Origin: Ereboglobus sp. PH5-10
Lineage (GTDB): Bacteria; Verrucomicrobiota; Verrucomicrobiia; Opitutales; Opitutaceae
Direction: 5' to 3'
Length of the DNA stretch: 64,000 nucleotides
NCBI RefSeq assembly: GCF_029504735.1
Contig: NZ_JAQFIP010000004.1
Coordinates: 124,001-188,000 of the forward strand
Of the stretch, positions 1 to 64,000 are shown one piece after another. A program made the translations under genes and the position numbers. Position 1 is the stretch's first letter, and each line of letters opens with the position of its first letter. The notes beneath the pieces were generated by a model, which made no database searches, had not been told where the DNA came from, and was given only the letters and a program-made list of their open reading frames with translations.

Positions 1-621
1 GGCCTTTTCGAAATCCAGGACCTCGGCTCGCAACTCATCCTGCCGACCGCGCTCGCATCTTTCAGCCCTTCAGCCCTTCAGTCCTTCAGCCTTTTTCTCG
101 ACGCTTGCGCCGGCGCCGGCGGCAAGACGCTCCAACTCGCGCGCCTCTTCCCCAACGCACAAATCGACGCCACCGACCCGCGCCCTGACGCCCTCGCTGA
201 ACTCAAAACCCGCGCCGCCCGCGCAAACATAAAAAACATCCGCATCGTCCCCCAACCCACGCTTGCGTCCGGCAATCCAAAATCCCACGACGTAGTCGTA
301 GTGGACGCCCCTTGCAGCGGCACCGGCACATGGCGTCGCGCCCCGCACCTCAAATACACGACCACCGAGGCGACCATCCGCGACGCCGCCGCGCTCCAGC
401 AAAAAATTTTCCGCCGCCACGCGCCGCTCGTCCGCGACGGCGGCTTGCTCATCTACGCCACCTGCTCGCTCAGCCGCCGCGAAAACGAGGACGTTGTCGC
501 CGCCTTCCTCGCCGATCCCGCGCACGCCGATTTCACACTCGTGCGGCAAACCACCATTCTCCCCGCCGAGCACAACACCGACGGCTTTTTCACCGCCACG
601 CTCCGTCGCGGCTCGATTTAA
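1..621 (+). CDS. RsmB/NOP2-family RNA (cytosine-5) methyltransferase, 5'-truncated by window edge
   Basis: About 206 C-terminal residues are visible; the start lies before base 1. The frame holds the hallmarks of SAM-dependent RNA m5C methyltransferases: the SAM-binding loop DACAGAGGKT, motif IV DAPCSGTGTWRR with its cysteine, motif VI YATCSL with the second cysteine, and a C-terminal DGFF segment. The family methylates 16S rRNA cytosines (RsmB or RsmF type). The N-terminal NusB-like domain that would mark RsmB is outside the window, so no symbol is given. Just before the SAM loop, the strand usually reading like 'PGERVLD' is replaced by a Ser/Phe-rich stretch encoded by an octamer array. The stop is inside a 16-bp palindrome. 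Confidence 0.9.
   Translation, partial: GLFEIQDLGSQLILPTALASFSPSALQSFSLFLDACAGAGGKTLQLARLFPNAQIDATDPRPDALAELKTRAARANIKNIRIVPQPTLASGNPKSHDVVVVDAPCSGTGTWRRAPHLKYTTTEATIRDAAALQQKIFRRHAPLVRDGGLLIYATCSLSRRENEDVVAAFLADPAHADFTLVRQTTILPAEHNTDGFFTATLRRGSI
61..92 (+). repeat. Four tandem octamers (TTCAGCCC type) in frame in the methyltransferase gene
   Basis: The units are TTCAGCCC, TTCAGCCC, TTCAGTCC and TTCAGCCT. They encode a Ser/Phe/Pro-rich stretch immediately before the SAM-binding loop without breaking the frame. Confidence 0.85.
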
Positions 622-632
622 GTCGACTTAAA
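617..632. repeat. Perfect 16-bp palindrome at the methyltransferase stop codon
   Basis: TTTAAGTCGACTTAAA is its own reverse complement and contains the TAA stop of the upstream gene. A related TTAAGTCG inverted repeat lies at 7728-7769. It could be a hairpin or a protein-binding site; there is no T-run. Confidence 0.6.
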
Positions 633-670
633 CCGCCGCTCAAAAAAACATACGCGCCTTTTCTCCGTCC

Positions 671-1321
671 GTGAACAACGACCAGACAGACACCGCAACC
701 ACACACATCGCCGTCATCGACAACGGCATTTGCAACCTGCGCAGCGTCACCAAGGCGATCGAGGCCGTTGGCGCCGCCACACACGTCATACGCACGCCCG
801 CCGAGCTGCCCGCCGCGGCCACCGGGCTTGTCCTGCCCGGCGTCGGCGCGCTCCGCGATTGCGTCGCCTCGCTGCAAGCCAGCGGCCTCGCCGGCACCGT
901 GCGCGAGTGGATCGCCGCCGACCGCCCCTTCCTCGGTGTGTGCCTCGGCATGCAGGCGCTCTTCGAATATTCCGAGGAAGGCGACACGCGCGGCCTCGGC
1001 ATTCTCCCCGGCAAAGTCGTCCGCTTCGAGCTTCCGCCCGAATACAAAATCCCGCACATGGGCTGGAACACCGTGCGCTTCACGCAACCCGACTCCCCCC
1101 TCGCCGCCGGGCTCAAGCCCGAGGGCGAGGCGTTTTATTTCGTGCACAGCTACCACTGCGCGCCCGCCGATCCCTCGGTCGTGCTCGCCACCAGCGATTA
1201 CGGCGGCGCGTTCACCGCGGCAATCGCGCGCGGCAACTGCCACGCCACGCAATTCCACCCCGAAAAAAGCCAGGCGCGCGGCCTGCAAATCTACCGCAAC
1301 TTCGTGAAAATATCCCGCTGA
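671..1321 (+). CDS. hisH: Imidazole glycerol phosphate synthase, glutamine amidotransferase subunit
   Basis: A class I glutaminase that hydrolyses glutamine and passes ammonia to HisF in histidine biosynthesis. The 216-residue length is normal for HisH. Visible features are the nucleophile elbow GVCLGMQAL (Cys91), the oxyanion-side GVGALRDC loop, PHMGWNTV, and the catalytic pair in FHPEKS (His196 and Glu198). The start is GTG at 671, the first in-frame start before the conserved IAVIDNGICN strand. HisF is not in the window, so the partner subunit must be encoded elsewhere. The gene is followed by a 135-bp heptamer-repeat element. Confidence 0.93.
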   Translation: MNNDQTDTATTHIAVIDNGICNLRSVTKAIEAVGAATHVIRTPAELPAAATGLVLPGVGALRDCVASLQASGLAGTVREWIAADRPFLGVCLGMQALFEYSEEGDTRGLGILPGKVVRFELPPEYKIPHMGWNTVRFTQPDSPLAAGLKPEGEAFYFVHSYHCAPADPSVVLATSDYGGAFTAAIARGNCHATQFHPEKSQARGLQIYRNFVKISR

Positions 1322-1325
1322 ACGA

Positions 1326-1460
1326 ATTTTCGATTCTCGATTTTCGATTTTCGATTGCGCGCTACCGCGCGGCGCCGAATTCGAAAACGGAGCGGAAGCT
1401 CCCAATCGAAAATCGTTTCGAGCGCCAGCGACAGTCTGCCAAATCCAAAATCGAAAATTC
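1326..1460. repeat. Heptamer-bounded interspersed repeat, copy A (long form)
   Basis: The left edge is a run of TTTTCGA-type heptamers and the right edge its inverted counterpart (TCGAAAA). Between them lie the inverted repeat GCGCGCTACCGCGCG, a GGAGCGGAAGCTCCC hairpin and an ACAGTCTGCC module shared with copy E (40087-40226). It fills the hisH to methyltransferase spacer. Confidence 0.85.
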
Positions 1461-1468
1461 CCACCCCC

Positions 1469-2200
1469 ATGCTCTTCAAAACCGACATCGCCCGCATTCG
1501 CTCGCTCCGCGAAAAAAAACATCGCGAGGCGCTCGGCCTTTTTGTCGTTGAGGGCGAAAAAGTCATCGCCGAACTCCTCCGCGAAAAATTCCCCTTCCTG
1601 GAAATCTACGCCACGCCAGACTCGACGCTCGCCCAAAACGCGACACCCGTCACCGAGGCCGAAATGGCGCGCATCAGCCACTACCCGACACCGGGCACCG
1701 CGCTCGCCGTCGGCCCGATCGCGCGCCCCGCGCTCGCCGACAACGAGCTCGCGCGCGGACTCACACTCGCGCTCGACGACATCCAGGACCCCGGCAACGT
1801 CGGCACGCTCCTGCGCATCGCGGACTGGTTCGCCTTCGACCGCGTCGTCTGCTCGCCCGGGTGCGCCGATCTTTTTTCGCAAAAAGTCATCAACGCCAGC
1901 ATGGGCTCCTTCGCGCGCGTGCGCGCCGTCGCCACTCCGATCGCCCCCGTTCTCATCGAGGCCGCGCAAGCAGACACGCCCGTTCTCGGCTGCGATCTCG
2001 GCGGCGGCGATGTGCACGAGCTCGAGCCCCTTCACAATGCCGTCGTTGTCGTCGGCAGTGAGGGACGCGGACTCACGCCGGAAGTTCGCGCGACGGTCAC
2101 GCGACTTGTCACCATTCCCCGCCACGGCCGCGCCGAATCACTCAACGCCGCCATCGCCGCCGCCATCGTCGCTGACAACCTCCGTCGCGCGCAATCGTAA
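1469..2200 (+). CDS. SpoU/TrmH-family RNA 2'-O-methyltransferase
   Basis: Of 243 residues, the N-terminal ~85 form the substrate-binding region (IRSLREKKHREALGLFVVEG) and the rest the SPOUT knot. Motif 1 is LALDDIQDPGNVGTLLR, motif 2 is VVVVGSEGRGLTPEV and motif 3 is IPRHGRAESLNAAIAAAI, which together define the SpoU class that methylates ribose 2'-OH in rRNA or tRNA using SAM. The ATG at 1469 follows the repeat directly. The open frame upstream runs through the repeat and is not conserved coding. The exact RNA target cannot be told from sequence. Confidence 0.92.
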   Translation: MLFKTDIARIRSLREKKHREALGLFVVEGEKVIAELLREKFPFLEIYATPDSTLAQNATPVTEAEMARISHYPTPGTALAVGPIARPALADNELARGLTLALDDIQDPGNVGTLLRIADWFAFDRVVCSPGCADLFSQKVINASMGSFARVRAVATPIAPVLIEAAQADTPVLGCDLGGGDVHELEPLHNAVVVVGSEGRGLTPEVRATVTRLVTIPRHGRAESLNAAIAAAIVADNLRRAQS

Positions 2201-2230
2201 CAGGTTTTGCCTCCGGGGTGCCCGCTGGAT

Positions 2231-3664
2231 TCATTTCCCGCGATTGTCTCCGGCAAGGTCGCGCAGGAGGCGTTGAAACTCCGGCGAGTCGCGCAGGATT
2301 TTTCCGCCCGCGGCTGTCAGGCGGTCTATTGTTTTGTCGGGCAGGTGAAAACGAGTCGGCAGGGTTTGGAAAAATTCGCGTTCGTTGTCGTCGGAAAGTT
2401 TTTCGAAATCGACGATGACGATGTAAAACTCGGGCGCGAGCTGCGCCGCGGCGGTGAAGGGGCGGTCCCTGTATTGCCAGTCCTCGACGAGGTGCATGAG
2501 CGACTCGAGCGTGCGCGCGTTGCGCTGGTTGCCGCGGATGTCGTTTATTTGCCTCATGGTTTCGAGCGAGCCGGGCGTGCGTTCCACGTCGGTGAGGTGG
2601 CCGCCGCGCCGCGCCTCGGCGTTCACGATCACGATGAGGAGTTTTTCGGGCGGTTTCATGCGCACGTGGGCCATCAATTCGTGCAGGCCGCCGAGCATCA
2701 CGCTCGCGTCGATGATGCCGTGCAGCCCGAGGTTGTCGGACATGCCCCCGTCAACGAGGTGAATGAAGGGCCGCTCGCCCGCGTCGGTGTAGGAGCGCAT
2801 GATTTTGCGCAGGTATTGCTCGCGCTCGGTGAGGGGGCGCAACGGGTCGGTCTTGCGCGCGGGCAGCAGAAGCGGATCGACGTAGGTGGCCGAGGAGGTC
2901 TTGGTGGAATAGTTTTTGAGCGTGACCGGCGTGAGCGCGACGGGCACTGCGGACGAGGCGGCGACGGCGCGGGAAATGGGGTAACGGGAAAGGTCCGACG
3001 AGATCAGGTCGAAGGTTGTCTGCGTGAAGGAGAATTGCTCGGCGTTGCCCGCGTCGGTGGCGTTGATGGAGAGGATGGGACGGTTTCCGTTTTTGAGGAG
3101 ATCGCCGAAGGTGGCGCCCTTGAAGAGGCGCTTGTCGTAGTAGCGGGCGGCCATGTCGCTGCGTCCGTAGTAACCGGAGCCGAGGCGAAACCACCAGTAG
3201 GGATTGAGGAGGCGCAGGCTGAGGGCGGCGTCGGTGTTGTGCTTGAGGTAGCGTTTTTCGAAGTCCTCGAAAATGCGATCCCCGTAGAGGCCGTAATAGG
3301 CGGCGGTGAAGCTGCCGCCGGAAACGGACGAGATGAACTCAATCCGGTCGCTCAGGCGGTGCGCGTGCCCGTCGAGCGAAACGCTCGTGTCGGCAAGCGC
3401 CTTGAGCACGCCGTAGGAAAGCGCGGAGGCGCGTTTGCCGCCGCCGGAAAAAAACAGAAAAACGGCGAGGTCGGTTGTGTTTTCAGCGGGCGCGCGCAGG
3501 CTCTCGGGAGGCGGCGTGTCCTTGTCGAGCGGCTGGTTGAGCGGCGCGTGGGCGCAGCCGGAAAACAAAAACGCAATGGCAAACAAAACCGCCAACACAA
3601 CCGCGCCGCGTGCGAAACGCACGCGTGCACTCAAAATTTGAAGAACGTAAGCCGGGCGCGACAT
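2231..3664 (-). CDS. Patatin-like phospholipase, predicted lipoprotein
   Basis: 477 residues. The N-terminus has a hydrophobic segment (about 20-36) ending in the lipobox FSGC, so Cys37 is the likely lipid anchor. Patatin features follow in order: the glycine-rich oxyanion loop FFSGGGKRAS (72-80), the nucleophile segment SSVSGGS (Ser115 likely), and the DGGMSDNLG motif with the catalytic Asp. Such Ser-Asp dyad enzymes hydrolyse acyl esters of phospholipids or other lipids. It is convergent with the upstream methyltransferase gene (30-bp gap). Natural substrate unknown. Confidence 0.88.
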   Translation of the reverse strand: MSRPAYVLQILSARVRFARGAVVLAVLFAIAFLFSGCAHAPLNQPLDKDTPPPESLRAPAENTTDLAVFLFFSGGGKRASALSYGVLKALADTSVSLDGHAHRLSDRIEFISSVSGGSFTAAYYGLYGDRIFEDFEKRYLKHNTDAALSLRLLNPYWWFRLGSGYYGRSDMAARYYDKRLFKGATFGDLLKNGNRPILSINATDAGNAEQFSFTQTTFDLISSDLSRYPISRAVAASSAVPVALTPVTLKNYSTKTSSATYVDPLLLPARKTDPLRPLTEREQYLRKIMRSYTDAGERPFIHLVDGGMSDNLGLHGIIDASVMLGGLHELMAHVRMKPPEKLLIVIVNAEARRGGHLTDVERTPGSLETMRQINDIRGNQRNARTLESLMHLVEDWQYRDRPFTAAAQLAPEFYIVIVDFEKLSDDNEREFFQTLPTRFHLPDKTIDRLTAAGGKILRDSPEFQRLLRDLAGDNRGK

Positions 3665-3717
3665 GACGAAGTTTTGTCCCGCAGAGAGAACGATTGCGGA
3701 AAATAAGTGTCAACGCT

Positions 3718-4284
3718 TCACGCGGCGGCCAGCGGCGAACCATGCGGCACGGGCTCGCCGAAAAAGTCCATCAGGCCGCGCCCGCTCGCATGGGCGAGCC
3801 ACGAACGGATCACGCCCGCGTGCGTGATGATTGCGATGCGCAACGCGCCGCTTTCATCCGCCGCGATGCGCGAAAGAATTTCGTCGCGAACCCCGCCGAC
3901 GCGCGCGTGCAGCTCCGCGCCCGTCTCGCCGCCTGGCGGACGGACGCGCATCGGGTCGAGCGCCCACGCCTCGCTCCGCGGCGAACGAAAGCTTTCCCAC
4001 GCGCGGTTCTCCCATTCACCGAAATCGAGCTCGAGCAGGCGCGGATCGACGCGGATATTGGAAGCGCCAAAACGCTCCGCGAGCCGCGTGCAGCGCGAGG
4101 CCGGGCTCGTCCAAATTTCGGACGGCCTCCAGGGCATGAGTGAAAGCGCGGTCGCGGCTTCATCGGCAAAAGTGGACGCGAGCGGCACATCGGTTTGCCC
4201 GTAGCAAACCCCCGGCGCGACATCGACACGCGTGTGGCGGATGAGAAAAACGCGGGAAACGCTCCGGGAAGGTAGCACAGACAT
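3718..4284 (-). CDS. cobC: Histidine phosphatase family protein, likely alpha-ribazole phosphatase
   Basis: 188 residues with a phosphoglycerate-mutase fold: the phospho-accepting motif VFLIRHTR, LLELDFGEWENR with the acidic residue, and the second catalytic His in IITHAG. CobC removes phosphate in assembly of the B12 nucleotide loop. The assignment rests on the family plus cobT and cobS upstream on the same strand. The ATG (4282-4284) and the first few codons (MSVLPS) are supplied by a REP copy. An in-frame ATG at 4332 overlaps the end of the RAYT gene and could couple translation. Confidence 0.82.
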   Translation of the reverse strand: MSVLPSRSVSRVFLIRHTRVDVAPGVCYGQTDVPLASTFADEAATALSLMPWRPSEIWTSPASRCTRLAERFGASNIRVDPRLLELDFGEWENRAWESFRSPRSEAWALDPMRVRPPGGETGAELHARVGGVRDEILSRIAADESGALRIAIITHAGVIRSWLAHASGRGLMDFFGEPVPHGSPLAAA

Positions 4285-4297
4285 TCCTGTCTGTGCC
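4269..4297. repeat. REP hairpin, left copy, contains the cobC start codon
   Basis: Begins AAGGTAGCACAGACATTCC, with a 9-bp stem and 4-nt loop. Read on the minus strand it provides the ATG and first codons of cobC. Confidence 0.88.
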
Positions 4298-4306
4298 TGT
4301 GCCGCT

Positions 4307-4933
4307 TTATTTTTTGTATAGCCAGTATTCATCGAAACTCAGGCCGGCCTTGCGCGGGTTGTCCGCAATATAGCGAAAGTAATGTGCAAGCTGTTCATTG
4401 CTGCGAACAATGTGGTCGTAGCTCTCGTCATGCCAGAACGATCCTGTTGTGCCGAGCAGTTGATTGGCCGCTCTCGCGCTCGCGCCCTTGATGCCCTTTA
4501 GAGTCGCGGTGATTGTGTGATGATGGAGCGGCTGCATCAAAGCATGGACGTGCGTGGGCATGATCACGGCTGCATGCAGCAAAAAACGTTCGCCGACAAA
4601 ACGTGCCAGACAGTTGATGACAATGTCCCTAACATGGGATTTTGCGAGCGCGCGCGAACCGTTGCCCTGATCGAGCCATGCTTCATAATGTTTGCCGAAG
4701 CGTTCGTCATATTCGGCCCAAACCGCGGCATCCCACGGCGGCGGATGCGCTTGTTTCCAAACGTTGAAGCTGTTTCGCCATGTGCGCAGCGTTTCCTGCG
4801 GGATGGAATCAGCGAGTCTAAAAGTGATCCAATAAACGGCCCCGGTGTTTGCGCTGATTGTCCAGTGGGGAAGATTTCTCCGGGATATGTGTATATCCGC
4901 GCCGAGGCCGACGAGATCGCGTTCGTGGGGCAT
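4307..4933 (-). CDS. REP-associated tyrosine transposase (Y1_Tnp/RAYT)
   Basis: 208 residues. Visible are an N-terminal strand YWITFRLADSIP, the HUH metal-binding motif in VIMPTHVHALMQP (His-hydrophobic-His), the helix SFWHDESYDHIVRS, and the C-terminal FRYIADNPRKAGL segment, which in RAYTs follows or carries the conserved tyrosine. These single-strand transposases of the IS200/IS605 superfamily cleave at REP hairpins. The gene is less GC-rich than its cob neighbours, suggesting acquisition. It lies in the same orientation as the cob genes and is probably co-transcribed. Confidence 0.88.
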   Translation of the reverse strand: MPHERDLVGLGADIHISRRNLPHWTISANTGAVYWITFRLADSIPQETLRTWRNSFNVWKQAHPPPWDAAVWAEYDERFGKHYEAWLDQGNGSRALAKSHVRDIVINCLARFVGERFLLHAAVIMPTHVHALMQPLHHHTITATLKGIKGASARAANQLLGTTGSFWHDESYDHIVRSNEQLAHYFRYIADNPRKAGLSFDEYWLYKK

Positions 4934-5063
4934 GGGATTGATGAGGTTCGCGAGGACTTTTCGTCAGCGCAATTTGAACGCAAGTGAATACCGCACTATT
5001 CATAAAAACAGCACGGATATTTCCGGCTGGGTCTGTCTGTGTTCGGTGCGCGAGTGATTTCAC

Positions 5064-5092
5064 GGCACAGACAGGAATGTCTGTGCTACCTT
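5064..5092. repeat. REP hairpin, right copy, contains the cobS stop codon
   Basis: Exact reverse complement of 4269-4297. The TAG of cobS (5086-5088, minus strand) lies inside it, in the AAGGTAG edge. Confidence 0.88.
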
Positions 5093-5856
5093 GCCCAAAC
5101 GAGCGCGATTGCGCAGAGATAAAACGCGGCCTCGCAAACCTGCTGGGTCGCGCCGAGGCAGTCGCCGGTGTAGCCGCCGATGCGGCGTTTGCAGAGCCAC
5201 GCCATCACCGCGCGCGCGGCGGCAACCGCGACCAGCGTCCACCAAAAACGCACCGGCAGCAGCGCGAGCGGCGCGAGCGCGAACACAAGCGAAATCACCA
5301 GGCGCCAGCCGCGCAGCGTGGTGGCGAGCGGTTTCGCCTTCCCCTGCTCGCTCACATACGCGAGCGTGGTCATGAGCGTGCCGGACGCGCCGCGCGACAC
5401 CGTGTGCGCCGCGAGCAAAAGCGCGGGCGCGAGCCACGCCGGTTGCAACGGCAGCGCGGCGACCGCCTGCCATTTGAGCGTGAGCATGACGACAAGCCCG
5501 ATCGCGCCGAACGCGCCGATGCGCGAGTCGCGCATGATTTCGAGCACGCGGTCCTTCGGCGCGCCGCTGCCGAAGCCGTCGCACATGTCGGCAAAGCCGT
5601 CCTCATGAAACGCGCCGGTGAGCAACAGCGTGACGGCAAGGCTCGCGCCGCTGGCGATTGCGGGCGGCCAGATTTGAATCGCGCCCCACCACGCGAGCGC
5701 CGCCGCGCCGCCCGTGAGCCAGCCGACCAGCGGAAAATAAGCCGACGAGCGTTGCAGGTCGCCGGGATCGTAGTCCTTGAACGACGGCATCGGAATTCGC
5801 GTGAAAAACATCACCGCGGAATGCAGCGCGCGAAGCTCAGTTTGGAGGAAAGACAT
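5086..5856 (-). CDS. cobS: Adenosylcobinamide-GDP ribazoletransferase
   Basis: 256 residues, polytopic inner-membrane enzyme that joins AdoCbi-GDP to alpha-ribazole (phosphate) in the last steps of cobalamin assembly. The family signature is plain: FFTRIPMP near the N-terminus, then AFHEDGFADMCDGFGSG with the acidic metal-binding residues, RDSRIGAFG, and IGGYTGDCLGATQQV near the C-terminus, separated by hydrophobic helices. It follows cobT by 77 nt. The stop codon falls within the right REP copy, so its last two codons and stop may be REP-derived. Confidence 0.94.
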   Translation of the reverse strand: MSFLQTELRALHSAVMFFTRIPMPSFKDYDPGDLQRSSAYFPLVGWLTGGAAALAWWGAIQIWPPAIASGASLAVTLLLTGAFHEDGFADMCDGFGSGAPKDRVLEIMRDSRIGAFGAIGLVVMLTLKWQAVAALPLQPAWLAPALLLAAHTVSRGASGTLMTTLAYVSEQGKAKPLATTLRGWRLVISLVFALAPLALLPVRFWWTLVAVAAARAVMAWLCKRRIGGYTGDCLGATQQVCEAAFYLCAIALVWAR

Positions 5857-5933
5857 GGTTTAAAACGAAGAAAGAGGCGCAAAAGGCACAAAGAAAAAAT
5901 CTGTTTTTCGCGCCCCCTGCGCCTTCGTTGCGC

Positions 5934-6977
5934 TCATTCCCTGTTGCTGACTTTGGCCGATTCGAAGGTCGCCATTTCGCGGAGGAATGCGGCGGCGCTC
6001 ATGACGAGCGGCCACGCGAGCGCGGCGCCGGTTCCCTCGCCGAGACGCAGGTCGATCGCGACGAGCGGCTTGCCGCCGAGCAGCGAAACAAGTTTCGGAT
6101 GCGCGCCCTCCGCGCTCGTGTGCCCGAAGATCGTGTAGTCGAGAACGGCGGGGTTGATGCGCGAGGCGACGAGCAGCGCGCTTGTCACAATGAAACCGTC
6201 GTTCATCACGAGCATGCGGCGCGAGGCGGCGGAAAGCATCGCGCCGGCCATCATCGCGACTTCGCAGCCGCCGTAGGCCGCGAGCGCGGCGAGCGGATCG
6301 GTGATCGGGCCGTGACGCGCCTGCACGCGTTTGAGAATGTCGATTTTGCGCGCGAGCCCGGCGGGATCGTGCCCCGCGCCGCGCCCGGTGCAGTCCTCGA
6401 GCGGAGTGCCGGTGAGCGCGCTCATGAGCAGCGAGGCGATGGAGGTGTTGCCAATGCCCATTTCGCCAAAGATGACGGCGTTGCAACCGCGCGCGTGAAG
6501 ATCGCCAATGATGCGGTCGGCGTGCGCAAAGCAGAGCTCGACCTCGGCGGGAGTCATGGCTTGTTCGCGAAGGGCATTGCGCGTGCCGGGCATGACTTTG
6601 CGCGAGATGAGATCGGGATGCTCGGGCAGCGCCCCGGCGACACCGGCGTCAATCACCTTGAGGTGGAGCCCGTGCTGGCGCGCGAAGACATTGATCGCCG
6701 CGCCGCCCGCGAGAAAGTTGAGCACCATTTGCACGGTGACGGCCTTGGGAAACGGGCTCACTCCCTCGTCGGCAAGCCCGTGGTCGCCCGCAAACACGAG
6801 CGACGCCGGAGCGCGAAGCGCGGGCGCGAGCGTGCCCTGCATGAGGCCAAGCCGGAGCGCGACTTCCTCAAGCCGTCCGAGCGAGCCGGGCGGCTTGGTC
6901 TTGTTGTCGATGGCCGCGCGGAGCGCAGGTTCCAGTTCGTTTGCGAGAGGAGGAATGAGGGGAGGAGTGTGTGACAT
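5934..6977 (-). CDS. cobT: Nicotinate-nucleotide--dimethylbenzimidazole phosphoribosyltransferase
   Basis: 347 residues. CobT activates the lower ligand base by transferring ribose phosphate from nicotinate mononucleotide. Recognisable segments are KTKPPGSLGRLE at the N-terminus, FAGDHGLADEGVSPFP, the GMGIGNTS-like EMGIGNTSIAS, and LRLGEGTGAALAWPL with the catalytic Glu at about 314. The ATG at 6977 opens the conserved protein. An upstream in-frame extension reads through heptamer repeat B and is unlikely to be translated as part of the enzyme. Confidence 0.95.
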   Translation of the reverse strand: MSHTPPLIPPLANELEPALRAAIDNKTKPPGSLGRLEEVALRLGLMQGTLAPALRAPASLVFAGDHGLADEGVSPFPKAVTVQMVLNFLAGGAAINVFARQHGLHLKVIDAGVAGALPEHPDLISRKVMPGTRNALREQAMTPAEVELCFAHADRIIGDLHARGCNAVIFGEMGIGNTSIASLLMSALTGTPLEDCTGRGAGHDPAGLARKIDILKRVQARHGPITDPLAALAAYGGCEVAMMAGAMLSAASRRMLVMNDGFIVTSALLVASRINPAVLDYTIFGHTSAEGAHPKLVSLLGGKPLVAIDLRLGEGTGAALAWPLVMSAAAFLREMATFESAKVSNRE

Positions 6978-6992
6978 GAGATTGGTGGATGG

Positions 6993-7082
6993 ATTTTCGA
7001 TTTTCGATTGCGCGCTACCGCGCGATCTCGAAATCGGAAATGGAGCGGCAGCTCCCAATCCAAAATCGAAAATCGAAAATTT
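6993..7082. repeat. Heptamer-bounded interspersed repeat, copy B
   Basis: TTTTCGA heptamers, the GCGCGCTACCGCGCG inverted repeat, a GGAGCGGCAGCTCCC hairpin, then inverted heptamers. It fills the cobO-cobT spacer and its edge abuts the cobO stop codon. Confidence 0.85.
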
Positions 7083-7717
7083 CAAAACTCGATGCCCGCC
7101 TGCGCCTGGACGCCGGTGTTGAAGGGGTGCTTGATTTCGCGCATTTCGGTGACGAGGTCGGCGAGCTCGATCAGCGCGGCGGGGGCGTTGCGCCCGGTGC
7201 AGACGATGTGCTGGTCGGGACGTTTTTGGCGGAGCGCGGCGAGCACTTCGTCAACGGGAAGATAGCCGAGGTCGAGGACGACGTTGATTTCATCGAGGTC
7301 GATCAGCGAGATTTCGGGGTCGCGCATGTGCTCGAGCGCGAGTTGCCAGCCGGCGCGGCATTGGGCGATGTCGGCGTCGCGATTTTGCGTGTCCCAAGTG
7401 AAACCCTCGCCGACGTGGTGCCAGCGGAGGTTGGGGCCGTCGAGGAGTTTGGCCACGGCGTCGTTGGATGATTTTATGAACTGGATGACGGCGCATTTGC
7501 GTTTGTGAGCGAGCATGCGCGCGACCATGCCAAAGCCCGCGGTGCTTTTGCCCTTGCCGTTGCCGGTGTGCACGATGACGAGGCCGCGTTTTTCGCGGGT
7601 CGCTTCGAGCTTGGCGCGCATGTCGGCCTGAACGGCTTTCATGTGCCCGGCGTGCTCGGCCTCGGTTTGCGGCCCGGTTTTTTCGGCGGTGGTTTGAGGT
7701 GTGTGATTTTGTTTCAT
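7082..7717 (-). CDS. cobO: Cob(I)alamin adenosyltransferase (CobA/CobO/BtuR type)
   Basis: 211 residues. It transfers the adenosyl group of ATP to cob(I)alamin or cobinamide. The N-terminal P-loop HTGNGKGKSTAGFG (from about 50) is the signature of the CobA/BtuR family. It is followed by QFIKSS, the conserved GEGFTW segment, and LIDLDEINVVLDLGY. The C-terminal part carries TGRNAP and LADLVTEM. Residues 1-45 are a polar, variable extension seen in many relatives. It belongs to the riboswitch-led cobalamin gene string and supplies the upper ligand for imported corrinoids. Confidence 0.94.
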   Translation of the reverse strand: MKQNHTPQTTAEKTGPQTEAEHAGHMKAVQADMRAKLEATREKRGLVIVHTGNGKGKSTAGFGMVARMLAHKRKCAVIQFIKSSNDAVAKLLDGPNLRWHHVGEGFTWDTQNRDADIAQCRAGWQLALEHMRDPEISLIDLDEINVVLDLGYLPVDEVLAALRQKRPDQHIVCTGRNAPAALIELADLVTEMREIKHPFNTGVQAQAGIEF

Positions 7718-7727
7718 TTTTTGAAAA

Positions 7728-7769
7728 CGACTTAAATCGACTTAAGTCGCCCCAAGTCGATTTAAGTCG
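7728..7769. repeat. Inverted repeat with 16-bp perfect arms between btuD and cobO
   Basis: CGACTTAAATCGACTT (7728-7743) and its exact reverse complement (7754-7769) flank a 10-nt loop. No T-run follows on the minus strand. It may slow transcription or shield mRNA ends between the uptake and synthesis halves of the operon. It is related to the palindrome at 617-632. Confidence 0.75.
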
Positions 7770-7782
7770 GGACTGGAATTTT

Positions 7783-8502
7783 TCAGGGCAGCGCGAAGGA
7801 GAGGCTTGAGGTGATTTCGGCGCGGACGCCGAAGACTTCGAGGAGGAGTTCGGGCGTGAGCACGTCGGCGGGTTTGCCGGCGGCGCGGAGACGGCCTTCG
7901 TGCATCACCACAACCATGTCGAGGATGTAGGCCATGCGGAGGTCGTGCAGCGAAAAGAGGAGCGTGCCGCCGGCGCGCGTGTGTTTGTTGCCAAGCAGGA
8001 GAATCTTCAGCGCGTGGCGCGGGTCGAGCGCGGCAAGCGGTTCGTCCCAAAGTTGCAGGGGCGCGGCGGTGGCGTGCGCGCGCGCGAGGAGCACGCGCTG
8101 GCGTTCGCCGCCGGAGAGCCGGGTGACGGGACGGTGCGCGAGCGCGGTGAGATCGAACCGGGCGAGTGTCTCGTCAACGTGTTTGCCGTCGTCGTCGTGC
8201 GCGTAACGGCCTTGCGCCACGACGGAGCGCACGGTGAAGCCGAACTCGAAATGCGCCTCCTGTGGCACCCACGAGGCGCGGCGTCCGCGTTCGAGAATCG
8301 GAATGCGCGCGAGCGGAACACCGCTCCACCGCACGTCGCCGGGCCCGGGCGAAAGCAATCCGGAGGCGACTTGGAGCAGCGTGGATTTCCCGGAGCCGTT
8401 GGGTCCGACGAGTCCCGCCATGACACCGGGCGCAAGCGCGAGGCTGACGGACGTTATTCGGCCGGGAACCGTGGCGTTGGAAATTGTGAGCGCGTCGGAC
8501 AT
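7783..8502 (-). CDS. btuD: Vitamin B12 ABC importer, ATP-binding subunit
   Basis: 239 residues. The ABC ATPase features occur in order: Walker A GLVGPNGSGKST, Q-loop WVPQEAH, signature LSGGERQRVLLARA, Walker B-like LQLWDEPLAALD and the H-loop SLHD. The signature is intact; Walker B has Trp where most members have a Leu/Ile before DEP. The ATG at 8502 is just after repeat C. BtuC, BtuF and BtuB are encoded immediately upstream under one riboswitch, which makes corrinoid import the expected substrate. Confidence 0.93.
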   Translation of the reverse strand: MSDALTISNATVPGRITSVSLALAPGVMAGLVGPNGSGKSTLLQVASGLLSPGPGDVRWSGVPLARIPILERGRRASWVPQEAHFEFGFTVRSVVAQGRYAHDDDGKHVDETLARFDLTALAHRPVTRLSGGERQRVLLARAHATAAPLQLWDEPLAALDPRHALKILLLGNKHTRAGGTLLFSLHDLRMAYILDMVVVMHEGRLRAAGKPADVLTPELLLEVFGVRAEITSSLSFALP

Positions 8503-8519
8503 CAGAGGGATGGGGTGGG

Positions 8520-8632
8520 GAATTTTCGATTTTCGATTTTCGATTTTCGATTGCGCGCTGCCGCGCGGAAACGAAATCGAAAATGGAGCGGGAGCTCCCA
8601 ATCCAAAATCCAAAATCGAAAATCGAAAATTC
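8520..8632. repeat. Heptamer-bounded interspersed repeat, copy C
   Basis: Four TTTTCGA-type units, GCGCGCTGCCGCGCG, a GGAGCGGGAGCTCCC hairpin, then four inverted units. It occupies almost the whole btuC-btuD spacer. Confidence 0.87.
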
Positions 8633-8635
8633 CGC

Positions 8636-9688
8636 TCATGCCTGCCTCCTTAATAACCACAGGAAAAACGGCCCGCCGATTAACGATGTGACGATGCCGA
8701 TGCGCAGTCCGCCGGCTTCGCGCCCGATGAGATCGCACGCGACGACAAAGGCCGCGCCGCCAACCAGCGAAAGCGGAACAAGCCGCCGGTGCTCGGGGCC
8801 GACGAGCAGGCGAAAGATGTGCGGCACGACGAGTCCGACAAATCCGACCGTGCCGGTGACCGCCGTCGCAAGCGCGGTGAGCACGGTCGAGAGCACGAGC
8901 AGCCAGCCGCGCAGGCGGCGCACATCGACACCGAGGCTTTGCGCCTCGTCGGCGCCGAGGCTGAGGAGGTCCATTTGCCGGCCGAGCGGCCAGAGCAGAA
9001 GCGCGGCGAGCAGGATTGGCGACGCCATCATGACGTGCTCCCACGTGCGATCCTCAAGCCCGCCGAGAAGCCAGAAAAGGATTTGCGCGTTGCGCTCGTA
9101 GGTGAGCGTGGCGTTGGAAAGCACGTAACTGGAAACGGCGCCGAGCATGGCGTTGAGCGCGATGCCGGCGAGCAGGAGCCGCTCGGTGCCCGCGCCGCGC
9201 CGCGCGAGCGCGATGACGCACGCCGTCGCGATAAACGCGCCCGCGATGGATGCGAACGGCAGGAGAAAAAACGTGCCCGCCGCGAATCCCGCCCCAATCG
9301 CAACGACCGCGCCCGCCGTGCCGCCGGCGCTCACGCCGAGGAGCCCGGGACTGGCGAGGCTGTTGCGAAAATACGCCTGCATGACGAGTCCGCTCGACGC
9401 CAGCGCGCCGCCGATAAGCATCGCAACAAGGAGGCGCGGAAGGCGCATGTTCCAAATGACAAACGTGGCGAGCTCGTCGCGCCGGAGCAGTCCGTCGAGC
9501 GTGCGCGCGGGCGAGAGGTTCATGTCGCCGACACAGAGCGAGACGACGCATAGTCCCGCGAGCAGGACTATGCTAATGAATAATGGAAAATGTAGAATGA
9601 AGAATGATCTCTGATGCGAAGGGCGCGCACGCTTTGCGGCCGTTGCGCTTTCCCTTCCACCGGATGAGTTGTTTTCCCCATTATTCAT
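8636..9688 (-). CDS. btuC: Vitamin B12 ABC importer, permease subunit (FecCD/BtuC family)
   Basis: 350 residues with about ten hydrophobic helices. Family landmarks are RLPRLLVAMLIGGALASSG, the AYFRNSLASPGLLGVSAG loop, the coupling-helix region DEAQSLGVDV, and VGFVGLVVPHIFRLLVGPEH. The ATG at 9688 and residues ~24-40 (including ILHFPLFIS) lie in a pair of inverted heptamer arrays, so the true conserved protein begins near IVLLAGLCVVSLCVG. The end of btuF lies in the same array. Confidence 0.93.
   Translation of the reverse strand: MNNGENNSSGGRESATAAKRARPSHQRSFFILHFPLFISIVLLAGLCVVSLCVGDMNLSPARTLDGLLRRDELATFVIWNMRLPRLLVAMLIGGALASSGLVMQAYFRNSLASPGLLGVSAGGTAGAVVAIGAGFAAGTFFLLPFASIAGAFIATACVIALARRGAGTERLLLAGIALNAMLGAVSSYVLSNATLTYERNAQILFWLLGGLEDRTWEHVMMASPILLAALLLWPLGRQMDLLSLGADEAQSLGVDVRRLRGWLLVLSTVLTALATAVTGTVGFVGLVVPHIFRLLVGPEHRRLVPLSLVGGAAFVVACDLIGREAGGLRIGIVTSLIGGPFFLWLLRRQA
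9574..9608. repeat. Heptamer array (TAATGAA type) inside the btuC 5' coding region
   Basis: Five consecutive 7-nt units, TAATGAA, TAATGGA, AAATGTA, GAATGAA, GAATGAT. The first 19 bp are the exact reverse complement of 9693-9711, so the two arrays form an inverted pair spanning the BtuC N-terminus. Confidence 0.8.
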
Positions 9689-9711
9689 TTTTCATTTTCC
9701 ATTATTCATTA
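9679..9711. repeat. Heptamer array (CATTATT type) at the btuF/btuC junction
   Basis: Units of the form CATTATT with 7-nt period, inverted relative to 9574-9608. They carry the btuF stop codon and the btuC start codon on the minus strand. Confidence 0.8.
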
Positions 9712-10675
9712 GCGGGAACCGCGCCGGGTGCAGCTCCCGCGCCAGCCGTTCGTAGGCGCCGATGCGCAGGTGGGAGACGCAGCTTATTTGCCAGGGTTCG
9801 AGGAGCGCGACACGGCCTTCACGGATTGCGGACATGTATTGATAGGGCGGAAGTTTTTCGTAAGGCGCAAGCGCGGCGTTTTTGTCCGCGCCTATGAGCA
9901 CGACTTTGTCGATCGGCCATGTGAGCATTTTCTCCGAGGGCGGCGCCTGGTGTCCGTGCAAACGTCCGAGCGTGGAGGCGAGATTTTCGGCGCGGGCGTA
10001 ATCACAAAGGTCCTGAAACGTGCTCTGGTCGCCGGGAATGAGGCCGTAGGTAGAGGGCGCGATGACGCGAACGGGTTTGGCGCCCTTGAGTGTTTCGCGA
10101 AGGGCCGCGACACGGCGCAGGCCGTCGGCAATGATGGCCTCGGCGCGGGCCTCGGCACGGGGGCCGAGTTCTCGCGCGATCATGCGGAGATTATCGAACG
10201 CGTCCTCAAGCGTGTAGTATTTGCTGATGACGATCACGCGCACGCCTGCGCGCCGCACTTGTTCGACGAGCTCGACACGGCTGTAATCGTTGAAGATGAC
10301 GAGCGTCGGTTCGTGGGAAAGGATGGTTTCGGCGGTGGCGTTTTTTTGGAGGCTGGGAAACGCGGCGGCCTCCCGGGCGATGGCGGAAAAACTGGAGTCG
10401 CGCGAAAGGTGGCTGAGGCAAGCGATTTGCCCGGGATCGGCGACCGCATGGAGCAACTCGTCGTTGCCGACGGTTTGGGAAACGACGCGTGCTTGCGGGC
10501 GCGGTGCGTCCGCAAGCACGCGAAGGGTGAAAGGTGAAAGGTGAAGGGTGAAAAGGAGGAGGAGAAAAACAACAAGGCAGGGCGAACCGTCCCCGGTGAG
10601 CCGAAACAGTTTGAGCAGCGAACGCTGTTTGCGGCTCAGCCGGAGGCTTCGCCCTACCTTGTGTAATTGTTCCAT
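9692..10675 (-). CDS. btuF: Corrinoid ABC transporter substrate-binding protein (BtuF-like)
   Basis: About 327 residues. A hydrophobic export signal (CLVVFLLLLFTLHLSPF) precedes a periplasmic-binding fold: RVVSQTVGNDELLHAVADP, the typical 'EPTLVIFNDYS' strand of metal/B12 binding proteins (SHEPTLVIFNDY), VRVIVISKYYTLED, and LTWPIDKVVLIGADKN in the C-lobe. The ATG at 10675 is three bases after the btuB stop; another ATG lies at 10690. Residues ~5-34 are encoded by a palindromic REP and ~41-50 by a heptamer array, so the secretion signal is largely repeat-derived. The last residues (LMNNGK) are also repeat sequence. Confidence 0.87.
   Translation of the reverse strand: MEQLHKVGRSLRLSRKQRSLLKLFRLTGDGSPCLVVFLLLLFTLHLSPFTLRVLADAPRPQARVVSQTVGNDELLHAVADPGQIACLSHLSRDSSFSAIAREAAAFPSLQKNATAETILSHEPTLVIFNDYSRVELVEQVRRAGVRVIVISKYYTLEDAFDNLRMIARELGPRAEARAEAIIADGLRRVAALRETLKGAKPVRVIAPSTYGLIPGDQSTFQDLCDYARAENLASTLGRLHGHQAPPSEKMLTWPIDKVVLIGADKNAALAPYEKLPPYQYMSAIREGRVALLEPWQISCVSHLRIGAYERLARELHPARFPLMNNGK
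10525..10555. repeat. Heptamer array (GGTGAAA type) encoding the BtuF signal-peptide core
   Basis: Units GGGTGAA, AGGTGAA, AGGTGAA, GGGTGAA with strict 7-nt period. On the minus strand it encodes the FTLHLSPFTL part of the signal peptide. Confidence 0.82.
10572..10662. repeat. Palindromic REP (GGTAGGGCGAA family) inside the 5' end of btuF
   Basis: About 30-bp imperfect arms (ACAAGGCAGGGCGAACC and its inverted counterpart ending GGGCGAAGCCTCC on the other strand) with an inner stem. Same family as the perfect copy at 42298-42361. Confidence 0.82.
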
Positions 10676-10677
10676 TT

Positions 10678-12693
10678 TCAGAATTTCCACTCAATGCCGC
10701 CAAACACGCCGACGGGCAATGCGGGATAACCGGCGACGGTGTCGTATTTTTTATCGAGGAGATTTTCAACGCGCAGCTTGAGTTTCAAGCCGGAGCAAAC
10801 CTCGTAGCTGCCGTAGAGGCGGACGTTCGCGTAACCGCCCATCCGCTGCACGACCGTTGTTGGATTCCAATATGCATCGTAAACGCTGTAGGTTTCGCTC
10901 GGGCGCCCCGAGGCGAAGGTGACGCCGGCGCCAACCATCAGCTCCTTGGTGACACGATAATTGACGTCGCCCGAAAACACATGGCGCGGCATGCGAATGA
11001 GACGCGCGCCGTTGCTGTCGCGCGTGTCGAGATAGGTGTAGGCAATCTGAACGCCCATCCGGTCGATCGGGCGCGCATACACATAGGCTTCGACACCCCT
11101 GGTCGTGGCGGCGGGGATGTTCGTGTATTTGTAGAGGCCGCTGCCGGAGTCGTAATTCGCGACAAATTTGTTATCGAAATCATTCCTGAAAAACACGCCG
11201 CCGAAGGTGATGCGATCATTCCAGGCATCCTGCTCGAAACCGATGTCCCAGCCCTTGGATTTTTCGGGGTTGAGGTCGGGGCTTTCCACATACCATCCGC
11301 CGCCGCGCACGTATTGGGGCGCGGGGGCGTTGAAGCCGGTGCCGTAGGTGGCGCGAACGGTTGTATTCGTTTTTTCAATACGATAGGCCGCGCCCGCGCG
11401 CCAGGTCGCGCGCGTGTCGAAGGTGTTGTAATCGTCAACGCGGACACCGGCGGTGAGCTCAAGGTTTTTGAGCGGGTTCGCGACGGCGTTCACATAAGCC
11501 GAGACAAGGCGGTCGCTTTCGGTCTCGCCGCCCGAAGTGTAACGCGACCACTCGGTGTTGACGCCGCCGACAAGCTGGAGCTGATCGAGAGCCCGCCAGG
11601 TGTTTTGCCAGTCGAGGACGTTGCGCGTGCTGTGCGCGAGGGACGGCCAGGAGGCGTCCCAGTCGTAGATGTTTTGAACCCAGCCGTAGGTGAGGCGCGT
11701 GTCGAAGTTCTCGACGGGATTCCACGCCGCGTAAACGGTGGCGATGTTGACATCGAGATCGAGGACTCCGGCGTCGCCCGGGCTGTAAACCGGGCCGGGC
11801 TCCTCGTAGCGGGACTTGAGGCCGCGATAGGTGAAACCGGCGGTGACGCGGTCGGCGAGTTTGTATTCGAGGCGCGTGGAGCCGCTGAACTGCCTGAAAT
11901 CGTTGTTGTCGCGGTCGTTTTCCGTGTAGGAGGCGGAAAGCGCGGCGCTGTAACTGAGCGATTGCGGCTGCGCGGAAAATCCGGTCGTTACGGGCACGCT
12001 GCCAGCCACGGCGGCAACTCCGCCGATGCTTGCGAACGAACCGCCCTCGACCGCGATCATGCCGTGCGCGGGGCCGCGTCCGCGGGCGGTTTCAAGCGAG
12101 ATGACACCGCCGAGCGCGGCGCTGCCGTAAAGAGTGCTTTGCGGGCCGCGAAGGATCTCGACGCGCTCCAAGCCGGCGAGCCCGGACGCGCCGAGAAAAT
12201 TGTTGTAGTCGCTGGTCCAGTCCTCGGCGTTCATGCGGATGCCGTCGACGAGAAAAAGCGTGTGGTTTTTACTCGCGCCGCGAATGTGAATCGCGGACTG
12301 GCTGCCGGCCGCGCCGCCGGTTTCAGAGACGTTGACACCGGGGATGGTTTGCAGGGCGGTGCGCAGATCGGGAATCTGCAAGTTCTCCATGTGGGAGAGC
12401 GAAATGGAGGTCACGCTGCTGGGCGTGAGTTTGACATTTTGCGCGGTGCGCGAGGCGGACACCACGTAGGCTTCGAGCTCAACGGTGTCGGGCTGTTGTT
12501 GCGGCGCGGAAGCGGACGCGGCTTGGGCGCGCGCGGCGGGGCCGGTGGCGGCGGTGGCGATCAGGGCGAACGCGGCTGCGGCCGCGATGTTCGCGAATGA
12601 AAAAAGCTGCCCCGATGCGCGGAATGCGCGGACGCGGGCCAGCGAACGGTTTTTGTGTTGGTTCACGGGTCTGTCTCTCTTGGTTGGTGGCAA
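10678..12693 (-). CDS. btuB: TonB-dependent outer-membrane receptor, cobalamin uptake (BtuB-like)
   Basis: 671 residues. A signal region ends near ARAQA (about 50-57), then a TonB-box-like segment VELEAYVVSASR, a plug domain (about 75-190: LRTALQTIPGVNV, SAIHIRGASKNHTLFLVDGIRMN, VEILRGPQSTLYGSAALGGVI) and a 22-strand-type barrel ending in aromatic GIEWKF. It is the first gene after a cobalamin riboswitch and is followed directly by btuF. A GTG at 12666 (VNQHKNRS) is an alternative start. The barrel sequence alone would not prove B12 specificity; context does. Confidence 0.92.
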   Translation of the reverse strand: MPPTKRDRPVNQHKNRSLARVRAFRASGQLFSFANIAAAAAFALIATAATGPAARAQAASASAPQQQPDTVELEAYVVSASRTAQNVKLTPSSVTSISLSHMENLQIPDLRTALQTIPGVNVSETGGAAGSQSAIHIRGASKNHTLFLVDGIRMNAEDWTSDYNNFLGASGLAGLERVEILRGPQSTLYGSAALGGVISLETARGRGPAHGMIAVEGGSFASIGGVAAVAGSVPVTTGFSAQPQSLSYSAALSASYTENDRDNNDFRQFSGSTRLEYKLADRVTAGFTYRGLKSRYEEPGPVYSPGDAGVLDLDVNIATVYAAWNPVENFDTRLTYGWVQNIYDWDASWPSLAHSTRNVLDWQNTWRALDQLQLVGGVNTEWSRYTSGGETESDRLVSAYVNAVANPLKNLELTAGVRVDDYNTFDTRATWRAGAAYRIEKTNTTVRATYGTGFNAPAPQYVRGGGWYVESPDLNPEKSKGWDIGFEQDAWNDRITFGGVFFRNDFDNKFVANYDSGSGLYKYTNIPAATTRGVEAYVYARPIDRMGVQIAYTYLDTRDSNGARLIRMPRHVFSGDVNYRVTKELMVGAGVTFASGRPSETYSVYDAYWNPTTVVQRMGGYANVRLYGSYEVCSGLKLKLRVENLLDKKYDTVAGYPALPVGVFGGIEWKF

Positions 12694-12974
12694 GAGCAGA
12701 CAGGGCTCGTTGCGCGCCCTGCGTTTTTGTGGCGCGCAATCGAACTCGAGGCACTGCTCTCACGCTTCATTTTTGCGATGAAGATTTCGCGGGGTCGGCG
12801 CGCGCAAAAATTTCGCGCCGGCCGCGTGAGCGCCCAAGGGTGGATATTCGGACTCCGCATGTGCCGGGGCGCGCGCGATTCGTGAAACGTGGTTTTGCGT
12901 TTTCGAAATCGGACGCGCCGCCTGCCTCGCCATCTCCTTCGCCGACCGGGAGGCCGACTGGTTTTATCGCGTGT
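12694..12974 (-). other. btuB leader between riboswitch and start codon
   Basis: About 280 bases of untranslated leader on the minus strand. It contains the 3' part of the riboswitch expression platform, but I could not assign a terminator hairpin with a T-run or a clear sequestered ribosome site. No ORF with coding character is seen. Confidence 0.4.
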
Positions 12975-13110
12975 TTAAGACGCGAACGATGGTCTGGACT
13001 GATGCGTTACCGCAGCGCAACTGTAGCCGGTTTTCACGGCTTTTCCCAGTGCCCTGAGCGTGATGTGTCGGGTGTGAAAAGAACATCCGGCACAAATGCC
13101 GGATTTGTGG
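12975..13110 (-). promoter_or_regulatory. Cobalamin (adenosylcobalamin-class) riboswitch upstream of btuB
   Basis: Read on the minus strand, conserved blocks appear in the right order: GGGAAAAGCCGTGAAAACC (the GGGAA..GGTG.AAATCC-type block), then CTACAGTTGCGCTGCGGTAA (matching the C.GCAACTGT core), then the B12-box-like CAGTCCAGACCATCG. A short hairpin CCGGCACAAATGCCGG (13087-13102) lies on the 5' side. The downstream genes are all corrinoid uptake or assembly genes. Such switches repress expression when cobalamin is bound. Exact boundaries and platform are not resolved. Confidence 0.85.
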
Positions 13111-13311
13111 AACATGCGGCGAAGCAACGCGCGGGCGCAAGCCTGTTTTTGGCACAGGCAAATCGGAAACGAAAACGCACAAGCTGTCGCGGAATGTCAG
13201 GATAGACGAAAAGCCAGTTTGTGGTTGAACCATTAAATTTTCACAACTCTACTACTTCGCTTATATTTTGCAAAAACAGGCGCGCACAATGCGCGTCATG
13301 CACATTTCATT

Positions 13312-14826
13312 TTGAATTTCATGAATACTCGTTCGAATCAAGAATCCCTGAATTTTCTGATAAAACTGTTTATTGTGGTGTCTTGCTACGCGGTGATTAT
13401 TTTGGCTCCCGTCAAGATTGGCGAACTGGGTTACCTGCCACAGGATGACGCGCTGCGGCACTCGGCCTATGCCGTGGACAGCCGCGATTGGGGCGATGTG
13501 CTCGTCTTCAATTCAACCATCCGCAAGGACATGGACAGCCATCCCGCATGGCATGCCGTGCTGCGCGGCGTGCATAACAAAACCGGTGCCGCGCAGGACA
13601 ACTTGGTGTTTTTTTCGTTCTGCGTGACGTTCATCACCTTCATGGTCGCGGGCGCAATCGCGTCGCGCAACACGCTGGCTTGGATGTGCACATGTTTGCT
13701 GATGGTCACATGCGGCTCATCCCTGTTTTACCGACTGCTGCTTGGGCGTCCGTTTAGTATAACGATGGCCATATTGGTGGTGCTGTTGTTCTTGTGGACA
13801 AACCCCAATATTAAAAACTGGAAGTGGCAGAAGGAATTCGGCGTGGTTTTGGGCCTTTTGGTCGTGTCGATTTGTTTTCACCCGTCAGTGTGGTTCGTAT
13901 GGCCGCTGCCTTTTCTGGCGCTGTGCCTGTGCAGGCAGTTTCGCTCGGCAATCATTCTGGCCGCGGGCACAGTTGCCGCGCTAATAATCGCCTGCATACT
14001 CTGCGGAAGCGTTTACGACATTGTCATTCTGCCCGTCCTCCAGCTCTTCCAGGCGTTTTTGTCGGACAACATTGTGGTGGGAAATTTGGTGACGGAGTTT
14101 CAACCGATCACAATCTCGGACTCCGTTTGGATTGCCATGATTGTGCTGCTCATCATTCGCAAGATGTGCGGCGACAAGATAAAGGAGGAGCTGCAAAAAC
14201 CCGATTTCTGGCTGGCCGTCATTGGCGCGATTCTCGGCCTCAAGGTATGCAGGTTCATGGAAGACTGGGCGGTTCCGGCAATGGCTGTGTGGATTTGCCG
14301 GCAATTTATCATACTCAGCACCAAGGTAAATCTGAACAGCTTTGCGAGGCTTGGCGTCGCGATACCGGTTCTGGCCGCTTTTTATATTGGAACCACCGGA
14401 GATGTCGGAAGCCGCTACACGCGCAACCTCAAGGACTCATTGTTAACGCGCCCCGTGGCTGACTTCGAAAGCGTGCTGCCCGACCGCGGGGGAATATTAT
14501 ACGCATCGGACATGGGTGTGTTCTACAAACTCTACTTCAGAAACCCCAACGATCATTATCGCTTCATCCTGGGATTCGAATCGGGGCTGATGCCCCCGGA
14601 AGATCTTAAAACACTGCGTCGAATTCAGTTTAGCGACGGATTAATCGACGAGTATGCGCCGTGGATGGAAAAGATGACATCAGCCGACCGACTGGTGCTG
14701 CGTTATCCCGAGGAGCCCAAATGGGAGAACATGGAATTCGTAAAATTCCAGTCCTACTGGATCGGGCGAAAAGCGCCCAAAAAACAAAGTTCCCCGGATT
14801 CAAAAGAGCCCAAGCAGGAAGGCTGA
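13312..14826 (+). CDS. Polytopic membrane protein of unknown function (GT-C-like layout)
   Basis: 504 residues (ATG at 13312, or at 13321 beginning MNTRSN). A first helix (about 16-36) is followed by an extramembrane loop with YLPQDDALRHSAYAV, then about ten hydrophobic helices up to ~400 and a soluble tail of ~100 residues ending in a Lys-rich stretch. One N-terminal helix followed by an acidic DD loop and many helices is reminiscent of GT-C glycosyltransferases, but no family motif is certain. GC content is clearly lower than neighbours, suggesting transfer. It diverges from the B12 operon and converges on the next lipoprotein gene (17-bp gap). Confidence 0.75.
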   Translation: MNFMNTRSNQESLNFLIKLFIVVSCYAVIILAPVKIGELGYLPQDDALRHSAYAVDSRDWGDVLVFNSTIRKDMDSHPAWHAVLRGVHNKTGAAQDNLVFFSFCVTFITFMVAGAIASRNTLAWMCTCLLMVTCGSSLFYRLLLGRPFSITMAILVVLLFLWTNPNIKNWKWQKEFGVVLGLLVVSICFHPSVWFVWPLPFLALCLCRQFRSAIILAAGTVAALIIACILCGSVYDIVILPVLQLFQAFLSDNIVVGNLVTEFQPITISDSVWIAMIVLLIIRKMCGDKIKEELQKPDFWLAVIGAILGLKVCRFMEDWAVPAMAVWICRQFIILSTKVNLNSFARLGVAIPVLAAFYIGTTGDVGSRYTRNLKDSLLTRPVADFESVLPDRGGILYASDMGVFYKLYFRNPNDHYRFILGFESGLMPPEDLKTLRRIQFSDGLIDEYAPWMEKMTSADRLVLRYPEEPKWENMEFVKFQSYWIGRKAPKKQSSPDSKEPKQEG

Positions 14827-14843
14827 CTCATCAAACCTCGCGC

Positions 14844-15506
14844 TCAGTTTTCCTTCGGCTGGCGCGGGGGTTTGCCGCGCCTGCCCTTTTCCGTCTCGGG
14901 TGGACGGGCGTCCTTGAGCGTGTGCAGCATCAGGATTTTGCTCTCCTGTATCGCGCCGACCTTGAGGCCGATTTTCAACTGAAACTCGCCGGCCGAGAGA
15001 CCGAGCAGCGATGTCATGGGCTCGGGCGCCCCCATCTCGCCGGGGGCGATTGTGATTTTTTCCGGACGCACCGCAAAATTGCCCAGCAGCGAATTGCACT
15101 CGATAAACTCCACCTCGACCGATTCCGCCATCTGGTTGGTCACGCGCAGACGGAGCGCAACCGGGGGCAGCGTGCTGTTGTTCATGCGCGGAATGAAATA
15201 TTGTTCCTCGGGCTCGTCGTCGCTATCGACATAATACACCTCGGTGAAACTGTCCCCGCGCCCGCGCCGTCCGTCCATGTCGCGCATTTTTCCGGGGCGC
15301 ATGCGGAAGCCGCGGCCGAGGCTTGCCTCGACGAGCAGTTTGCCATCGAAAAACTCCCCGTAGCCTTGCATCGCGGGCGGCGGGGGCGCGTTCGGATCGG
15401 TTTCGGGAACATACTCTTTTTTATGCGCGCATCCTGAAAAAGACAGAAGCACGAGCGAACAAACACCGAGGATGAGCGGGACGATGCGGAGCGTTGGATT
15501 TGTCAT
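14844..15506 (-). CDS. Predicted lipoprotein, unknown function
   Basis: 220 residues with a clear type II signal: hydrophobic stretch 8-24 ending LLSFSGC, so Cys26 is the likely anchor. A Pro/Ala-rich linker (DPNAPPPPAMQG) leads to a mixed beta-type domain with VALRLRVTNQMAESVEVEFIECNSLLGNF, which looks like an immunoglobulin-like or transthyretin-like strand pattern, and a basic tail. No recognised catalytic motif. Probably periplasmic-facing and conserved only among relatives. Confidence 0.8.
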   Translation of the reverse strand: MTNPTLRIVPLILGVCSLVLLSFSGCAHKKEYVPETDPNAPPPPAMQGYGEFFDGKLLVEASLGRGFRMRPGKMRDMDGRRGRGDSFTEVYYVDSDDEPEEQYFIPRMNNSTLPPVALRLRVTNQMAESVEVEFIECNSLLGNFAVRPEKITIAPGEMGAPEPMTSLLGLSAGEFQLKIGLKVGAIQESKILMLHTLKDARPPETEKGRRGKPPRQPKEN

Positions 15507-15601
15507 GTCGAGTGTGGCGGGATTGTCATCGGTTGCGCGACGAGGGCAAGTGTTCAGTTAATGTCGATCGGACGCCGGTTGTTTGCCCGCCCCGGCGGGG
15601 T

Positions 15602-16045
15602 TCATTTTTTCTTCGGGGTGTTTTCGCCGAACAGTTTGTCGACGAGTTTTTCGGCAATTTCGTGCGGCGCTTTTGTGAACGAGGTGTGCCCGACGTAAGT
15701 CGCGGTCGCGATAGGGAAATCGATTTTGGTGTCCTTAAACGAAAGCGTCAGCCCGGTCATGTGGTCCTTGAAATCCCATGTCCACGAATCGGTGAAGGAG
15801 ATGATCGCCTGCGTGTTCAACGGCATCATGGTAAGCGGGCCGAGGTCGGATTCGAGGCCGCGCTCCCGGAGCGCCTCGCGAATGAAGTGCCCGATGCCGC
15901 GATTGTCGTTCATGTTGCTCTTCACCCAGACGCGCTGGTATTGGGAAAGGTCCGCGTCAGGCTTCACGTTCGCCTTGTAGGTGGCGCATCCCGAAAACAA
16001 AAGCACGCACAATGCGGCCAGCGGTAAAAAGCGTAAGTATCTCAT
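15602..16045 (-). CDS. Predicted small lipoprotein, unknown function
   Basis: 147 residues from MRYLRFLPLAALCVLLFSGC, whose lipobox places the lipidated Cys at about residue 20. Following ATYKANVKPDADLSQYQRVWVKSN, the pattern (CATYKANV then a YQRVWV strand and a GIGHFIREALRERG helix) is like small outer-membrane lipoproteins of the DUF4136/Rcs-type architecture, but I cannot assign a family. The start was chosen because the signal sequence begins there; the upstream frame reads on without a signal. Confidence 0.8.
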   Translation of the reverse strand: MRYLRFLPLAALCVLLFSGCATYKANVKPDADLSQYQRVWVKSNMNDNRGIGHFIREALRERGLESDLGPLTMMPLNTQAIISFTDSWTWDFKDHMTGLTLSFKDTKIDFPIATATYVGHTSFTKAPHEIAEKLVDKLFGENTPKKK

Positions 16046-16142
16046 CACTCGCAGAGCACACACCATGAAATTGGATTTGCGCAAGCCCAAGCGTGCATCG
16101 CATGGGCTGGCTCGCGCAAAAACATCCCGCCCGCGCACCCTC

Positions 16143-19142
16143 TCACTTTTTCGCAAGCATGCTGACGATGTGCCGCACCAGGCTGGCGGCGATCAGGTTT
16201 GAGGGGGTTCCCTCCATGCTGAAATTCTCCAGCAGCGGCATGTAGCCGAGCGTGTCGGCGTCCGTCTCCTTTTTCAAGATGTTGAGCGCGCGCAAATCCT
16301 CCGCCTGCTCGCCGCGCACGGCCATTTGCAGGTTCATGGAAAGCGCCTGCTTGAACAGCGAAAGCGCGGGCTTGTTGCCAAGCGTCCCCATCCCCGCAAA
16401 GCGCATGTCGGGCGAGAGCAGGCTAAAATTCCTGATCTCAATCTCCCTTCCCGCCCTGTAGGAGGCGTCGAGGTTGATCTGGTCAAAATCGATTTCGCCA
16501 AGCCGCTCCAAAACCCGCCGGCCCGTCTTGATTTTTTCGAGTGTCGCGGAGTTGTCGCTTTTGCCGACGAGGGACAAAATCGCGCCGCTGATTGCCGCGA
16601 TGGTCGATGTCGCGCCGGAGTCCTTGTGCAGATTGTCGATGCCCGACGATTTTACCGATGGGGAAAACCCGTGAAATTTGCCGCCGCGGCTTGTGAGCGT
16701 CAGGTCCGCGTTCACGCCATCGGCAATCGTCACAAGCGAGGCGGCCGTGCCCGTCACAACGCCGTTGATATCAAACCGTCCCTCGACCGTCGGCGTCTTG
16801 CCGGGGTTCGCCATGCGCAGGAACGGGGCGGGATCAAAATTCGCGAGCGCCACCTTCGCATCGACACTGTATGCCGATGCGCCCGCGGCGGCGTCATATT
16901 TCATGCTGCCGTCCGCCTTGATCTCGGCGCCGTCGCTCAGTTGGCCGCGCAGGTTTTCCAGTGAAAAAAGCGAAGGGGTAACCTTGATCTCGCCGCCAAC
17001 ATTGGCCGCCTGAAGGTCCTGCGACCAAACCACATTTTTCAACGCAAACTTGACCTGTCCGCTCACACCATTCCGCGACGCGCCTGTTTCCTTCGCATCG
17101 CCGCCGGTGTCCCCGTCCGCCTTTGCCCCGCCGGAATCCTCGGGGACCAGCGCGGAAAAAATCATCAGATCCTCGACATAAAGATCGTTGCTCGCGATGG
17201 ACGCGTCGATGTTTTGGCACGCGCCGTCGGGCTTGAGGGTCGCGCCCAGCTCGATGTCCGATTTGCGCCCGTTGAGCTCAAACACCGCCGGGGCCTGAAT
17301 CTCGAGCGTGCCGTCCGCGTGAATGTCCGCGCGCACATTGGCCGAGACTTCCGGCAGTGCCTCGCCGTCGCCCGCGCGCAAATCCGAGGCGGCGAGTTTC
17401 GCCTCGAACGAGGAGATTTTTTTCGAGACACGCCCGGAAAAATCGGCATCAACCGCGCCGCCCGACAATGCGCAAAGCCCCGCGGCGACCGGTTGCGCAA
17501 GGATGGCGGGGATATTGAGCCGCGCCCGGCCCGTCGTGGAAATCCCCCCGTCCGGCGCGACGGCGCCGCCCGCCCTCGCGTTTGTCACGACCGCGAGCGG
17601 CGCGCCGTTGCTCCGTATTGAAAAATCGGACACACCCACGGCCCACGCGGCATTCGAGTAATCGGCCGTGAACGACGCGGCCACATCCAGATTTTTCACG
17701 AGCGCGACCCCGTCCCGCGCGACAGACAGTCCGCCCAGCGTGAGCGGCGTGGCGCTGCGGATCGAATAGCCGTTGCCCTGCGCCCTGCCCGTGAAGCCGC
17801 CGCGCAGCGGATCGCCCGAAATCGCGAGCCCCGTGTCCTTGATAAACGGCCTCGCCCACGCCAGGGGCAGCCCGTGCACATCCACGCGCAAAAGATCGCC
17901 CTGGAGATCGGGCACCTTGATCTCGCCGTTCGCCGTGTTGATCTCGATGAGTTGCAGCGTTTTTATCGAGGCGACCGGAACATCCGAAAGCACGTCCGCC
18001 GAAAGCACGCCGACGCGCAACAAGTCGCCCTCGTTGACCACGTCGAAATCGCTTGAAAACTTAACATGCCCGAGCTCCGAAAGCGCCGAGTCGAAAACCT
18101 CGAGCCGGCTCGCGTCGCCGCTGATTTTTCCGGCGGCGTGAAAACTCGTGAAATTATCGGCCGCGGCAAACGTGCCCTGCCCGCTGGCCTTGAACGCAGG
18201 CAGTTTCAAACCCAGGCCGCCCGTGAATGGCGCGAGGTCGGCATCGCGCAAATCGACCACCCACATCGCGTTCAGCCCCTCGGGTCCGGACGGATTGGTG
18301 GCCTTTATGCTGAGGATGTTTTTTTCCGAACCCTCCTCCTGCGACTTCAGGCTGATCGAATAATCCTCGCCGCTCGCGTTTTTTGAGGCCGCGATGTTGA
18401 TCTGCAATCGCGCGCCCCGGGGCAGCTGCGCGCCGGAGGCCTTCGCATCGACGTCGAAGATGAGCGACTGGATGTCGCGCGCCGCGCCCATGCGCACGAG
18501 CAGGCTGCTCGTCACTTGAATGGCGGAAACCGCGGCGTCGCTTTCCGGCCCCTCCATGTTGAGCGCGAGCTCGAACCGCCCGTCATTGCCGGGGCGCAAC
18601 TGGCCGCCGCGCACGCTGACCCCGGCGCGCACGGGCGCGGCGTCCGGCGTTTCCGGCGGCAAAACAATCGCGCCCTCGATGTCCGCGTCCTCAACCGCGA
18701 GATCGACGGGAAAACGCAACATGTCGAGAATCCCTCCAATATTTTTGCCGCCGCTCTCGGGGGCGCCCGCATCCGGTGCGGGCGCGCCGGCAGTTGGCGG
18801 AGGCTCGGCCGCCGGTTGCGAAAGATCAAGCGTCCAGCCTTTCGCCGTGATTTTTTTCACATCCACCTTTTCGCGAATCAAACCCAGCAGCGGCATCTCG
18901 ACCACCGCCAGCGGCAAATCGACCGTCATCCCCCGCCCTTTCATTTGCACACCGGTGAGCTCGACCTTGTTCAACCCGGCGCTCACGCGCCCGATCTCGA
19001 TCTCGCAACCTTGCTGTCCGGAAACAACTTTCCGGACCAACCACGTCTGCACCGGCGGTTGAAACAACGCCATCACCACGACCGCCAGCAGGAGCAAAAG
19101 CGCGCCTGCCGAAACGAGAATAATACGAACCGCTTTTTTCAT
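16143..19142 (-). CDS. AsmA-like (DUF748-type) large membrane-anchored protein
   Basis: 999 residues. One N-terminal transmembrane helix (about 7-27, IILVSAGALLLLLAVVVMAL) anchors a long repetitive beta-rich periplasmic region. Typical AsmA/TamB-like features are the N-terminal IEIGRVSAGLNKVELTGVQMKG strand series and the C-terminal FDQINLDASYRAGREIEI and MRFAGMGTLG segments. Such proteins are thought to bridge or support outer-membrane lipid transport. The ATG at 19142 starts the anchor helix; the longer open frame upstream overlaps the divergent gene. It lies downstream of nothing on its strand and diverges from the lytic transglycosylase. Confidence 0.85.
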   Translation of the reverse strand: MKKAVRIILVSAGALLLLLAVVVMALFQPPVQTWLVRKVVSGQQGCEIEIGRVSAGLNKVELTGVQMKGRGMTVDLPLAVVEMPLLGLIREKVDVKKITAKGWTLDLSQPAAEPPPTAGAPAPDAGAPESGGKNIGGILDMLRFPVDLAVEDADIEGAIVLPPETPDAAPVRAGVSVRGGQLRPGNDGRFELALNMEGPESDAAVSAIQVTSSLLVRMGAARDIQSLIFDVDAKASGAQLPRGARLQINIAASKNASGEDYSISLKSQEEGSEKNILSIKATNPSGPEGLNAMWVVDLRDADLAPFTGGLGLKLPAFKASGQGTFAAADNFTSFHAAGKISGDASRLEVFDSALSELGHVKFSSDFDVVNEGDLLRVGVLSADVLSDVPVASIKTLQLIEINTANGEIKVPDLQGDLLRVDVHGLPLAWARPFIKDTGLAISGDPLRGGFTGRAQGNGYSIRSATPLTLGGLSVARDGVALVKNLDVAASFTADYSNAAWAVGVSDFSIRSNGAPLAVVTNARAGGAVAPDGGISTTGRARLNIPAILAQPVAAGLCALSGGAVDADFSGRVSKKISSFEAKLAASDLRAGDGEALPEVSANVRADIHADGTLEIQAPAVFELNGRKSDIELGATLKPDGACQNIDASIASNDLYVEDLMIFSALVPEDSGGAKADGDTGGDAKETGASRNGVSGQVKFALKNVVWSQDLQAANVGGEIKVTPSLFSLENLRGQLSDGAEIKADGSMKYDAAAGASAYSVDAKVALANFDPAPFLRMANPGKTPTVEGRFDINGVVTGTAASLVTIADGVNADLTLTSRGGKFHGFSPSVKSSGIDNLHKDSGATSTIAAISGAILSLVGKSDNSATLEKIKTGRRVLERLGEIDFDQINLDASYRAGREIEIRNFSLLSPDMRFAGMGTLGNKPALSLFKQALSMNLQMAVRGEQAEDLRALNILKKETDADTLGYMPLLENFSMEGTPSNLIAASLVRHIVSMLAKK

Positions 19143-19350
19143 ACACAAGATGGTGAGAGACGGGCAGGAGCGTAGGAATATCTCAACCGAACGGTCAATG
19201 ATCGCTTCGACCCGTTTGGTAAAAAAACAACAAAGCGCAACCGCCCCAAAAACCTCCCGCGGCTTTTGGGGTTTACGCCCGCGCGCGTTATTGCAGTTTT
19301 TCCGTGAAACATCGCGACGCCGCGTGTTTCCAACTTCACTCTCCCCGCAC

Positions 19351-20490
19351 ATGACCCGCGCCCTGACACGCACTAATTTTTCGTTTCGCCGCATTGCGCC
19401 GGCGGCGGCGATTGTCGTGATGTGCGCACTGCCCGCGCTGCGCGCCTCGGACTCGCAGCCGCCCGCGGAGCCAATTTCATCGGGCACCGCCGCCCCGGTG
19501 CTCGCGGGCGCAAACCGGCCCCCGCTCATATCCGATGACGACATGAACGCGCTCTACGACTTGGGCCGCCAGCTTTTCGAGGATTACGCGCCCGGACAAA
19601 TCAAGGAGCACTACGAGTTCATGAGTCGCGATGAGTGGGCCTCGGCCATCACTGAGTTTCAACAAACCCTCGAAACCGGATCGCTTGAGGAAATCGCCTC
19701 GCTCGAACCCAAGGCCAAGCGCACGCTCAACGAGCTTCGAGCAAAACCGGAAATGTCCGAATACACCGATTGGTTCGCCGAGCGCCTCGAACTCATCGAA
19801 AGCGCGAAAGACGCCATCAGCCCCGGCCAGCCCCCGGCGCTCGTCCCCGCGCCCAAACCGCCCGCGCCATTCACGCTGCCACCGATCACACTCGAGCCGA
19901 AACCGTTTTACCAAACGCCCCCGCCGAACAACGCGATCCCCTACTACAACCTCTGCCACAAACGCGTCAGCAACCGGGCCAAGCCGAAAAATGCCGACCT
20001 GCTCGCGCCGTTGCTCAAAATCATTTTTGCAACTGAAAACATTCCCGTCGAATTCGTCTGGCTCGCCGAGGTCGAGTCCTCGTTCAACCCGCTCGCGAAA
20101 AGTCCCGTCGGCGCGCGCGGCCTCTACCAGCTCATGCCCGCCACGGCGCGCGCGCTCGGCCTGAGCACCGCGCCCGAGGACGAGCGCATTTACGCGGTGA
20201 AAAACGCGCGCGCGGCGGCCCGCCTGCTCGGCATGTTATACAAGCGCTTCAATTCCTGGCCGCTCGCCCTCGCCGCCTACAACGCGGGCGAAGGCCGCGT
20301 TGCCGTGGCGCTCAAGAAAACCCCCGGCGCCAAAACCTACGCCGACATCGCCGCGAAGCTCCCCGCCGAGACGCGCCTCTACGTCCCCCAAGTGCTCGCC
20401 ACGCTCGTAATCCGCGAAAACGTGCCGCTGGAAAAATTCGTGGACGACCTGCCGCCCATCCCCGCGATCAAGTTTCCGCTGGCGGGATAG
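19351..20490 (+). CDS. Lytic murein transglycosylase (SLT, GH23)
   Basis: 379 residues. A signal peptide (about 15-36, IAPAAAIVVMCALPALRA) precedes a ~190-residue helical and proline-rich region and then the SLT domain (about 225-350). The catalytic Glu is in VWLAEVESSFNPLAKS, followed by GARGLYQLMPATARALG and ALAAYNAGEGRV, the three blocks of family 1 lytic transglycosylases. The enzyme cleaves peptidoglycan glycan strands to anhydro-muropeptides. Its 3' end overlaps the convergent gene by 23 bp. Confidence 0.92.
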   Translation: MTRALTRTNFSFRRIAPAAAIVVMCALPALRASDSQPPAEPISSGTAAPVLAGANRPPLISDDDMNALYDLGRQLFEDYAPGQIKEHYEFMSRDEWASAITEFQQTLETGSLEEIASLEPKAKRTLNELRAKPEMSEYTDWFAERLELIESAKDAISPGQPPALVPAPKPPAPFTLPPITLEPKPFYQTPPPNNAIPYYNLCHKRVSNRAKPKNADLLAPLLKIIFATENIPVEFVWLAEVESSFNPLAKSPVGARGLYQLMPATARALGLSTAPEDERIYAVKNARAAARLLGMLYKRFNSWPLALAAYNAGEGRVAVALKKTPGAKTYADIAAKLPAETRLYVPQVLATLVIRENVPLEKFVDDLPPIPAIKFPLAG

Positions 20491-21850
20491 CGGAGGCGGG
20501 TGCTTTTTCAACGTCTGCCCAGCGTCCCATCCCCAAATATCGGCGGTTATACTCCGTCCAAAACTCTCTCAAAAACTCCTTTTCCTCGGGCGTATTCCCC
20601 TCCCGGTTTATTGTTCGTTTAAACTCAAACTCATTTTGATTGTTCAATTCGTAAAACAAGAATCCGTGCTGATCCCGCAAAATGATGCTCAATGGCCGCC
20701 CGTTTTTCGGACTTTGGAATTCAGGATTATGGGTAAATAGCGTCTGCCATGAGCCCAAGCATAACGCATTATCTGATTTCTTGAAATGCCCGCCCTCGGC
20801 TCTATCCGCATAACTAACGTAATAATTACCATGAACATAGTATATATAATGGAGCCGACTCCCTGCCATATAACAGTCGAAAAAAATCTTGCGGGCGTCA
20901 TCCGGATTTAAGGCCGCCGTATGGCTGTCGATAATGGTTTCGCGGCCGTTTTCCACAAATAACAAGCGTGACCTGTGCTCATTTGCCGTTTGCTTCTCGT
21001 CAAACAAAAAGGACGCCGGCCTTTTTTCGGGGCATGGATACCCCAGCAGCAGAAAAACTTTATTTGGGAAAAAACCTTTTTTTCTTTCCCACACCGTGTC
21101 ATCGGGCAACGGCTCCTTTTTTACCACCGGACTGTTGCGCATGCGATCCCAAATTCTTTGATACACGACCCTCCCCTCGGGTGTCCCGTCATCCTTCAGT
21201 ATCGCCTGGCTTAATTTAAAGCTATTTGAATAATCATCCAGTTCATAAACCTTGAGGCCGGTTTTTTGAAAACTGCTACTAAATCCGACAAAGATACTCA
21301 ATGGATATTTTCCATAGGGAGCGGTAAACTTTAATCGACCAGTATGAAGCCTCTGCCCGATTTCCAATCTATCTCCCCACCTTATGATCTGCCCATCCCC
21401 GGCGTCATCAGCGTATGAAACATACACGCGTCCGCCAGATCTGTATATATAGTGAATTCGATTCCCGATAAGGTAATAATCCATAAAAGTATCAACGTCA
21501 TCCACCCCGGAGGGTGCGCGATCGTGCCTCGATTTAATCGTGTCAACCACAGCCTCGCGCCCGTTTTTTATGAATAAAAGTTTCGTTCTCTCATCCCTGT
21601 CATTATATTCTGTTTCCAGCGCAAAAACCCCGTCCTTTTCTTTCATATATGAAGCTTGCGTGTAAAAAACCCGCCTTCTTATTTTCATCACACCGTCTTG
21701 GTTGCTTATCTTGATCGGCGCAAGTAGCTGGCGCGTGATCGCCGTGTTTTCATCCGATGCCCCGGCTGCCGCGCTTTCACCGTTTGCGGACGACACCATG
21801 AGCATGACCACCACCATATATCCAGCCACTGCGCATAAAATTTTATTCAT
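20468..21850 (-). CDS. Secreted protein with an internal duplication, unknown function
   Basis: About 460 residues. A signal peptide (MNKILCAVAGYMVVVMLMVSS) is followed by two homologous halves. Half one has KLLFIKNGREAVVDTI, YYLIGNRIHYIYRSGGRVYV and SYADDAGDG; half two has RLLFVENGRETIIDSH, CYMAGSRLHYIYYVHGNYYV and SYADRAEGG. Each half therefore carries the same strand order, as in beta-propeller or sensor-like repeats. GC content is far lower than in neighbours, suggesting transfer. The family is not recognised. It overlaps the 3' end of the transglycosylase gene by 23 bp. Confidence 0.8.
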   Translation of the reverse strand: MNKILCAVAGYMVVVMLMVSSANGESAAAGASDENTAITRQLLAPIKISNQDGVMKIRRRVFYTQASYMKEKDGVFALETEYNDRDERTKLLFIKNGREAVVDTIKSRHDRAPSGVDDVDTFMDYYLIGNRIHYIYRSGGRVYVSYADDAGDGQIIRWGDRLEIGQRLHTGRLKFTAPYGKYPLSIFVGFSSSFQKTGLKVYELDDYSNSFKLSQAILKDDGTPEGRVVYQRIWDRMRNSPVVKKEPLPDDTVWERKKGFFPNKVFLLLGYPCPEKRPASFLFDEKQTANEHRSRLLFVENGRETIIDSHTAALNPDDARKIFFDCYMAGSRLHYIYYVHGNYYVSYADRAEGGHFKKSDNALCLGSWQTLFTHNPEFQSPKNGRPLSIILRDQHGFLFYELNNQNEFEFKRTINREGNTPEEKEFLREFWTEYNRRYLGMGRWADVEKAPASAIPPAET

Positions 21851-22005
21851 TTTCAAAGGGGAAGGGTTTGTGGCTTTCTTTTCTGGCAGTCACTTTGCCC
21901 GAGTAAAACCATTTCGAGCCGGCCATGCCTTGCGCGGCGAACGCGACAGCTAGAAGAAACACTGATGAGGGCGATGCGAAAAGCTGTTTCACCTTGGGGC
22001 GCGTC

Positions 22006-22099
22006 ACCATTTCCCAATACGGACGGCGGCGTGGACGCGCATTTTTGAAAGCGCCCCGCGCGCGCCTATTTCCCGAATGCCGTCGCCGTATTGGAAAAC
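22006..22099. repeat. Long inverted repeat upstream of the antiporter gene
   Basis: CCAATACGG (22014-22022) pairs with CCGTATTGG (22086-22094), and flanking bases extend the arms with few mismatches. It lies in the ~305-bp spacer between the divergent secreted-protein and antiporter genes. Otherwise I see no coding sequence or tRNA there. Confidence 0.55.
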
Positions 22100-22155
22100 C
22101 TTTGACCCAGCCTGCGCATTTCGCACTGATCCTTCTTTTTAATTACACTGCCAAC

Positions 22156-23523
22156 ATGATCGTCGAACTTTTTGCTTCATCAACAGCCGGCGTCGAAATC
22201 CCGCTTTGGCTCATTGCCCCATTCGCGCTCCTGCTGCTTCTCATCGCGGTGATGCCCCTGACGCCCCATGGCATCAAGGCGTTTTGGGAAAAATACTACC
22301 CCGTCATCTCGATCGGCCTGGGGCTGCTGGTCGCCGCCTACTACGTGGCGTTCATGCCAAACGGCGGAACCAGCGTCGTGCACACGGCGCATGAGTATTT
22401 TTCGTTCATCTGCCTGATCGGATCGCTGTTCGTCGTCGCGGGCGGCATCCACATCAACGTGAATGGCGAGTCCTCGCCCTTTGAAAATGTCATCTTCCTG
22501 GCGTTCGCCGCGCTGCTGTCGAACTTCATCGGCACGACAGGCGCGTCGATGGTGCTCATCCGCCCGTGGATGCGCATGAACCACCGCCGCCTCAATCCCT
22601 ATCACATTGTGTTTTTCATTTTCATCGTGTCGAACGTCGGCGGCGCGCTCACACCGATTGGCGATCCGCCGCTGTTTCTCGGTTTTCTGCGCGGCGTGCC
22701 GTTCTTCTGGCTCGTCGGCCAGGTGGTTGTCGAATGGCTGTGCACGCTCGGGCTGCTCATGCTGGTCTTCTACATAGTCGACCGCCGCTACTTCAAAAAA
22801 ATACCCGCCGAGATGCAGGCCGAGCTCAAGCAGAGGGACGAGTGGCGCTTTAGCGGCATGTTCAACGTGGCCTTCCTGCTCATGATCATCAGCGGCGTGT
22901 TCCTGCCCACATGGCTGAGAAACCTCGGCATCATGGAAAACCCCGAGAACTACCTCGTGGGCGAAATCGTGATGATTGCCGCGGCGGTGCTCTCCTACGT
23001 TATCACGCCGAAAAAAATCCACGCGGAAAACGTCTTCAACTTCGGCCCCATCAAGGAGGTCGGCTTTCTGTTCGCGGGCATCTTCATGACCATGATGCCC
23101 GCGCTCATGTATCTCTCGCAACACGGCGAGAGCTTCGGTTTCGTCCACGCCTGGCAGTATTACTTCACCACCGGCGGGCTTTCCTCGGTCCTCGACAACG
23201 CCCCCACCTACGCGAGCTTCTTCGAACTCGCCAAGGCCAGTGCCGCCGCCGCCGAGCCCGCCGCCTTTGCCGCGGTCGGCGACAACGTCAAGGCCGCCAC
23301 GCACCTGCTCCTCGAGCACAAGCCGCACCTCGTGATCGCGGTCAGCCTCGGCTCGGTGTTCTTCGGAGCCATGACCTACATCGGCAACGGCCCCAACTTC
23401 ATGGTCAAGTCCATCGCCGAAAGCTCCGGCGTGAAAATGCCCACCTTCTTCGGCTACATCCTCAAATACAGCCTGCCCATTCTCCTGCCCATCCTGATAC
23501 TCGGCGGCTTCGTTTTCCTGTGA
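22156..23523 (+). CDS. NhaD-type sodium:proton antiporter (ion-transporter superfamily)
   Basis: 455 residues with about twelve hydrophobic segments. The family shows NFIGTTGASMVLIRPWMRMN, SNVGGALTPIGDPPLFLGFLRGVPFFW, SSVLDNAPTYASFF and YIGNGPNFMVKSIAES, matching the paired half-helix motifs (with Asn/Pro and GDPP) of NhaD and related arsenite/citrate-type permeases. It likely exports Na+ in exchange for H+. The ATG at 22156 begins the first helix; the upstream open frame has no membrane character. Exact cation specificity is inferred from family only. Confidence 0.88.
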   Translation: MIVELFASSTAGVEIPLWLIAPFALLLLLIAVMPLTPHGIKAFWEKYYPVISIGLGLLVAAYYVAFMPNGGTSVVHTAHEYFSFICLIGSLFVVAGGIHINVNGESSPFENVIFLAFAALLSNFIGTTGASMVLIRPWMRMNHRRLNPYHIVFFIFIVSNVGGALTPIGDPPLFLGFLRGVPFFWLVGQVVVEWLCTLGLLMLVFYIVDRRYFKKIPAEMQAELKQRDEWRFSGMFNVAFLLMIISGVFLPTWLRNLGIMENPENYLVGEIVMIAAAVLSYVITPKKIHAENVFNFGPIKEVGFLFAGIFMTMMPALMYLSQHGESFGFVHAWQYYFTTGGLSSVLDNAPTYASFFELAKASAAAAEPAAFAAVGDNVKAATHLLLEHKPHLVIAVSLGSVFFGAMTYIGNGPNFMVKSIAESSGVKMPTFFGYILKYSLPILLPILILGGFVFL

Positions 23524-23626
23524 CGGGCATTGGGCAAAAAACTTAACATTCCCATGGCAAAGGCGCAAAACCGCGGCCCCCGCAACCCGCCGTCCTTGCG
23601 CCTTTGTCGTTAACCGCATCCTCCCC

Positions 23627-24742
23627 ATGTCACAAAATCGCACCCCCGGCGACCCGCAAAACGACGCCGGCATCATCCACGACCATCACTTCGCCAGCGA
23701 CAACACCTCGGGAATCTGCCCCGAGGCGTGGATCGCGCTCGCCGAGGCCAACACCGGACGCCTGCCCTCCTACGGCGCGGACGCATGGACGCAACAGGCG
23801 TGCGACCTCATTCGCGGTGTCTTTGAAAAACCCGACGCCGAGGTGTTCTTCGTGTTCAACGGCACCTCGGCAAACTCACTCGCCCTCGCCTCGCTCTGCC
23901 AGAGCTACCACAGCGTGATCTGCCACGATTACGCGCACGTCGAAACCGACGAATGCGGCGCGCCCGAATTTTTCTCCAACGGCACCAAACTCCTCGTCGG
24001 CAGCGGCCCCGGGGGAAAACTCACGCCCGAAGCCGTCGAAAAACTCATCCACAAGCGCACCGACATCCATTACCCCAAACCCCGCGTGCTCTCCCTCACG
24101 CAAAGCACCGAATGGGGCACCGTTTACACTGTCGACGAAATCCGCGCGCTCACCGCCATCACCAAGCGCCACGGACTCCACGTCCACATGGACGGCGCGC
24201 GCTTTGCCAACGCCGCCTCCGCACTCGAATACCGCACCGGCGCCGCCCCCGCCGACATCACTTGGCGCGCCGGTGTCGACGTGCTCTGCCTCGGCGGCAC
24301 CAAGAACGGCATGACCACCACCGAGGCCGTCGTGTTTTTCGATTCACAACTCGCGAAGGAATTCGACTACCGCTGCAAACAGGCGGGACAGCTCGCCTCC
24401 AAGATGCGCTTCCTCAGCGCGCAATGGGTGGGCATGCTCAAGGACGGCGCGTGGCTGCGCAACGCCGCGCACGCAAACCTGATGACCAAGCGCCTCGTCG
24501 CCGCCCTGCGCGAAATCCCCGGCATCACACCGATCATCGAGCCGGAGGCCAACGCACTCTTTGTCGACATGCCCGCGCCCGTCGCCGCCAGGCTCCAGCA
24601 ACAAGGCTGGCACTTCTACAATTTCATCGGCGCAAACGGCTACCGCCTCATGTGCTCGTGGGACACGCGCGAGGAAGATATCGACCGCTTCACCCAAGCC
24701 GTGCGCGCGGCAGCGGAAACGCAAAGCCCCGATCCGGCATGA
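23627..24742 (+). CDS. Low-specificity L-threonine aldolase-like PLP enzyme
   Basis: 371 residues, fold type I PLP enzyme. Recognised blocks are the N-terminal HFASDNTSGICPEAW, FVFNGTSANSLAL, HVHMDGARFANA and DVLCLGGTKNGM, where the Lys would form the PLP aldimine. Threonine aldolases cleave threonine or allo-threonine to glycine and acetaldehyde. The upstream 100 bp contain only a G/C-rich pseudo-palindromic stretch around AAGGCGCAAAAC...CCTTGCGCC. No obvious operon partner; the gene stands alone between the antiporter and a hairpin. Confidence 0.9.
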   Translation: MSQNRTPGDPQNDAGIIHDHHFASDNTSGICPEAWIALAEANTGRLPSYGADAWTQQACDLIRGVFEKPDAEVFFVFNGTSANSLALASLCQSYHSVICHDYAHVETDECGAPEFFSNGTKLLVGSGPGGKLTPEAVEKLIHKRTDIHYPKPRVLSLTQSTEWGTVYTVDEIRALTAITKRHGLHVHMDGARFANAASALEYRTGAAPADITWRAGVDVLCLGGTKNGMTTTEAVVFFDSQLAKEFDYRCKQAGQLASKMRFLSAQWVGMLKDGAWLRNAAHANLMTKRLVAALREIPGITPIIEPEANALFVDMPAPVAARLQQQGWHFYNFIGANGYRLMCSWDTREEDIDRFTQAVRAAAETQSPDPA

Positions 24743-24782
24743 ACCCGGGGCATTTTTAGAAATAGCGTGGCCGCGTAGGCAG

Positions 24783-24803
24783 GGCGGCCTCGTCGAGGCC
24801 GCC
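24783..24803. terminator. GC-rich hairpin between two convergent genes
   Basis: GGCGGCCTCG and CGAGGCCGCC form a 10-bp stem with a single central T. It lies between the threonine aldolase stop and the convergent DUF2937 gene. No T-run is seen, so it may be an intergenic palindrome rather than a strong terminator. Confidence 0.5.
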
Positions 24804-24847
24804 GCGCTTGTTATTCGAAACGCTCAACGCGCTCAGCGCTCCCGGCA

Positions 24848-25474
24848 TCACAAAATCCCGTCGAGCCGACCGGTGTCGTCGCGAGCCTCCTGCGCCTCAT
24901 CGCCATCCGCCCGCGCTTGCTGCGCCGCCGCCAGTTGCGCCGCCTTGCGCTCCTTGCGCCTGCGCCAGCAACGTGTAATTGGAAAATGGATACAACCGTA
25001 ATAAAACCCGAGTATCACGCCAATGCCCGCGACCGCATACGCCAGCCCCTCGCCAGTCGTCGGCACGGCGGGTTTAAAAATCGCCCAAGTGTTCGAGGCG
25101 ACCTCCCAGTCGATATGACGCAAAAATGCGAACGGCCGCGTGAACATCGACGCGTCCTGAATCGCCGCCTGCGCCGCCGACAAATCCTGCACGCGATCAA
25201 CCACGCCCCGCATGACCTCCGCGTGCCTCGCCACCACGGTGTCCGCATTTGCGCCCGTGCGCGCGATAAAATCATCGAGCGACAGATTCGCCTGCATCGC
25301 GATCCCCTCGTATTGAGCGAGCATGCGCCGGGCCTCGTCGAGATGCCCCCCGAGCCGTTGCAAGTATTGCTGCATGAACTCGGGCGCCTGTGAAAACAGC
25401 ACCGCGCCGACCACGCACAACACGCGATCGACAACCGCCTCCCCCGAGGAAAGTGCCCGTCTGCCGAAACTCAT
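24848..25474 (-). CDS. DUF2937 family membrane protein
   Basis: 208 residues from MSFGRRALSSG. A first hydrophobic segment VVDRVLCVVGAVLFSQAPEFMQQYLQRLGGHLDEARR is the DUF2937 signature. A helical region (about 40-130) and a second hydrophobic helix LAYAVAGIGVILGFYYG follow, with a basic C-terminal tail. Function in the family is unknown. An upstream in-frame ATG at 25510 exists, but the later ATG gives the typical length. Confidence 0.8.
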   Translation of the reverse strand: MSFGRRALSSGEAVVDRVLCVVGAVLFSQAPEFMQQYLQRLGGHLDEARRMLAQYEGIAMQANLSLDDFIARTGANADTVVARHAEVMRGVVDRVQDLSAAQAAIQDASMFTRPFAFLRHIDWEVASNTWAIFKPAVPTTGEGLAYAVAGIGVILGFYYGCIHFPITRCWRRRKERKAAQLAAAQQARADGDEAQEARDDTGRLDGIL

Positions 25475-25592
25475 TGACGCGAAACTGGTGCTCCAGTCAG
25501 CCAAGCGCAAGACCGGAGACGTTGGGCGACACGAGGCAACGCCCTCCTTTTTCCTGTCTCAAGAACAACGGCCGCGCGAAACTAATTGCGTT

Positions 25593-26033
25593 TTAATTGT
25601 TCAGATGAAAAGCAATCGGCACCTGCATTTTGCACTTTACGGGTTTGCCGTTCTTGGTGGCCGGCGTGAAACGCCATAGTTTGACAGCCTTCACCGCTTC
25701 TTCCGCGAACCCCGCATGGGTTGCTCTAATTGCCTGCACCTGCTCCGGTTTCCCCTTCTCCGATACTATGAAAACAATTATCGCCTCGCCTGATATTTTT
25801 TGGCGCTGGAGCTTCAAAGGGTAATGGGGTCTGGTGTAAATCTCCGCCGCTTTTGGCGGTGTGTCTGTAGCTTCAATCATACTGTATTCTCCCTTGAGCA
25901 TGGCCTCGCGCAACGGAACCGGTTGATCCAACGAATCATTTGAAGACGCATTCCGAGAAGACGACTGGCAGCCGCTCAACACAGCCAACAGAACCACGGC
26001 AATTGAGGTGATCAAATATTGGTAAGTTTTCAT
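25593..26033 (-). CDS. Lipoprotein with TonB C-terminal domain, copy 1
   Basis: 146 residues. The lipobox AVLSGC marks an exported lipoprotein (Cys ~22). The C-terminal half is a TonB-C domain: YPLKLQRQKISGEAIIVFIVSEKG, then AVKAVKLWRFTPATKNGKPV and IAFHLNN. Unlike true TonB it has no membrane helix beyond the signal and no Pro-rich spacer. It is a tandem paralogue of 26044-26454, only 10 bp away. Such free-standing TonB-C lipoproteins might bind TonB boxes or peptidoglycan; role unknown. Confidence 0.82.
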   Translation of the reverse strand: MKTYQYLITSIAVVLLAVLSGCQSSSRNASSNDSLDQPVPLREAMLKGEYSMIEATDTPPKAAEIYTRPHYPLKLQRQKISGEAIIVFIVSEKGKPEQVQAIRATHAGFAEEAVKAVKLWRFTPATKNGKPVKCKMQVPIAFHLNN

Positions 26034-26043
26034 ACATCTATAA

Positions 26044-26454
26044 TTACAAATTAAACATTATGGGGATTTGCATGTAACAGTTAACAGGGGCTCCGTCCTT
26101 TTTAGCCGGACTAAAATTCCACTGTTCGACGGCAGCTTTTGCCGCATCCCCAAACAACTCGTGCGTTGCCTTCACTACTCGAACATCTGTGACACGCCCC
26201 TCCTTGTTCACAATAAACCTAACAACAGCCTCCCCCGTGATTCCGTCATCCTTGAGCATACGCGGATAAACAGGTCCCGCCCTAGGACCACGAGGTTTGG
26301 GCATGGCGTCCACTTCTTTTAACGCATATGTTCCAGCGGGTGCGACAAATGGCGCCTCGGCAGAGGCGCTTTGGGGTGTGTTCGATGCGCAGCCGCTCAA
26401 TGCGACCAGCAGTGTTGCGATAATCAGGGCAATCAAGCATTGGGGATTTTTCAT
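26044..26454 (-). CDS. Lipoprotein with TonB C-terminal domain, copy 2
   Basis: 136 residues with lipobox VALSGC and a TonB-C domain: YPRMLKDDGITGEAVVRFIVNKEG, AAKAAVEQWNFSPAKKDGAPV and IPIMFNL. It aligns with the neighbour along its whole mature length, so a tandem duplication is likely. The pair runs in one direction, this copy first. Moderately low GC compared with flanking genes. Confidence 0.82.
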   Translation of the reverse strand: MKNPQCLIALIIATLLVALSGCASNTPQSASAEAPFVAPAGTYALKEVDAMPKPRGPRAGPVYPRMLKDDGITGEAVVRFIVNKEGRVTDVRVVKATHELFGDAAKAAVEQWNFSPAKKDGAPVNCYMQIPIMFNL

Positions 26455-26623
26455 GGCGGGTTTTGCGGCACATCACGCGTCAAAAACAAAATCTGTGCAA
26501 GCGCAAAGAACCCCGAGCACTCGGTTTCATCTTTTCCATACCAACGGGCACTCGTTTCCGCAAAAGCAGACTGGCAGTTTGCGGGGCGATTCGTTTTTGT
26601 GGGCTCAAATTTTATCTCGAACA

Positions 26624-28150
26624 GTGAGCACGCACACACATTACGACGTCGCCATCATCGGCGCGGGCATGTCCGGCCTCGCGGCCGGCATACGCCTCGC
26701 GCACTTTGGCAAGCGCGTGTGCATCTTCGAGCGTCACAACGCCCCCGGCGGACTCAACGGCTTCTACTCCATCGCCGGGCGCAAATACGATGTCGGACTG
26801 CACGCAGTCACCAATTACGTGCGTCCCGGAGTCAAGGGCACGCCGCTCACCAAGCTCCTCCGCCAGCTCCGCATCGACCGCGACGAGTTCGCCCTCTGCG
26901 AGCAAAAACAATCGCGGGTCACCTTCGGTCCGCGCGGCGCCGCCGGCTCGGTTTCGCTCCGGTTCACAAACGATTTTGCCGTCTTCGAAAACGAGGTCGC
27001 TCAAAACTTCCCCTCGCAAATCGACGGCTTCCGCGCGCTTGTCGCCGCCGTCCGCGCGCACAACGAAGTGTCGCTCGACGCAAAACCCGTTTCCGCGCGA
27101 GAAATCGTGCGCCGGCACATCGCCGATCCGCTTCTCGAGGACATGCTCTTCTGCCCCGTCATGTATTACGGCAGCGCGCAGGAGCACGACATGGAGTGGA
27201 GCCAGTTTGTGATCATGTTCAAGGCGCTCTTCTTCGAGGGTTTTGCGCGCCCCTTCGACGGAGTGCGCGTGATCATCCGGGTGCTTCTCGAAAAATATCG
27301 CGCCGCCGGGGGCGAGCGACGCATGAAGTGCGGGGTGAAAAAAATCATCACCCGTGAAAACCGCGCCGCCGCGCTCGTGCTCGACAATGGCGAGGAGATC
27401 ACCGCCACGCACATCCTCAGCAGCATCGGCGCGGTGGAGACGGAGGCGTTGATTGAATTTTCGATTTTCGATTCTCGATTTTCGATTGGTGGAGCTGCCG
27501 CTCCATTTTCGGATTGGCGCGGAAGCGCCCAATCGAAAATCGAGAATCGAAAATCGAAAATCCCCGAGGGACGCTTGAGCTACGTCGAAACCATCACCGT
27601 GCTCAACCGACAACCCGCCGACTTCGGCTGGGGCGACGACACGATCATTTTCTTCAACGACTCCCCGCGCTTCAACTACGAGCGCCCCGAACATGCGCAA
27701 GTGGACACCCGCAGCGGCGTGATTTGTTTTCCAAACAACTTCGCATACCCCGGCGACCAACAGCTCCCCGAGGGCCTTTTCCGCTGCACCTGCCTCGCCA
27801 ACTACGATCTTTGGAAAAACCTTTCCGACAGCCCCGGCGAATATCGCGCCGCCAAGCAACGCTGGTTCGGCGACATCGCCGCGAGCGCAAAACGATTCCT
27901 CCCGCCACTCGCGCAGCCCGCCGCGCTCGAATCCGCGACCGTGGCAACCGACATGTTCACGCCGCTCACAATCACGAAGTTCACCGGGCACGCCGCCGGC
28001 GCGATCTACGGCTCGCCCGTAAAAAACCGGCCGGGGCGCACCGCGTTGGACAACGTGTATCTCTGCGGCACCGACCAGGGTTTCCTCGGCATCATCGGCG
28101 CCATGCTCAGCGGCATCTCGATGGCAAACTATCACGTCCTGCAAAAGTAG
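26624..28150 (+). CDS. FAD-dependent oxidoreductase of the CrtI/phytoene desaturase superfamily
   Basis: 508 residues from a GTG at 26624. The N-terminus is a Rossmann FAD site YDVAIIGAGMSGLAAGIRLA with a GG doublet (APGGLNGFY). The C-terminal VYLCGTDQGFLGIIGAMLSG is the usual FAD-closing motif of CrtI, MAO and retinol-saturase relatives. Residues 278-313 are encoded by an in-frame heptamer repeat (copy D). With the repeat removed, the flanking residues EALI and PEGRLSY would adjoin in the same frame. Substrate unknown; no carotenoid genes are nearby. Confidence 0.88.
   Translation: MSTHTHYDVAIIGAGMSGLAAGIRLAHFGKRVCIFERHNAPGGLNGFYSIAGRKYDVGLHAVTNYVRPGVKGTPLTKLLRQLRIDRDEFALCEQKQSRVTFGPRGAAGSVSLRFTNDFAVFENEVAQNFPSQIDGFRALVAAVRAHNEVSLDAKPVSAREIVRRHIADPLLEDMLFCPVMYYGSAQEHDMEWSQFVIMFKALFFEGFARPFDGVRVIIRVLLEKYRAAGGERRMKCGVKKIITRENRAAALVLDNGEEITATHILSSIGAVETEALIEFSIFDSRFSIGGAAAPFSDWRGSAQSKIENRKSKIPEGRLSYVETITVLNRQPADFGWGDDTIIFFNDSPRFNYERPEHAQVDTRSGVICFPNNFAYPGDQQLPEGLFRCTCLANYDLWKNLSDSPGEYRAAKQRWFGDIAASAKRFLPPLAQPAALESATVATDMFTPLTITKFTGHAAGAIYGSPVKNRPGRTALDNVYLCGTDQGFLGIIGAMLSGISMANYHVLQK
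27455..27562. repeat. Heptamer-bounded interspersed repeat, copy D, in frame within a coding gene
   Basis: 108 bp = exactly 36 codons. TTTTCGA units at the left and inverted units at the right, with the GGAGCTGCCGCTCC hairpin inside. It contains no stop in the frame of the oxidoreductase and yields a peptide ending [15 protein letters not shown]. Only coding copy found in the window. Confidence 0.9.
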
Positions 28151-28181
28151 GCGCGCGCTTGCGAGGCCCCTCGCAAAAAAA

Positions 28182-28802
28182 TCACTCCAGCAGAAACGCC
28201 ACTTGCACGCCGGGGCCGTGGACACCCTCGATTAAAATCCCCTCGACATCGGCCGTGCGCGAGGGGCCGGTGCACCAGATTACGTTCGGGTCGACGGGCA
28301 TTTTTTTCAGGGCATCCGCCACGTCCGCAAAAATCTGCCCGCGTTTCAGCACCGCCACATGCGTCCACGGCGCGAGCGCGGCGAGACGGCTCGAAGTCGT
28401 CGCGTCCGTCAGCACCAGCGAGCCGGTTTCCGCAATCGCGGCCTCCGCGCGCGTGATGCCGAACTGATACTCATCGACCCGCGCGCGATCAAATATCGTC
28501 TCAACCGCGCAGCCCGCCGCCGCCAGCGCCTCGCCGAACAGCGGCAGCAATTCCGGGTCGCAATAACCGTGATGCAGGTTTTGCCCGTGCAGCCAGTCGG
28601 CGAGCACCGCCGGCTTGCCCGAAAGGGGCGTGCCGTGCACGAGCTTTGCGCGCTCGCAAAACGCCGTCCACAAATCGCCATTGCGATCAAGCGCGGGCAT
28701 TACCGCCACGTCGTCGTCAAATTCTGGATACGGCGCGCGCTCCTTGAGCGGCGCGAGCGCGTCGTTCACGCGCTTTAAAATGGCATCACGGGAAGCAGTC
28801 AT
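28182..28802 (-). CDS. lutC: LUD-domain protein LutC, L-lactate utilisation
   Basis: 206 residues from the ATG at 28802. The LUD fold is visible in FGITRAEAAIAETGSLVLTDAT, followed by LAPWTHVAVLKRGQIFADVADAL and WCTGPSRTADVEGILIEGVHGPG, the nearly invariant LutC C-terminus. LutABC oxidises L-lactate through iron-sulfur and LUD subunits. It follows lutB with an 11-bp gap. LutA (two CCG domains) is not present on either side. Confidence 0.93.
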   Translation of the reverse strand: MTASRDAILKRVNDALAPLKERAPYPEFDDDVAVMPALDRNGDLWTAFCERAKLVHGTPLSGKPAVLADWLHGQNLHHGYCDPELLPLFGEALAAAGCAVETIFDRARVDEYQFGITRAEAAIAETGSLVLTDATTSSRLAALAPWTHVAVLKRGQIFADVADALKKMPVDPNVIWCTGPSRTADVEGILIEGVHGPGVQVAFLLE

Positions 28803-28813
28803 GGCTGGAAGGG

Positions 28814-30211
28814 TTATTTCGAGGCTTGTTGTTTGCGAGTTTTCATCCATGCGCGGAATTTTCCACCGCGCCATTTGGGCATGCCGCGGGTGCGCACCCA
28901 CGCCTTTCCGTAGGACGGCATCAGGAACGCCGGATACAGTGCCGACAGGCCTCCCGTTTTCATGGCGGCTTTCCAAAGCGATGGATGATTCGCCAGCGTG
29001 CCGAACGCGCCCATCGGCGGCGTGTCGGCGGCGGCGACTTTGCTGTGCTCGCGCTTGCCGCGATCCCGCAGCCGCAGCAGCAAATCGGGTATTGGTATGT
29101 TGACCGGGCAGACCTCGTTGCACGCGCCGCAAAGCGAGGACGCCTTTGGCAGGTCGGCCATTTCGGGAAAATTGTCCCCGGCGAGCAAAGGCGAAAGCAC
29201 CGCGCCGACCGGCCCCGGATAAACGGCGCGGTAAGCGTGGCCGCTCGCCTGCCGGTAAACCGGGCAGACGTTCAGGCACGCGCTGCAACGGATGCAGCGG
29301 AGAATGGCGCGGCAGTCGTCCGCGAGCACGCGCGCGCGTCCGTTGTCCACGAAGATGACGTGCATTTCCTCCGGTCCGTCGGGCTGGTTCGCCGAGCGCG
29401 CGCCGCCGATGAACTCGGTGTAGGAGGTGAGCTGCTGCCCCGTCGCCGAGCGCGCGAGCAGGTTTAGAAACACGCCGAGGTCGCGGTCGCGCGGCACGAT
29501 TTTTTCAATGCCCACGAGCGCGATGTGAACCTTTGTCGCGGCAATCGAAAAGCGCGAGTTGCCCTCGTTTGTCACAAGCACGATGCGGCCGCTTTCCGCC
29601 GAGACAAAATTGGCCCCCGACAAACCCACGTCGGCCGCCAGATATTTGTGGCGCAAAAACTGACGCGCGCGCGCCGTGATCACCCCGGGATCGTCGTTGT
29701 AGGAGCCGAGTCCGTTTTTCTCGAACGACGCCGCGATTTCACGCCGGTTTTTGTGGATGATCGGCTTGACGATGTGCGACGGATGATCGTGGTCGATTTG
29801 GATGATGAACTCGCCGAGGTCGGTTTCCAGGCATTCCATGCCGCGCTTTTCAAGATAGTCGGCGAGGTGGATTTCCTCGCTCACCATCGTTTTGGCCTTC
29901 ACCATTTTTTTCGCGCCGCGCGCCTCCATGATGCGATGCACGTGCGCGCACGCCTCGCCGCCGTCAACCGCCCAGTGCACGCTCACGCCGTTCGCCCGCA
30001 GGCGCGCCTCGACTTGCGGCAGGTAGGTGTCGAGGTTTTCGATTGTGTGCTGCTTGATCCGTCCGGCGAGCCGGCGGAGATGATCCGGGGTTGGGTAGGA
30101 AGTGTTGAGCGAGCGAAGCCGCGCGTCATAGCCGGATTTGGTGCCGTCATAAACGGATGCGCGTTTGCCGGCGGACAGCTTGGCGGCGTATTGGTCAATT
30201 GGCTGGTGCAT
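28814..30211 (-). CDS. lutB: Iron-sulfur LUD protein LutB, L-lactate utilisation
   Basis: 465 residues. An LUD domain (about 60-300) includes the CoA-transferase-like SLSGANFVSAESGRIVLVTNEGN region (here VGLSGANFVSAESG). It is followed by two [4Fe-4S] ferredoxin motifs: CIRCSACLNVCPVYRQ and CGACNEVCPVNIPIPDLL. A DUF3390-like C-terminal tail follows. The ATG at 30211 begins the conserved protein (MHQPIDQYAAK). The pair lutB-lutC is transcribed together and diverges from trpF. Confidence 0.94.
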   Translation of the reverse strand: MHQPIDQYAAKLSAGKRASVYDGTKSGYDARLRSLNTSYPTPDHLRRLAGRIKQHTIENLDTYLPQVEARLRANGVSVHWAVDGGEACAHVHRIMEARGAKKMVKAKTMVSEEIHLADYLEKRGMECLETDLGEFIIQIDHDHPSHIVKPIIHKNRREIAASFEKNGLGSYNDDPGVITARARQFLRHKYLAADVGLSGANFVSAESGRIVLVTNEGNSRFSIAATKVHIALVGIEKIVPRDRDLGVFLNLLARSATGQQLTSYTEFIGGARSANQPDGPEEMHVIFVDNGRARVLADDCRAILRCIRCSACLNVCPVYRQASGHAYRAVYPGPVGAVLSPLLAGDNFPEMADLPKASSLCGACNEVCPVNIPIPDLLLRLRDRGKREHSKVAAADTPPMGAFGTLANHPSLWKAAMKTGGLSALYPAFLMPSYGKAWVRTRGMPKWRGGKFRAWMKTRKQQASK

Positions 30212-30354
30212 TTCGATGCGGGGAATTGTGAAAACAAAACATGCGTTTATGATTGAAGTCGAGCAAATGGAAAATCGTCCTTTTGCCCGCATGATGTTCG
30301 CCGGGCATATATTTTATCCGTGAAATTCGGGCCGCGCGGGGTTAATGTTTCCCC

Positions 30355-30993
30355 ATGATAAACGGCATTCAGGTGAAGGTTTGCGGAATCACGTCGCTCA
30401 TTGACGCGGAGGCGGCGGACCGGGTCGGCGCGGATTTTCTCGGGTTCGACCTCAGTCCGAAATCGCCGCGCCACGTGCCGGTGGAGGTTTATCACAACAT
30501 TGTCACGCACCTGCCCTACAGAAAAAAAATCGCCGTCATGACGGAACCCCGCGAGGAGGAGTTGCGCCATGCGCTGGCGATCGGGTTCTCCCTCGCGCAA
30601 ATCCACCTCAAACACACGACGCCGCTTGAGCAGATTGAGAAATGGTCGCGCACGGTCGGCGCGCGGCACCTGTGGCTCGCGCCGGAGCTTCCGCCCGAAA
30701 TGGACGTGCCCGGCGAATGGCTGCCGCTGGCCGACGGTTTTCTTCTGGATCCGTTTTGCGCGGGCGAAAACACGCGCGACTCCGGCGACTGGCAAAAGTT
30801 CGCGCGGCACCGCGAGGCGCATCCGGACAACCTGTGGATACTCTCCGGCGGGCTGACTGCCGACAACGCGGGCGAGGCCGTGAACAAAAGCGGCGCGCGT
30901 TTTGTCAACGTGAGCGGCGGCGTTGAGATTTCGCCCGGCGTAAAAAACGCGGACAGCCTGGAGGCGTTCGCCCGCGCGCTGCGGCAAAGATAA
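30355..30993 (+). CDS. trpF: Phosphoribosylanthranilate isomerase
   Basis: 212 residues, TIM-barrel enzyme that performs the Amadori rearrangement of phosphoribosylanthranilate in tryptophan synthesis. The N-terminal VKVCGIT strand carries the catalytic Cys10; the general acid Asp sits in the FLLDPF strand. The phosphate site is ILSGGL and FVNVSGGVEISPGVKNADS. The usual 'VDVNSGVE' is VNVSGGVE here. It is not next to other trp genes. The spacing to comF is 55 bp. Confidence 0.92.
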   Translation: MINGIQVKVCGITSLIDAEAADRVGADFLGFDLSPKSPRHVPVEVYHNIVTHLPYRKKIAVMTEPREEELRHALAIGFSLAQIHLKHTTPLEQIEKWSRTVGARHLWLAPELPPEMDVPGEWLPLADGFLLDPFCAGENTRDSGDWQKFARHREAHPDNLWILSGGLTADNAGEAVNKSGARFVNVSGGVEISPGVKNADSLEAFARALRQR

Positions 30994-31048
30994 AGCCGCC
31001 ATGGAAATGACTGACCGATTGGGGCGCGCCGGGCATCCGCCGGCTTGA

Positions 31049-31846
31049 ATGGGCTTGATGCCCGGGCCGTTTGGTGGCGTGCTTTGCGGCATGCCGTTTA
31101 CCCCCGGACATCTTGCGCGCGGATTAAGCGAGACGCTGTTCCCTCCGATATGCGCGCACTGCGACGGCATTGTCGGGCATGGTGAAAACTTGGGTGCACT
31201 TCGGCATGTTTGCGCAAAGTGCGAGGCGCGGATCGAGTTTGTCGGCGAGCCATGCTGCTCGACGTGCGGGCATCCGTTTTACGGGGAGCTGGCGGGCGAG
31301 CGCGTGTGCGAGCACTGCGAGGATTTGGCGCCGGCTTTCAACGAGGGGCGCACGGCGGTGCTGTTTCGCGGCGCGGCAAGGGCGCTGATTCACGAGCTGA
31401 AATATCATGGCGCGCGTTATGTGCTGCGCGACATCGAGACTATTTTGCGCCGCTCGCCGCGCGTGCTGGAGCTCGCCCGCGGCGCGACGCTCGTGCCGGT
31501 GCCGCTGCATCCCCGAAAGGAGCGCGAGCGCGGCTACAACCAGGGGCGCCTTGTCGCGGAATGCCTTGCGCGCGCGGCGGGGGGCGAGGCGTCGGGAACG
31601 CGCGTGAAAATGCTTTTGCGGCGCGTGGTGGACACGGTTTCACAAACCGCGCTCGATCGCGCCACCCGGCGAAAAAACCTGAAGGACGCGTTCTCGCTGG
31701 TCCGCGGCGCGCGCGTGGACGCCGCCGCGAAGCACGTGATTGTTGACGACGTGTTCACCACCGGCTCCACACTCAACAGTTGCGCACGGGTGCTGCGCCG
31801 CGCGGGTTGCGAAAACCTGTTTGTGATCACGTTCGGCCACGGATAA
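31049..31846 (+). CDS. comF: ComF family amidophosphoribosyltransferase-like protein
   Basis: About 265 residues; the true start may be an internal ATG (31058 or 31091). The N-terminus is a double zinc ribbon (CAHCDG, CAKCEAR, CSTCGHPF, CEHCED). The C-terminal phosphoribosyltransferase-like domain has VPLHPRKERERGYNQ and the PRPP-binding loop HVIVDDVFTTGSTL. ComF proteins support DNA uptake in naturally competent bacteria. No other com gene is nearby. Confidence 0.88.
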   Translation: MGLMPGPFGGVLCGMPFTPGHLARGLSETLFPPICAHCDGIVGHGENLGALRHVCAKCEARIEFVGEPCCSTCGHPFYGELAGERVCEHCEDLAPAFNEGRTAVLFRGAARALIHELKYHGARYVLRDIETILRRSPRVLELARGATLVPVPLHPRKERERGYNQGRLVAECLARAAGGEASGTRVKMLLRRVVDTVSQTALDRATRRKNLKDAFSLVRGARVDAAAKHVIVDDVFTTGSTLNSCARVLRRAGCENLFVITFGHG

Positions 31847-31872
31847 CCGGCGGAACAAAATAGCAGGGGCGC

Positions 31873-31907
31873 GCATTCCATTTGGAATGCGGCCGGCGTC
31901 CTTTTTT
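31873..31907 (+). terminator. Weak terminator candidate after comF
   Basis: GCATTCCA and TGGAATGC form an 8-bp stem with a TT loop; a T-run (31902-31907) follows after an 11-nt gap. The spacing is not canonical. Confidence 0.35.
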
Positions 31908-32354
31908 CTACTCCCGCGAATCAACCACGATTGTCACGGGGCCGTCGTTGACGAGCGCGACCTGCATCATCGCGCCGAACTCGCCGCATGCGACGGGGCG
32001 GCCAAGCACGGCGCTCAAGTGGGCGAGGAATTGCTCGTAGAGCGGACGAGCCCCGGCGGGTTTCGCCGCGCGATGAAACGAGGGGCGCGAGCCTTTGCGG
32101 CAGCTCGCGATCAAGGTGAACTGGCTGATCACGAGCGCGCCGCCGCCGGTGTCAACGAGCGAGCGGTTCATCGCGTTTGCATCGTCGGAAAAAATGCGCA
32201 GCGCGGCGCACTTTTCGGCAAGCCAGCATACGTCATCGACCGTGTCGCCCTCGGCAATCCCAAGGAGAATCACCAGCCCCGCGCCGATTTCGCCGCGAAC
32301 CTCACCATCAATGGTGACGCTGGCTGATGTGACTCTTTGGACGACTGCGCGCAT
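31908..32354 (-). CDS. dtd: D-aminoacyl-tRNA deacylase
   Basis: 148 residues. DTD hydrolyses D-aminoacyl-tRNA. It begins [18 protein letters not shown], contains the active-site SQFTL and the GP motif in [11 protein letters not shown] at the C-terminus, with length and motifs all typical. It is convergent to comF and next to fabV on the same strand (41-bp gap). Confidence 0.95.
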
Positions 32355-32395
32355 AAAACAGCTCTACGGCGGGACGGGCGCGCCCCACCCTGTTA

Positions 32396-33586
32396 TTATT
32401 CCGGCATCGTTTGGTGCGGTTCGACCGCGGCCTCGTAGTTGACGCCGGGCAGGCCGAAACCGAACAGGCGCAGGAACTCGCTGCGGTAGCCGGCCATGTC
32501 GGTAAGCTCGTCGAGGTTTTCAGTGGTGACATGCGGCCAAATCCTGGCGGTTTCTTCCTGCACGTCGGCGCGCATCTCCAGGTTGTCAACGCGCACGCGT
32601 CCGCCGTCGTCGAATGTGAGCGCGGAGTCGTTATACATCTGCGTGGCGAAGAGGCGTTGCATTTGCTCGATGCATCCCTCGTGAAGACCCTTTGCCTTCA
32701 TCACCTTGTAGAGGATCGAAATGTAGAGCGGCACGACGGGGATTGCCGAGCTGGCCTGTGTGACGAGCGCCTTGTTGACAGAGATGAAGGCGCGTCCGTA
32801 ACCGTGCGCCTTGAGTGTGGCGTCGATTTTTTTGGCGGCGCGCTCAAGGTCGATCTTGGCCATGCCGATGGTGCCGTTTTTGTAGATGGGCCAGGTGACT
32901 TCGGGGCCGATGTAGGAAAACGCGACCGAGGTGGCGCCGGGCGCGAGCACGCCGGCCTTGAGAAGCGCGTCGATCCACATTTCCCAATCCTCGCCGCCCA
33001 TGACCGCGACGGTGTCGTCAACGTCGGCGCCGGTGGCGGGTTCGAGGGTGATGTCGGAAACGACGCCCTTGTCGGTGTCGACGGTTTTTGCGGTGTAGGC
33101 GGAGCCGATGGGCTTGAGACAGGATTTGTGAACAACGCCGGTGCGCGGATGCTGGCGGCGGGGCGAGGCGAGCGAATAAACGACGAGGTCAACCTGGCCG
33201 AGGTCGGCCTTGATGGTGTCGATTGCTTGCTGCTTGATCGCGTCGGAATAGGCGTCGCCGTTTATGTTTTTCGCATAACGTCCGGCTGCGCGCGCGGCCT
33301 TGGTGAACGCGATTGTGTTATACCAGCCGGGTGTGCCGAGGCGTCCGTCGTCCGAGGGGCGCTCAAAGAAAACGCCCAGCGTGTCGGCGCCGGCCCCGAA
33401 GGCCGCCGTGATGCGCGAGGCGAGGCCGAAACCGGTCGATGAGCCGATGACGAGCACTTTTTTCGGGCCGTTTTTGATCGGGCCTTTGGCGAGCACATGG
33501 TCGATCTGTTGCTGCACGTGGGCGGCACAGCCGGTCGGGTGCGCCGTGACACAAATGAATCCGCGAACTTTGGGCTTTATAACCAT
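32396..33586 (-). CDS. fabV: Enoyl-ACP reductase, FabV type
   Basis: 396 residues, the usual FabV length, last step of fatty acid elongation using NAD(P)H. The glycine-rich nucleotide site is [15 protein letters not shown] (45-58). The catalytic segment is [21 protein letters not shown], with Tyr225, Tyr235 and Lys244 in the Y-x8-K arrangement specific to FabV. The ATG at 33586 begins the conserved [10 protein letters not shown]. FabV enzymes are commonly poorly inhibited by triclosan. FabI is not seen in the window. Confidence 0.95.
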
Positions 33587-33676
33587 AAGGACTGCGAGAT
33601 TGGGCGCGCGGGCGGTCTCGTCAAGAGTTGCGAAAAACGGGCACGCGCGCGTTTTCACGCGTCGGTTCACACTCCG

Positions 33677-35953
33677 TCACCAAAGAAACCGGTAACTCAG
33701 GGTCAGCGCGCGCTGCTGTCCGATGCGATGAAGGGTGTTCAACTGGTCGCGATCAAAAAGGTTGCGCACGCTCGCGCTGAGCGTGTGCCGCATGGGGCGT
33801 TTTTTGTCGCCAAACAGCCAGGTGCGAGAAATGGACAGGCTCACGAGGGTGTTGCTCGGATAGTCGAGATACTCGCGCGCGTAATTGCCGTAGTGCGCGA
33901 CAAAATCGCTGACGTGAGTGAGCGTTACGCTCGTGCTCAGCCCCGCGAGCAGCTTGGGCGCGCTCTTTTGAAAAGTGTAGCGCGCGGTCACCCCGATGGT
34001 CGTCTTGGGCATGCGGGTGACGACGCGATCAACCTCGCCGGGGAAGTCCGGCGACTTGGTTGTGATCGGATCGATGTAGGCGATGCGCGAGGTGATCGTG
34101 AAGCCGCGCGCAAGGGTGGCCTTCAGGTCGAGCGAGCCGCCCGTGAAACGCTCCTCGACCGCGCTGAGAAGCTGGGGCTGCGTGTGGTCGGCATCATCCA
34201 CCGGGTCGTTGTAGAGCGGGTTTCCACGCGAGATGTTTTGGTTGTAATATTGAAAAAGAAGAAGCGTGGCGCCGAGGCGTTTGTCGAAGAACATGCCCTT
34301 GAGCCCGGCTTCGTAGCCGAAGGTGCTTTCGTTGCCCTGCAAATCCCCGGTGCGCGCGTCAACACGCGTTGACGGCTCGACGGCCTTGCTTATGCCCGCG
34401 AAGAAAAGCAACCGCCCCGGGCGCACGACGTAGTTGGCGCCGCCGTGCCAGGTGAACTTGGTCACGTTGCTGTGGACGTTTTCCTGGGCAGCGTTGGGAC
34501 GGCGGTCGTGAATATCGATCGACATGACGTCGATGCGCCCGCCCGCGGTGGCGACGAGCTTGCCGCGCCAGAAGGCGGTGCGATCGCTGAGCGCGATGCT
34601 GGTGTAGTCGGCGGCCTCGCGGCGGTTGGTGATGAAGTAGTCGTAAGCCTCCTCGGAAAACTCCGGACGGTAATAGTTCGGCGCATAGGGATCGAATATG
34701 CGCACATCGGCGGGAAGCGAATTGGCGGAGCGCACCCTGCGGTCGATGCGTTTATAGGAGGAGTGCGTGTGCTCGACGCGAAGGGTGACCTTGCTGTCCG
34801 TCCTGCCTGCCAGAAGGCGCGCGGTGGCCTCGACGCTGCCGATGAGGGCGCGCATCGGCTGCTCGATGCGTCGCGGGTAACGCGTGCCGCCAAACTTGCC
34901 CGTGTATCGTTGATTCGAATACCTATCGTCCTCGATGATATACTGGCCGGTGGTGTAGCGGTCGTCGGTCGTGCGCCGGTCGTAGGCGAAAAGATTGGCG
35001 CGCATGGAAACGCGACGGGTGAGCCGTGTCTCGACCTGGAGTGTTGTGGAGAGAAGCTGCTTGTCGACGGAGGCGTTCGGGCCGAAGGCATTGAACGTGG
35101 CGAGCGGCAGATACGGGCCGACGATTTTACCCAAAAGTTTTTCGCGATACTCGGGAATGCCGGAAGAGGGATTTCCGTCCAATTCGAGGTAATCGACCGA
35201 AAACATAATGCTGGTGGAACGGCTGTGCTTGTATGTGAGCTGCGCGTTCAAATAGCGCGTGCGAATGTGCGCGAAGCTCATGGGGCCCTTTGTCTGGCGC
35301 CAGCCGGCGGCCACGCGCTGCCAGAGTTTTTTCTGAATGATGGGCGTGCTTTCATCAAAGCGGACATCGCGCACGTTCACGCTGTTGCCCATCGCGTAAA
35401 GCATGACGCGCGAGCGCCCCAGCGGACGCCCCGTGATGTAGTTCTGGATGCCTCCCGGCGCGGCGCGTCCCGTCACGGATATGATCGGGCCCTGAATGAG
35501 CTGGGTGTGGTTGACGTTTATTATCTCGGGGATTCCCGTTTGCGAAAACCCGTTGCGCAGGCGCGGCGTGGGGAATCCGCGAAGGTTGACGCGGTTCACC
35601 GCGGTGACGAGATCAACGGGACTCGCCCCGGACGCAAGCTCGAGCTCGTTGGTGATCTCGACATCAAATTCCTCCGGGTTCCGCGACTCGCTCGCGGTCA
35701 ATTCGTCGGCAAACGGCGCCTCCTCCAACTCCGCGTCAGGACCGCCCATTCCGGTGGAATCGTAATTTTCATCGGCGGGATCGCGCTCGCTGCTAACGAC
35801 GAGCTCGTCGAGCGTGATGATGGTGTCGTCGCTGAGTTTGTTGAGATCGGGCTGCAGCGCCTGCGCACGGAGCGACGGCCCCGCCGCGCACAGCATCAAC
35901 ACGATTGATAGAACCATGAGCCGGGCCGGGCCCGCGCGCATCCGGCGCGGCAT
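33677..35953 (-). CDS. TonB-dependent outer-membrane receptor
   Basis: 758 residues from MPRRMRAGPARLMVL; upstream in-frame ATGs exist (36046, 36103). A signal ends near SLRAQA. The box-like ITLDELVVSS follows, then a plug (VDLVTAVNRVNLRGFPTPRLRNGF, VTGRAAPGGIQNYITG) and a barrel ending in aromatic LTLSYRFLW. The N-terminal region has an unusually acidic insert (DPADENYDSTGMGGPDAELEEAP). Substrate is not evident. It stands alone. Confidence 0.87.
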   Translation of the reverse strand: MPRRMRAGPARLMVLSIVLMLCAAGPSLRAQALQPDLNKLSDDTIITLDELVVSSERDPADENYDSTGMGGPDAELEEAPFADELTASESRNPEEFDVEITNELELASGASPVDLVTAVNRVNLRGFPTPRLRNGFSQTGIPEIINVNHTQLIQGPIISVTGRAAPGGIQNYITGRPLGRSRVMLYAMGNSVNVRDVRFDESTPIIQKKLWQRVAAGWRQTKGPMSFAHIRTRYLNAQLTYKHSRSTSIMFSVDYLELDGNPSSGIPEYREKLLGKIVGPYLPLATFNAFGPNASVDKQLLSTTLQVETRLTRRVSMRANLFAYDRRTTDDRYTTGQYIIEDDRYSNQRYTGKFGGTRYPRRIEQPMRALIGSVEATARLLAGRTDSKVTLRVEHTHSSYKRIDRRVRSANSLPADVRIFDPYAPNYYRPEFSEEAYDYFITNRREAADYTSIALSDRTAFWRGKLVATAGGRIDVMSIDIHDRRPNAAQENVHSNVTKFTWHGGANYVVRPGRLLFFAGISKAVEPSTRVDARTGDLQGNESTFGYEAGLKGMFFDKRLGATLLLFQYYNQNISRGNPLYNDPVDDADHTQPQLLSAVEERFTGGSLDLKATLARGFTITSRIAYIDPITTKSPDFPGEVDRVVTRMPKTTIGVTARYTFQKSAPKLLAGLSTSVTLTHVSDFVAHYGNYAREYLDYPSNTLVSLSISRTWLFGDKKRPMRHTLSASVRNLFDRDQLNTLHRIGQQRALTLSYRFLW

Positions 35954-36223
35954 CGAAAGCTCTAGGGCGGGGTTGTTTTCGTCGTCAGTCAAGGCGATGT
36001 GTTTGGTAAAGTATTTTGCGAAGTGGAGAGTCAGACATTGTTTCATCCCGAACCGCCACAATAAATGTTTGAGACGATGAAAATCCCGGCCAGGTAACAG
36101 CAAAATTATTTATGTTTTCCGCGCATGGCGGCATCCCGGGCGGGCAAATATACAAGATTGTCAAACCCAGTGGCTTTGGTAGATGCTTCATCCTTTAACA
36201 CCAACAATATGCTAAGAAAGATC

Positions 36224-37741
36224 ATGTCGAAGCTGCGCAAAGCACTCGCGCCTTCGTCCAAAAAACCGGCCTCCTCCAAGACCGCCGGCAAAGCCAATTC
36301 CAAAACGCAACAGCGTGGCCGCAACACAAAACCCCGTCACAAAACGGACGGCGCCCCCGCGCCCGCGCAGCAACGCAAAAGCCGTTCGCATGACTCTCGC
36401 GAAACGCGCAACACCGAGCCGCGCCGTCGCGGCAAGGGCGGCGCGCTGCAACGAGGAGGGCCCAAGCCAAAACGCGAGGCCGTTTACGAACCGCCCCTGC
36501 GCAGCGGACCGCCAAAACAAATCGCCGAGGTGCCCCCGCAGGACACTTCGTTCACCAAGCTCGGGCTCAACGATCGCATCGCCTACGCCGTCGCGCAAAA
36601 AGGCTATGTCGAGCCCACGCCCATCCAGGCGCAAGCCATCCCGCACGTCCTCGCCGGACGCGACGTGACCGGCTCCGCGCAAACCGGCACGGGCAAGACG
36701 GCCGCGTTCGCGCTGCCCATCCTGCAACGCCTCGGCTCGCACGGGCGCCTCCGCTGCCTCGTGCTCGAACCCACGCGCGAACTCGCGCTCCAAGTCGAGG
36801 AAGCATTCAAGGAATACAGCGAATACACCGACCTCGACGTGACGATCGTCTACGGCGGTGTCGGCTACGGAAAACAGCGCGACGACCTCCAGCGCGGCGT
36901 CGACATCCTCGCCGCGACCCCGGGCCGCCTGCTCGACCACATGGAGCAAGGCACCGTGAACCTCAACAGCATCGAAATCCTCGTGCTCGACGAAGTGGAC
37001 CGCATGCTCGACATGGGCTTCCTGCCCGACGTGAAACGCATCGTGCAAAAATGCCCCAATGCCCGCCAGACGCTCTTCTTCACCGCCACGCTCCCGCCTG
37101 AAATCGCACAGCTCGCCTCGTGGGCGCTGAACGATCCCGTCGAGGTTAAAATCGGCGCGCAACGCTCGCCCGCCGAAACCGTGTCGCATGCGTTTTATCC
37201 CGTCGTCGCCTCGCAAAAAGCCGACCTGCTCGACGAACTGCTCAAGCGCACCGACTACCACAGCATCATCATTTTCAGCCGCACAAAGTTTGGCGCCGAC
37301 CGCATCGCGGGCCGCCTCCGCGGCGCGGGCCGCAAGGTCGGGGTGCTCCACTCCGACCGCAACCAGCGCGAACGCCTCGAGGCGCTCTCGGGCTTCAAGT
37401 CCGGAAAATACGAGATTCTCGTCGCCACCGACATCGCCGCGCGCGGCCTGGACATCGCCGACGTGTCGCACGTGATCAACTACGACGTGCCCGAAAACCC
37501 CGAGGACTACGTGCACCGCATCGGCCGCACCGGGCGCGCCCAAAAAACCGGCGACGCCTTCACGCTCGTGACCGAGGACGACGTGCGCGACGCGCGCTCG
37601 ATCGAACGCTTCATAAACTCGAGCATCGAGCGCAAAAAACTCGACGGCTTCAACTACATCTACTCGGCGCTGTTCGACGAGGCCGTCCAAACCGCCGCCA
37701 CGCCGCCCAAAGCCACAAGCCGCCTGCGCCGCGGACGGTAA
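36224..37741 (+). CDS. DEAD-box ATP-dependent RNA helicase
   Basis: About 505 residues. The N-terminus (about 90 residues) is basic and disordered. Conserved motifs follow: Q motif FTKLGLNDRI...PTPIQ, motif I SAQTGTGKT, Ia PTRELALQ, Ib TPGRLLD, II DEVD, III as TAT, then ARGLDIADV and HRIGRTGR. Motif II reads DEVD rather than DEAD, a common variant. The start is uncertain (36125, 36209 or 36224); 36224 follows a purine-rich AAGAAAG. Such helicases act in RNA folding, ribosome assembly or cold response. Confidence 0.9.
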   Translation: MSKLRKALAPSSKKPASSKTAGKANSKTQQRGRNTKPRHKTDGAPAPAQQRKSRSHDSRETRNTEPRRRGKGGALQRGGPKPKREAVYEPPLRSGPPKQIAEVPPQDTSFTKLGLNDRIAYAVAQKGYVEPTPIQAQAIPHVLAGRDVTGSAQTGTGKTAAFALPILQRLGSHGRLRCLVLEPTRELALQVEEAFKEYSEYTDLDVTIVYGGVGYGKQRDDLQRGVDILAATPGRLLDHMEQGTVNLNSIEILVLDEVDRMLDMGFLPDVKRIVQKCPNARQTLFFTATLPPEIAQLASWALNDPVEVKIGAQRSPAETVSHAFYPVVASQKADLLDELLKRTDYHSIIIFSRTKFGADRIAGRLRGAGRKVGVLHSDRNQRERLEALSGFKSGKYEILVATDIAARGLDIADVSHVINYDVPENPEDYVHRIGRTGRAQKTGDAFTLVTEDDVRDARSIERFINSSIERKKLDGFNYIYSALFDEAVQTAATPPKATSRLRRGR

Positions 37742-37753
37742 AGACCTGAAATA

Positions 37754-38003
37754 AAATCCGGCGCGGCAGCCCAATCCGGAACGCCGCGCCGTTTTTTCCA
37801 GTCGAGAGCAGCGTGATCCCGCCGTGATGGCCGGGCATGGTGCGCTTCGCGATTGCCAGCCCCGGCCCGTCGCCGGCCACGTCCGCGTGTATTAATTTTT
37901 CGGATACACCGGTCGAAATCGTGATCGCGCCGCCATCGGGCATGGCCTGCATCGAGTTGGGCAGCACCTGCTGGATTTGACCCTTGTTCACATTGACAAA
38001 CAA
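37754..38003 (-). pseudogene. Decayed histidine kinase ATPase-domain remnant
   Basis: On the minus strand a ~83-residue frame reads VNKGQIQQVLPNSMQAMPDGGAITIS, then DGPGLAIAKRTMPGHHGG and GAAFRIGLP. These match the N box, G1 and C-terminal G2 part of HATPase domains, but the segment between DDGPG and GLGLAIAKR (F box and lid) is missing, leaving a fusion of the two. There is no HisKA domain, start or promoter. The overlap with the helicase terminator also argues against function. Confidence 0.65.
37759..37797 (+). terminator. Rho-independent terminator after the helicase gene
   Basis: CGGCGCGGC (37759-37767) pairs exactly with GCCGCGCCG (37783-37791) and is followed by six Ts (37792-37797). 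Confidence 0.85.
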
Positions 38004-38114
38004 ATGCCACGGCGAGGGTTCGCCATGAAACCGGTTTGTTCCGCGCGTGGCGCCTCAATTCGCAGGCTCGCGTTTGAGGGGAAGCTGGCTTTTGCTCCGC
38101 GCATTTATTAATCC

Positions 38115-40085
38115 ATGTCCGCGCCGAAAAATATGATTCCCGGACGCATCGCCGACGCGCTGATGCGCTTCCCTCCCTTTTCCATGCTGCCCGCGGAATC
38201 TGTCGCCGGGCTCGCCGCCGAGGCCGAGGTCTGGGTCGTGCCGATGGGCGACTACATTTGGCGGCAGGGCGCCAAACCCTCCGGCGAGGTGCTCTTTCTC
38301 GCGCAAGGCCGCGTCGAATACATCTGGGACAACGAGGGGCAGTCCGAGCGCGTCGATGTGCGCGATGTCGGCGACGTGCTCGGCCTGAGCGCGCTGGTGC
38401 GCAACGAGGCCTGTCGCGTCAGCGCGCAGGCAGTCGAGGACTCCATGCTCTACGGCCTTCCATGGACGATGCTCCGCGCGCTGCTCGAAAAAAACGACGA
38501 GGCTCGAAACTATGTGCGCCGCCACCTCTCCTGGGCCGTGCGCGTAGGCAGCCAGATTCACTACTCGGACGAACCGACCAAATCGCACATGGCGGGCCGC
38601 GCAAAAAACATCCTCCAGTCGCATCTCGACGGCGCGCAGATCATCCAGCCGCGTCCGATCGAGCGACTGCTCACATGCGGTCCCGACGCCGAGATCGGAC
38701 AAGCCGCATCGCTCATTTCCTCGAAGCGCGTGCCGTCGATTCTCGTTGTCGATTCCGAGCGCCGTCCGCTCGGCATCGTCAGCAGCAACGCGCTCGTCAA
38801 AAACGTCGTCGTTGACGGAATGCCCAAAACCGAGCCCGTCTCGCGCATCATGGCGAAACCCGTCTGCACCGTCTCGCCCAACTCCAGCGCCACCGCCGCG
38901 ATGCTGATCATGCTGCGCGAACGCATCGGGCAGGTTTGCGTCACCGAGGACGGCACGCCCAACACCAAGGCGCTCGACGTCTGCACGCACAAGGACCTGC
39001 TCGCGCAAACCGGCCACCATCCCGCGGGCCTGTTGCGCGAAATCCGTTTCGCCAAGTCAAACGCGCGCTTCCGCGAGCTTTGCGACGAGATCGAGAACAT
39101 CGCCCGCAGCTACCTCGACGCCGGTGTCTCCGCCATCTACGTCGGCCAAATCTGCGCCGAGCTTTACGACGAGCTCACGCAGCGACTGGTCGAACTCTCC
39201 ACCGACGAGCTGCGCGCCGAGGGCGTCCCGCTTCCGCGCGGCGTGGCGTGGGCGTGGATGTCGGTCGGCAGCGACGGGCGCCGCGAGCAAATCCTGCGCA
39301 CCGACATGGACAACGCAATCGTCTTCGCCCCCTCGAAAACGCATGAGGAGGACGAGGCCGCGCGCGCCATTTTCACGCGCCTCGCCGCGCGCGTGATCGA
39401 CAAGCTCGTCGCCGCCGGCTTCGCCCGCTGCCAGGGCGGTGTCATGGCGCTCAACCCTCGCTGGTGCCGCACGGCGGACGAGTGGGTCGATGAGATCGCC
39501 TCATTCAACGCCGACATCGACGGCGACGGGCTCCTGCGCGCCACCATCCTCTACGATCTGCGCCATGTCACCGGCGATCGCGCCCTGTGCGACAAACTCC
39601 GCGAAAGGATTTTCGCCACCGCCTCCGCCGACACCGCGCTCCAGCGCCGCCTCGCGCAAACGATCGTGGACAACACCCCCCCGCTCAATTTCATCGGCCG
39701 CTTCGTCATTGAAAAACTCGGCGTTGGCGGCAGCAGCGAGTTCGACCTGAAAAACCGCGGCATGGGACCGCTTCGCGACGCCGCGCGCCTCTTCTCGCTT
39801 CACCACAAACTCAACCGGCGCTACTCGACCGGCGGACGCTGGGAGGAGCTTCGCCGCGTCGTGCCCGAGCGCGCTGAACTCGCGTCCCTCGCGCGCGACG
39901 CCTACGATTTCCTCCTCGGCCTGCGCACACTCAACGGCCTGCGACGCGGCGACTCGGGTCGCACCCTCGATCCCGCCACGCTCACCAAAATCGAGCGCGC
40001 GCAACTCTCCAGCGTGTTCGACGTGGTGCGCACCGTGCAGCACGCCGTGCAGTTTCAATTCTCAATCGACGGACGCATGACATGA
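38115..40085 (+). CDS. cNMP-binding, CBS-pair and DUF294 nucleotidyltransferase protein
   Basis: 656 residues. A cyclic-nucleotide-binding-like domain (about 20-135: IWRQGAKPSGEVLFLAQGRVEYIW, DVGDVLGLSAL), a CBS pair (about 175-310, VPSILVVDSERRPLGIVSSNAL and IGQVCVTEDG) and a DUF294 nucleotidyltransferase (VGSDGRREQILRTDMDNAIVF) with the GS..DxD metal motif, then a helical DUF294_C region. This layout is typical of putative signalling nucleotidyltransferases related to GlnD. It is followed by a DEDDh exonuclease gene, a pairing seen repeatedly in bacteria. Confidence 0.9.
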   Translation: MSAPKNMIPGRIADALMRFPPFSMLPAESVAGLAAEAEVWVVPMGDYIWRQGAKPSGEVLFLAQGRVEYIWDNEGQSERVDVRDVGDVLGLSALVRNEACRVSAQAVEDSMLYGLPWTMLRALLEKNDEARNYVRRHLSWAVRVGSQIHYSDEPTKSHMAGRAKNILQSHLDGAQIIQPRPIERLLTCGPDAEIGQAASLISSKRVPSILVVDSERRPLGIVSSNALVKNVVVDGMPKTEPVSRIMAKPVCTVSPNSSATAAMLIMLRERIGQVCVTEDGTPNTKALDVCTHKDLLAQTGHHPAGLLREIRFAKSNARFRELCDEIENIARSYLDAGVSAIYVGQICAELYDELTQRLVELSTDELRAEGVPLPRGVAWAWMSVGSDGRREQILRTDMDNAIVFAPSKTHEEDEAARAIFTRLAARVIDKLVAAGFARCQGGVMALNPRWCRTADEWVDEIASFNADIDGDGLLRATILYDLRHVTGDRALCDKLRERIFATASADTALQRRLAQTIVDNTPPLNFIGRFVIEKLGVGGSSEFDLKNRGMGPLRDAARLFSLHHKLNRRYSTGGRWEELRRVVPERAELASLARDAYDFLLGLRTLNGLRRGDSGRTLDPATLTKIERAQLSSVFDVVRTVQHAVQFQFSIDGRMT

Positions 40086-40086
40086 G

Positions 40087-40226
40087 AAAATTTTCGATTT
40101 TCGATTCTCGATTTTCGATTGGGAGCTTCTGCTCCATTACGATTTCGTTTTCGCGCGGTAGCGCGCAATCGTTTCGAGGCCGCAGGCCGACAGTCTGCCA
40201 AACCGAGAATCGAAAATCGAAAATTC
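40087..40226. repeat. Heptamer-bounded interspersed repeat, copy E (long form)
   Basis: TTTTCGA units at the left, inverted units at the right. It contains the GGGAGCTTCTGCTCC hairpin and the ACAGTCTGCC module shared with copy A. It fills the DUF294-exonuclease spacer. Confidence 0.85.
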
Positions 40227-40239
40227 AACTCCCCCCGCC

Positions 40240-40926
40240 ATGACCTGGAAATTCTGGAAACGCCCGCCCTCAAACCCGGTTGTCGCCGCCTATCGCGAGG
40301 CAACCTCGCCCCGCCCGTCGCGAAAAACACCCGTCGCGGACGCGCGATTTGTCATTCTCGATTGCGAGACATCCGGCTTCGACATCCAGGCCAACCGCAT
40401 ACTCTCGCTCGCCATTGCCGAGGTCGGCAAAGGCCGCCTGAGCATCGCAAAATCGCGTTCATGGACAGTCTTTCAAGAGGACGCCCCGATCAACAAAGCC
40501 GTTGCGATTCACGGCATCCTGCCCTCGCAAACCGCGGGCGGCCAGCCGGAGGCCGAGGTGCTGCTCGAATTTCTGCCCCGCATCCACGACGCGATTCTTG
40601 TCGGCCACCACATCCTTTTCGACATCGCCATGCTCAACGCCTCGCTCGAGCGGCACTTCCGCGCCGCATTGCGCAACCCCACGCTCGACACGGCGGCGTT
40701 TGCCATGACGTCAATCGAGGCGTTCGCCAAAACCGCCTATCCGGGCCAGCATGAGCCCTCGCTTGAGGAAGTGTGCGCGCAATGCAAAATCGCCCCGCTC
40801 GAACGCCACACCGCCGAGGGCGACACATTCACAACCGCGCAGATTTTCCTCTCCATGTGCGCCCTGCACCAGCGCCACCTCGGACGGCCGCTGACGCTGG
40901 CGGATTTGCCGCTGCTGAATGGCTGA
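40240..40926 (+). CDS. DEDDh-type 3'-5' exonuclease (DNA polymerase III epsilon-like)
   Basis: 228 residues. Exo I FVILDCETSGFD (Asp-x-Glu), Exo II VGHHILFDIAML (the Asp) and Exo III with the His-x(4)-Asp in HTAEGDTFTTAQIFL fit the DEDDh family. The N-terminal ~35 residues are variable and basic. It follows the CBS/DUF294 gene across a repeat, and the same pair often sits near acetate and solute symporter genes, although none is here. Likely nucleotide or RNA processing, unproven. Confidence 0.88.
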   Translation: MTWKFWKRPPSNPVVAAYREATSPRPSRKTPVADARFVILDCETSGFDIQANRILSLAIAEVGKGRLSIAKSRSWTVFQEDAPINKAVAIHGILPSQTAGGQPEAEVLLEFLPRIHDAILVGHHILFDIAMLNASLERHFRAALRNPTLDTAAFAMTSIEAFAKTAYPGQHEPSLEEVCAQCKIAPLERHTAEGDTFTTAQIFLSMCALHQRHLGRPLTLADLPLLNG

Positions 40927-41036
40927 CAACTTGAGGCATAACACATCGGCGACTTTTAACCAATTTCCCCGGGTCCCTCCGCGCCCTCCGTGGCAAAAAA
41001 CATCCATTCCAAACAACCTCGCACATATTTCCACAC

Positions 41037-42146
41037 ATGTCCGCCCCCGCGCTCAAAGACACGCTCTTCAACACCGACCGCTTCCGCCTCGTCGCCAGGG
41101 AACTTTCCCTCATCGAAAAACGCTTCGACGCAAAACGCTTTCTCGCGCTTTCCTTCCGCGACTTTGAAAACCTTTCGCTCATGCAACGCCTGCGCCGCAT
41201 GACCGAGTCGCTCCACGCCACGCTGCCCGACGCCGAAACCAACTACCGCAAAACACTCGCCACGCTCCGCGCGCTCGCGCCCGCCCTCGCTCCCAGTTTC
41301 GCAATGCTTGTGTTTCCCGACTATGTCGCCCTCCACGGGACCACCCCGCGCGATTTCGACATGTCGATGGACGCGCTGAAATTTTTCACGCCCTTCGGTT
41401 CGTCCGAGTTTGCCGTGCGCGAGTTCATTCGCCGCGACCAGCCGCGCGCGCTTGCCATCATGCAAAAATGGTCGCGCGACCCCGACGAGCACGTGCGCCG
41501 GCTCTCAAGCGAAGGCTGCCGCCCGCGCCTCCCGTGGTCGTTCCGGCTCGACTCGCTCGTGCAAAACCCCGACCCCGTCGCGCCGATCCTCGAAAACCTC
41601 CGCGCCGACTCGAGCCTCTACGTGCGCAAATCCGTCGCCAACCACCTCAACGACATCACCAAGGACAATCCCGACTGGGTTCTCGCGCGCATCAAGGACT
41701 GGCCGCCCGAAAACGCGCACACCGCCTGGATCGTGAAACACGCACTGCGCACCCTCATCAAAAAAGGCGACCGCCGCGCGCTTGCCGTTATCGGCGCGGG
41801 CGAAAAAGCCCGCGTGCAAATAGACGATTTCAAGATCACCCCGCGCACGCTCAAACTTGGTGAACGCCTGAGTTTTTCATTCACGCTCAAATCGACCGCC
41901 AAAAAACCGCAGCGCCTCGTCGTGGACTACGCCGTGCATTATGTGAAAAAAGCCGGCCACACCACGCGCAAGGTTTTCAAGCTGAAAAGCCTCACGCTCG
42001 CGCCAAGGGAAACGATAAAAATAACCCGCACCCAGCGCATCGAAAATTTCACCACCCGCACCCACTACGCCGGACGGCATGAAATCGAGATTATCGTGAA
42101 CGGTGAGACATTTGCGAAAAACGGGTTTGATCTGAAAACCAAGTAG
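41037..42146 (+). CDS. alkC: DNA alkylation repair protein, AlkC-like
   Basis: 369 residues. The N-terminal ~240 residues are helical HEAT-like repeats (FDMSMDALKFFTPFGSSEFAVREFIRRD, VRRLSSEGCRPRLPWSFRL, LYVRKSVANHLNDITKDNPDWVL), as in AlkC/AlkD glycosylases that excise 3-methyladenine. The C-terminal ~100 residues form beta strands resembling the Ig-like domain found in AlkC (RLSFSFTLKSTAKKPQRLVVDYAVHYVKK). The C-terminal module supports AlkC over AlkD. Confidence 0.8.
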   Translation: MSAPALKDTLFNTDRFRLVARELSLIEKRFDAKRFLALSFRDFENLSLMQRLRRMTESLHATLPDAETNYRKTLATLRALAPALAPSFAMLVFPDYVALHGTTPRDFDMSMDALKFFTPFGSSEFAVREFIRRDQPRALAIMQKWSRDPDEHVRRLSSEGCRPRLPWSFRLDSLVQNPDPVAPILENLRADSSLYVRKSVANHLNDITKDNPDWVLARIKDWPPENAHTAWIVKHALRTLIKKGDRRALAVIGAGEKARVQIDDFKITPRTLKLGERLSFSFTLKSTAKKPQRLVVDYAVHYVKKAGHTTRKVFKLKSLTLAPRETIKITRTQRIENFTTRTHYAGRHEIEIIVNGETFAKNGFDLKTK

Positions 42147-42163
42147 CGCGGGCGTTTTTATTT

Positions 42164-42260
42164 TAACCACGGATTACACAGATTTCACGGATAAATACCG
42201 TAGGGGCGTCGCTTGCGACGCCCGGTTTGGCATCCGTGAAATCAGTGTAATCCGTGGTTA
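42164..42260. repeat. Nested palindromic repeat (CCACGGATTACAC family)
   Basis: Arms of 29 bp beginning TAACCACGGATTACAC (42164-42192) and 42232-42260, inverted, differ at one position. Between them is an inner hairpin, GGGCGTCGC and GCGACGCCC. The type is widespread in bacterial spacers. Confidence 0.85.
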
Positions 42261-42297
42261 ATAATACCAATCGCTACAAATAATCAGACTATTACAA

Positions 42298-42361
42298 GGT
42301 AGGGCGAACCCTCAGGGTGAGCCGCTTGCAGCCTCGGCTCACCCTGAGGGTTCGCCCTACC
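42298..42361. repeat. Perfect 26-bp inverted REP (GGTAGGGCGAA family)
   Basis: GGTAGGGCGAACCCTCAGGG opens the left arm (42298-42323), and the right arm (42336-42361) is its exact 26-bp inverse with a 12-nt loop. The same family appears inside btuF (10572-10662). Confidence 0.9.
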
Positions 42362-42415
42362 AAAGTCTAAATATTTTTAGCGATTGATATAATATTTAGC
42401 TTAAAAAAATCGAAC

Positions 42416-42691
42416 CTAGCGATTGGTTCGCTTCTTTCTTTTTGGCATTTCTTCCAAGAATTCTGGTTCTATCCATACAGTATGAGAACCTTTACATTTT
42501 CCCTTTCGAATTGTGAATTCAAACTCGGCATCGATTGGATGATCCCGAACGGCCATAATTCTTTTTTTCTTGCCAACAAGATATTCGAAAACCGGCGCGC
42601 TAACTTTCCTTTCATCATCCCCCAATCCGCTCAAATCAGGCACGCCTATAATACGAACAACCTGGCCTACGTTTTTTCGCGTCAGTTTCAT
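42416..42691 (-). CDS. Small hypothetical protein, unknown function
   Basis: 91 residues, strongly basic at both ends (MKLTRKNVGQVV, PKRKKRTNR). A central strand pattern FEYLVGKKKRIMAVRDHPIDAEFEFTIRKGKCKGSH is seen, without known motifs. GC is far below the neighbours', so it may be acquired. It sits just beyond the palindromic repeats. Confidence 0.55.
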   Translation of the reverse strand: MKLTRKNVGQVVRIIGVPDLSGLGDDERKVSAPVFEYLVGKKKRIMAVRDHPIDAEFEFTIRKGKCKGSHTVWIEPEFLEEMPKRKKRTNR

Positions 42692-42828
42692 TTTTTAGCA
42701 CCGTCCTTCAATATCCAAAAGAACATTCATTAACAAAGATCTGGCATTGTTTCTGCGTGTTTTTCACGAGCTTTTCTTATCTGCGCCTACCCGCGCCATC
42801 TGTGGATAAAAAGCCGTGTTTTCGGCCC

Positions 42829-43536
42829 TTAATTCCGGCTGCGCAGAAGCAGGATTCGCAGGATATACCAGAACAGCAGCATCACGCCGGAAAACAGTGC
42901 GAGGGAAGCGGCAACATGCTGGTCGGTGCGGTAGTGATGGATGATATTGGACGTTGTATAAAGAATCGAGCCGCCCGCGAAAAACACCATGATCGCCGAG
43001 AAGAGCAGGCCGAGCGTGAATCCAAACACAATGCTGCATATAATAACACCCATCGCAACAAACCCGCCGATTGTCAGGATGCTCCGCAGAAATGAAAAAT
43101 CCTGGCGCGTCATGAATGCCGTCGCGGTGAGTCCCACAAAGAGCAGGCCGGTGATAATACCCGCGGTCGGAATGATCGTCGGGTCGCTGTAGTAAGCCGC
43201 AATATAAAGCAGCGGCAAAAATATAACAGCCTCGGCCGCGATATAAACACCAAGCCCGAGGTATTGCGCCGACGGCGACGCGTCCGAACGCGCCCATTTG
43301 TCCGCAAGCCACGAAACGCCCATGAATGCCGCGAGGACGATCAGCCAGCCATAGCCGCCGGTCATCAGGGCGATAAGTTTTTCAATTCCCGGCAGCTTGA
43401 GCAACGCAGCCTCGAGCGCGACAAAGGCGATCAGCGCGCCGGCGAGATGAATGTAGGTGCGCCTGATGAACAGCGCGCGTTCGGAAGCGGCGGCTTCATC
43501 GGCGGTCAGGAAGGGGTTTCCGTAAGATTGGTTCAT
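42829..43536 (-). CDS. Bax inhibitor-1 (BI-1/YccA) family membrane protein
   Basis: 235 residues with about seven hydrophobic helices. The N-terminus carries FIRRTYIHLAGALIAFVALEAALL; later SILTIGGFVAMGVIICSIVFGFTLG and AGGSILYTTSNIIHHYRTDQHVAASLALFSGVMLLFWYILRILLL match the family's conserved last helices with Asp residue. BI-1 members are proposed Ca2+-leak or FtsH-modulating proteins. The ATG at 43536 starts the conserved MNQSYGNPFLTADEAAASER. Confidence 0.87.
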   Translation of the reverse strand: MNQSYGNPFLTADEAAASERALFIRRTYIHLAGALIAFVALEAALLKLPGIEKLIALMTGGYGWLIVLAAFMGVSWLADKWARSDASPSAQYLGLGVYIAAEAVIFLPLLYIAAYYSDPTIIPTAGIITGLLFVGLTATAFMTRQDFSFLRSILTIGGFVAMGVIICSIVFGFTLGLLFSAIMVFFAGGSILYTTSNIIHHYRTDQHVAASLALFSGVMLLFWYILRILLLRSRN

Positions 43537-43585
43537 GCCCGCAATTCGTGATGGTTTCACGCGCGCGAGGCAAACCGGAAAACCG

Positions 43586-44800
43586 TCACGCCTTTGCCCG
43601 CCGCATCCACAGTATCATCGGCACCATGATGAACGGCGCCACGGCGGAAATCGCCAGCCCCCAGTGCAGGTCGCGCCAGTCGGCGACCATTCCCACGAGC
43701 CACGGCATGAAGATGCCGCCCGCGTTGCCGAGCGCGGCCAGCATGCCAAACATGCTCGCGCCCCCGTTCGGGTAACGGTCCGCGGTCACCGCAAGCGTTG
43801 TCGGCCACAGGCAGCTTCCAGTGAACCCCGCCGCAATGCACGCGAGCAAGGCCACCGACGCGCTCGGGAAAAACGCGCCAATCCAGAAAAGCACCACCGA
43901 AAATCCGCAACCCCACGCCATCATCACAAACGGGTCCATGCGCCGCCCCGCCATGCCCACGATCATGCGCCCGGCGGTCATCGCCACGGAAAACAATAAC
44001 AGCGACAAGCCGCCGATCCACACGGGATAACCGAGACTCTTTTCCGCGTAGAGCGGCAGCCACTGCGCCATGCCCGCCTCCGTCGCGCCGCCAAGAAAAA
44101 TCGCCGCCATCGCGACGACAAACCATCCGCGGCGCACCAACTGGCTCATCGGCATGCGCGCTTTTTGGGCGACGGAGTCGCTCCGGGACTTGTCCGCCCC
44201 ATCGCCAACCATCGACGGAAAACGCAACGGCGCCATCATCACCGCCAGCACGAGCGGCAGCGGCAGCAGGAGCAGGCACGTTCCCGACCAGCCGAGCCCG
44301 ACGCTCAGCGTCACGGTGCCCACGCCAATTGTCATCACCGCGCCCACGCAATAAAACGAATGCAGCCAGTTGAGCGCCACCGTGCGCCGCTCGGGGTTGA
44401 GCACCGACACAATCGGGCTGAGAATCATGTCCGTCATGCCCGCGCCCAGCCCCATCGAAAACAGCGCGCCGCACAACAACCCGTAACCGGGCGCCCACGC
44501 CATCGCCGCGAGACTCGCCGCCGTGACGACGTTGCCGAACAACGCAAACAGTTTTGCGCCCCACCGGTCCGCAAGCGGCCCCGTGACAAGAATCCCCGTG
44601 ACCAGCCCCGAAAAACACCACGCGCTCAAACGCCCGAGCTGTTCCTTTGACAGCCCCGCCTCGCCGCCAAACTCCACACTCAACTCCGTGAGAAACACCG
44701 GCAGCAAATTCATGCCGATGGACAACGCCATCATCGACCCGTAGCAAAGCCGGGTGAGAAGTTGCGCGCGCACTGCGGTGCTGGGTTGAAAAGAGGACAT
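43586..44800 (-). CDS. Major facilitator superfamily transporter
   Basis: 404 residues with about twelve hydrophobic helices in two halves. The loop 2-3 motif reads GPLADRWGAKLFALFG (MFS motif A), and a second partial motif is seen in GRMIVGMAGRRMDPF. Its general layout resembles sugar or fucose-type permeases, but the substrate cannot be called. The ATG at 44800 is the second in-frame start. Confidence 0.88.
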   Translation of the reverse strand: MSSFQPSTAVRAQLLTRLCYGSMMALSIGMNLLPVFLTELSVEFGGEAGLSKEQLGRLSAWCFSGLVTGILVTGPLADRWGAKLFALFGNVVTAASLAAMAWAPGYGLLCGALFSMGLGAGMTDMILSPIVSVLNPERRTVALNWLHSFYCVGAVMTIGVGTVTLSVGLGWSGTCLLLLPLPLVLAVMMAPLRFPSMVGDGADKSRSDSVAQKARMPMSQLVRRGWFVVAMAAIFLGGATEAGMAQWLPLYAEKSLGYPVWIGGLSLLLFSVAMTAGRMIVGMAGRRMDPFVMMAWGCGFSVVLFWIGAFFPSASVALLACIAAGFTGSCLWPTTLAVTADRYPNGGASMFGMLAALGNAGGIFMPWLVGMVADWRDLHWGLAISAVAPFIMVPMILWMRRAKA

Positions 44801-45212
44801 CCCGCCAAACTGGAACAATCCCCGTCCGCAATGCAATCACAGCATTTTTACACTCAACGATTCGAACAATCGCGAACCGTTGCGCATCAAGAATGCTTCA
44901 TCGCCCCCTCCCCCGCCTGCTTGTGACGAGACTGCCCAAAATGGACATGCGACACTCTAATCCGCACACGCCGAAGCAAGGCGACCCGCGTCTAAAAAGA
45001 TTCCGTAAGCGACCGCAATTCCCGTTATTAAGACCCAGTCTCTTTTTAATGAGAAAAAAAACGCCTTTTTTGAGAACGAAGCCTCGACAAAACGCGTTCC
45101 AATTCTTCCCTTGTATCAGCCCGCCGTCCGACCTTTGCCGGAAACCACCGTTCCCGCGCAGTGTCGCCGGCGGGCAAAACCTTTTCTCTGAACCAGCCAC
45201 CCACATCAAACG
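44801..45212 (+). other. sdhCAB upstream region
   Basis: About 410 bases with no convincing ORF, tRNA or long palindrome. It includes a T/A-rich stretch (TCTTTTTAATGAGAAAAAAAACGCC, 45048-45071) and a GCCGGCGGGC tract before sdhC. It probably holds the promoter and untranslated leader, but I could not place -35/-10 elements with confidence. Confidence 0.4.
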
Positions 45213-46040
45213 ATGACTCCCATCGCCAACCTCGTAACATCCTCAATAGGTCGAAAATTCCTCATGGCCCTGACAGGCCTCGTGCTCACCGGCTTCGTCA
45301 CAGGCCACATGGTGGGCAATTTGCAGATCTTCCTGCATCCCGACCACATCAATGGTTACGCCCACTTCCTCCAGGGACTCGGGCTCGCCCTCTGGGGCGT
45401 TCGCGGCTTCCTGCTGCTTTGCGTGGTGATCCACGTTTGGGCGGCCGTCACGCTTTGGGTTGAAAGCAAAAAGGCCCGCGGCCCCGAAAAATACGACCGC
45501 AACAAGTGGCTCGCCGCCACCACGGCCTCGCGCTACATGCGCCTCACCGGCCTCGTGGTGCTCGCGTTCATCATCTACCACATCCTGCATTTCACGGTCG
45601 GCGTGCAAGGCACGGGCGGCGTGTTCAAGGACGCGCTTCCGCACTGGGTAATGACCGACAACGTCAAGGAATTCGGCATCCCCCTCGCCAACAAGGGCGA
45701 GTCCGTCCACGACGTTTACAGCATGGTTTTCCTCGGCTTCATGAACCCGATCGTCGCCGGTTTCTACATGCTCGCCGTCGCCCTCCTCGCCATGCACCTC
45801 TGGCACGGTGTCGAGTCGCTCTTCCAAACCCTCGGCTGGCGCAACCACAAATGGTCCTGCCTGCTGCGCGGCATCGTCGGCCTTTTCGCCCTCGTCTATC
45901 TGCTCGGCAATCTCGCGATGCCCGGCCTGATCGTCAGCGGAGTCGCCAAACCCGCCGAAGGCACCACCGCCGCCAAGGTCGCCGCACTCCAATGCTCCGC
46001 CGGCGCCAGTTGCACGACGCAAACCCCCGCGCAAAAATAA
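45213..46040 (+). CDS. sdhC: Succinate dehydrogenase cytochrome b subunit (type B)
   Basis: 275 residues, five hydrophobic helices with His residues (GHMVGNLQIF, VIHVWAAVT, YHILHFTVG, HLWHGVES), the pattern of the diheme cytochrome b558 of type-B complex II that binds quinone. The first gene of the sdhCAB operon. It ends in an Ala/Cys-rich tail (VAALQCSAGASCTTQ). The spacer to sdhA is a 69-bp stretch dominated by a heptamer array. Confidence 0.93.
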   Translation: MTPIANLVTSSIGRKFLMALTGLVLTGFVTGHMVGNLQIFLHPDHINGYAHFLQGLGLALWGVRGFLLLCVVIHVWAAVTLWVESKKARGPEKYDRNKWLAATTASRYMRLTGLVVLAFIIYHILHFTVGVQGTGGVFKDALPHWVMTDNVKEFGIPLANKGESVHDVYSMVFLGFMNPIVAGFYMLAVALLAMHLWHGVESLFQTLGWRNHKWSCLLRGIVGLFALVYLLGNLAMPGLIVSGVAKPAEGTTAAKVAALQCSAGASCTTQTPAQK

Positions 46041-46071
46041 CCGACGCACTCCCGCACCACCGAAACCTCAC

Positions 46072-46104
46072 TTCCTAATTCCTAATTTTTAACTCCTAAT
46101 TTTT
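46072..46104. repeat. Heptamer array (TTCCTAA type) between sdhC and sdhA
   Basis: TTCCTAA, TTCCTAA, TTTTTAA, CTCCTAA and a T-run in strict 7-nt steps, ending 5 bp before the sdhA ATG at 46110. It may affect the sdhA ribosome site, since no classical Shine-Dalgarno is visible. Confidence 0.75.
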
Positions 46105-46109
46105 TTACC

Positions 46110-48035
46110 ATGGCCAAACTCGAATCCAAGATTCCCACAGGCCCGCTCGCCGACAAGTGGAGCACCTACAAGTCCGAAGCGCTCAAGCTCGTCAACCCCG
46201 CCAACAAGCGCAAATACGAAGTCATCGTCGTCGGCGCCGGCCTCGCGGGCGCCTCCGCCGCGGCCACCCTCGCCGAACTCGGCTACAAGGTGAAATGCTT
46301 CGTGTTTCACGACACCCCGCGCCGCGCCCACTCCATCGCCGCGCAAGGCGGCATCAACGCCGCGAAAAATTACCAGAACGACGGCGACAGCGTCCACCGC
46401 CTCTACTACGACACCATCAAGGGCGGCGACTACCGCTCCCGCGAGGCCAACGTCCACCGCCTCGCCGAAGTGTCCGTCAACATCATCGATCAATGCGTCG
46501 CGCAAGGCGTGCCCTTCGCCCGCGAATACGGCGGCCTGCTCGCCAACCGCTCCTTCGGCGGCGCGCAAGTATCGCGCACCTTCTACGCCCGCGGCCAGAC
46601 CGGCCAGCAACTCCTCCTCGGCGCCTATTCCGCGCTCATGAAGGAGGCCGGACGCGGCGCGGTCGAAGTGCACCCCTTCGAGGAAATGTCCGACCTCGTC
46701 GTCATTGAGGGACAGGCCAAGGGCATTATCACCCGCAACCTCGTCTCCGGCGAAATCCGCCGCTGGTCCGCCGACGCCGTCATCCTCGCCACCGGCGGCT
46801 ACGGCAACGTCTTCAACCTCTCCACCTACGCGCGCGGCTCCAACGCCACCGCCGCCTGGCGCGCCTACAAACGCGGCGCCTGCTTTGCCAATCCCTGCTT
46901 CACGCAAATCCACCCCACCTGCATCCCCGTCTCCGGCGATTACCAGTCGAAACTCACCCTCATGTCCGAGTCGCTCCGCAACGACGGACGCATCTGGGTT
47001 CCGAAAAACGCCGCCGACTGCGACAAACCCGCCAGCCAAATCCCCGAAGAAGCGCGCGACTACTATCTCGAACGCATCTATCCGAGCTTCGGCAACCTCG
47101 CCCCCCGCGACGTCTCCTCGCGCGCGGCGATGCGCATGTGCGACGAAGGCCGCGGCGTCGGCCCCGGCAAGCGCGGCGTTTACCTTGACTTCGCCGACGC
47201 CATCCAGCGCCTCACCGAGGACGGCGTGCGCGAACGCTACGGCAACCTCTTCGACATCTACCACGAAATCACCAACGAAAACGCCTACAAACAACCCATG
47301 CGCATCTACCCCGCGGTGCACTACACCATGGGCGGCCTCTGGGTTGACTACAACCTCATGTCGAACGTCCCCGGCCTCTTCGTTCTGGGCGAGGCGAACT
47401 TCTCCGACCACGGCGCGAACCGCCTCGGCGCCTCCGCGCTCATGCAAGGACTCGCCGACGGCTACTTCGTCATCCCCTACACCATCGGCAATTACCTCGC
47501 CACGCAGAAACCCGGCTCCCGTCCGAAAACCGACGCCACCGAGTTCGCGCAAGCCGAGCAAAACGTCCGCGACATCAACGACCGCCTCCTCGGCGCCAAC
47601 GGCAAGGAACCCGTCTCGCACTTCCACAAGCGCCTCGGCCTCATCATGTGGGAAAACTGCGGCATGGCCCGCACCAAGGAATCGCTCCAGAAGGCGATCA
47701 AGCTCATCCCCGAGCTCCGCGCCGAATACTGGCAAAACGTCCGCGTGCCCGGCTCGGGAGCGACCCTCAACCAGTCGCTCGAAAACGCCAGCCGCGTCGC
47801 CGACTACATGGAACTGAGCGAACTGATGTGCCGCGACGCCCTCGCCCGCGAGGAAAGCTGCGGCGGCCACTTCCGCGAGGAATACCAATATCCGGACGGC
47901 GAATGCAAACGCGACGACGCCAACTTCGGCCACGTCGCCGCCTGGGAATACCAAGGCGACGGCAAGGACCCGCTCCGCAACGTCGAACCGCTCAACTACG
48001 AATTCACCCAGATGAGCGTTCGCTCCTACAAATAA
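46110..48035 (+). CDS. sdhA: Succinate dehydrogenase flavoprotein subunit
   Basis: 641 residues. FAD-binding [21 protein letters not shown], the covalent-FAD histidine segment [17 protein letters not shown], and [19 protein letters not shown]. The substrate-binding domain carries HPTCIPVSG, and the catalytic region includes [12 protein letters not shown]. Tail C-terminus ends [11 protein letters not shown]. Type-B (long) flavoprotein matching SdhC. It oxidises succinate in the TCA cycle and feeds electrons to SdhB. Confidence 0.96.
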
Positions 48036-48083
48036 GCCAAAAGGGCATACGCACAACCAAACACATTTAACAAACACACTCCC

Positions 48084-48893
48084 ATGGTTGCCGAATCATC
48101 CGAAAAAAACATCAACGTGACCCTTCGCGTCTGGCGCCAGGCCGGACCGAACCAGCCCGGCAAGTTCGTCGAGTATCAGGCGAAGAACTGCAACCCGAAC
48201 ATGTCGTTCCTCGAAATGCTCGACGTTGTGAACGACAGCCTCGTCACGCAAGGCGAGGAGCCCATCGCGTTCGCGCACGACTGCCGCGAAGGCATCTGCG
48301 GCACCTGCAACCTCGTCATCGACGGCAAGCCGCACGGCCCGCACAAAGCCATCGCCACCTGCCAGACCTACATGCGCAGCTTCGCCGACGGCGCGGTCAT
48401 CACCGTCGAGCCCTTCCGCGCAAAACCCTTCCCGGTCATCAAGGACCTCATCACCGACCGCAGCGCGTTCGACAAAATCCAGCAGGCCGGCGGCTTCATC
48501 AGCGTGCGCACCGGAGCCGGAGCCGACGCCAACGCGACCCCGATCTCGAAGGACAACGCCGACCTCGCCATGGACGCCGCCCAATGCATTGGCTGCGGCG
48601 CCTGCGTCGCGGCCTGCAAAAACGCCAGCGCCATGCTCTTCGTCGCGGCCAAAGTCTCGCAGTTCAGCCTCCTCCCGCAAGGCCAGCCCGAGCGCGACCG
48701 CCGCGTGCTCGCCATGGTCGCCAAGATGGACGAACTCGGCTTCGGAAGCTGCACCAACCAATACGAATGCAGCGCCGCGTGCCCGAAGCTCATCAGCCAC
48801 GACTTCATAGCCCGCATGAACCGCGACTACATCAAGGCGACGATCCGCCAGACCTTCAAACCGAAGAGCAACGCCGTCGCCGGCGGCGCATAA
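48084..48893 (+). CDS. sdhB: Succinate dehydrogenase iron-sulfur subunit
   Basis: 269 residues. Three clusters are visible: [2Fe-2S] site [18 protein letters not shown], [4Fe-4S] site [13 protein letters not shown] and a third site around [16 protein letters not shown]. SdhB links SdhA to the quinone site in SdhC. Gap from sdhA is 48 bp, so the three genes form one operon. Confidence 0.95.
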
Positions 48894-48930
48894 AGACGTG
48901 GCGCAGACTGCCAATTTTCCAACCAACCAA

Positions 48931-48961
48931 AAGCGCGCCAATCACCGGCGCGCTTTTTTTA
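48931..48961 (+). terminator. Rho-independent terminator after sdhB
   Basis: AAGCGCGCC (48931-48939) pairs with GGCGCGCTT (48946-48954) and is followed by a T-run, closing the sdhCAB operon. The T-run and hairpin may also serve the convergent lipoprotein gene. Confidence 0.85.
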
Positions 48962-48964
48962 TTT

Positions 48965-49417
48965 TCACTTCCCGGCCTTCAGTGCCTCGTTCACGTATTT
49001 CTCAAACACGCCGTAAAGCCCGCTTTCTCTCAACGGCTGCTTGGTAGCCATGCCGTCGCGACTCATGCCGCTGTCCTCCAGAATCTCGATGAAGAGGATT
49101 TGGATTGCAGTGGTGTTGTCCGGCGCGACACCGAAGCGCACGCTGGCGCTCATCTGACGCGCCGCGCGCCCCATGTCGCCCGAGCTGATCGCACTGATGG
49201 CCTCGATTTTTTTCTGCGCAACCCCGCTGCTCGTGATCTTGTAGCCCATCTGGACAAGCGCGGAGCGGGCCGCGGCAAACGCGGCATCTTGGTCAGTTTC
49301 AACAATGACGTCGTGGTAGGTGGGATTGATGTGCTCGCGAAGGTTTGCGATATTGGACTTGCAACCGGCGGCCAAAAGGAGCGCAAGCGCTGTGAGGAAC
49401 AAGCTGATTTGTTTCAT
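48965..49417 (-). CDS. Predicted lipoprotein, unknown function
   Basis: 150 residues with a lipobox LLLAAGC (Cys ~19) after a short signal. The mature part includes VETDQDAAFAAARSALVQMGYKITSSGVAQKKIEAIS and FIEILEDSGMSRDG, reminiscent of two-strand/one-helix domains but unassigned. Convergent with sdhB across the terminator. Confidence 0.78.
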   Translation of the reverse strand: MKQISLFLTALALLLAAGCKSNIANLREHINPTYHDVIVETDQDAAFAAARSALVQMGYKITSSGVAQKKIEAISAISSGDMGRAARQMSASVRFGVAPDNTTAIQILFIEILEDSGMSRDGMATKQPLRESGLYGVFEKYVNEALKAGK

Positions 49418-49452
49418 ATAAAAATTATGCGTTGGTTTATGTCGGGCAATTT

Positions 49453-50646
49453 TCAGGCGGGCTGTTGTTGAGAGATGCAGTGCAAGGTGCCGAGCCCCCA
49501 GATGAGCTCGTAGCAATCGACGGGGACGATTTCGCGGTCCGGGAAACAACCGGCAATGATTTCGCATGCCGCGCCGTCGCGCTTGGGCTGGCGGAAAGTG
49601 GGCACGAGCACGGCGTCGTTTATGATGAGAAAATTCGCATAGCTCGCCGGGACGCGCTGGCCTTGAAACGCGAAGGGCTTCGGCATGGGCAGCTCGACGA
49701 TGTCGAACTTTTTGCCCGACGGCGTGCGCATGGAGCGCAGGCGCTCGGTGTTTTCCGCGAGGATGGCGTGATTGGCGTCGCGATTGTTTGGCTCGACCAC
49801 GGTGATGAAGCCGTTGGGTTTGTAGAAACGCGTGATGTCGTCGATGTGTCCGTCGGTGTCGTCGCCGACAATGCCGTCGCCCACCCAGAGGATCGTGCTC
49901 ACGCCAAGGTAGTCGCGGAGGTTTTGCTCGATCTGCTCGCGCGTGAGCTGCGGGTTGCGGTTTTTGTTGAGCAGGCATTGCTCGCTGGTGAGGAGCATGC
50001 CATTGCCGTTGACATCAATCGAACCGCCTTCGAGAACGACGTTTTTTACGAAACGGCGCATCTTGAGTTTTTTCGCGACGAGCGGCGGGATGGTGTTGTC
50101 GAGATCGTAGGGCGGATATTTGCCGCCCCAGGCGTTGTGCATCCAGTCGGTGACGGCGACTTCGCCCGTGCGGTCGTTTTTCACGAAAATCGGCCCGTGA
50201 TCGCGGCACCATGCGTCATTGGTCGGGTGATTGTAGAAGAACACGCGCGACATGTCGGCTCCGGCGCGGTCGCAGAGTTTTTTCGCGCGCGACTGGAGTG
50301 CGGCGGCGCAGTTGATGCGGACGTTTTCGCGATAGCTGATGTGAGCGACGATTTGCGCAAAGACGTAGGGGATGGGGCGGAATTGTCCGGGCCACGACGC
50401 GCGTTTGTGCGGCCACGAAAGCCAGACGGCATCCTGCGGTTCCCACTCGGCAGGCATGCGGAAACCGAGGGCGGCAGGCGTCGCTGCCACGGAGGAGACG
50501 GCGCGTTGTTTGGAGTTTGGTGTTTGATGTTTTGAGTTTTTGCTCACGGCGGCTGAATTGCTTTTCGACAATGCTTTGGCGCGTTTGTGCGAATGGCGAC
50601 ACAAGAATCTGCGCGGCGGCACAGCGGCCTCGCGCATCCGGCGCAA
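49453..50646 (-). CDS. aguA: Agmatine deiminase / peptidylarginine deiminase-family protein
   Basis: 397 residues from the ATG at 50646, but the conserved part starts near residue 54 (TPAALGFRMPAEWEPQDAVWLSWPHK), so an internal GTG (50547 or 50490) may be the real start. Motifs are WCRDHGPIFV, EGGSIDVNG, GDDTDGHIDDITRFY and the catalytic Cys in GLGTLHCISQQQ. It converts agmatine to N-carbamoylputrescine. It follows phoH with a 13-bp gap. Residues ~34-47 are encoded by a GTTTGGT-type heptamer array. Confidence 0.88.
   Translation of the reverse strand: MRRMREAAVPPRRFLCRHSHKRAKALSKSNSAAVSKNSKHQTPNSKQRAVSSVAATPAALGFRMPAEWEPQDAVWLSWPHKRASWPGQFRPIPYVFAQIVAHISYRENVRINCAAALQSRAKKLCDRAGADMSRVFFYNHPTNDAWCRDHGPIFVKNDRTGEVAVTDWMHNAWGGKYPPYDLDNTIPPLVAKKLKMRRFVKNVVLEGGSIDVNGNGMLLTSEQCLLNKNRNPQLTREQIEQNLRDYLGVSTILWVGDGIVGDDTDGHIDDITRFYKPNGFITVVEPNNRDANHAILAENTERLRSMRTPSGKKFDIVELPMPKPFAFQGQRVPASYANFLIINDAVLVPTFRQPKRDGAACEIIAGCFPDREIVPVDCYELIWGLGTLHCISQQQPA
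50508..50542. repeat. Heptamer array (GTTTGGT type) in the 5' region of aguA
   Basis: Five units, GTTTGGA, GTTTGGT, GTTTGAT, GTTTTGA and GTTTTTG. It falls in the N-terminal extension before the conserved domain. Confidence 0.75.
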
Positions 50647-50659
50647 ACGCCGTCACGCT

Positions 50660-52255
50660 TCACAATAAATCCGCCGCCAGCTCCGCGAGCTTGGAGCGTT
50701 CGCCCTTGGTCAGCGTCACGTGCGCGGCGAGCGACTGGCCGCGCATCCGGTTGTGACAATAGACAAGGCCGTTGCTGCGCGAATCCACATACGGGTTGTC
50801 AATCTGCGCCGGATCGCCGATGAGCACGATTTTAGATCCTTCCGCAATGCGGGTGATCACCGTTTTCACCTCGTGCGGCGTGAGTTGCTGCGCCTCGTCC
50901 AATATGAAAAAGCGCCTCGCAATCGAACGCCCGCGGATGAAGCACAGTGCCTCGATTTCAACCATGCCGTTGCGAATCAGGCGCTCGTAGGGTTTTATTA
51001 TTCCGGCGGTCGCGCCGCCGCCATTTCCGCTTCCGCCGCCGGAAGCGCCCGCAGTCTGCGCAACAGGTGACATCTCCATCGCGTGGGCGCGGGCGTCGTG
51101 CTTAGTCTTCTTTTTCTTTGAGACTTTTTTCACCGCAAACTGCGGATCCTTCGGCGGCTTCGAGGGGATGAGCACTTCGAGCGCGTCGAAATACGGCTGG
51201 AGCCACGGTTTCATTTTTTCCTCAAGGTCGCCGGGCAGAAACCCGATCTCCTTGCCGACGGCAATCACGGGACGCGAAATCGAGACGCCGTCGTAGCGCG
51301 AGCAGGCGTCCTGCGTTTGATGCAGCGCGCACGCGATCGAAAGCAGCGTCTTGCCGGTGCCCGCCTTGCCGAAGCAGGTGACAACCGAGACCGAATCATC
51401 AAGCAGCGCATCCATGAGAAACTGTTGTTCGAGATTGCGCGGGCGGATCGGAATGCCGCCGGGTGCGCGCACGCTTTCGGGAATGCGCAGGCGTCCAACC
51501 GCGCACGAGCCGTCGGCCTCCACACCCGCCACGCGCGCGGGCATGGTTTTGTCCACCTCGGAGCGCAGCAGCACATAGTCGTTGAGGGCAAGTCCGCGCG
51601 ACGCCTCGGCGCCCAGATCGAACCGGCCCTCCGAGCAGAACCGTTGCATTTCATAAATAGTGACGGGGATCTCGCGATATGCGTCCTCGCGCGCCTCGGC
51701 GTCGGCCTCGGGCACCTTGTCGTTGAGATAATCTTGCGACTCCAGCCCGACGGCGCGCGCCTTGAGCTGCACGTTCACGTCCTTCGTCACAAGGATCACC
51801 GGCGGCGGAAACTGCTCCTGCACATACAGCGCGCAGGCGATGATTCGGTTGTCCTTCTTGGACAGGTCGGGAAGCACGGCCTGCAAGCGCAGCATCGCCG
51901 GATTCGCCCCCGCAAAGTGCTGGTCGACCATGTAGTGGTTTATGATCACGAACAACGAGCCTCCATTTCGCAATCGCACGCCCTCGTTCATCGAACGCGC
52001 ATCCGGCAGCAACTCCTGCAGGATTCTATGAACTCGGCGCGCATTGCGCCCGCGCTCGGTCGATTGCTCAGTCTTGATGGTGTCCAGTTCCTCCAAAACC
52101 TCCACGGGAATGACGAGGTTGTTGTCCTCAAACTTGAAGATCGACTGCGGATCGTGCAGGAGGACGTTGGTATCCAAAACGAAGGTTTTAGCCCTCGTCT
52201 TGGGCTCCTTGAGCAACTGTGATTTTGGGGCTTTCGCCCGGCTCAGGCTTTCCAT
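50660..52255 (-). CDS. PhoH family ATPase with N-terminal PIN domain
   Basis: 531 residues. A PIN nuclease-like domain (about 22-150) has FVLDTNVLLHDP, KDNRIIACAL and VTKDVNVQLKA, with acidic metal residues. The PhoH P-loop ATPase domain (about 280-530) has CFGKAGTGKTLLSI, RFFILDEAQQLTPHEVKTVIT and SKIVLIGDPAQID. A Lys-rich/Gly-rich insert (KKKKTKHD, GGGSGNGGG) splits the ATPase core. PIN-PhoH (PhoH2-type) proteins are RNA helicase/ribonucleases. Its 5' leader lies against the duplicated RNA-like sequence. Confidence 0.93.
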   Translation of the reverse strand: MESLSRAKAPKSQLLKEPKTRAKTFVLDTNVLLHDPQSIFKFEDNNLVIPVEVLEELDTIKTEQSTERGRNARRVHRILQELLPDARSMNEGVRLRNGGSLFVIINHYMVDQHFAGANPAMLRLQAVLPDLSKKDNRIIACALYVQEQFPPPVILVTKDVNVQLKARAVGLESQDYLNDKVPEADAEAREDAYREIPVTIYEMQRFCSEGRFDLGAEASRGLALNDYVLLRSEVDKTMPARVAGVEADGSCAVGRLRIPESVRAPGGIPIRPRNLEQQFLMDALLDDSVSVVTCFGKAGTGKTLLSIACALHQTQDACSRYDGVSISRPVIAVGKEIGFLPGDLEEKMKPWLQPYFDALEVLIPSKPPKDPQFAVKKVSKKKKTKHDARAHAMEMSPVAQTAGASGGGSGNGGGATAGIIKPYERLIRNGMVEIEALCFIRGRSIARRFFILDEAQQLTPHEVKTVITRIAEGSKIVLIGDPAQIDNPYVDSRSNGLVYCHNRMRGQSLAAHVTLTKGERSKLAELAADLL

Positions 52256-52323
52256 TGGTGTGGATAAGATGCGAAAAAGTCAGCACAGGTGCGCGCATTT
52301 GTCGAACGCGGAATTGATTTTTC

Positions 52324-52442
52324 AAAAAAAGAGGCGGCCCGCCTACCCCTAAGCGGACCGCCATTGCTTTCTTTGTTACCCCAAATCTCCCGCTATGCGG
52401 GAGAAATCTGAACTACCTACGCAGAGTAAGACGCGGCCTCTC
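52324..52442 (-). ncRNA. Tandem RNA-like element, copy 1 (phoH-proximal)
   Basis: About 119 nt that match copy 2 (52542-52662) almost perfectly. On the minus strand it reads 5' GCGTCTTACTCTGCGTAGG, then a hairpin CTCCCGC-ATA-GCGGGAG, then GGGGTAACAAAGAAAG, ending in a stem GGCGGTCCGC / GCGGGCCGCC with a TTAGGGGTAG loop, then a T-run. This 3' end is a classic rho-independent terminator. No ORF is present. It is a candidate small RNA, or a duplicated leader of phoH. Family not recognised. Confidence 0.65.
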
Positions 52443-52495
52443 CAAAAAGGATTCAAAAAAATTAAAGATTTTTTTCGCGGCCTCAAACAATCGTC

Positions 52496-52511
52496 TCAAA
52501 CGCTCGTTTGA
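52496..52511. promoter_or_regulatory. Palindromic element upstream of RNA-like copy 1
   Basis: TCAAACG-CT-CGTTTGA, 7-bp arms, 54 nt before the RNA-like start on the minus strand. A near copy lies at the same relative place upstream of copy 2 (52704-52719). May be an operator or promoter element. Confidence 0.5.
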
Positions 52512-52541
52512 ACACTTTTTTCACATTCTCACGGCGCGGGC

Positions 52542-52662
52542 AAAAAAAGAGGGCGGCCCGCCTACCCCTAAGCGGACCGCCCATTGCTTTCTTTGTTACC
52601 CCAAATCTCCCGCTATGCGGGAGAAATCTGAACTACCTACGCAGAGTAAGACGCAGCCTCCC
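52542..52662 (-). ncRNA. Tandem RNA-like element, copy 2
   Basis: Second copy, 219 bp from the first and in the same orientation. It differs by one extra G in the left arm and one extra C in the right arm of the 3' stem (GGGCGG..., ...CCGCCC), a paired change that keeps the stem, plus G to A near the 5' end. The internal hairpin CTCCCGC-ATA-GCGGGAG and loop are identical. The spacer between the copies is AT-rich. Confidence 0.65.
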
Positions 52663-52703
52663 GCAAAATGTTTCAAAATAATCCGGCGCTTTTTCCAAAA
52701 AAC

Positions 52704-52719
52704 TCAAACACTCGTTTGA
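52704..52719. promoter_or_regulatory. Palindromic element upstream of RNA-like copy 2
   Basis: TCAAACA-CT-CGTTTGA, one mismatch in the arms relative to the copy-1 element, 42 nt before the RNA-like start on the minus strand. Confidence 0.45.
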
Positions 52720-52881
52720 ACGGCCCGACAAACCTTTTGACACAAAGAAACAGCAGCCGGTATTAATTAATTTATAATCAATTAATTACGATGCTTAATC
52801 CTTCGACTCCCATCAGCGGCTCGAATCATTTAAATGCCAATTAGTCCGCGCTCCGCGCATGAGTTTAACATAGTTTTTAAA

Positions 52882-53202
52882 CTAAAACTGAGCGTCATCG
52901 CGCCACAAAGTGAACTGATCCCCGGCTTTTTTCTTCTTCGGTCGCGGCTCCGTCCAGATGAGTATCAAGTATTCCGCCAGGTTGCGCATGCTCATGCCGG
53001 TCGAAACATCCTCCAGTTGCCTCACCACGCGGGCGCGCTCGACAAGATAGGCGCGCAATTCCCTGCCCAAAGCCTCCGCCGTCAGATAATCGTCGGGCTG
53101 CGCGGCGGCCACGCTGCGAACCTTTTGCTCCCAGTAGGATTTTTCCTCGGGGTTTGCCCGTATGTAGTCGAGAAGCTGTTGTTCGCCTTGATTCAATGCC
53201 AT
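52882..53202 (-). CDS. Small conserved-looking hypothetical protein
   Basis: 106 residues, no signal or membrane segment. Helix-rich with QGEQQLLDYIRANPEEKSYWEQKV and AEALGRELRAYLVERARV, and a basic PRPKKKK near the C-terminus. Located 73 bp after the REC-histidine kinase gene on the same strand, so it may be co-transcribed. Function unknown. Confidence 0.65.
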   Translation of the reverse strand: MALNQGEQQLLDYIRANPEEKSYWEQKVRSVAAAQPDDYLTAEALGRELRAYLVERARVVRQLEDVSTGMSMRNLAEYLILIWTEPRPKKKKAGDQFTLWRDDAQF

Positions 53203-53275
53203 GCGCGCAAACTTGCGAGGCCTTGCAACAAAAACAACCGCAAAACGGAGCGGTAATCACCGGGCGCCGCCCCGA

Positions 53276-54412
53276 TCACTCCCCCTGCCGGACAGGGCAG
53301 ACGAGCGTCGCCACGGTGCCGCCGCCCTCGCGGTCGGCCAGGGTCAAGTCGCCGCCGAGCGTGCGCAACGTGTGCCTCGCGATGCTCAGGCCCATGCCCA
53401 CGCCGACGTTTTGTTTTGTGCTCACAAAAGGCTCGAACATGTGGTCGCGGATTTCCGGCGAAATGCCCCGCCCCTGATCCTCGACGCTGATCTGAAACGC
53501 ATCCCCGCCGTGCGCCAGTTTTGCAAGGCTGGTTGCAATCGTAATCGGACGCGCACTTGCACCGTCCGCATCCGCGCCGGGCAACCCGTAACTTTCCCAT
53601 GCGTTGACCAGCAGCTTGCCCAAAACATCCTCGAACGACTCCACGTGCACATCGACCTCCAAGTCGCCCAGCGGATTCGAAACAGCCACCGGCGCGGTGA
53701 TTCCAAACGCGTCCTGATAACGCGCGATGCTGTTTCCGATGAGCGCTTGCAGGGGAACGCGGGTCGCCGGCGGACGCGTCCTCACAACAAGCTGGTTGAG
53801 TTGCTTGATAACCCCGGCGATGCGCTTCACCGCGCTCTCGACATTGGCCGCGTTGCCCTTGACGAGCTCCGGCTTGTTATACTGGAGCTTCATCAAATCG
53901 ACGTAGCCGAGCACCACGGCGAGCATGTTGTTCAGATTGTGCGCGATGCCCTGCGTAACCGCGCCGATCAACGCCGCGCGCCGCGCCTCGGCCAGGCGCT
54001 TTTGCAAATCAGCCATCTCGCGGTTTATGCTGATGAGGCGCAGTTGGGTGCGCACGCGCGCCACCATCTCGTCGAGGTCAACCGGCTTTGTGATGTAATC
54101 GACCGCGCCCATCGAAAGCCCCTCGATCTTGTGTTCGCGCGCGCCGCGCGCCGTGACAAAAATAACGGGGATGGCGCGCGTGCCCTCCGCCGCCTGCAAG
54201 CGCCGGCAGACCTCGATGCCGTCCATGTCGGGCATCATGACATCGAGCAAAATCAACGAAGGTCGCGCCCGCGCCACCACATCAAGCGCCTCCTGCCCGG
54301 AATGGGCGGTCGCCACCTGCAGCCCCTCGCGCTCGAGCTTGCGCTTGAGCAGCTGGACGTTGACCGGCTGGTCGTCGACAACGAGGATTTTTTCACGGGT
54401 AAAAGAATTCAT
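53276..54412 (-). CDS. REC-histidine kinase hybrid (two-component signalling)
   Basis: 378 residues. An N-terminal receiver (1-120: ILVVDDQPVN, LILLDVMMPD with Asp57 as phosphoacceptor, VDYITKP) is followed by a coiled linker and a histidine-kinase domain. The H box is GIAHNLNNMLAVV (His158), and the ATPase has GKLLVNAWESYG, DQGRGISPEI and VGVGMGLSIARHTL. It has no membrane or sensing domain, so it is a soluble response-regulator kinase. Its ATG overlaps the methyltransferase stop (ATGA). No output partner is seen here. Confidence 0.93.
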   Translation of the reverse strand: MNSFTREKILVVDDQPVNVQLLKRKLEREGLQVATAHSGQEALDVVARARPSLILLDVMMPDMDGIEVCRRLQAAEGTRAIPVIFVTARGAREHKIEGLSMGAVDYITKPVDLDEMVARVRTQLRLISINREMADLQKRLAEARRAALIGAVTQGIAHNLNNMLAVVLGYVDLMKLQYNKPELVKGNAANVESAVKRIAGVIKQLNQLVVRTRPPATRVPLQALIGNSIARYQDAFGITAPVAVSNPLGDLEVDVHVESFEDVLGKLLVNAWESYGLPGADADGASARPITIATSLAKLAHGGDAFQISVEDQGRGISPEIRDHMFEPFVSTKQNVGVGMGLSIARHTLRTLGGDLTLADREGGGTVATLVCPVRQGE

Positions 54413-55158
54413 GCGCTGGAAGGTTTCGGGTTTTCCCGCGCGCCGTGCATCCAGAATGCCTGGCGGACGGGAAAGTAGGTTCGATGCTCAAATTGACTCC
54501 AACCGGCGCGGCGCGCGAGTTCGCAAATTTCGTTTTCCGTGAACGCGCGGCGCACCGACAGGCGCGAATCGTATTTCATCATGGCGCGCCGATAAACCGT
54601 CGCCGTGAGCAGCCAGATCGCAAAACGCCCCTTCCAGCAACGCAGCAAGTCGGAGACAAGCACGCTCCCCCGCGACGCTTCGCGGCAAAGCCGGAGCACG
54701 CGCACGGCGTCGTCCTCGCTGAAATGGTGCAACGCCTGGGAACAGATCACGACATCATAGGCGCCGCCGCCGGGCTCGAACTTTAATATGTCGGCCTCGA
54801 TGTAGTTGATTTCTGGATACGCCGTGCTTCGCTTGCGGGCGATGCCGATTGTGAGCGGGTTAAAGTCCACCGCGTCGATCCGCACCTTGATGCCTTGCGC
54901 CCGCGCCCAATCGGCAATCATGCGCGGAATATCGCCCGAAGCCGTGGCGAGATCGAGAATGCGGTATTGGGTTTCAGGCGCGGAAAGATTTTCGGATTTG
55001 CGAATCCAGAGCGGAAGGAACTGCTGGATGATTTCGTGCCCGCCAAACCTCGCGTTCAGGCTTTCAAGATCGTCGAGGTCTTTTTCGAGCGCGGTCGCAT
55101 CGCCGCTCTGCGTGACGTCCATCAACTCGGGAATGTCTGGCGAAAAAAAGCGGCGCAT
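54409..55158 (-). CDS. Class I SAM-dependent methyltransferase
   Basis: 249 residues. Rossmann-type SAM site YRILDLATASGDIPRMIADW, then IDAVDFNPLTIGIARKR and YDVVICSQALHHFSEDD, as in UbiE-like small-molecule methyltransferases. The start ATG at 55158 begins MRRFFSPDIPELMD. A 4-bp overlap with the downstream REC-kinase suggests translational coupling. Substrate unknown; the helical N-terminus is reminiscent of methyltransferases found in polyketide or aromatic-lipid loci, but none is seen nearby. Confidence 0.88.
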   Translation of the reverse strand: MRRFFSPDIPELMDVTQSGDATALEKDLDDLESLNARFGGHEIIQQFLPLWIRKSENLSAPETQYRILDLATASGDIPRMIADWARAQGIKVRIDAVDFNPLTIGIARKRSTAYPEINYIEADILKFEPGGGAYDVVICSQALHHFSEDDAVRVLRLCREASRGSVLVSDLLRCWKGRFAIWLLTATVYRRAMMKYDSRLSVRRAFTENEICELARRAGWSQFEHRTYFPVRQAFWMHGARENPKPSSA

Positions 55159-55422
55159 GGATTCGTCTTCGTTTTTTTCAACGCGCCAACTTGGGATATT
55201 CGCGTATTTGAGCCGACGTATAAACACGCCCGGCCTCGCTGTCACGAAGTCCGGCTTCGATCCGTTCCCTCACTTCCCTCTCTTCAATCGACAGATCGCG
55301 TGTCGGAACGGCGGTTTGGCAAACTGCCGCTTTTGCTCGAAGCTTACTGCCGGGCGCGACTTCGTCGCGTCGGGCGACCTGGAGATCGCCCCTCCGCGCG
55401 CACGCATTTTTTGCACGGCCTG
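55159..55422. other. Spacer between folD and the methyltransferase gene
   Basis: 264 bp with no convincing ORF. It contains small stems, for example GGGCGA and TCGCCC around 55372-55391 and the CGCGACTTCGTCGCG repeat at 55359-55373. Possibly a degenerate repeat. Confidence 0.35.
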
Positions 55423-56298
55423 TCATTTCTTCTGCGACAGCCTCCATGCTTTCACGGTGTTGCTCATGAGCATTGCGACGGTCATCGGGCCGACGCCGCC
55501 GGGCACGGGCGTGATCTGGCTGCACAGCGGCGCGACGCTCGCGAAGGCAACGTCGCCGGTGAGCCGGTAGCCGGTTTTTTTCGTGGCGTCGGGAACGCGG
55601 TTGATGCCCACGTCGATCACCACGGCGCCGGGCTTGACCATGTCGGCGGTGACGAACTCCGCGCGGCCAATCGCCGCGATGAGCACGTCGGCCTGGCGCG
55701 TGATTTCGGGAAGGTTCGCCGTCTGCGAATGGCAAATGGTGACGGTGCCGTTGGCGCCGGCTTTTTTCTGGAGGGCGAGAAGCGCGACGGGTTTGCCGAC
55801 AATGAGCGAGCGGCCGAGCACAACGACGTGCCTGCCCTTCAGGTCCACGCCGGAGCGCGCGAGCATTTCCATAATGCCGGCGGGCGTGCAGGCCACAAAG
55901 CCGGTGGGGTCCTCCTGCGCGACTTTGCCGAGGTTGATGGTGTTAAAACCATCGACATCCTTCTCGGGCGAAACGCGCCGGAACACCGCGACCTCGTCGA
56001 TGTGCCCGGGAAGCGGCGATTGCACAAGAATGCCATCGACTTCCGGATCGGCGTTGAGCTGGTCGATCAGCGCGAAAAGCTCGTCCTGAGAAATGGTGAC
56101 CGGCGGCAAAATCACGCGGCTGGTGATTCCTATTTCGGCGGATGTCTTTTCCTTTTTGCGCACATAGGAGATCGACGCGGGATCGTCGCCCACGCGCACG
56201 AGCGCGATGCAGGGTTTGCGTCCGTCGATGGCGAACACCTCGGCCTTGAGTTCGGCGATGATGGTTTGAGCGATTTGGTTTCCGTCGATCAGTTTCAT
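55423..56298 (-). CDS. folD: Bifunctional methylene-THF dehydrogenase / methenyl-THF cyclohydrolase
   Basis: 291 residues. FolD interconverts methylene-, methenyl- and formyl-tetrahydrofolate. Conserved segments are [15 protein letters not shown] (Tyr45 and Lys49 in the folate site), [30 protein letters not shown] (NADP-binding) and [19 protein letters not shown]. Complete and typical in length. Confidence 0.95.
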
Positions 56299-56411
56299 AA
56301 AATTTTGGATTTTCGATTTTCAATTTTGGATTGGGGGCGTTCCCGCGCCATTGGATTTTCCCCGGACGCTGGCGCGATCCGAAATCGAAAATCCGGAACC
56401 CAAGATTTCCT
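56299..56411. repeat. Heptamer-bounded interspersed repeat, copy F (degenerate)
   Basis: TTTTGGA/TTTTCGA units at 56304-56332 and inverted units at 56378-56392, with altered inner stems. It fills the spacer between folD and the SH3-like gene. Confidence 0.7.
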
Positions 56412-57409
56412 CACTTTGCCTGCAGCGTCTCGGCCTTGATCACAATATCCTGGGTGTTGGGAACGCCCGCGATGGAGCCGTTCACAACCACGGTGCGCCC
56501 GATGTAGGTTTCAAATTGCTCGGTCACGACGATCTTGCTCAGGTCGAGGTAGGCGAGGCGCGTGCCGTCCGCGGCGGTGAGTTGAAACTCATACGGGCGG
56601 CGAGGCATGAAGGCGCGGCGTGTCGACGCAAAAGTGCCCTCAAACGTGCGCGGCACCGCGGCGCTGCCGGCATCGGCCGGCTTGGCCTCGTAAGTGCGCC
56701 CGCCGCCCATCGGCGTGGGCGCGGTCGTGGATGCGGTTGTCGTCGTGGTTGCCGCGCCGGAACGGGTTTGTTGTTGCGGCAATTGAGCGCCGCCCTGCGT
56801 GGAAACGGAAAGCGGACGCTGATCCTTGGGCGCGGCGGTCTGGTGCGGCGCGTAGGGAACGGTCCCGGCTTGTTGCACGCCTTGCGTCTCCGCGGGCGCG
56901 GGCGAGGGCGGAGCGGCTGGCGGCGGCGTTGTTTCCGGCGCGGGCGCGGGCACCGCCGGTGCGGTTGCGGGAGGCGTGGGCGCGTCTGTGTTAATGTAGC
57001 CGGTCGATTTTTTGATGATGTGCATCTGCACCCATTTGCCTTGGATGCCGCGCAATTCCGTGATGTCGCCCGCGGCCATCGTGCCGAGGGACGCGGCATC
57101 GAGCTTGGGCTCGGCGCGCAATGTGACGCCGGGTTTCACGTCGAGCTCCTTGTTCAGCTCGCTGTCGCGCACCCACACATCGAGCGCGGCGGTGATGGAG
57201 ATCGCCTGCCAGCCTTCGGGCAGGGCGACCGCGGAGGCCGCGGTGGCGGGCGAGGGCTCGTCGCCGGCTTTCAGGGTGAGCATAACCGGCGCGGCATAAT
57301 CGGGGCTGGCATGGACGGGCGTGTCGCCGGCAAGCGGCGCGGCATTGAGCGCGGCGGCAAACGCCGCGCATAGTGCGGGGATGAAGACGAGGCGCGTGAT
57401 GTGTTTCAT
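56411..57409 (-). CDS. Secreted SH3-like protein with proline-rich linker
   Basis: 332 residues. Signal peptide (ALCAAFAAALNA), then a bacterial SH3-like domain (about 25-145, with VTLRAEPKLDAASLGTMAAGD, KWVQMHIIKKSTGYI), a ~120-residue Pro/Ala/Thr-rich linker and a C-terminal OB-like beta domain (GTFASTRRAFMPRRPYEFQL, ETYIGRTVVVNGSIAGVPN). It probably acts in the periplasm. The ATG overlaps the stop of the pseudouridine synthase gene by 4 bp. Confidence 0.82.
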   Translation of the reverse strand: MKHITRLVFIPALCAAFAAALNAAPLAGDTPVHASPDYAAPVMLTLKAGDEPSPATAASAVALPEGWQAISITAALDVWVRDSELNKELDVKPGVTLRAEPKLDAASLGTMAAGDITELRGIQGKWVQMHIIKKSTGYINTDAPTPPATAPAVPAPAPETTPPPAAPPSPAPAETQGVQQAGTVPYAPHQTAAPKDQRPLSVSTQGGAQLPQQQTRSGAATTTTTASTTAPTPMGGGRTYEAKPADAGSAAVPRTFEGTFASTRRAFMPRRPYEFQLTAADGTRLAYLDLSKIVVTEQFETYIGRTVVVNGSIAGVPNTQDIVIKAETLQAK

Positions 57410-58215
57410 TGTTTTTTACTCCTTGAAGGCCGGTTTTTGAGGGGCGTTTTTTTGCTTTTTTCCGCGGCGGGCGCGGGAATCTTGAAAAGTTTTTCGATTT
57501 CGCGCGGCGTGAGCGGCTTGACCGCGCGCACCGGAATTCCCTTCAGCGGAAACGCGCCGATTTGATAGCGTTTGAGACGTTTCACGTCGAAGCCGAGCGT
57601 GGAAAAGAGGAGGCGGATTTCGCGTTTTTTTCCGTGGTGCATCTGCACGTCGAGCTGCGCGGAATCCCCGGCGGAGTTGGGCGCGAGAAACCGGACGCGC
57701 TCGACCTTGAGCCGCTCACCCTCGTAAACGATGCCCTTGGTGAGCAGATTTTTTTTCGCGGCGGGAAAAGGTTTTTTGAGCAACACGAGGTAGTGCTTCA
57801 CGACCACGTTGCTCGGATGCATGAGCCGGTGCGCGAGGTCCCCGTCGGTGGTGAGGATGACAAGCCCCTCGCTGTCCTTGTCGAGACGGCCCGCGCAGAA
57901 AAAGCGGTGCTTGGAAAACTCGCGCGGAAGCACGGTGAATATCGTGTCGGCGTCGTGCGGGTCGTAGTTGGAGCAGATGAGGCCGCGCGGCTTGTGCACG
58001 GCGAGCGTGACGCGCGGCGAGGCGGCGACGCGGATGGTCGAGCCGGAGACGGTGACTTTGTCCACGCCGGGCGTGATGCGCTGGCCGATGGTGGCGCAGG
58101 CGCCGTTGACCCACACTTCGCCCTCGCGAATGAGCGTTTCCGCGGCGCGCCGCGAACACACGCCGGCATCGGCGATGTATTTCTGGATGCGTATGGTCTC
58201 GGTGGCGTCGCTCAT
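57406..58215 (-). CDS. RluB/RsuA-type 16S/23S rRNA pseudouridine synthase
   Basis: 269 residues. N-terminal S4 RNA-binding domain (IQKYIADAGVCSRRAAETLIREGEVWVNG) followed by the catalytic domain with GRLDKDSEGLVILTTDG (the Asp in the GRLD motif), KHYLV and HHGKKREIRLLF. The family (RsuA, RluB, RluE/F) modifies one uridine in rRNA; the exact target cannot be told. The C-terminal tail is basic (KSKKTPLKNRPSRSKKQ). ATG at 58215 begins MSDATETIRIQ. Confidence 0.92.
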   Translation of the reverse strand: MSDATETIRIQKYIADAGVCSRRAAETLIREGEVWVNGACATIGQRITPGVDKVTVSGSTIRVAASPRVTLAVHKPRGLICSNYDPHDADTIFTVLPREFSKHRFFCAGRLDKDSEGLVILTTDGDLAHRLMHPSNVVVKHYLVLLKKPFPAAKKNLLTKGIVYEGERLKVERVRFLAPNSAGDSAQLDVQMHHGKKREIRLLFSTLGFDVKRLKRYQIGAFPLKGIPVRAVKPLTPREIEKLFKIPAPAAEKSKKTPLKNRPSRSKKQ

Positions 58216-58285
58216 ATCTTGGTGCAAGGCCGCATTGCGACGCAATTTGACGGGCGACGCAAGCCCTTGCACATTTCGCGCGTCA

Positions 58286-60235
58286 TTATTGCCCCAGCAG
58301 ATTTTCCCTCAAAAACAGAATCGTTGTCAGGAACTGGTAGTCGATGTTGGCCTTTTTCTTGAAGCCGTGGCCCTCGTCATTGGCCATGAGATACCAGACT
58401 TGGTTGCCCTGGGCGCGGAGCGCGGCAAGAACTTGCTCCGCCTCGGAGGCGGGCACGCGCGGATCGTTTTTGCCCTGCACGATGAGCATGGGCTTTTTGA
58501 TTTTCGAGATGCTCGTGGTGGGCGAAACTTGCTCAAGGAACGCATGCATCCTTGGGTCGCGCTCGTCGCCGTATTCGGCGCGGCGCAGATCGCGGCGGTA
58601 GTCCTGTGTGTTTTTCAGGAATGTGAGGAAGTTCGAAATGCCCACGACATCGATGCCGCAGCGCATGCGGTCGCCGTAGTGAATCATCGTCGAGAGCGAC
58701 ATGAACCCGCCGTAACTGCCGCCGGTCACGGCCATGCGCCCGGCGTCGAGGCGCGAGTCGGCCTTGAGCGCGTCGAGCAGCGCGCCGATGTCCTTCACCG
58801 AGTCCGCGCGCTTGTAACCGTTGTCGAGCGAAACAAAGGTCTTCCCGTAGCCGCTCGACCCGCGGACGTTTGGATACACGATGGCGATGCCGAGCTCGTT
58901 GAGATAATAATTGTTCTGCGCCAGGAAGCGCGGACGAAACTGCGACTCGGGGCCGCCGTGGATGTTGATGAGCACGGGACGCGGGCCGGGAAACTTTTTT
59001 GAGTCGGGCAGGTAGAGAAACGCCGAGATTTCAAGCCCGTCAAAACTCTTGAACGAAATCAGCCGCGGCTCGACAAACGCGCCCGCGTCCAAGCCGCCCG
59101 TCTCGCTTTCCGTCCAGCGCTCAAGCGCGCCGGTCGCGAGGTTGATCGAATAGGTGTCGGCGGGACTGCGCGCGGAGGTGAGCGTGAACGCAAAATCGAC
59201 GCCATTCGCATGCCACTCCATCGAGCCGATTACTCCCGCGGGAATTCGCGGCGCGGGCAGCTCGCGGCCTGTTTCCAAATCGAGAAAATGCAGCGTGCTC
59301 ACACCGGCCTCGTTGACCGCGTAGGCGAGCTTTTTGCCGTCGGGCGTTTGCTCGAACCTCTCAACATCCCAACGCAGCCCCCGCGTGAGCGGCGTGATCG
59401 CGCGCGTGGCGAGATCGTAGCGCACAAGCGTCATGAACTCCGAGCCGGTGTCGGTGATTGCAATGATCGACTTTCCATCGCGCGCGAATTGCGCGCCCGC
59501 CCAGGAAGCCCTCGCGACGCCTTCGCCGGCGGGCGTGACGAGTTCCATTTTCCCACTGGCAACATCGACCACGTAGTAGCGGCTTTCGTTGATCGAAATA
59601 TATTCGCGCACGAGCAGCCATTTGTCGTCAAACGACCATCCGCCCGCGCGCCATCCCCCGCCCTTCATTTGCGCGAGCATGCGATCCGTGCGCGCGGGAT
59701 CGGCGGGGTCCATGATGTAAACGTCATTGTCGGCGCCATTGCGGCGCGTGGAGGTGTAGGCGATGCGGTCGCCACGGTGCGACCAGACGCCGCCGCCGTT
59801 GCGCGATTTGCCGTCGGTCAAAAGCGTGATGCGCCCGTCGGAATCATAACGATAAAGCTGATAAAATTCACCGCCGCCCCTGTCCTGGCTGAAAAGGATG
59901 TAGTCGCCCGTTTTCGGATGATACGAAGCGCCGGCCACCGGCTCGGAAAGAAAGGTGAGCTGCTTGCGCTGGCCGAGCGGGTTGCGCACGAGGTGCAGTT
60001 GCGCGGACTCGGCAAAGCGCGTGGTGACGAGCAACTCGCGCCGCACCGGATGCCAGCCGTTGAACACGGCCGAGCGAAACTCCAGATACCGCGAAACATC
60101 CCTCCTTAACTCGGACGGGATCGCCGGAATGCCATCGGCAACAAGATTCGCGGGCACTCGCGCGACCAGCGGCAAGCCCGCAAACACCGGCAAAAGGACA
60201 AGGGCAAGGACAACGGCAAAGAAAGGTTTTTTCAT
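58286..60235 (-). CDS. S9 family prolyl oligopeptidase-like peptidase
   Basis: 649 residues. A signal peptide (MKKPFFAVVLALVLLPVFAGL) precedes a ~350-residue beta-propeller (YHPKTGDYILFSQDRGGG, GVWSHRGDRIAYTSTRR) and an alpha/beta-hydrolase. The catalytic Ser is in GGSYGGFMS, the oxyanion region has HGGPESQFRP and the catalytic His in DEGHGF. The Asp is in GKNDPRVP. An exported peptidase of the dipeptidyl-peptidase IV / S9C type. Confidence 0.93.
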   Translation of the reverse strand: MKKPFFAVVLALVLLPVFAGLPLVARVPANLVADGIPAIPSELRRDVSRYLEFRSAVFNGWHPVRRELLVTTRFAESAQLHLVRNPLGQRKQLTFLSEPVAGASYHPKTGDYILFSQDRGGGEFYQLYRYDSDGRITLLTDGKSRNGGGVWSHRGDRIAYTSTRRNGADNDVYIMDPADPARTDRMLAQMKGGGWRAGGWSFDDKWLLVREYISINESRYYVVDVASGKMELVTPAGEGVARASWAGAQFARDGKSIIAITDTGSEFMTLVRYDLATRAITPLTRGLRWDVERFEQTPDGKKLAYAVNEAGVSTLHFLDLETGRELPAPRIPAGVIGSMEWHANGVDFAFTLTSARSPADTYSINLATGALERWTESETGGLDAGAFVEPRLISFKSFDGLEISAFLYLPDSKKFPGPRPVLINIHGGPESQFRPRFLAQNNYYLNELGIAIVYPNVRGSSGYGKTFVSLDNGYKRADSVKDIGALLDALKADSRLDAGRMAVTGGSYGGFMSLSTMIHYGDRMRCGIDVVGISNFLTFLKNTQDYRRDLRRAEYGDERDPRMHAFLEQVSPTTSISKIKKPMLIVQGKNDPRVPASEAEQVLAALRAQGNQVWYLMANDEGHGFKKKANIDYQFLTTILFLRENLLGQ

Positions 60236-60354
60236 GCGCAAATGTTGGCCGTCCAAAAAGCGGCGTGGCAACGGAAAAGGCGGATGAATACAGAATACAG
60301 GAGTCGGACGTCGAAACGAAGAAGATGCCCGCGACGCGGATGTTACCCGCAAGA

Positions 60355-60951
60355 CTAGTCCGCGCCGCGCCAAGTGAACGCATGGCACAACGCCACGCCC
60401 GCGGCATCGGCTTCGTCGTAGGCGAGCTGACGCCCGTGGCCGAGCATGCCCATGACGGTGCGCGCCATTTGCTCCTTGCTCGCGCGGCCCGCGCCGACAA
60501 CGGCCTGCTTTACGCGCAACGGCGGATATTCAAAAATCGGCAGCTCGTGCAATGCCGCCGCGGCGATTGCCGCGCCGCGCGCCGCGCCGAGGATTTGCGC
60601 GGTCTGGAAATTCTGCACGTAGATTGTCTGCTCAAGCGCGACATGACGCACCGGCACGGTCGATTCGGTTATGAATGAGGTTACCGCGCGGTGAATCTCG
60701 GCGAGCGCGACGGGCATTGGCAGTTTTGACTTCACCGTGACCGTCCGGCAGCGCAGGAGCACGGGCGCGCATTTGGGCGCAAACTCAATCAACGCGAGGC
60801 CGGTGCCGCGCAAACTTGGGTCGATGCCGAGGATGCATCCGGCATAGGGCGCGCGAGTAAGCGCAAAATCACCGCGCGTAACCTCGTCCGTCGGGGAAAG
60901 TTTCCCCGACAGCTTTGCCGCCCACATTTGCCTGACTGTCATGCGCGCCAT
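60355..60951 (-). CDS. ruvC: Holliday junction resolvase RuvC
   Basis: 198 residues. The RNase-H-like fold has an Asp in GIDPSLRGTGLAL, a Glu in VALEQTIYVQN and Asp residues in YDEADAAGVALCHA. RuvC cleaves Holliday junctions. RuvA and RuvB are not in the window. N-terminal ~38 residues precede the catalytic strand and vary; ATG at 60951 is the chosen start. Confidence 0.92.
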   Translation of the reverse strand: MARMTVRQMWAAKLSGKLSPTDEVTRGDFALTRAPYAGCILGIDPSLRGTGLALIEFAPKCAPVLLRCRTVTVKSKLPMPVALAEIHRAVTSFITESTVPVRHVALEQTIYVQNFQTAQILGAARGAAIAAAALHELPIFEYPPLRVKQAVVGAGRASKEQMARTVMGMLGHGRQLAYDEADAAGVALCHAFTWRGAD

Positions 60952-61151
60952 GATTGGGAAAACAAAACCACCATCTGGCGCAAACTGCCAAGTCCGCATT
61001 TTAACGAACAACGCGCGAAATCCTTAATCACGGCCGGTTGCCACCCACTTGCCCAAGAGCATGGGCAACAAAATCAAGAAGCTCCCGTAGCAGTCGCAAA
61101 GCAGAGAGACCGCCTAAATATCCACTTCACCCGGTTTGTTCCTGGCAATGC

Positions 61152-62141
61152 TCACAAAGCCCCCGGGGCACCCTGCTGTTTCTGCAAAGCTCGAAGCGCC
61201 TTGTAGCCCATGCAGAGGCAGACGACGGCGACGATGTGGAAAATAATTCCCACCATGGATTCCGCGCCGGTCAGTGCGACCAGCAGAAGCGTGTCGAGCG
61301 TGAGCGCGATGATCCCAACAATGAATGCCCACGCCTGATGTTTCGCCGCGGCGTAACCCAGGCCGACGAGACAACCGACCGCGCTGATAGTGGTAATCGC
61401 ACCCGCAGTCGTGCCAAGCGCGCCAAATTGCAGGCCGATGGCGTAGATCAATTCGGTGATCCCAAGCCCGATCGCAAAGCGCCATGTCGCCTCCGTGTGC
61501 GCGAGCAAAACATTTATGCCCGACAACCCCGCAACCCAATACAACCAATGCGCGCCCGATTTGATTTTTTTCAACAACTCCGCATCGAATGGCGCGAGGT
61601 CGGGTTGCGGAATAGGAGGCGGTGAGGTTGCAACATCAGACTCCATGGGCACTCCGGATGCCGCAGCCGGCGCAGTTGACACCTGGTTCTTTTGAATGGC
61701 GTCGATGAGAGCCGCACGGAATGAGTCAAAGTCCAAATCGCCCGCGGTTGGATGCGTGAGATCGAACAACAGCGCGCCATGCTCGTCCTTGAATGTCTCC
61801 ACATCGCGCACTTTTAGCGCTTGAAAAAACGCGAGAACAAAAGGGACGGCGAGTGCCAGCGCCACCACCAAAATCCATGTCGGATTCACGGAAAAAATCA
61901 CATTCACGTTCACGCCGATGACTGCAATCAGGAGCAGCACCGAGGCGCTTCCTTTCAGCACCTTGGGGCTTCGTCCCTTGACGCGCATTGAAGGGAGCGA
62001 CACCCGGACAAGTTCGATCGTTGTCGCGGATTTCTTTTTGTCGTTTGTGAATGTCTCAACAGTGAGCGTGCCGTCCCTGAGTTCGAAGATTCTGTGTGAG
62101 CCAAAGAAAGGGGGTTCAGTATAAATGGAAGATGCGGACAT
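61152..62141 (-). CDS. Multi-spanning membrane protein, unknown function
   Basis: 329 residues. The N-terminal ~50 residues look like a short beta domain ([19 protein letters not shown]), then a hairpin of two hydrophobic helices (about 69-105), a soluble region with a Pro-rich stretch ([12 protein letters not shown]), and about four to five helices near the C-terminus. No motif recognised. It sits between ruvC and leuS. Confidence 0.75.
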
Positions 62142-62309
62142 GGGGAATGCGTTTGTTTGTTGGAGGCCAGGGCAACACGAAAACTAGATCATGAATACGC
62201 GGGCGCAAGGCAAGTGTATCTTAGAATACGCGCCCCTCCCGAATCCCGCCATTTCCCGCCATTGACGCTTGCGCGCATTTTCCGCACAGTCGCCGTTTTT
62301 CATTTTCCA

Positions 62310-64000
62310 ATGGCCACGAACTGCACCGATTACGACTTCTCCCAAATTGAGCCGCACTGGCAGAAAATCTGGGACGAAAACAAAACCTTCCGCACCTCCA
62401 ACGACACGTCGAAACCCAAGTTCTACGTGCTCGACATGTTTCCGTATCCGTCCGGCAGCGGCCTCCACATCGGACACCCCGAGGGCTACACCGCCACCGA
62501 TATCATCACCCGCGCCAGGCGCGCCCAGGGGCAAAACGTCCTGCACCCGATCGGCTGGGACGCGTTCGGCCTGCCCGCCGAGCAGCACGCGGTGAAAACC
62601 GGCGCGCATCCCGCCACCAACACGCAGGCCAACATCACCGCCTTCCGCCGCCAGCTCAAAGCGCTCGGTTTCGCCTACGACTGGGACCGCCAGGTCGACA
62701 CCACCGACCCGAAATACTACAAGTGGACGCAGTGGATTTTCCTCCAGCTCTTCAAGCGCGGCCTCGCCTACGTCGACGAGCGCCCCGTGTGGTGGTGCCC
62801 CGAATTGCGCACCGTGCTCGCCAACGAGGAGGTCATCGACGGCAAATCCGAGGTCGGCAAATTCCCCGTCGAACGCCGCAATCTCCGCCAATGGGTGCTC
62901 CGCATCACCGCCTACGCCGAGCGCCTCCTCGCCGATCTCGCGCATGTTGACTGGCCCGACTCCACCAAGCGCATGCAGGAGGCGTGGATCGGTCGCAGCG
63001 AGGGCGCGGAAATAGTTTTCTCGCTCGAACCCGGCACGCCCGCCGACGCCGCGTCGCCCGGGGGCCTGAAGGTTTTCACCACGCGCCCCGACACGCTCTA
63101 CGGCGCCACCTACATGGTCATCGCGCCCGAGCACCCGCTCGTCGACGCGCTCACCACGCCCGAAAACCGCGACGCCGTCGCCGCCTATCGCAAGCAGGCC
63201 GCCGCCAAATCCGACCTCGACCGCACCGACCTCGCCAAGGACAAGTCCGGCATCTTCTCCGGCTCCCACGCGATCAACCCCGTCAACGGCGCGCGCATCC
63301 CGATCTGGATCGCCGACTACGTGCTCATGGGTTACGGCACCGGCGCGATCATGGCCGTGCCCGCGCACGACCATCGCGACTGGGAGTTCGCCAAGAAATT
63401 CGCGCTTCCCATCATCCCCGTCGTGCAACCGCCCGCCGGCGTGGAAGTCGATCTCGAAAAAGCCTCCTTCGAGGCCGACGGCACCATGGTCAACTCCGCC
63501 GAGTTCGACGGCCTGCCCGTCGGGGAGGCGAAGAAAAAAATCACCGCCAAGCTCGCCGCGCAAAATCGCGGCAAACCCACCGTGAACTACAAGCTGCGCG
63601 ACTGGCTCTTCTCGCGCCAGCGTTACTGGGGCGAGCCGTTTCCCATCGTGTGGGTGAGCGAGGCCGATTACAAAAAAGCCGCCGCCACTCGCGCCGCCGA
63701 CCTGCCGCCGCAACCAGTGACATATAAGGAGTCAGAAGTCAGGAGTCAGGAGTCAGGAGTCAATCCCTCCGGCAGCGAAGCGGCTGCTGATCTACCCGCT
63801 ACTAATCCGCAGACTTGGTATGCGCTCCCGCTCCCCGAGAGCGCGCTCCCGCTCACGCTGCCCGAAATCCAAAACTACCTCCCCAGCGGCACCGGCGAAA
63901 GCCCGCTCGCCAACGCGTCCGACTGGCTCGAAATCTGGTTCAACACCGCCACCGGCGAGGCCGTTCCCGCCACGCAGCCCAAGCCCGACGGCGACAACTG
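62310..64000 (+). CDS. leuS: Leucyl-tRNA synthetase, 3'-truncated by window edge
   Basis: About 563 N-terminal residues are visible; the rest lies beyond base 64000. Class Ia catalytic domain: the HIGH motif [45 protein letters not shown] and the CP1 editing domain with [14 protein letters not shown] and [16 protein letters not shown]. The [15 protein letters not shown] motif follows. A heptamer-rich insert at 63728-63762 adds an in-frame loop after it. The ATG at 62310 fits the usual LeuRS N-terminus. Confidence 0.96.
63728..63762. repeat. Heptamer array (GGAGTCA type) in frame within leuS
   Basis: Five units, GGAGTCA, GAAGTCA and three GGAGTCA. It encodes the polar [13 protein letters not shown] loop of LeuRS without frame break. 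Confidence 0.85.

Follow-up and report, generated by a model that had tools for sequence, protein, structure and literature searches.

Tandem copies of an apparently undescribed RNA family with a duplicated GGGGUA motif lie upstream of phoH in Ereboglobus

The window, by which we mean the whole stretch of 64,000 nucleotides of Ereboglobus sp. PH5-10 DNA analysed here, carries a minus-strand gene for a PIN + PhoH protein (phoH). Upstream of this gene lie two segments of about 120 nt each, at 52324-52440 (copy 1) and 52542-52662 (copy 2), both on the minus strand and 97% identical to each other by BLAST (Table 1). The phoH start is 69 nt downstream of copy 1 and 288 nt downstream of copy 2. The original prediction had singled out two near-identical segments at this place, and both the duplication and its placement stand; only the 5’ boundary was drawn slightly too generously, the predicted transcripts starting, to judge from the promoters, at about 52423 and 52643. 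An AT-rich inverted repeat, TAATTAATTTAT / ATCAATTAATTA, with a 1-nt gap and 92% complementarity, is located upstream of copy 2 at 52764-52788. The neighbours further upstream are a 106-aa ORF with no Pfam match (52882-53202) and a gene for a response regulator-histidine kinase hybrid, recognised by Pfam (53276-54412).

Table 1. Features at the phoH locus; positions count from the first letter of the window.
Feature	Position	Strand	Remark
PIN + PhoH protein gene	50660..52255	-	neighbour, outside the RNA; Pfam PF02562, PF13638
sRNA copy 1	52324..52423	-	predicted transcript of ~100 nt, start placed from the promoter
Copy 1 terminal T-run	52324..52330	-	seven T; sequence
Copy 1 terminator stem	52333..52362	-	13 bp, GGGG loop at 52346-52349; folding, covariation
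Copy 1 GGGGUAA motif	52376..52382	-	unpaired; sequence and alignment
Copy 1 5’ hairpin	52387..52403	-	7 bp, 3-nt loop; helix 1 covaries
Copy 1 ECF-like promoter	52427..52455	-	TGAATC-N16-CGTC; function suggested by consensus
Palindrome-like TCAAACGCTCGTTTGA	52496..52511	.	possible operator upstream of copy-1 promoter; putative role
sRNA copy 2	52542..52643	-	predicted transcript of ~101 nt, start placed from the promoter
Copy 2 terminal T-run	52542..52548	-	seven T; sequence
Copy 2 terminator stem	52551..52582	-	14 bp, GGGG loop at 52565-52568; folding, covariation
Copy 2 GGGGUAA motif	52596..52602	-	unpaired; sequence and alignment
Copy 2 5’ hairpin	52607..52623	-	7 bp; folding and covariation
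Copy 2 ECF-like promoter	52647..52675	-	TGAAAC-N16-CGTC; function suggested by consensus
Palindrome-like TCAAACACTCGTTTGA	52704..52719	.	possible operator upstream of copy-2 promoter; putative role

From 5’ to 3’, each copy consists of a hairpin, an unpaired GGGGUAA, an A-rich linker and a terminator of 13-14 bp with a GGGGUA loop. The perfect 7-bp hairpin that had been claimed for each copy was seen in both, with the same minus-strand sequence (CTCCCGC-ATA-GCGGGAG), as was the GC stem followed by a T-run. The paired insertion that had been read as a compensating change is also real: one G and one C, paired with each other, are added to the terminator stem of copy 2 relative to that of copy 1. 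Compared with dinucleotide shuffles, the fold of copy 1 had a z of -3.8 (1 of 200 shuffles equally good) and that of copy 2 a z of -4.3 (0 of 200). The covariance models described below place the cores of the two copies at G000:C4:176323-176407 and G000:C4:176542-176627, respectively, on contig C4 of their own genome.

The resemblance is not a matter of chance, from which it is far removed: BLAST matches below 1e-5 were obtained in 24 of 25 genomes of the genus and family, the own genome counted. Thirty-three BLAST-found members formed an alignment (A1) that was the source of an RNAalifold structure and then of covariance model R1; 91 members went into a second model, R2. R1 matched 249 of 252 Opitutaceae genomes, with no match in G057, G159 and G180, and the matches included 164 of the 165 genomes of good quality and all 49 of 49 genera. 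In a sample of the order, R2 matched 174 of 273 genomes (138 of 183 in the good-quality subset); 99 of the 273 had no match, and among 20 of these that were listed, 13 were of 1.5 Mb or less and 5 belonged to family f2. R2 matches numbered 51 in 286 genomes of the class and 42 in 288 of the phylum, which, as read from listings ordered by kinship, separate into 51 of 52 same-order genomes versus 0 of 234 others and 42 of 43 versus 0 of 245, the matchless same-order genome being G326.

A loose DNA pattern searched over named genomes found at least 117 loci, 28 of which carried the RNA by nhmmer. Among these 28 listed loci, 27 had titles of the Opitutae or Verrucomicrobia type and one was titled only ‘bacterium’; the named carriers include Verrucomicrobia bacterium IMCC26134, Opitutaceae bacterium EW11, Pelagicoccus sp. 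SDUM812002, a Candidatus Didemnitutus and a Puniceicoccales MAG, and in EW11 the carrier contig is QAYY01000001.1. Because of these titles, we take the order to be the Opitutales in the wide sense; the accessible text of PMC10288369 suggests merging Opitutales and Puniceicoccales for agreement with GTDB. Carrier genomes have a single copy or several, with just one R2 match in many distant genomes of the order sample and a total of four in the own genome, where two further copies lie on other contigs. These counts were taken from R2 at 1e-4, since R1 copy numbers at E<=0.01 are inflated by echoes, in which the palindromic terminator is matched again on the opposite strand (19 of 107 rows in one search, E 1.5e-5 to 1e-3); one echo, in G064, persists at the R2 threshold. 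Three weak BLAST matches to the 5’ end of the RNA were also seen (L302-L304).

The predicted structure is well supported by compensatory variation. RNAalifold resolved two helices in A1, with 14 of 20 pairs varying on both sides. In a larger alignment of 85 distinct sequences (A4), which was fitted to the R1 structure so that its pairing figures lean that way, as those of A1 do not, standard pairs occupied 98.9% of 1666 pair cells, two-sided changes occurred at 18 of 20 pairs, and cells with such changes numbered 238 versus 41.9 in shuffles. As a control, sliding the partner by 1-3 columns lowered pairing to 37-53%. The terminator loop GGGGUA was invariant, all 85 sequences having the same base at each of its six positions, and in the unpaired GGGGUAA that follows hairpin 1 each base was kept in 81-85 of the 85; as far as the aligned members tell, the duplicated GGGGUA motif is the most conserved part of the RNA. 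Five distant members (L220, L217, L138, L227 and L228) have a longer linker with the Shine-Dalgarno-like word AAGGAGTAGTGAAATAG, which the aligned Opitutaceae sequences did not show. A coding reading is rejected: several members lack the AUG that precedes the terminator stem, and the reading frame shifts with stem length among members, leaving no conserved ORF.

The covariance search that the original prediction had proposed has been run, and it returned homologues with covarying stems across the order. At the level of sequence, these lend support to its reading of the segments as tandem small RNAs with intrinsic terminators. Its statement that they match no known RNA family also agrees with our searches, as Rfam 15 gave no family at threshold within the window and, in 13 loci of diverse relatives, only two tRNAs at threshold. 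The best same-strand overlaps in a relaxed Rfam search of 651 bases were sbrA (E 0.96) and the L20 leader (E 1.2), both far under their own gathering scores. We recognised no earlier description in the literature searched, a body of text outside which most subscription papers lie. It is almost certain that the window copies belong to a real and apparently undescribed RNA family.

Each window copy is preceded by an ECF-like promoter sequence, and a strict form of this pattern matched only these two copies in the whole own genome, so that the scan identified neither an ECF regulon nor a sigma factor. A palindrome-like TCAAAC-N4-GTTTGA precedes each of the two promoters, and similar sequences occur in the loci of G001 (three) and G002 (one). 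For the family at large, we counted promoter patterns in the 60 nt before the core in 177 upstream regions (2 of 179 rows had too short an upstream sequence and were left out), with expectations from random windows of the same loci; the 177 include related genomes, and the counts are not independent events. The sigma70-like TTGAC was found in 93 regions versus 6.2 expected, the ECF-like GAA(A/T)C-N-CGTC in 22 versus 1.7, and the sigma54-like TTGGCA-N8-GC in 7 versus 0.2 (10 versus 1.9 in a looser form); 54 regions fitted none of the three patterns. One row matched both sigma54 and TTGAC and three both ECF and TTGAC, these three of the 22 ECF-like matches probably being due to chance. Under assumed spacings, the implied leader before the hairpin has a median length of 12 nt for sigma70-like (-1 to 21), 17 nt for ECF-like (3 to 29) and 11 nt for sigma54-like promoters (1 to 19). 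Judged by consensus, the copies appear to fall into sigma70-like, ECF-like and, more rarely, sigma54-like promoter classes.

The phoH locus holds 17 of the 22 ECF-like matches, a count that takes in the own copies in L001 and L078 (the latter being the L017 locus); two of the remaining five (L176 and L158) lie outside any recognised phoH locus, and the other three are those that match TTGAC as well. Two genomes, G112 and G006, have sigma70-, ECF- and sigma54-like copies side by side, the sigma54-like copy being a good member of the family in G112 (E 3.7e-15) and a weak one in G006 (E 2.9e-6). RpoN is encoded in all 24 genomes checked. The sigma54-like copies L280, L297 and L305 adjoin a GH3-family gene (by Pfam for L280 and L297, by eye for L305), and copies L285/L286 are near an RlmJ gene (by Pfam for L286). 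There are also three more divergent copies in G112 (L276, L277) that fit none of the three promoter patterns; their upstream regions resemble one another near GCGAACACC/GCCGAACACC, which perhaps points to a further promoter class.

Within the Opitutaceae, the RNA has two recurrent home loci. Beside aroF, it lies between a divergent gene with a GCV_T domain (YgfZ-like) and a co-directional DAHP synthase gene of aroF type, beyond which is a malate dehydrogenase gene. Beside phoH, the arrangement to which the window copies belong, it lies between a divergent coiled-coil gene without a Pfam match and the co-directional PIN-PhoH gene. An aroF-type ORF, 300 aa or longer, was present in 42 of 116 loci (two of them, L212 and L216, from another family), phoH in 16, and phoH or the coiled-coil gene in 20; 54 loci had neither aroF, phoH nor the coiled-coil gene. 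The other two copies of the own genome (C6 and C9) are sigma70-like with no aroF adjoining. Among 20 loci from distant families, in which ORFs were picked by length and left unannotated, the ORF that follows the RNA was convergent in 9 and co-directional, with differing genes, in 11; L217 and L222 are not among the 20, as their rows duplicated those of other loci. A convergent ORF followed within 64 nt in six of these distant loci (L030, L209, L210, L214, L218 and L219).

These arrangements bear on whether the RNA acts in cis, as a terminator-type attenuator or riboswitch 5’ of phoH (and aroF). At the home loci the following gene almost always runs in the same direction as the RNA and mostly lies about 40-160 nt beyond it, and this, together with the 11 co-directional distant loci, is what a leader would produce. 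A leader or riboswitch, however, would hold a fixed position before the same co-directional gene, which is not the pattern of the 9 convergent distant loci or of the 54 loci without home-locus genes. The copies on C6 and C9 are likewise away from aroF, a copy with a degenerate ECF-like promoter in G008 lies by the coiled-coil gene with the full-length phoH about 15 kb off, and tandem copies with one promoter each would be odd for a leader. We consider a cis-acting leader improbable; because the next ORF is convergent in 9 of 20 distant loci and the genes differ, the RNA is better read as a putative independent gene than as simply a phoH leader. Read-through effects on phoH or aroF are possible, since at both home loci the RNA is co-directional with the next gene and close to it. 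A partnership with the adjoining PIN-PhoH protein, for instance as a type III-like RNA antitoxin for an RNase, would explain tandem, terminator-bearing copies directly upstream of the PIN + PhoH gene and the presence of phoH in 16 loci. Yet 100 of 116 loci are without phoH, and whereas type III toxin-antitoxin systems have an obligatory toxin gene, the RNA is present in each of the 30 genomes sampled from families f20, f21 and f22, where PhoH is matched only over a short length (E 2e-14 to 3e-12) and a full-length PIN-PhoH match is lacking, so that such a partnership appears very improbable. That the RNA is a functionless repeated terminator or mobile repeat is scarcely credible: it is multicopy, tandem in several genomes and stablest in its terminator, but both stems covary, the two GGGGUA words barely vary, the loci are recurrently syntenic and promoter-like motifs stand at similar distances.

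The general kind of RNA favours base pairing, and we lean modestly towards a stand-alone, trans-acting, multicopy sRNA that would pair through its doubled GGGGUA, with an LhrC-like topology but G-rich. As predicted from sequence, it has a promoter of its own, an intrinsic terminator and no conserved ORF, as is generally expected of an sRNA. Each copy would be an independent gene for an intrinsically terminated non-coding sRNA of about 100 nt that, according to alignment and folding, forms a hairpin at its 5’ end and a long one at the terminator, and presents GGGGUA twice, unpaired after hairpin 1 and in the terminator loop. The two words would take hold of RNAs that contain UACCCC, most probably mRNAs in the region of their start; a scan of the window for UACCCC found six sites outside the RNA genes. 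Action would presumably proceed without Hfq, which was found in 0 of 19 genomes by a search that did find it in 5 of 14 control genomes. The sigma70-like paralogues, at the aroF locus and others, could provide a basal supply, and the ECF-like paralogues of the phoH locus, including the window copies, a stress input with tandem amplification for dosage; candidate sigma54-like paralogues, assigned by consensus, would add to these in some genomes. Several signals might in this way feed one RNA regulator through paralogues under different sigma factors.

Two properties of the motif sit less easily with base pairing. Its G-richness is unlike the C-rich seeds of the Hfq-independent sRNAs known so far, which would count against pairing, and the loop, invariant in 85 of 85, varies less than would be expected of an mRNA seed, as might be the case if a protein bound there. 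The GGGGUA words may instead bind an RNA-binding protein, with copy number and promoter diversity setting the degree of sequestration, a mode of action like that of CsrB/RsmZ or 6S although the RNA would be neither. Such titration accords with a short repeated motif, invariant in the loop, within an otherwise variable molecule, and tandem amplification fits dosage. CsrA, however, which a CsrB/RsmZ-type RNA needs in the same genome, has no match in the own genome or its genus (0 in G000-G003) and is present in 8 of 19 genomes; because the RNA occurs in genomes with and without CsrA, it is not simply a CsrA sponge. The GGA-in-loop pattern of CsrA sites also differs from the conserved GGGGUA. 6S RNA itself is ruled out by the two separate hairpins and by the lack of a bulged rod and of an Rfam match, which weighs against a 6S-like mode as well. 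We regard protein titration as a possible but rather doubtful reading. A more ambitious version, offered tentatively, would make this a master RNA of the Opitutales, in which the sigma70, ECF and sigma54 polymerases would each have a paralogue to transcribe and the doubled GGGGUA would be read by a novel Opitutales RNA-binding protein or a conserved RNA partner. If true, this would give the apparently Hfq-less Opitutales a global post-transcriptional system of their own.

Strongly structured and carried by many Opitutales behind promoters of several kinds, the RNA looks like an important regulator. In the accessible text of a 2022 Rfam-based review, 8 distinct sRNAs are given for the PVC group versus 345 for Proteobacteria (PMC9029176), and little of the post-transcriptional regulation in Verrucomicrobiota seems to have been mapped. 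A covarying RNA that has no Rfam family and is present in 164 of 165 good-quality genomes of its family offers a handle on RNA regulation where no Hfq was found. The promoter split would place the same RNA under different triggers, a clean experimental contrast. The two home loci, the several promoter classes and the duplicated GGGGUA are new beyond the original prediction.

LhrC of Listeria monocytogenes is encoded in tandem copies with stress promoters. Like LhrC, the present RNA is multicopy, and here the copies carry an intrinsic terminator. LhrC has three CU-rich motifs acting at ribosome-binding sites, whereas this RNA has two G-rich GGGGUA motifs; no CU-rich (UCCC) seed of the LhrC type was found, the conserved unpaired motifs being GGGGUAA and GGGGUA. 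According to the accessible text of PMC8383071, LhrC, like this RNA, repeats a short motif, with one site in a single-stranded region and another in the terminator, and its interaction with lapB does not require Hfq. 6C RNA of the Actinobacteria is clade-wide, with C-rich loops, extra copies in some mycobacteria and a function still open (PMC9569102, as far as accessible). It resembles the present RNA as a clade-wide multicopy sRNA, with loops that are C-rich in 6C and G-rich here, and the present RNA is ruled out as a 6C RNA by this G-rich loop and by the lack of a match at gathering or relaxed threshold. Both LhrC and 6C RNA belong to phyla other than that of this RNA, which has no Rfam match. 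In CsrB and RsmZ a G-containing motif recurs in loops or unpaired regions; theirs is GGA, in contrast to GGGGUA at two sites only in an own genome without CsrA. GlmY and GlmZ of enterobacteria, which have RapZ as their partner, differ in structure from this RNA. They are homologous sRNAs, and glmY is transcribed from a sigma54-dependent promoter (accessible parts of PMC7073468 and PMC6075780). Here, by comparison, sigma70-, ECF- and sigma54-like promoters are found on paralogues of one RNA.
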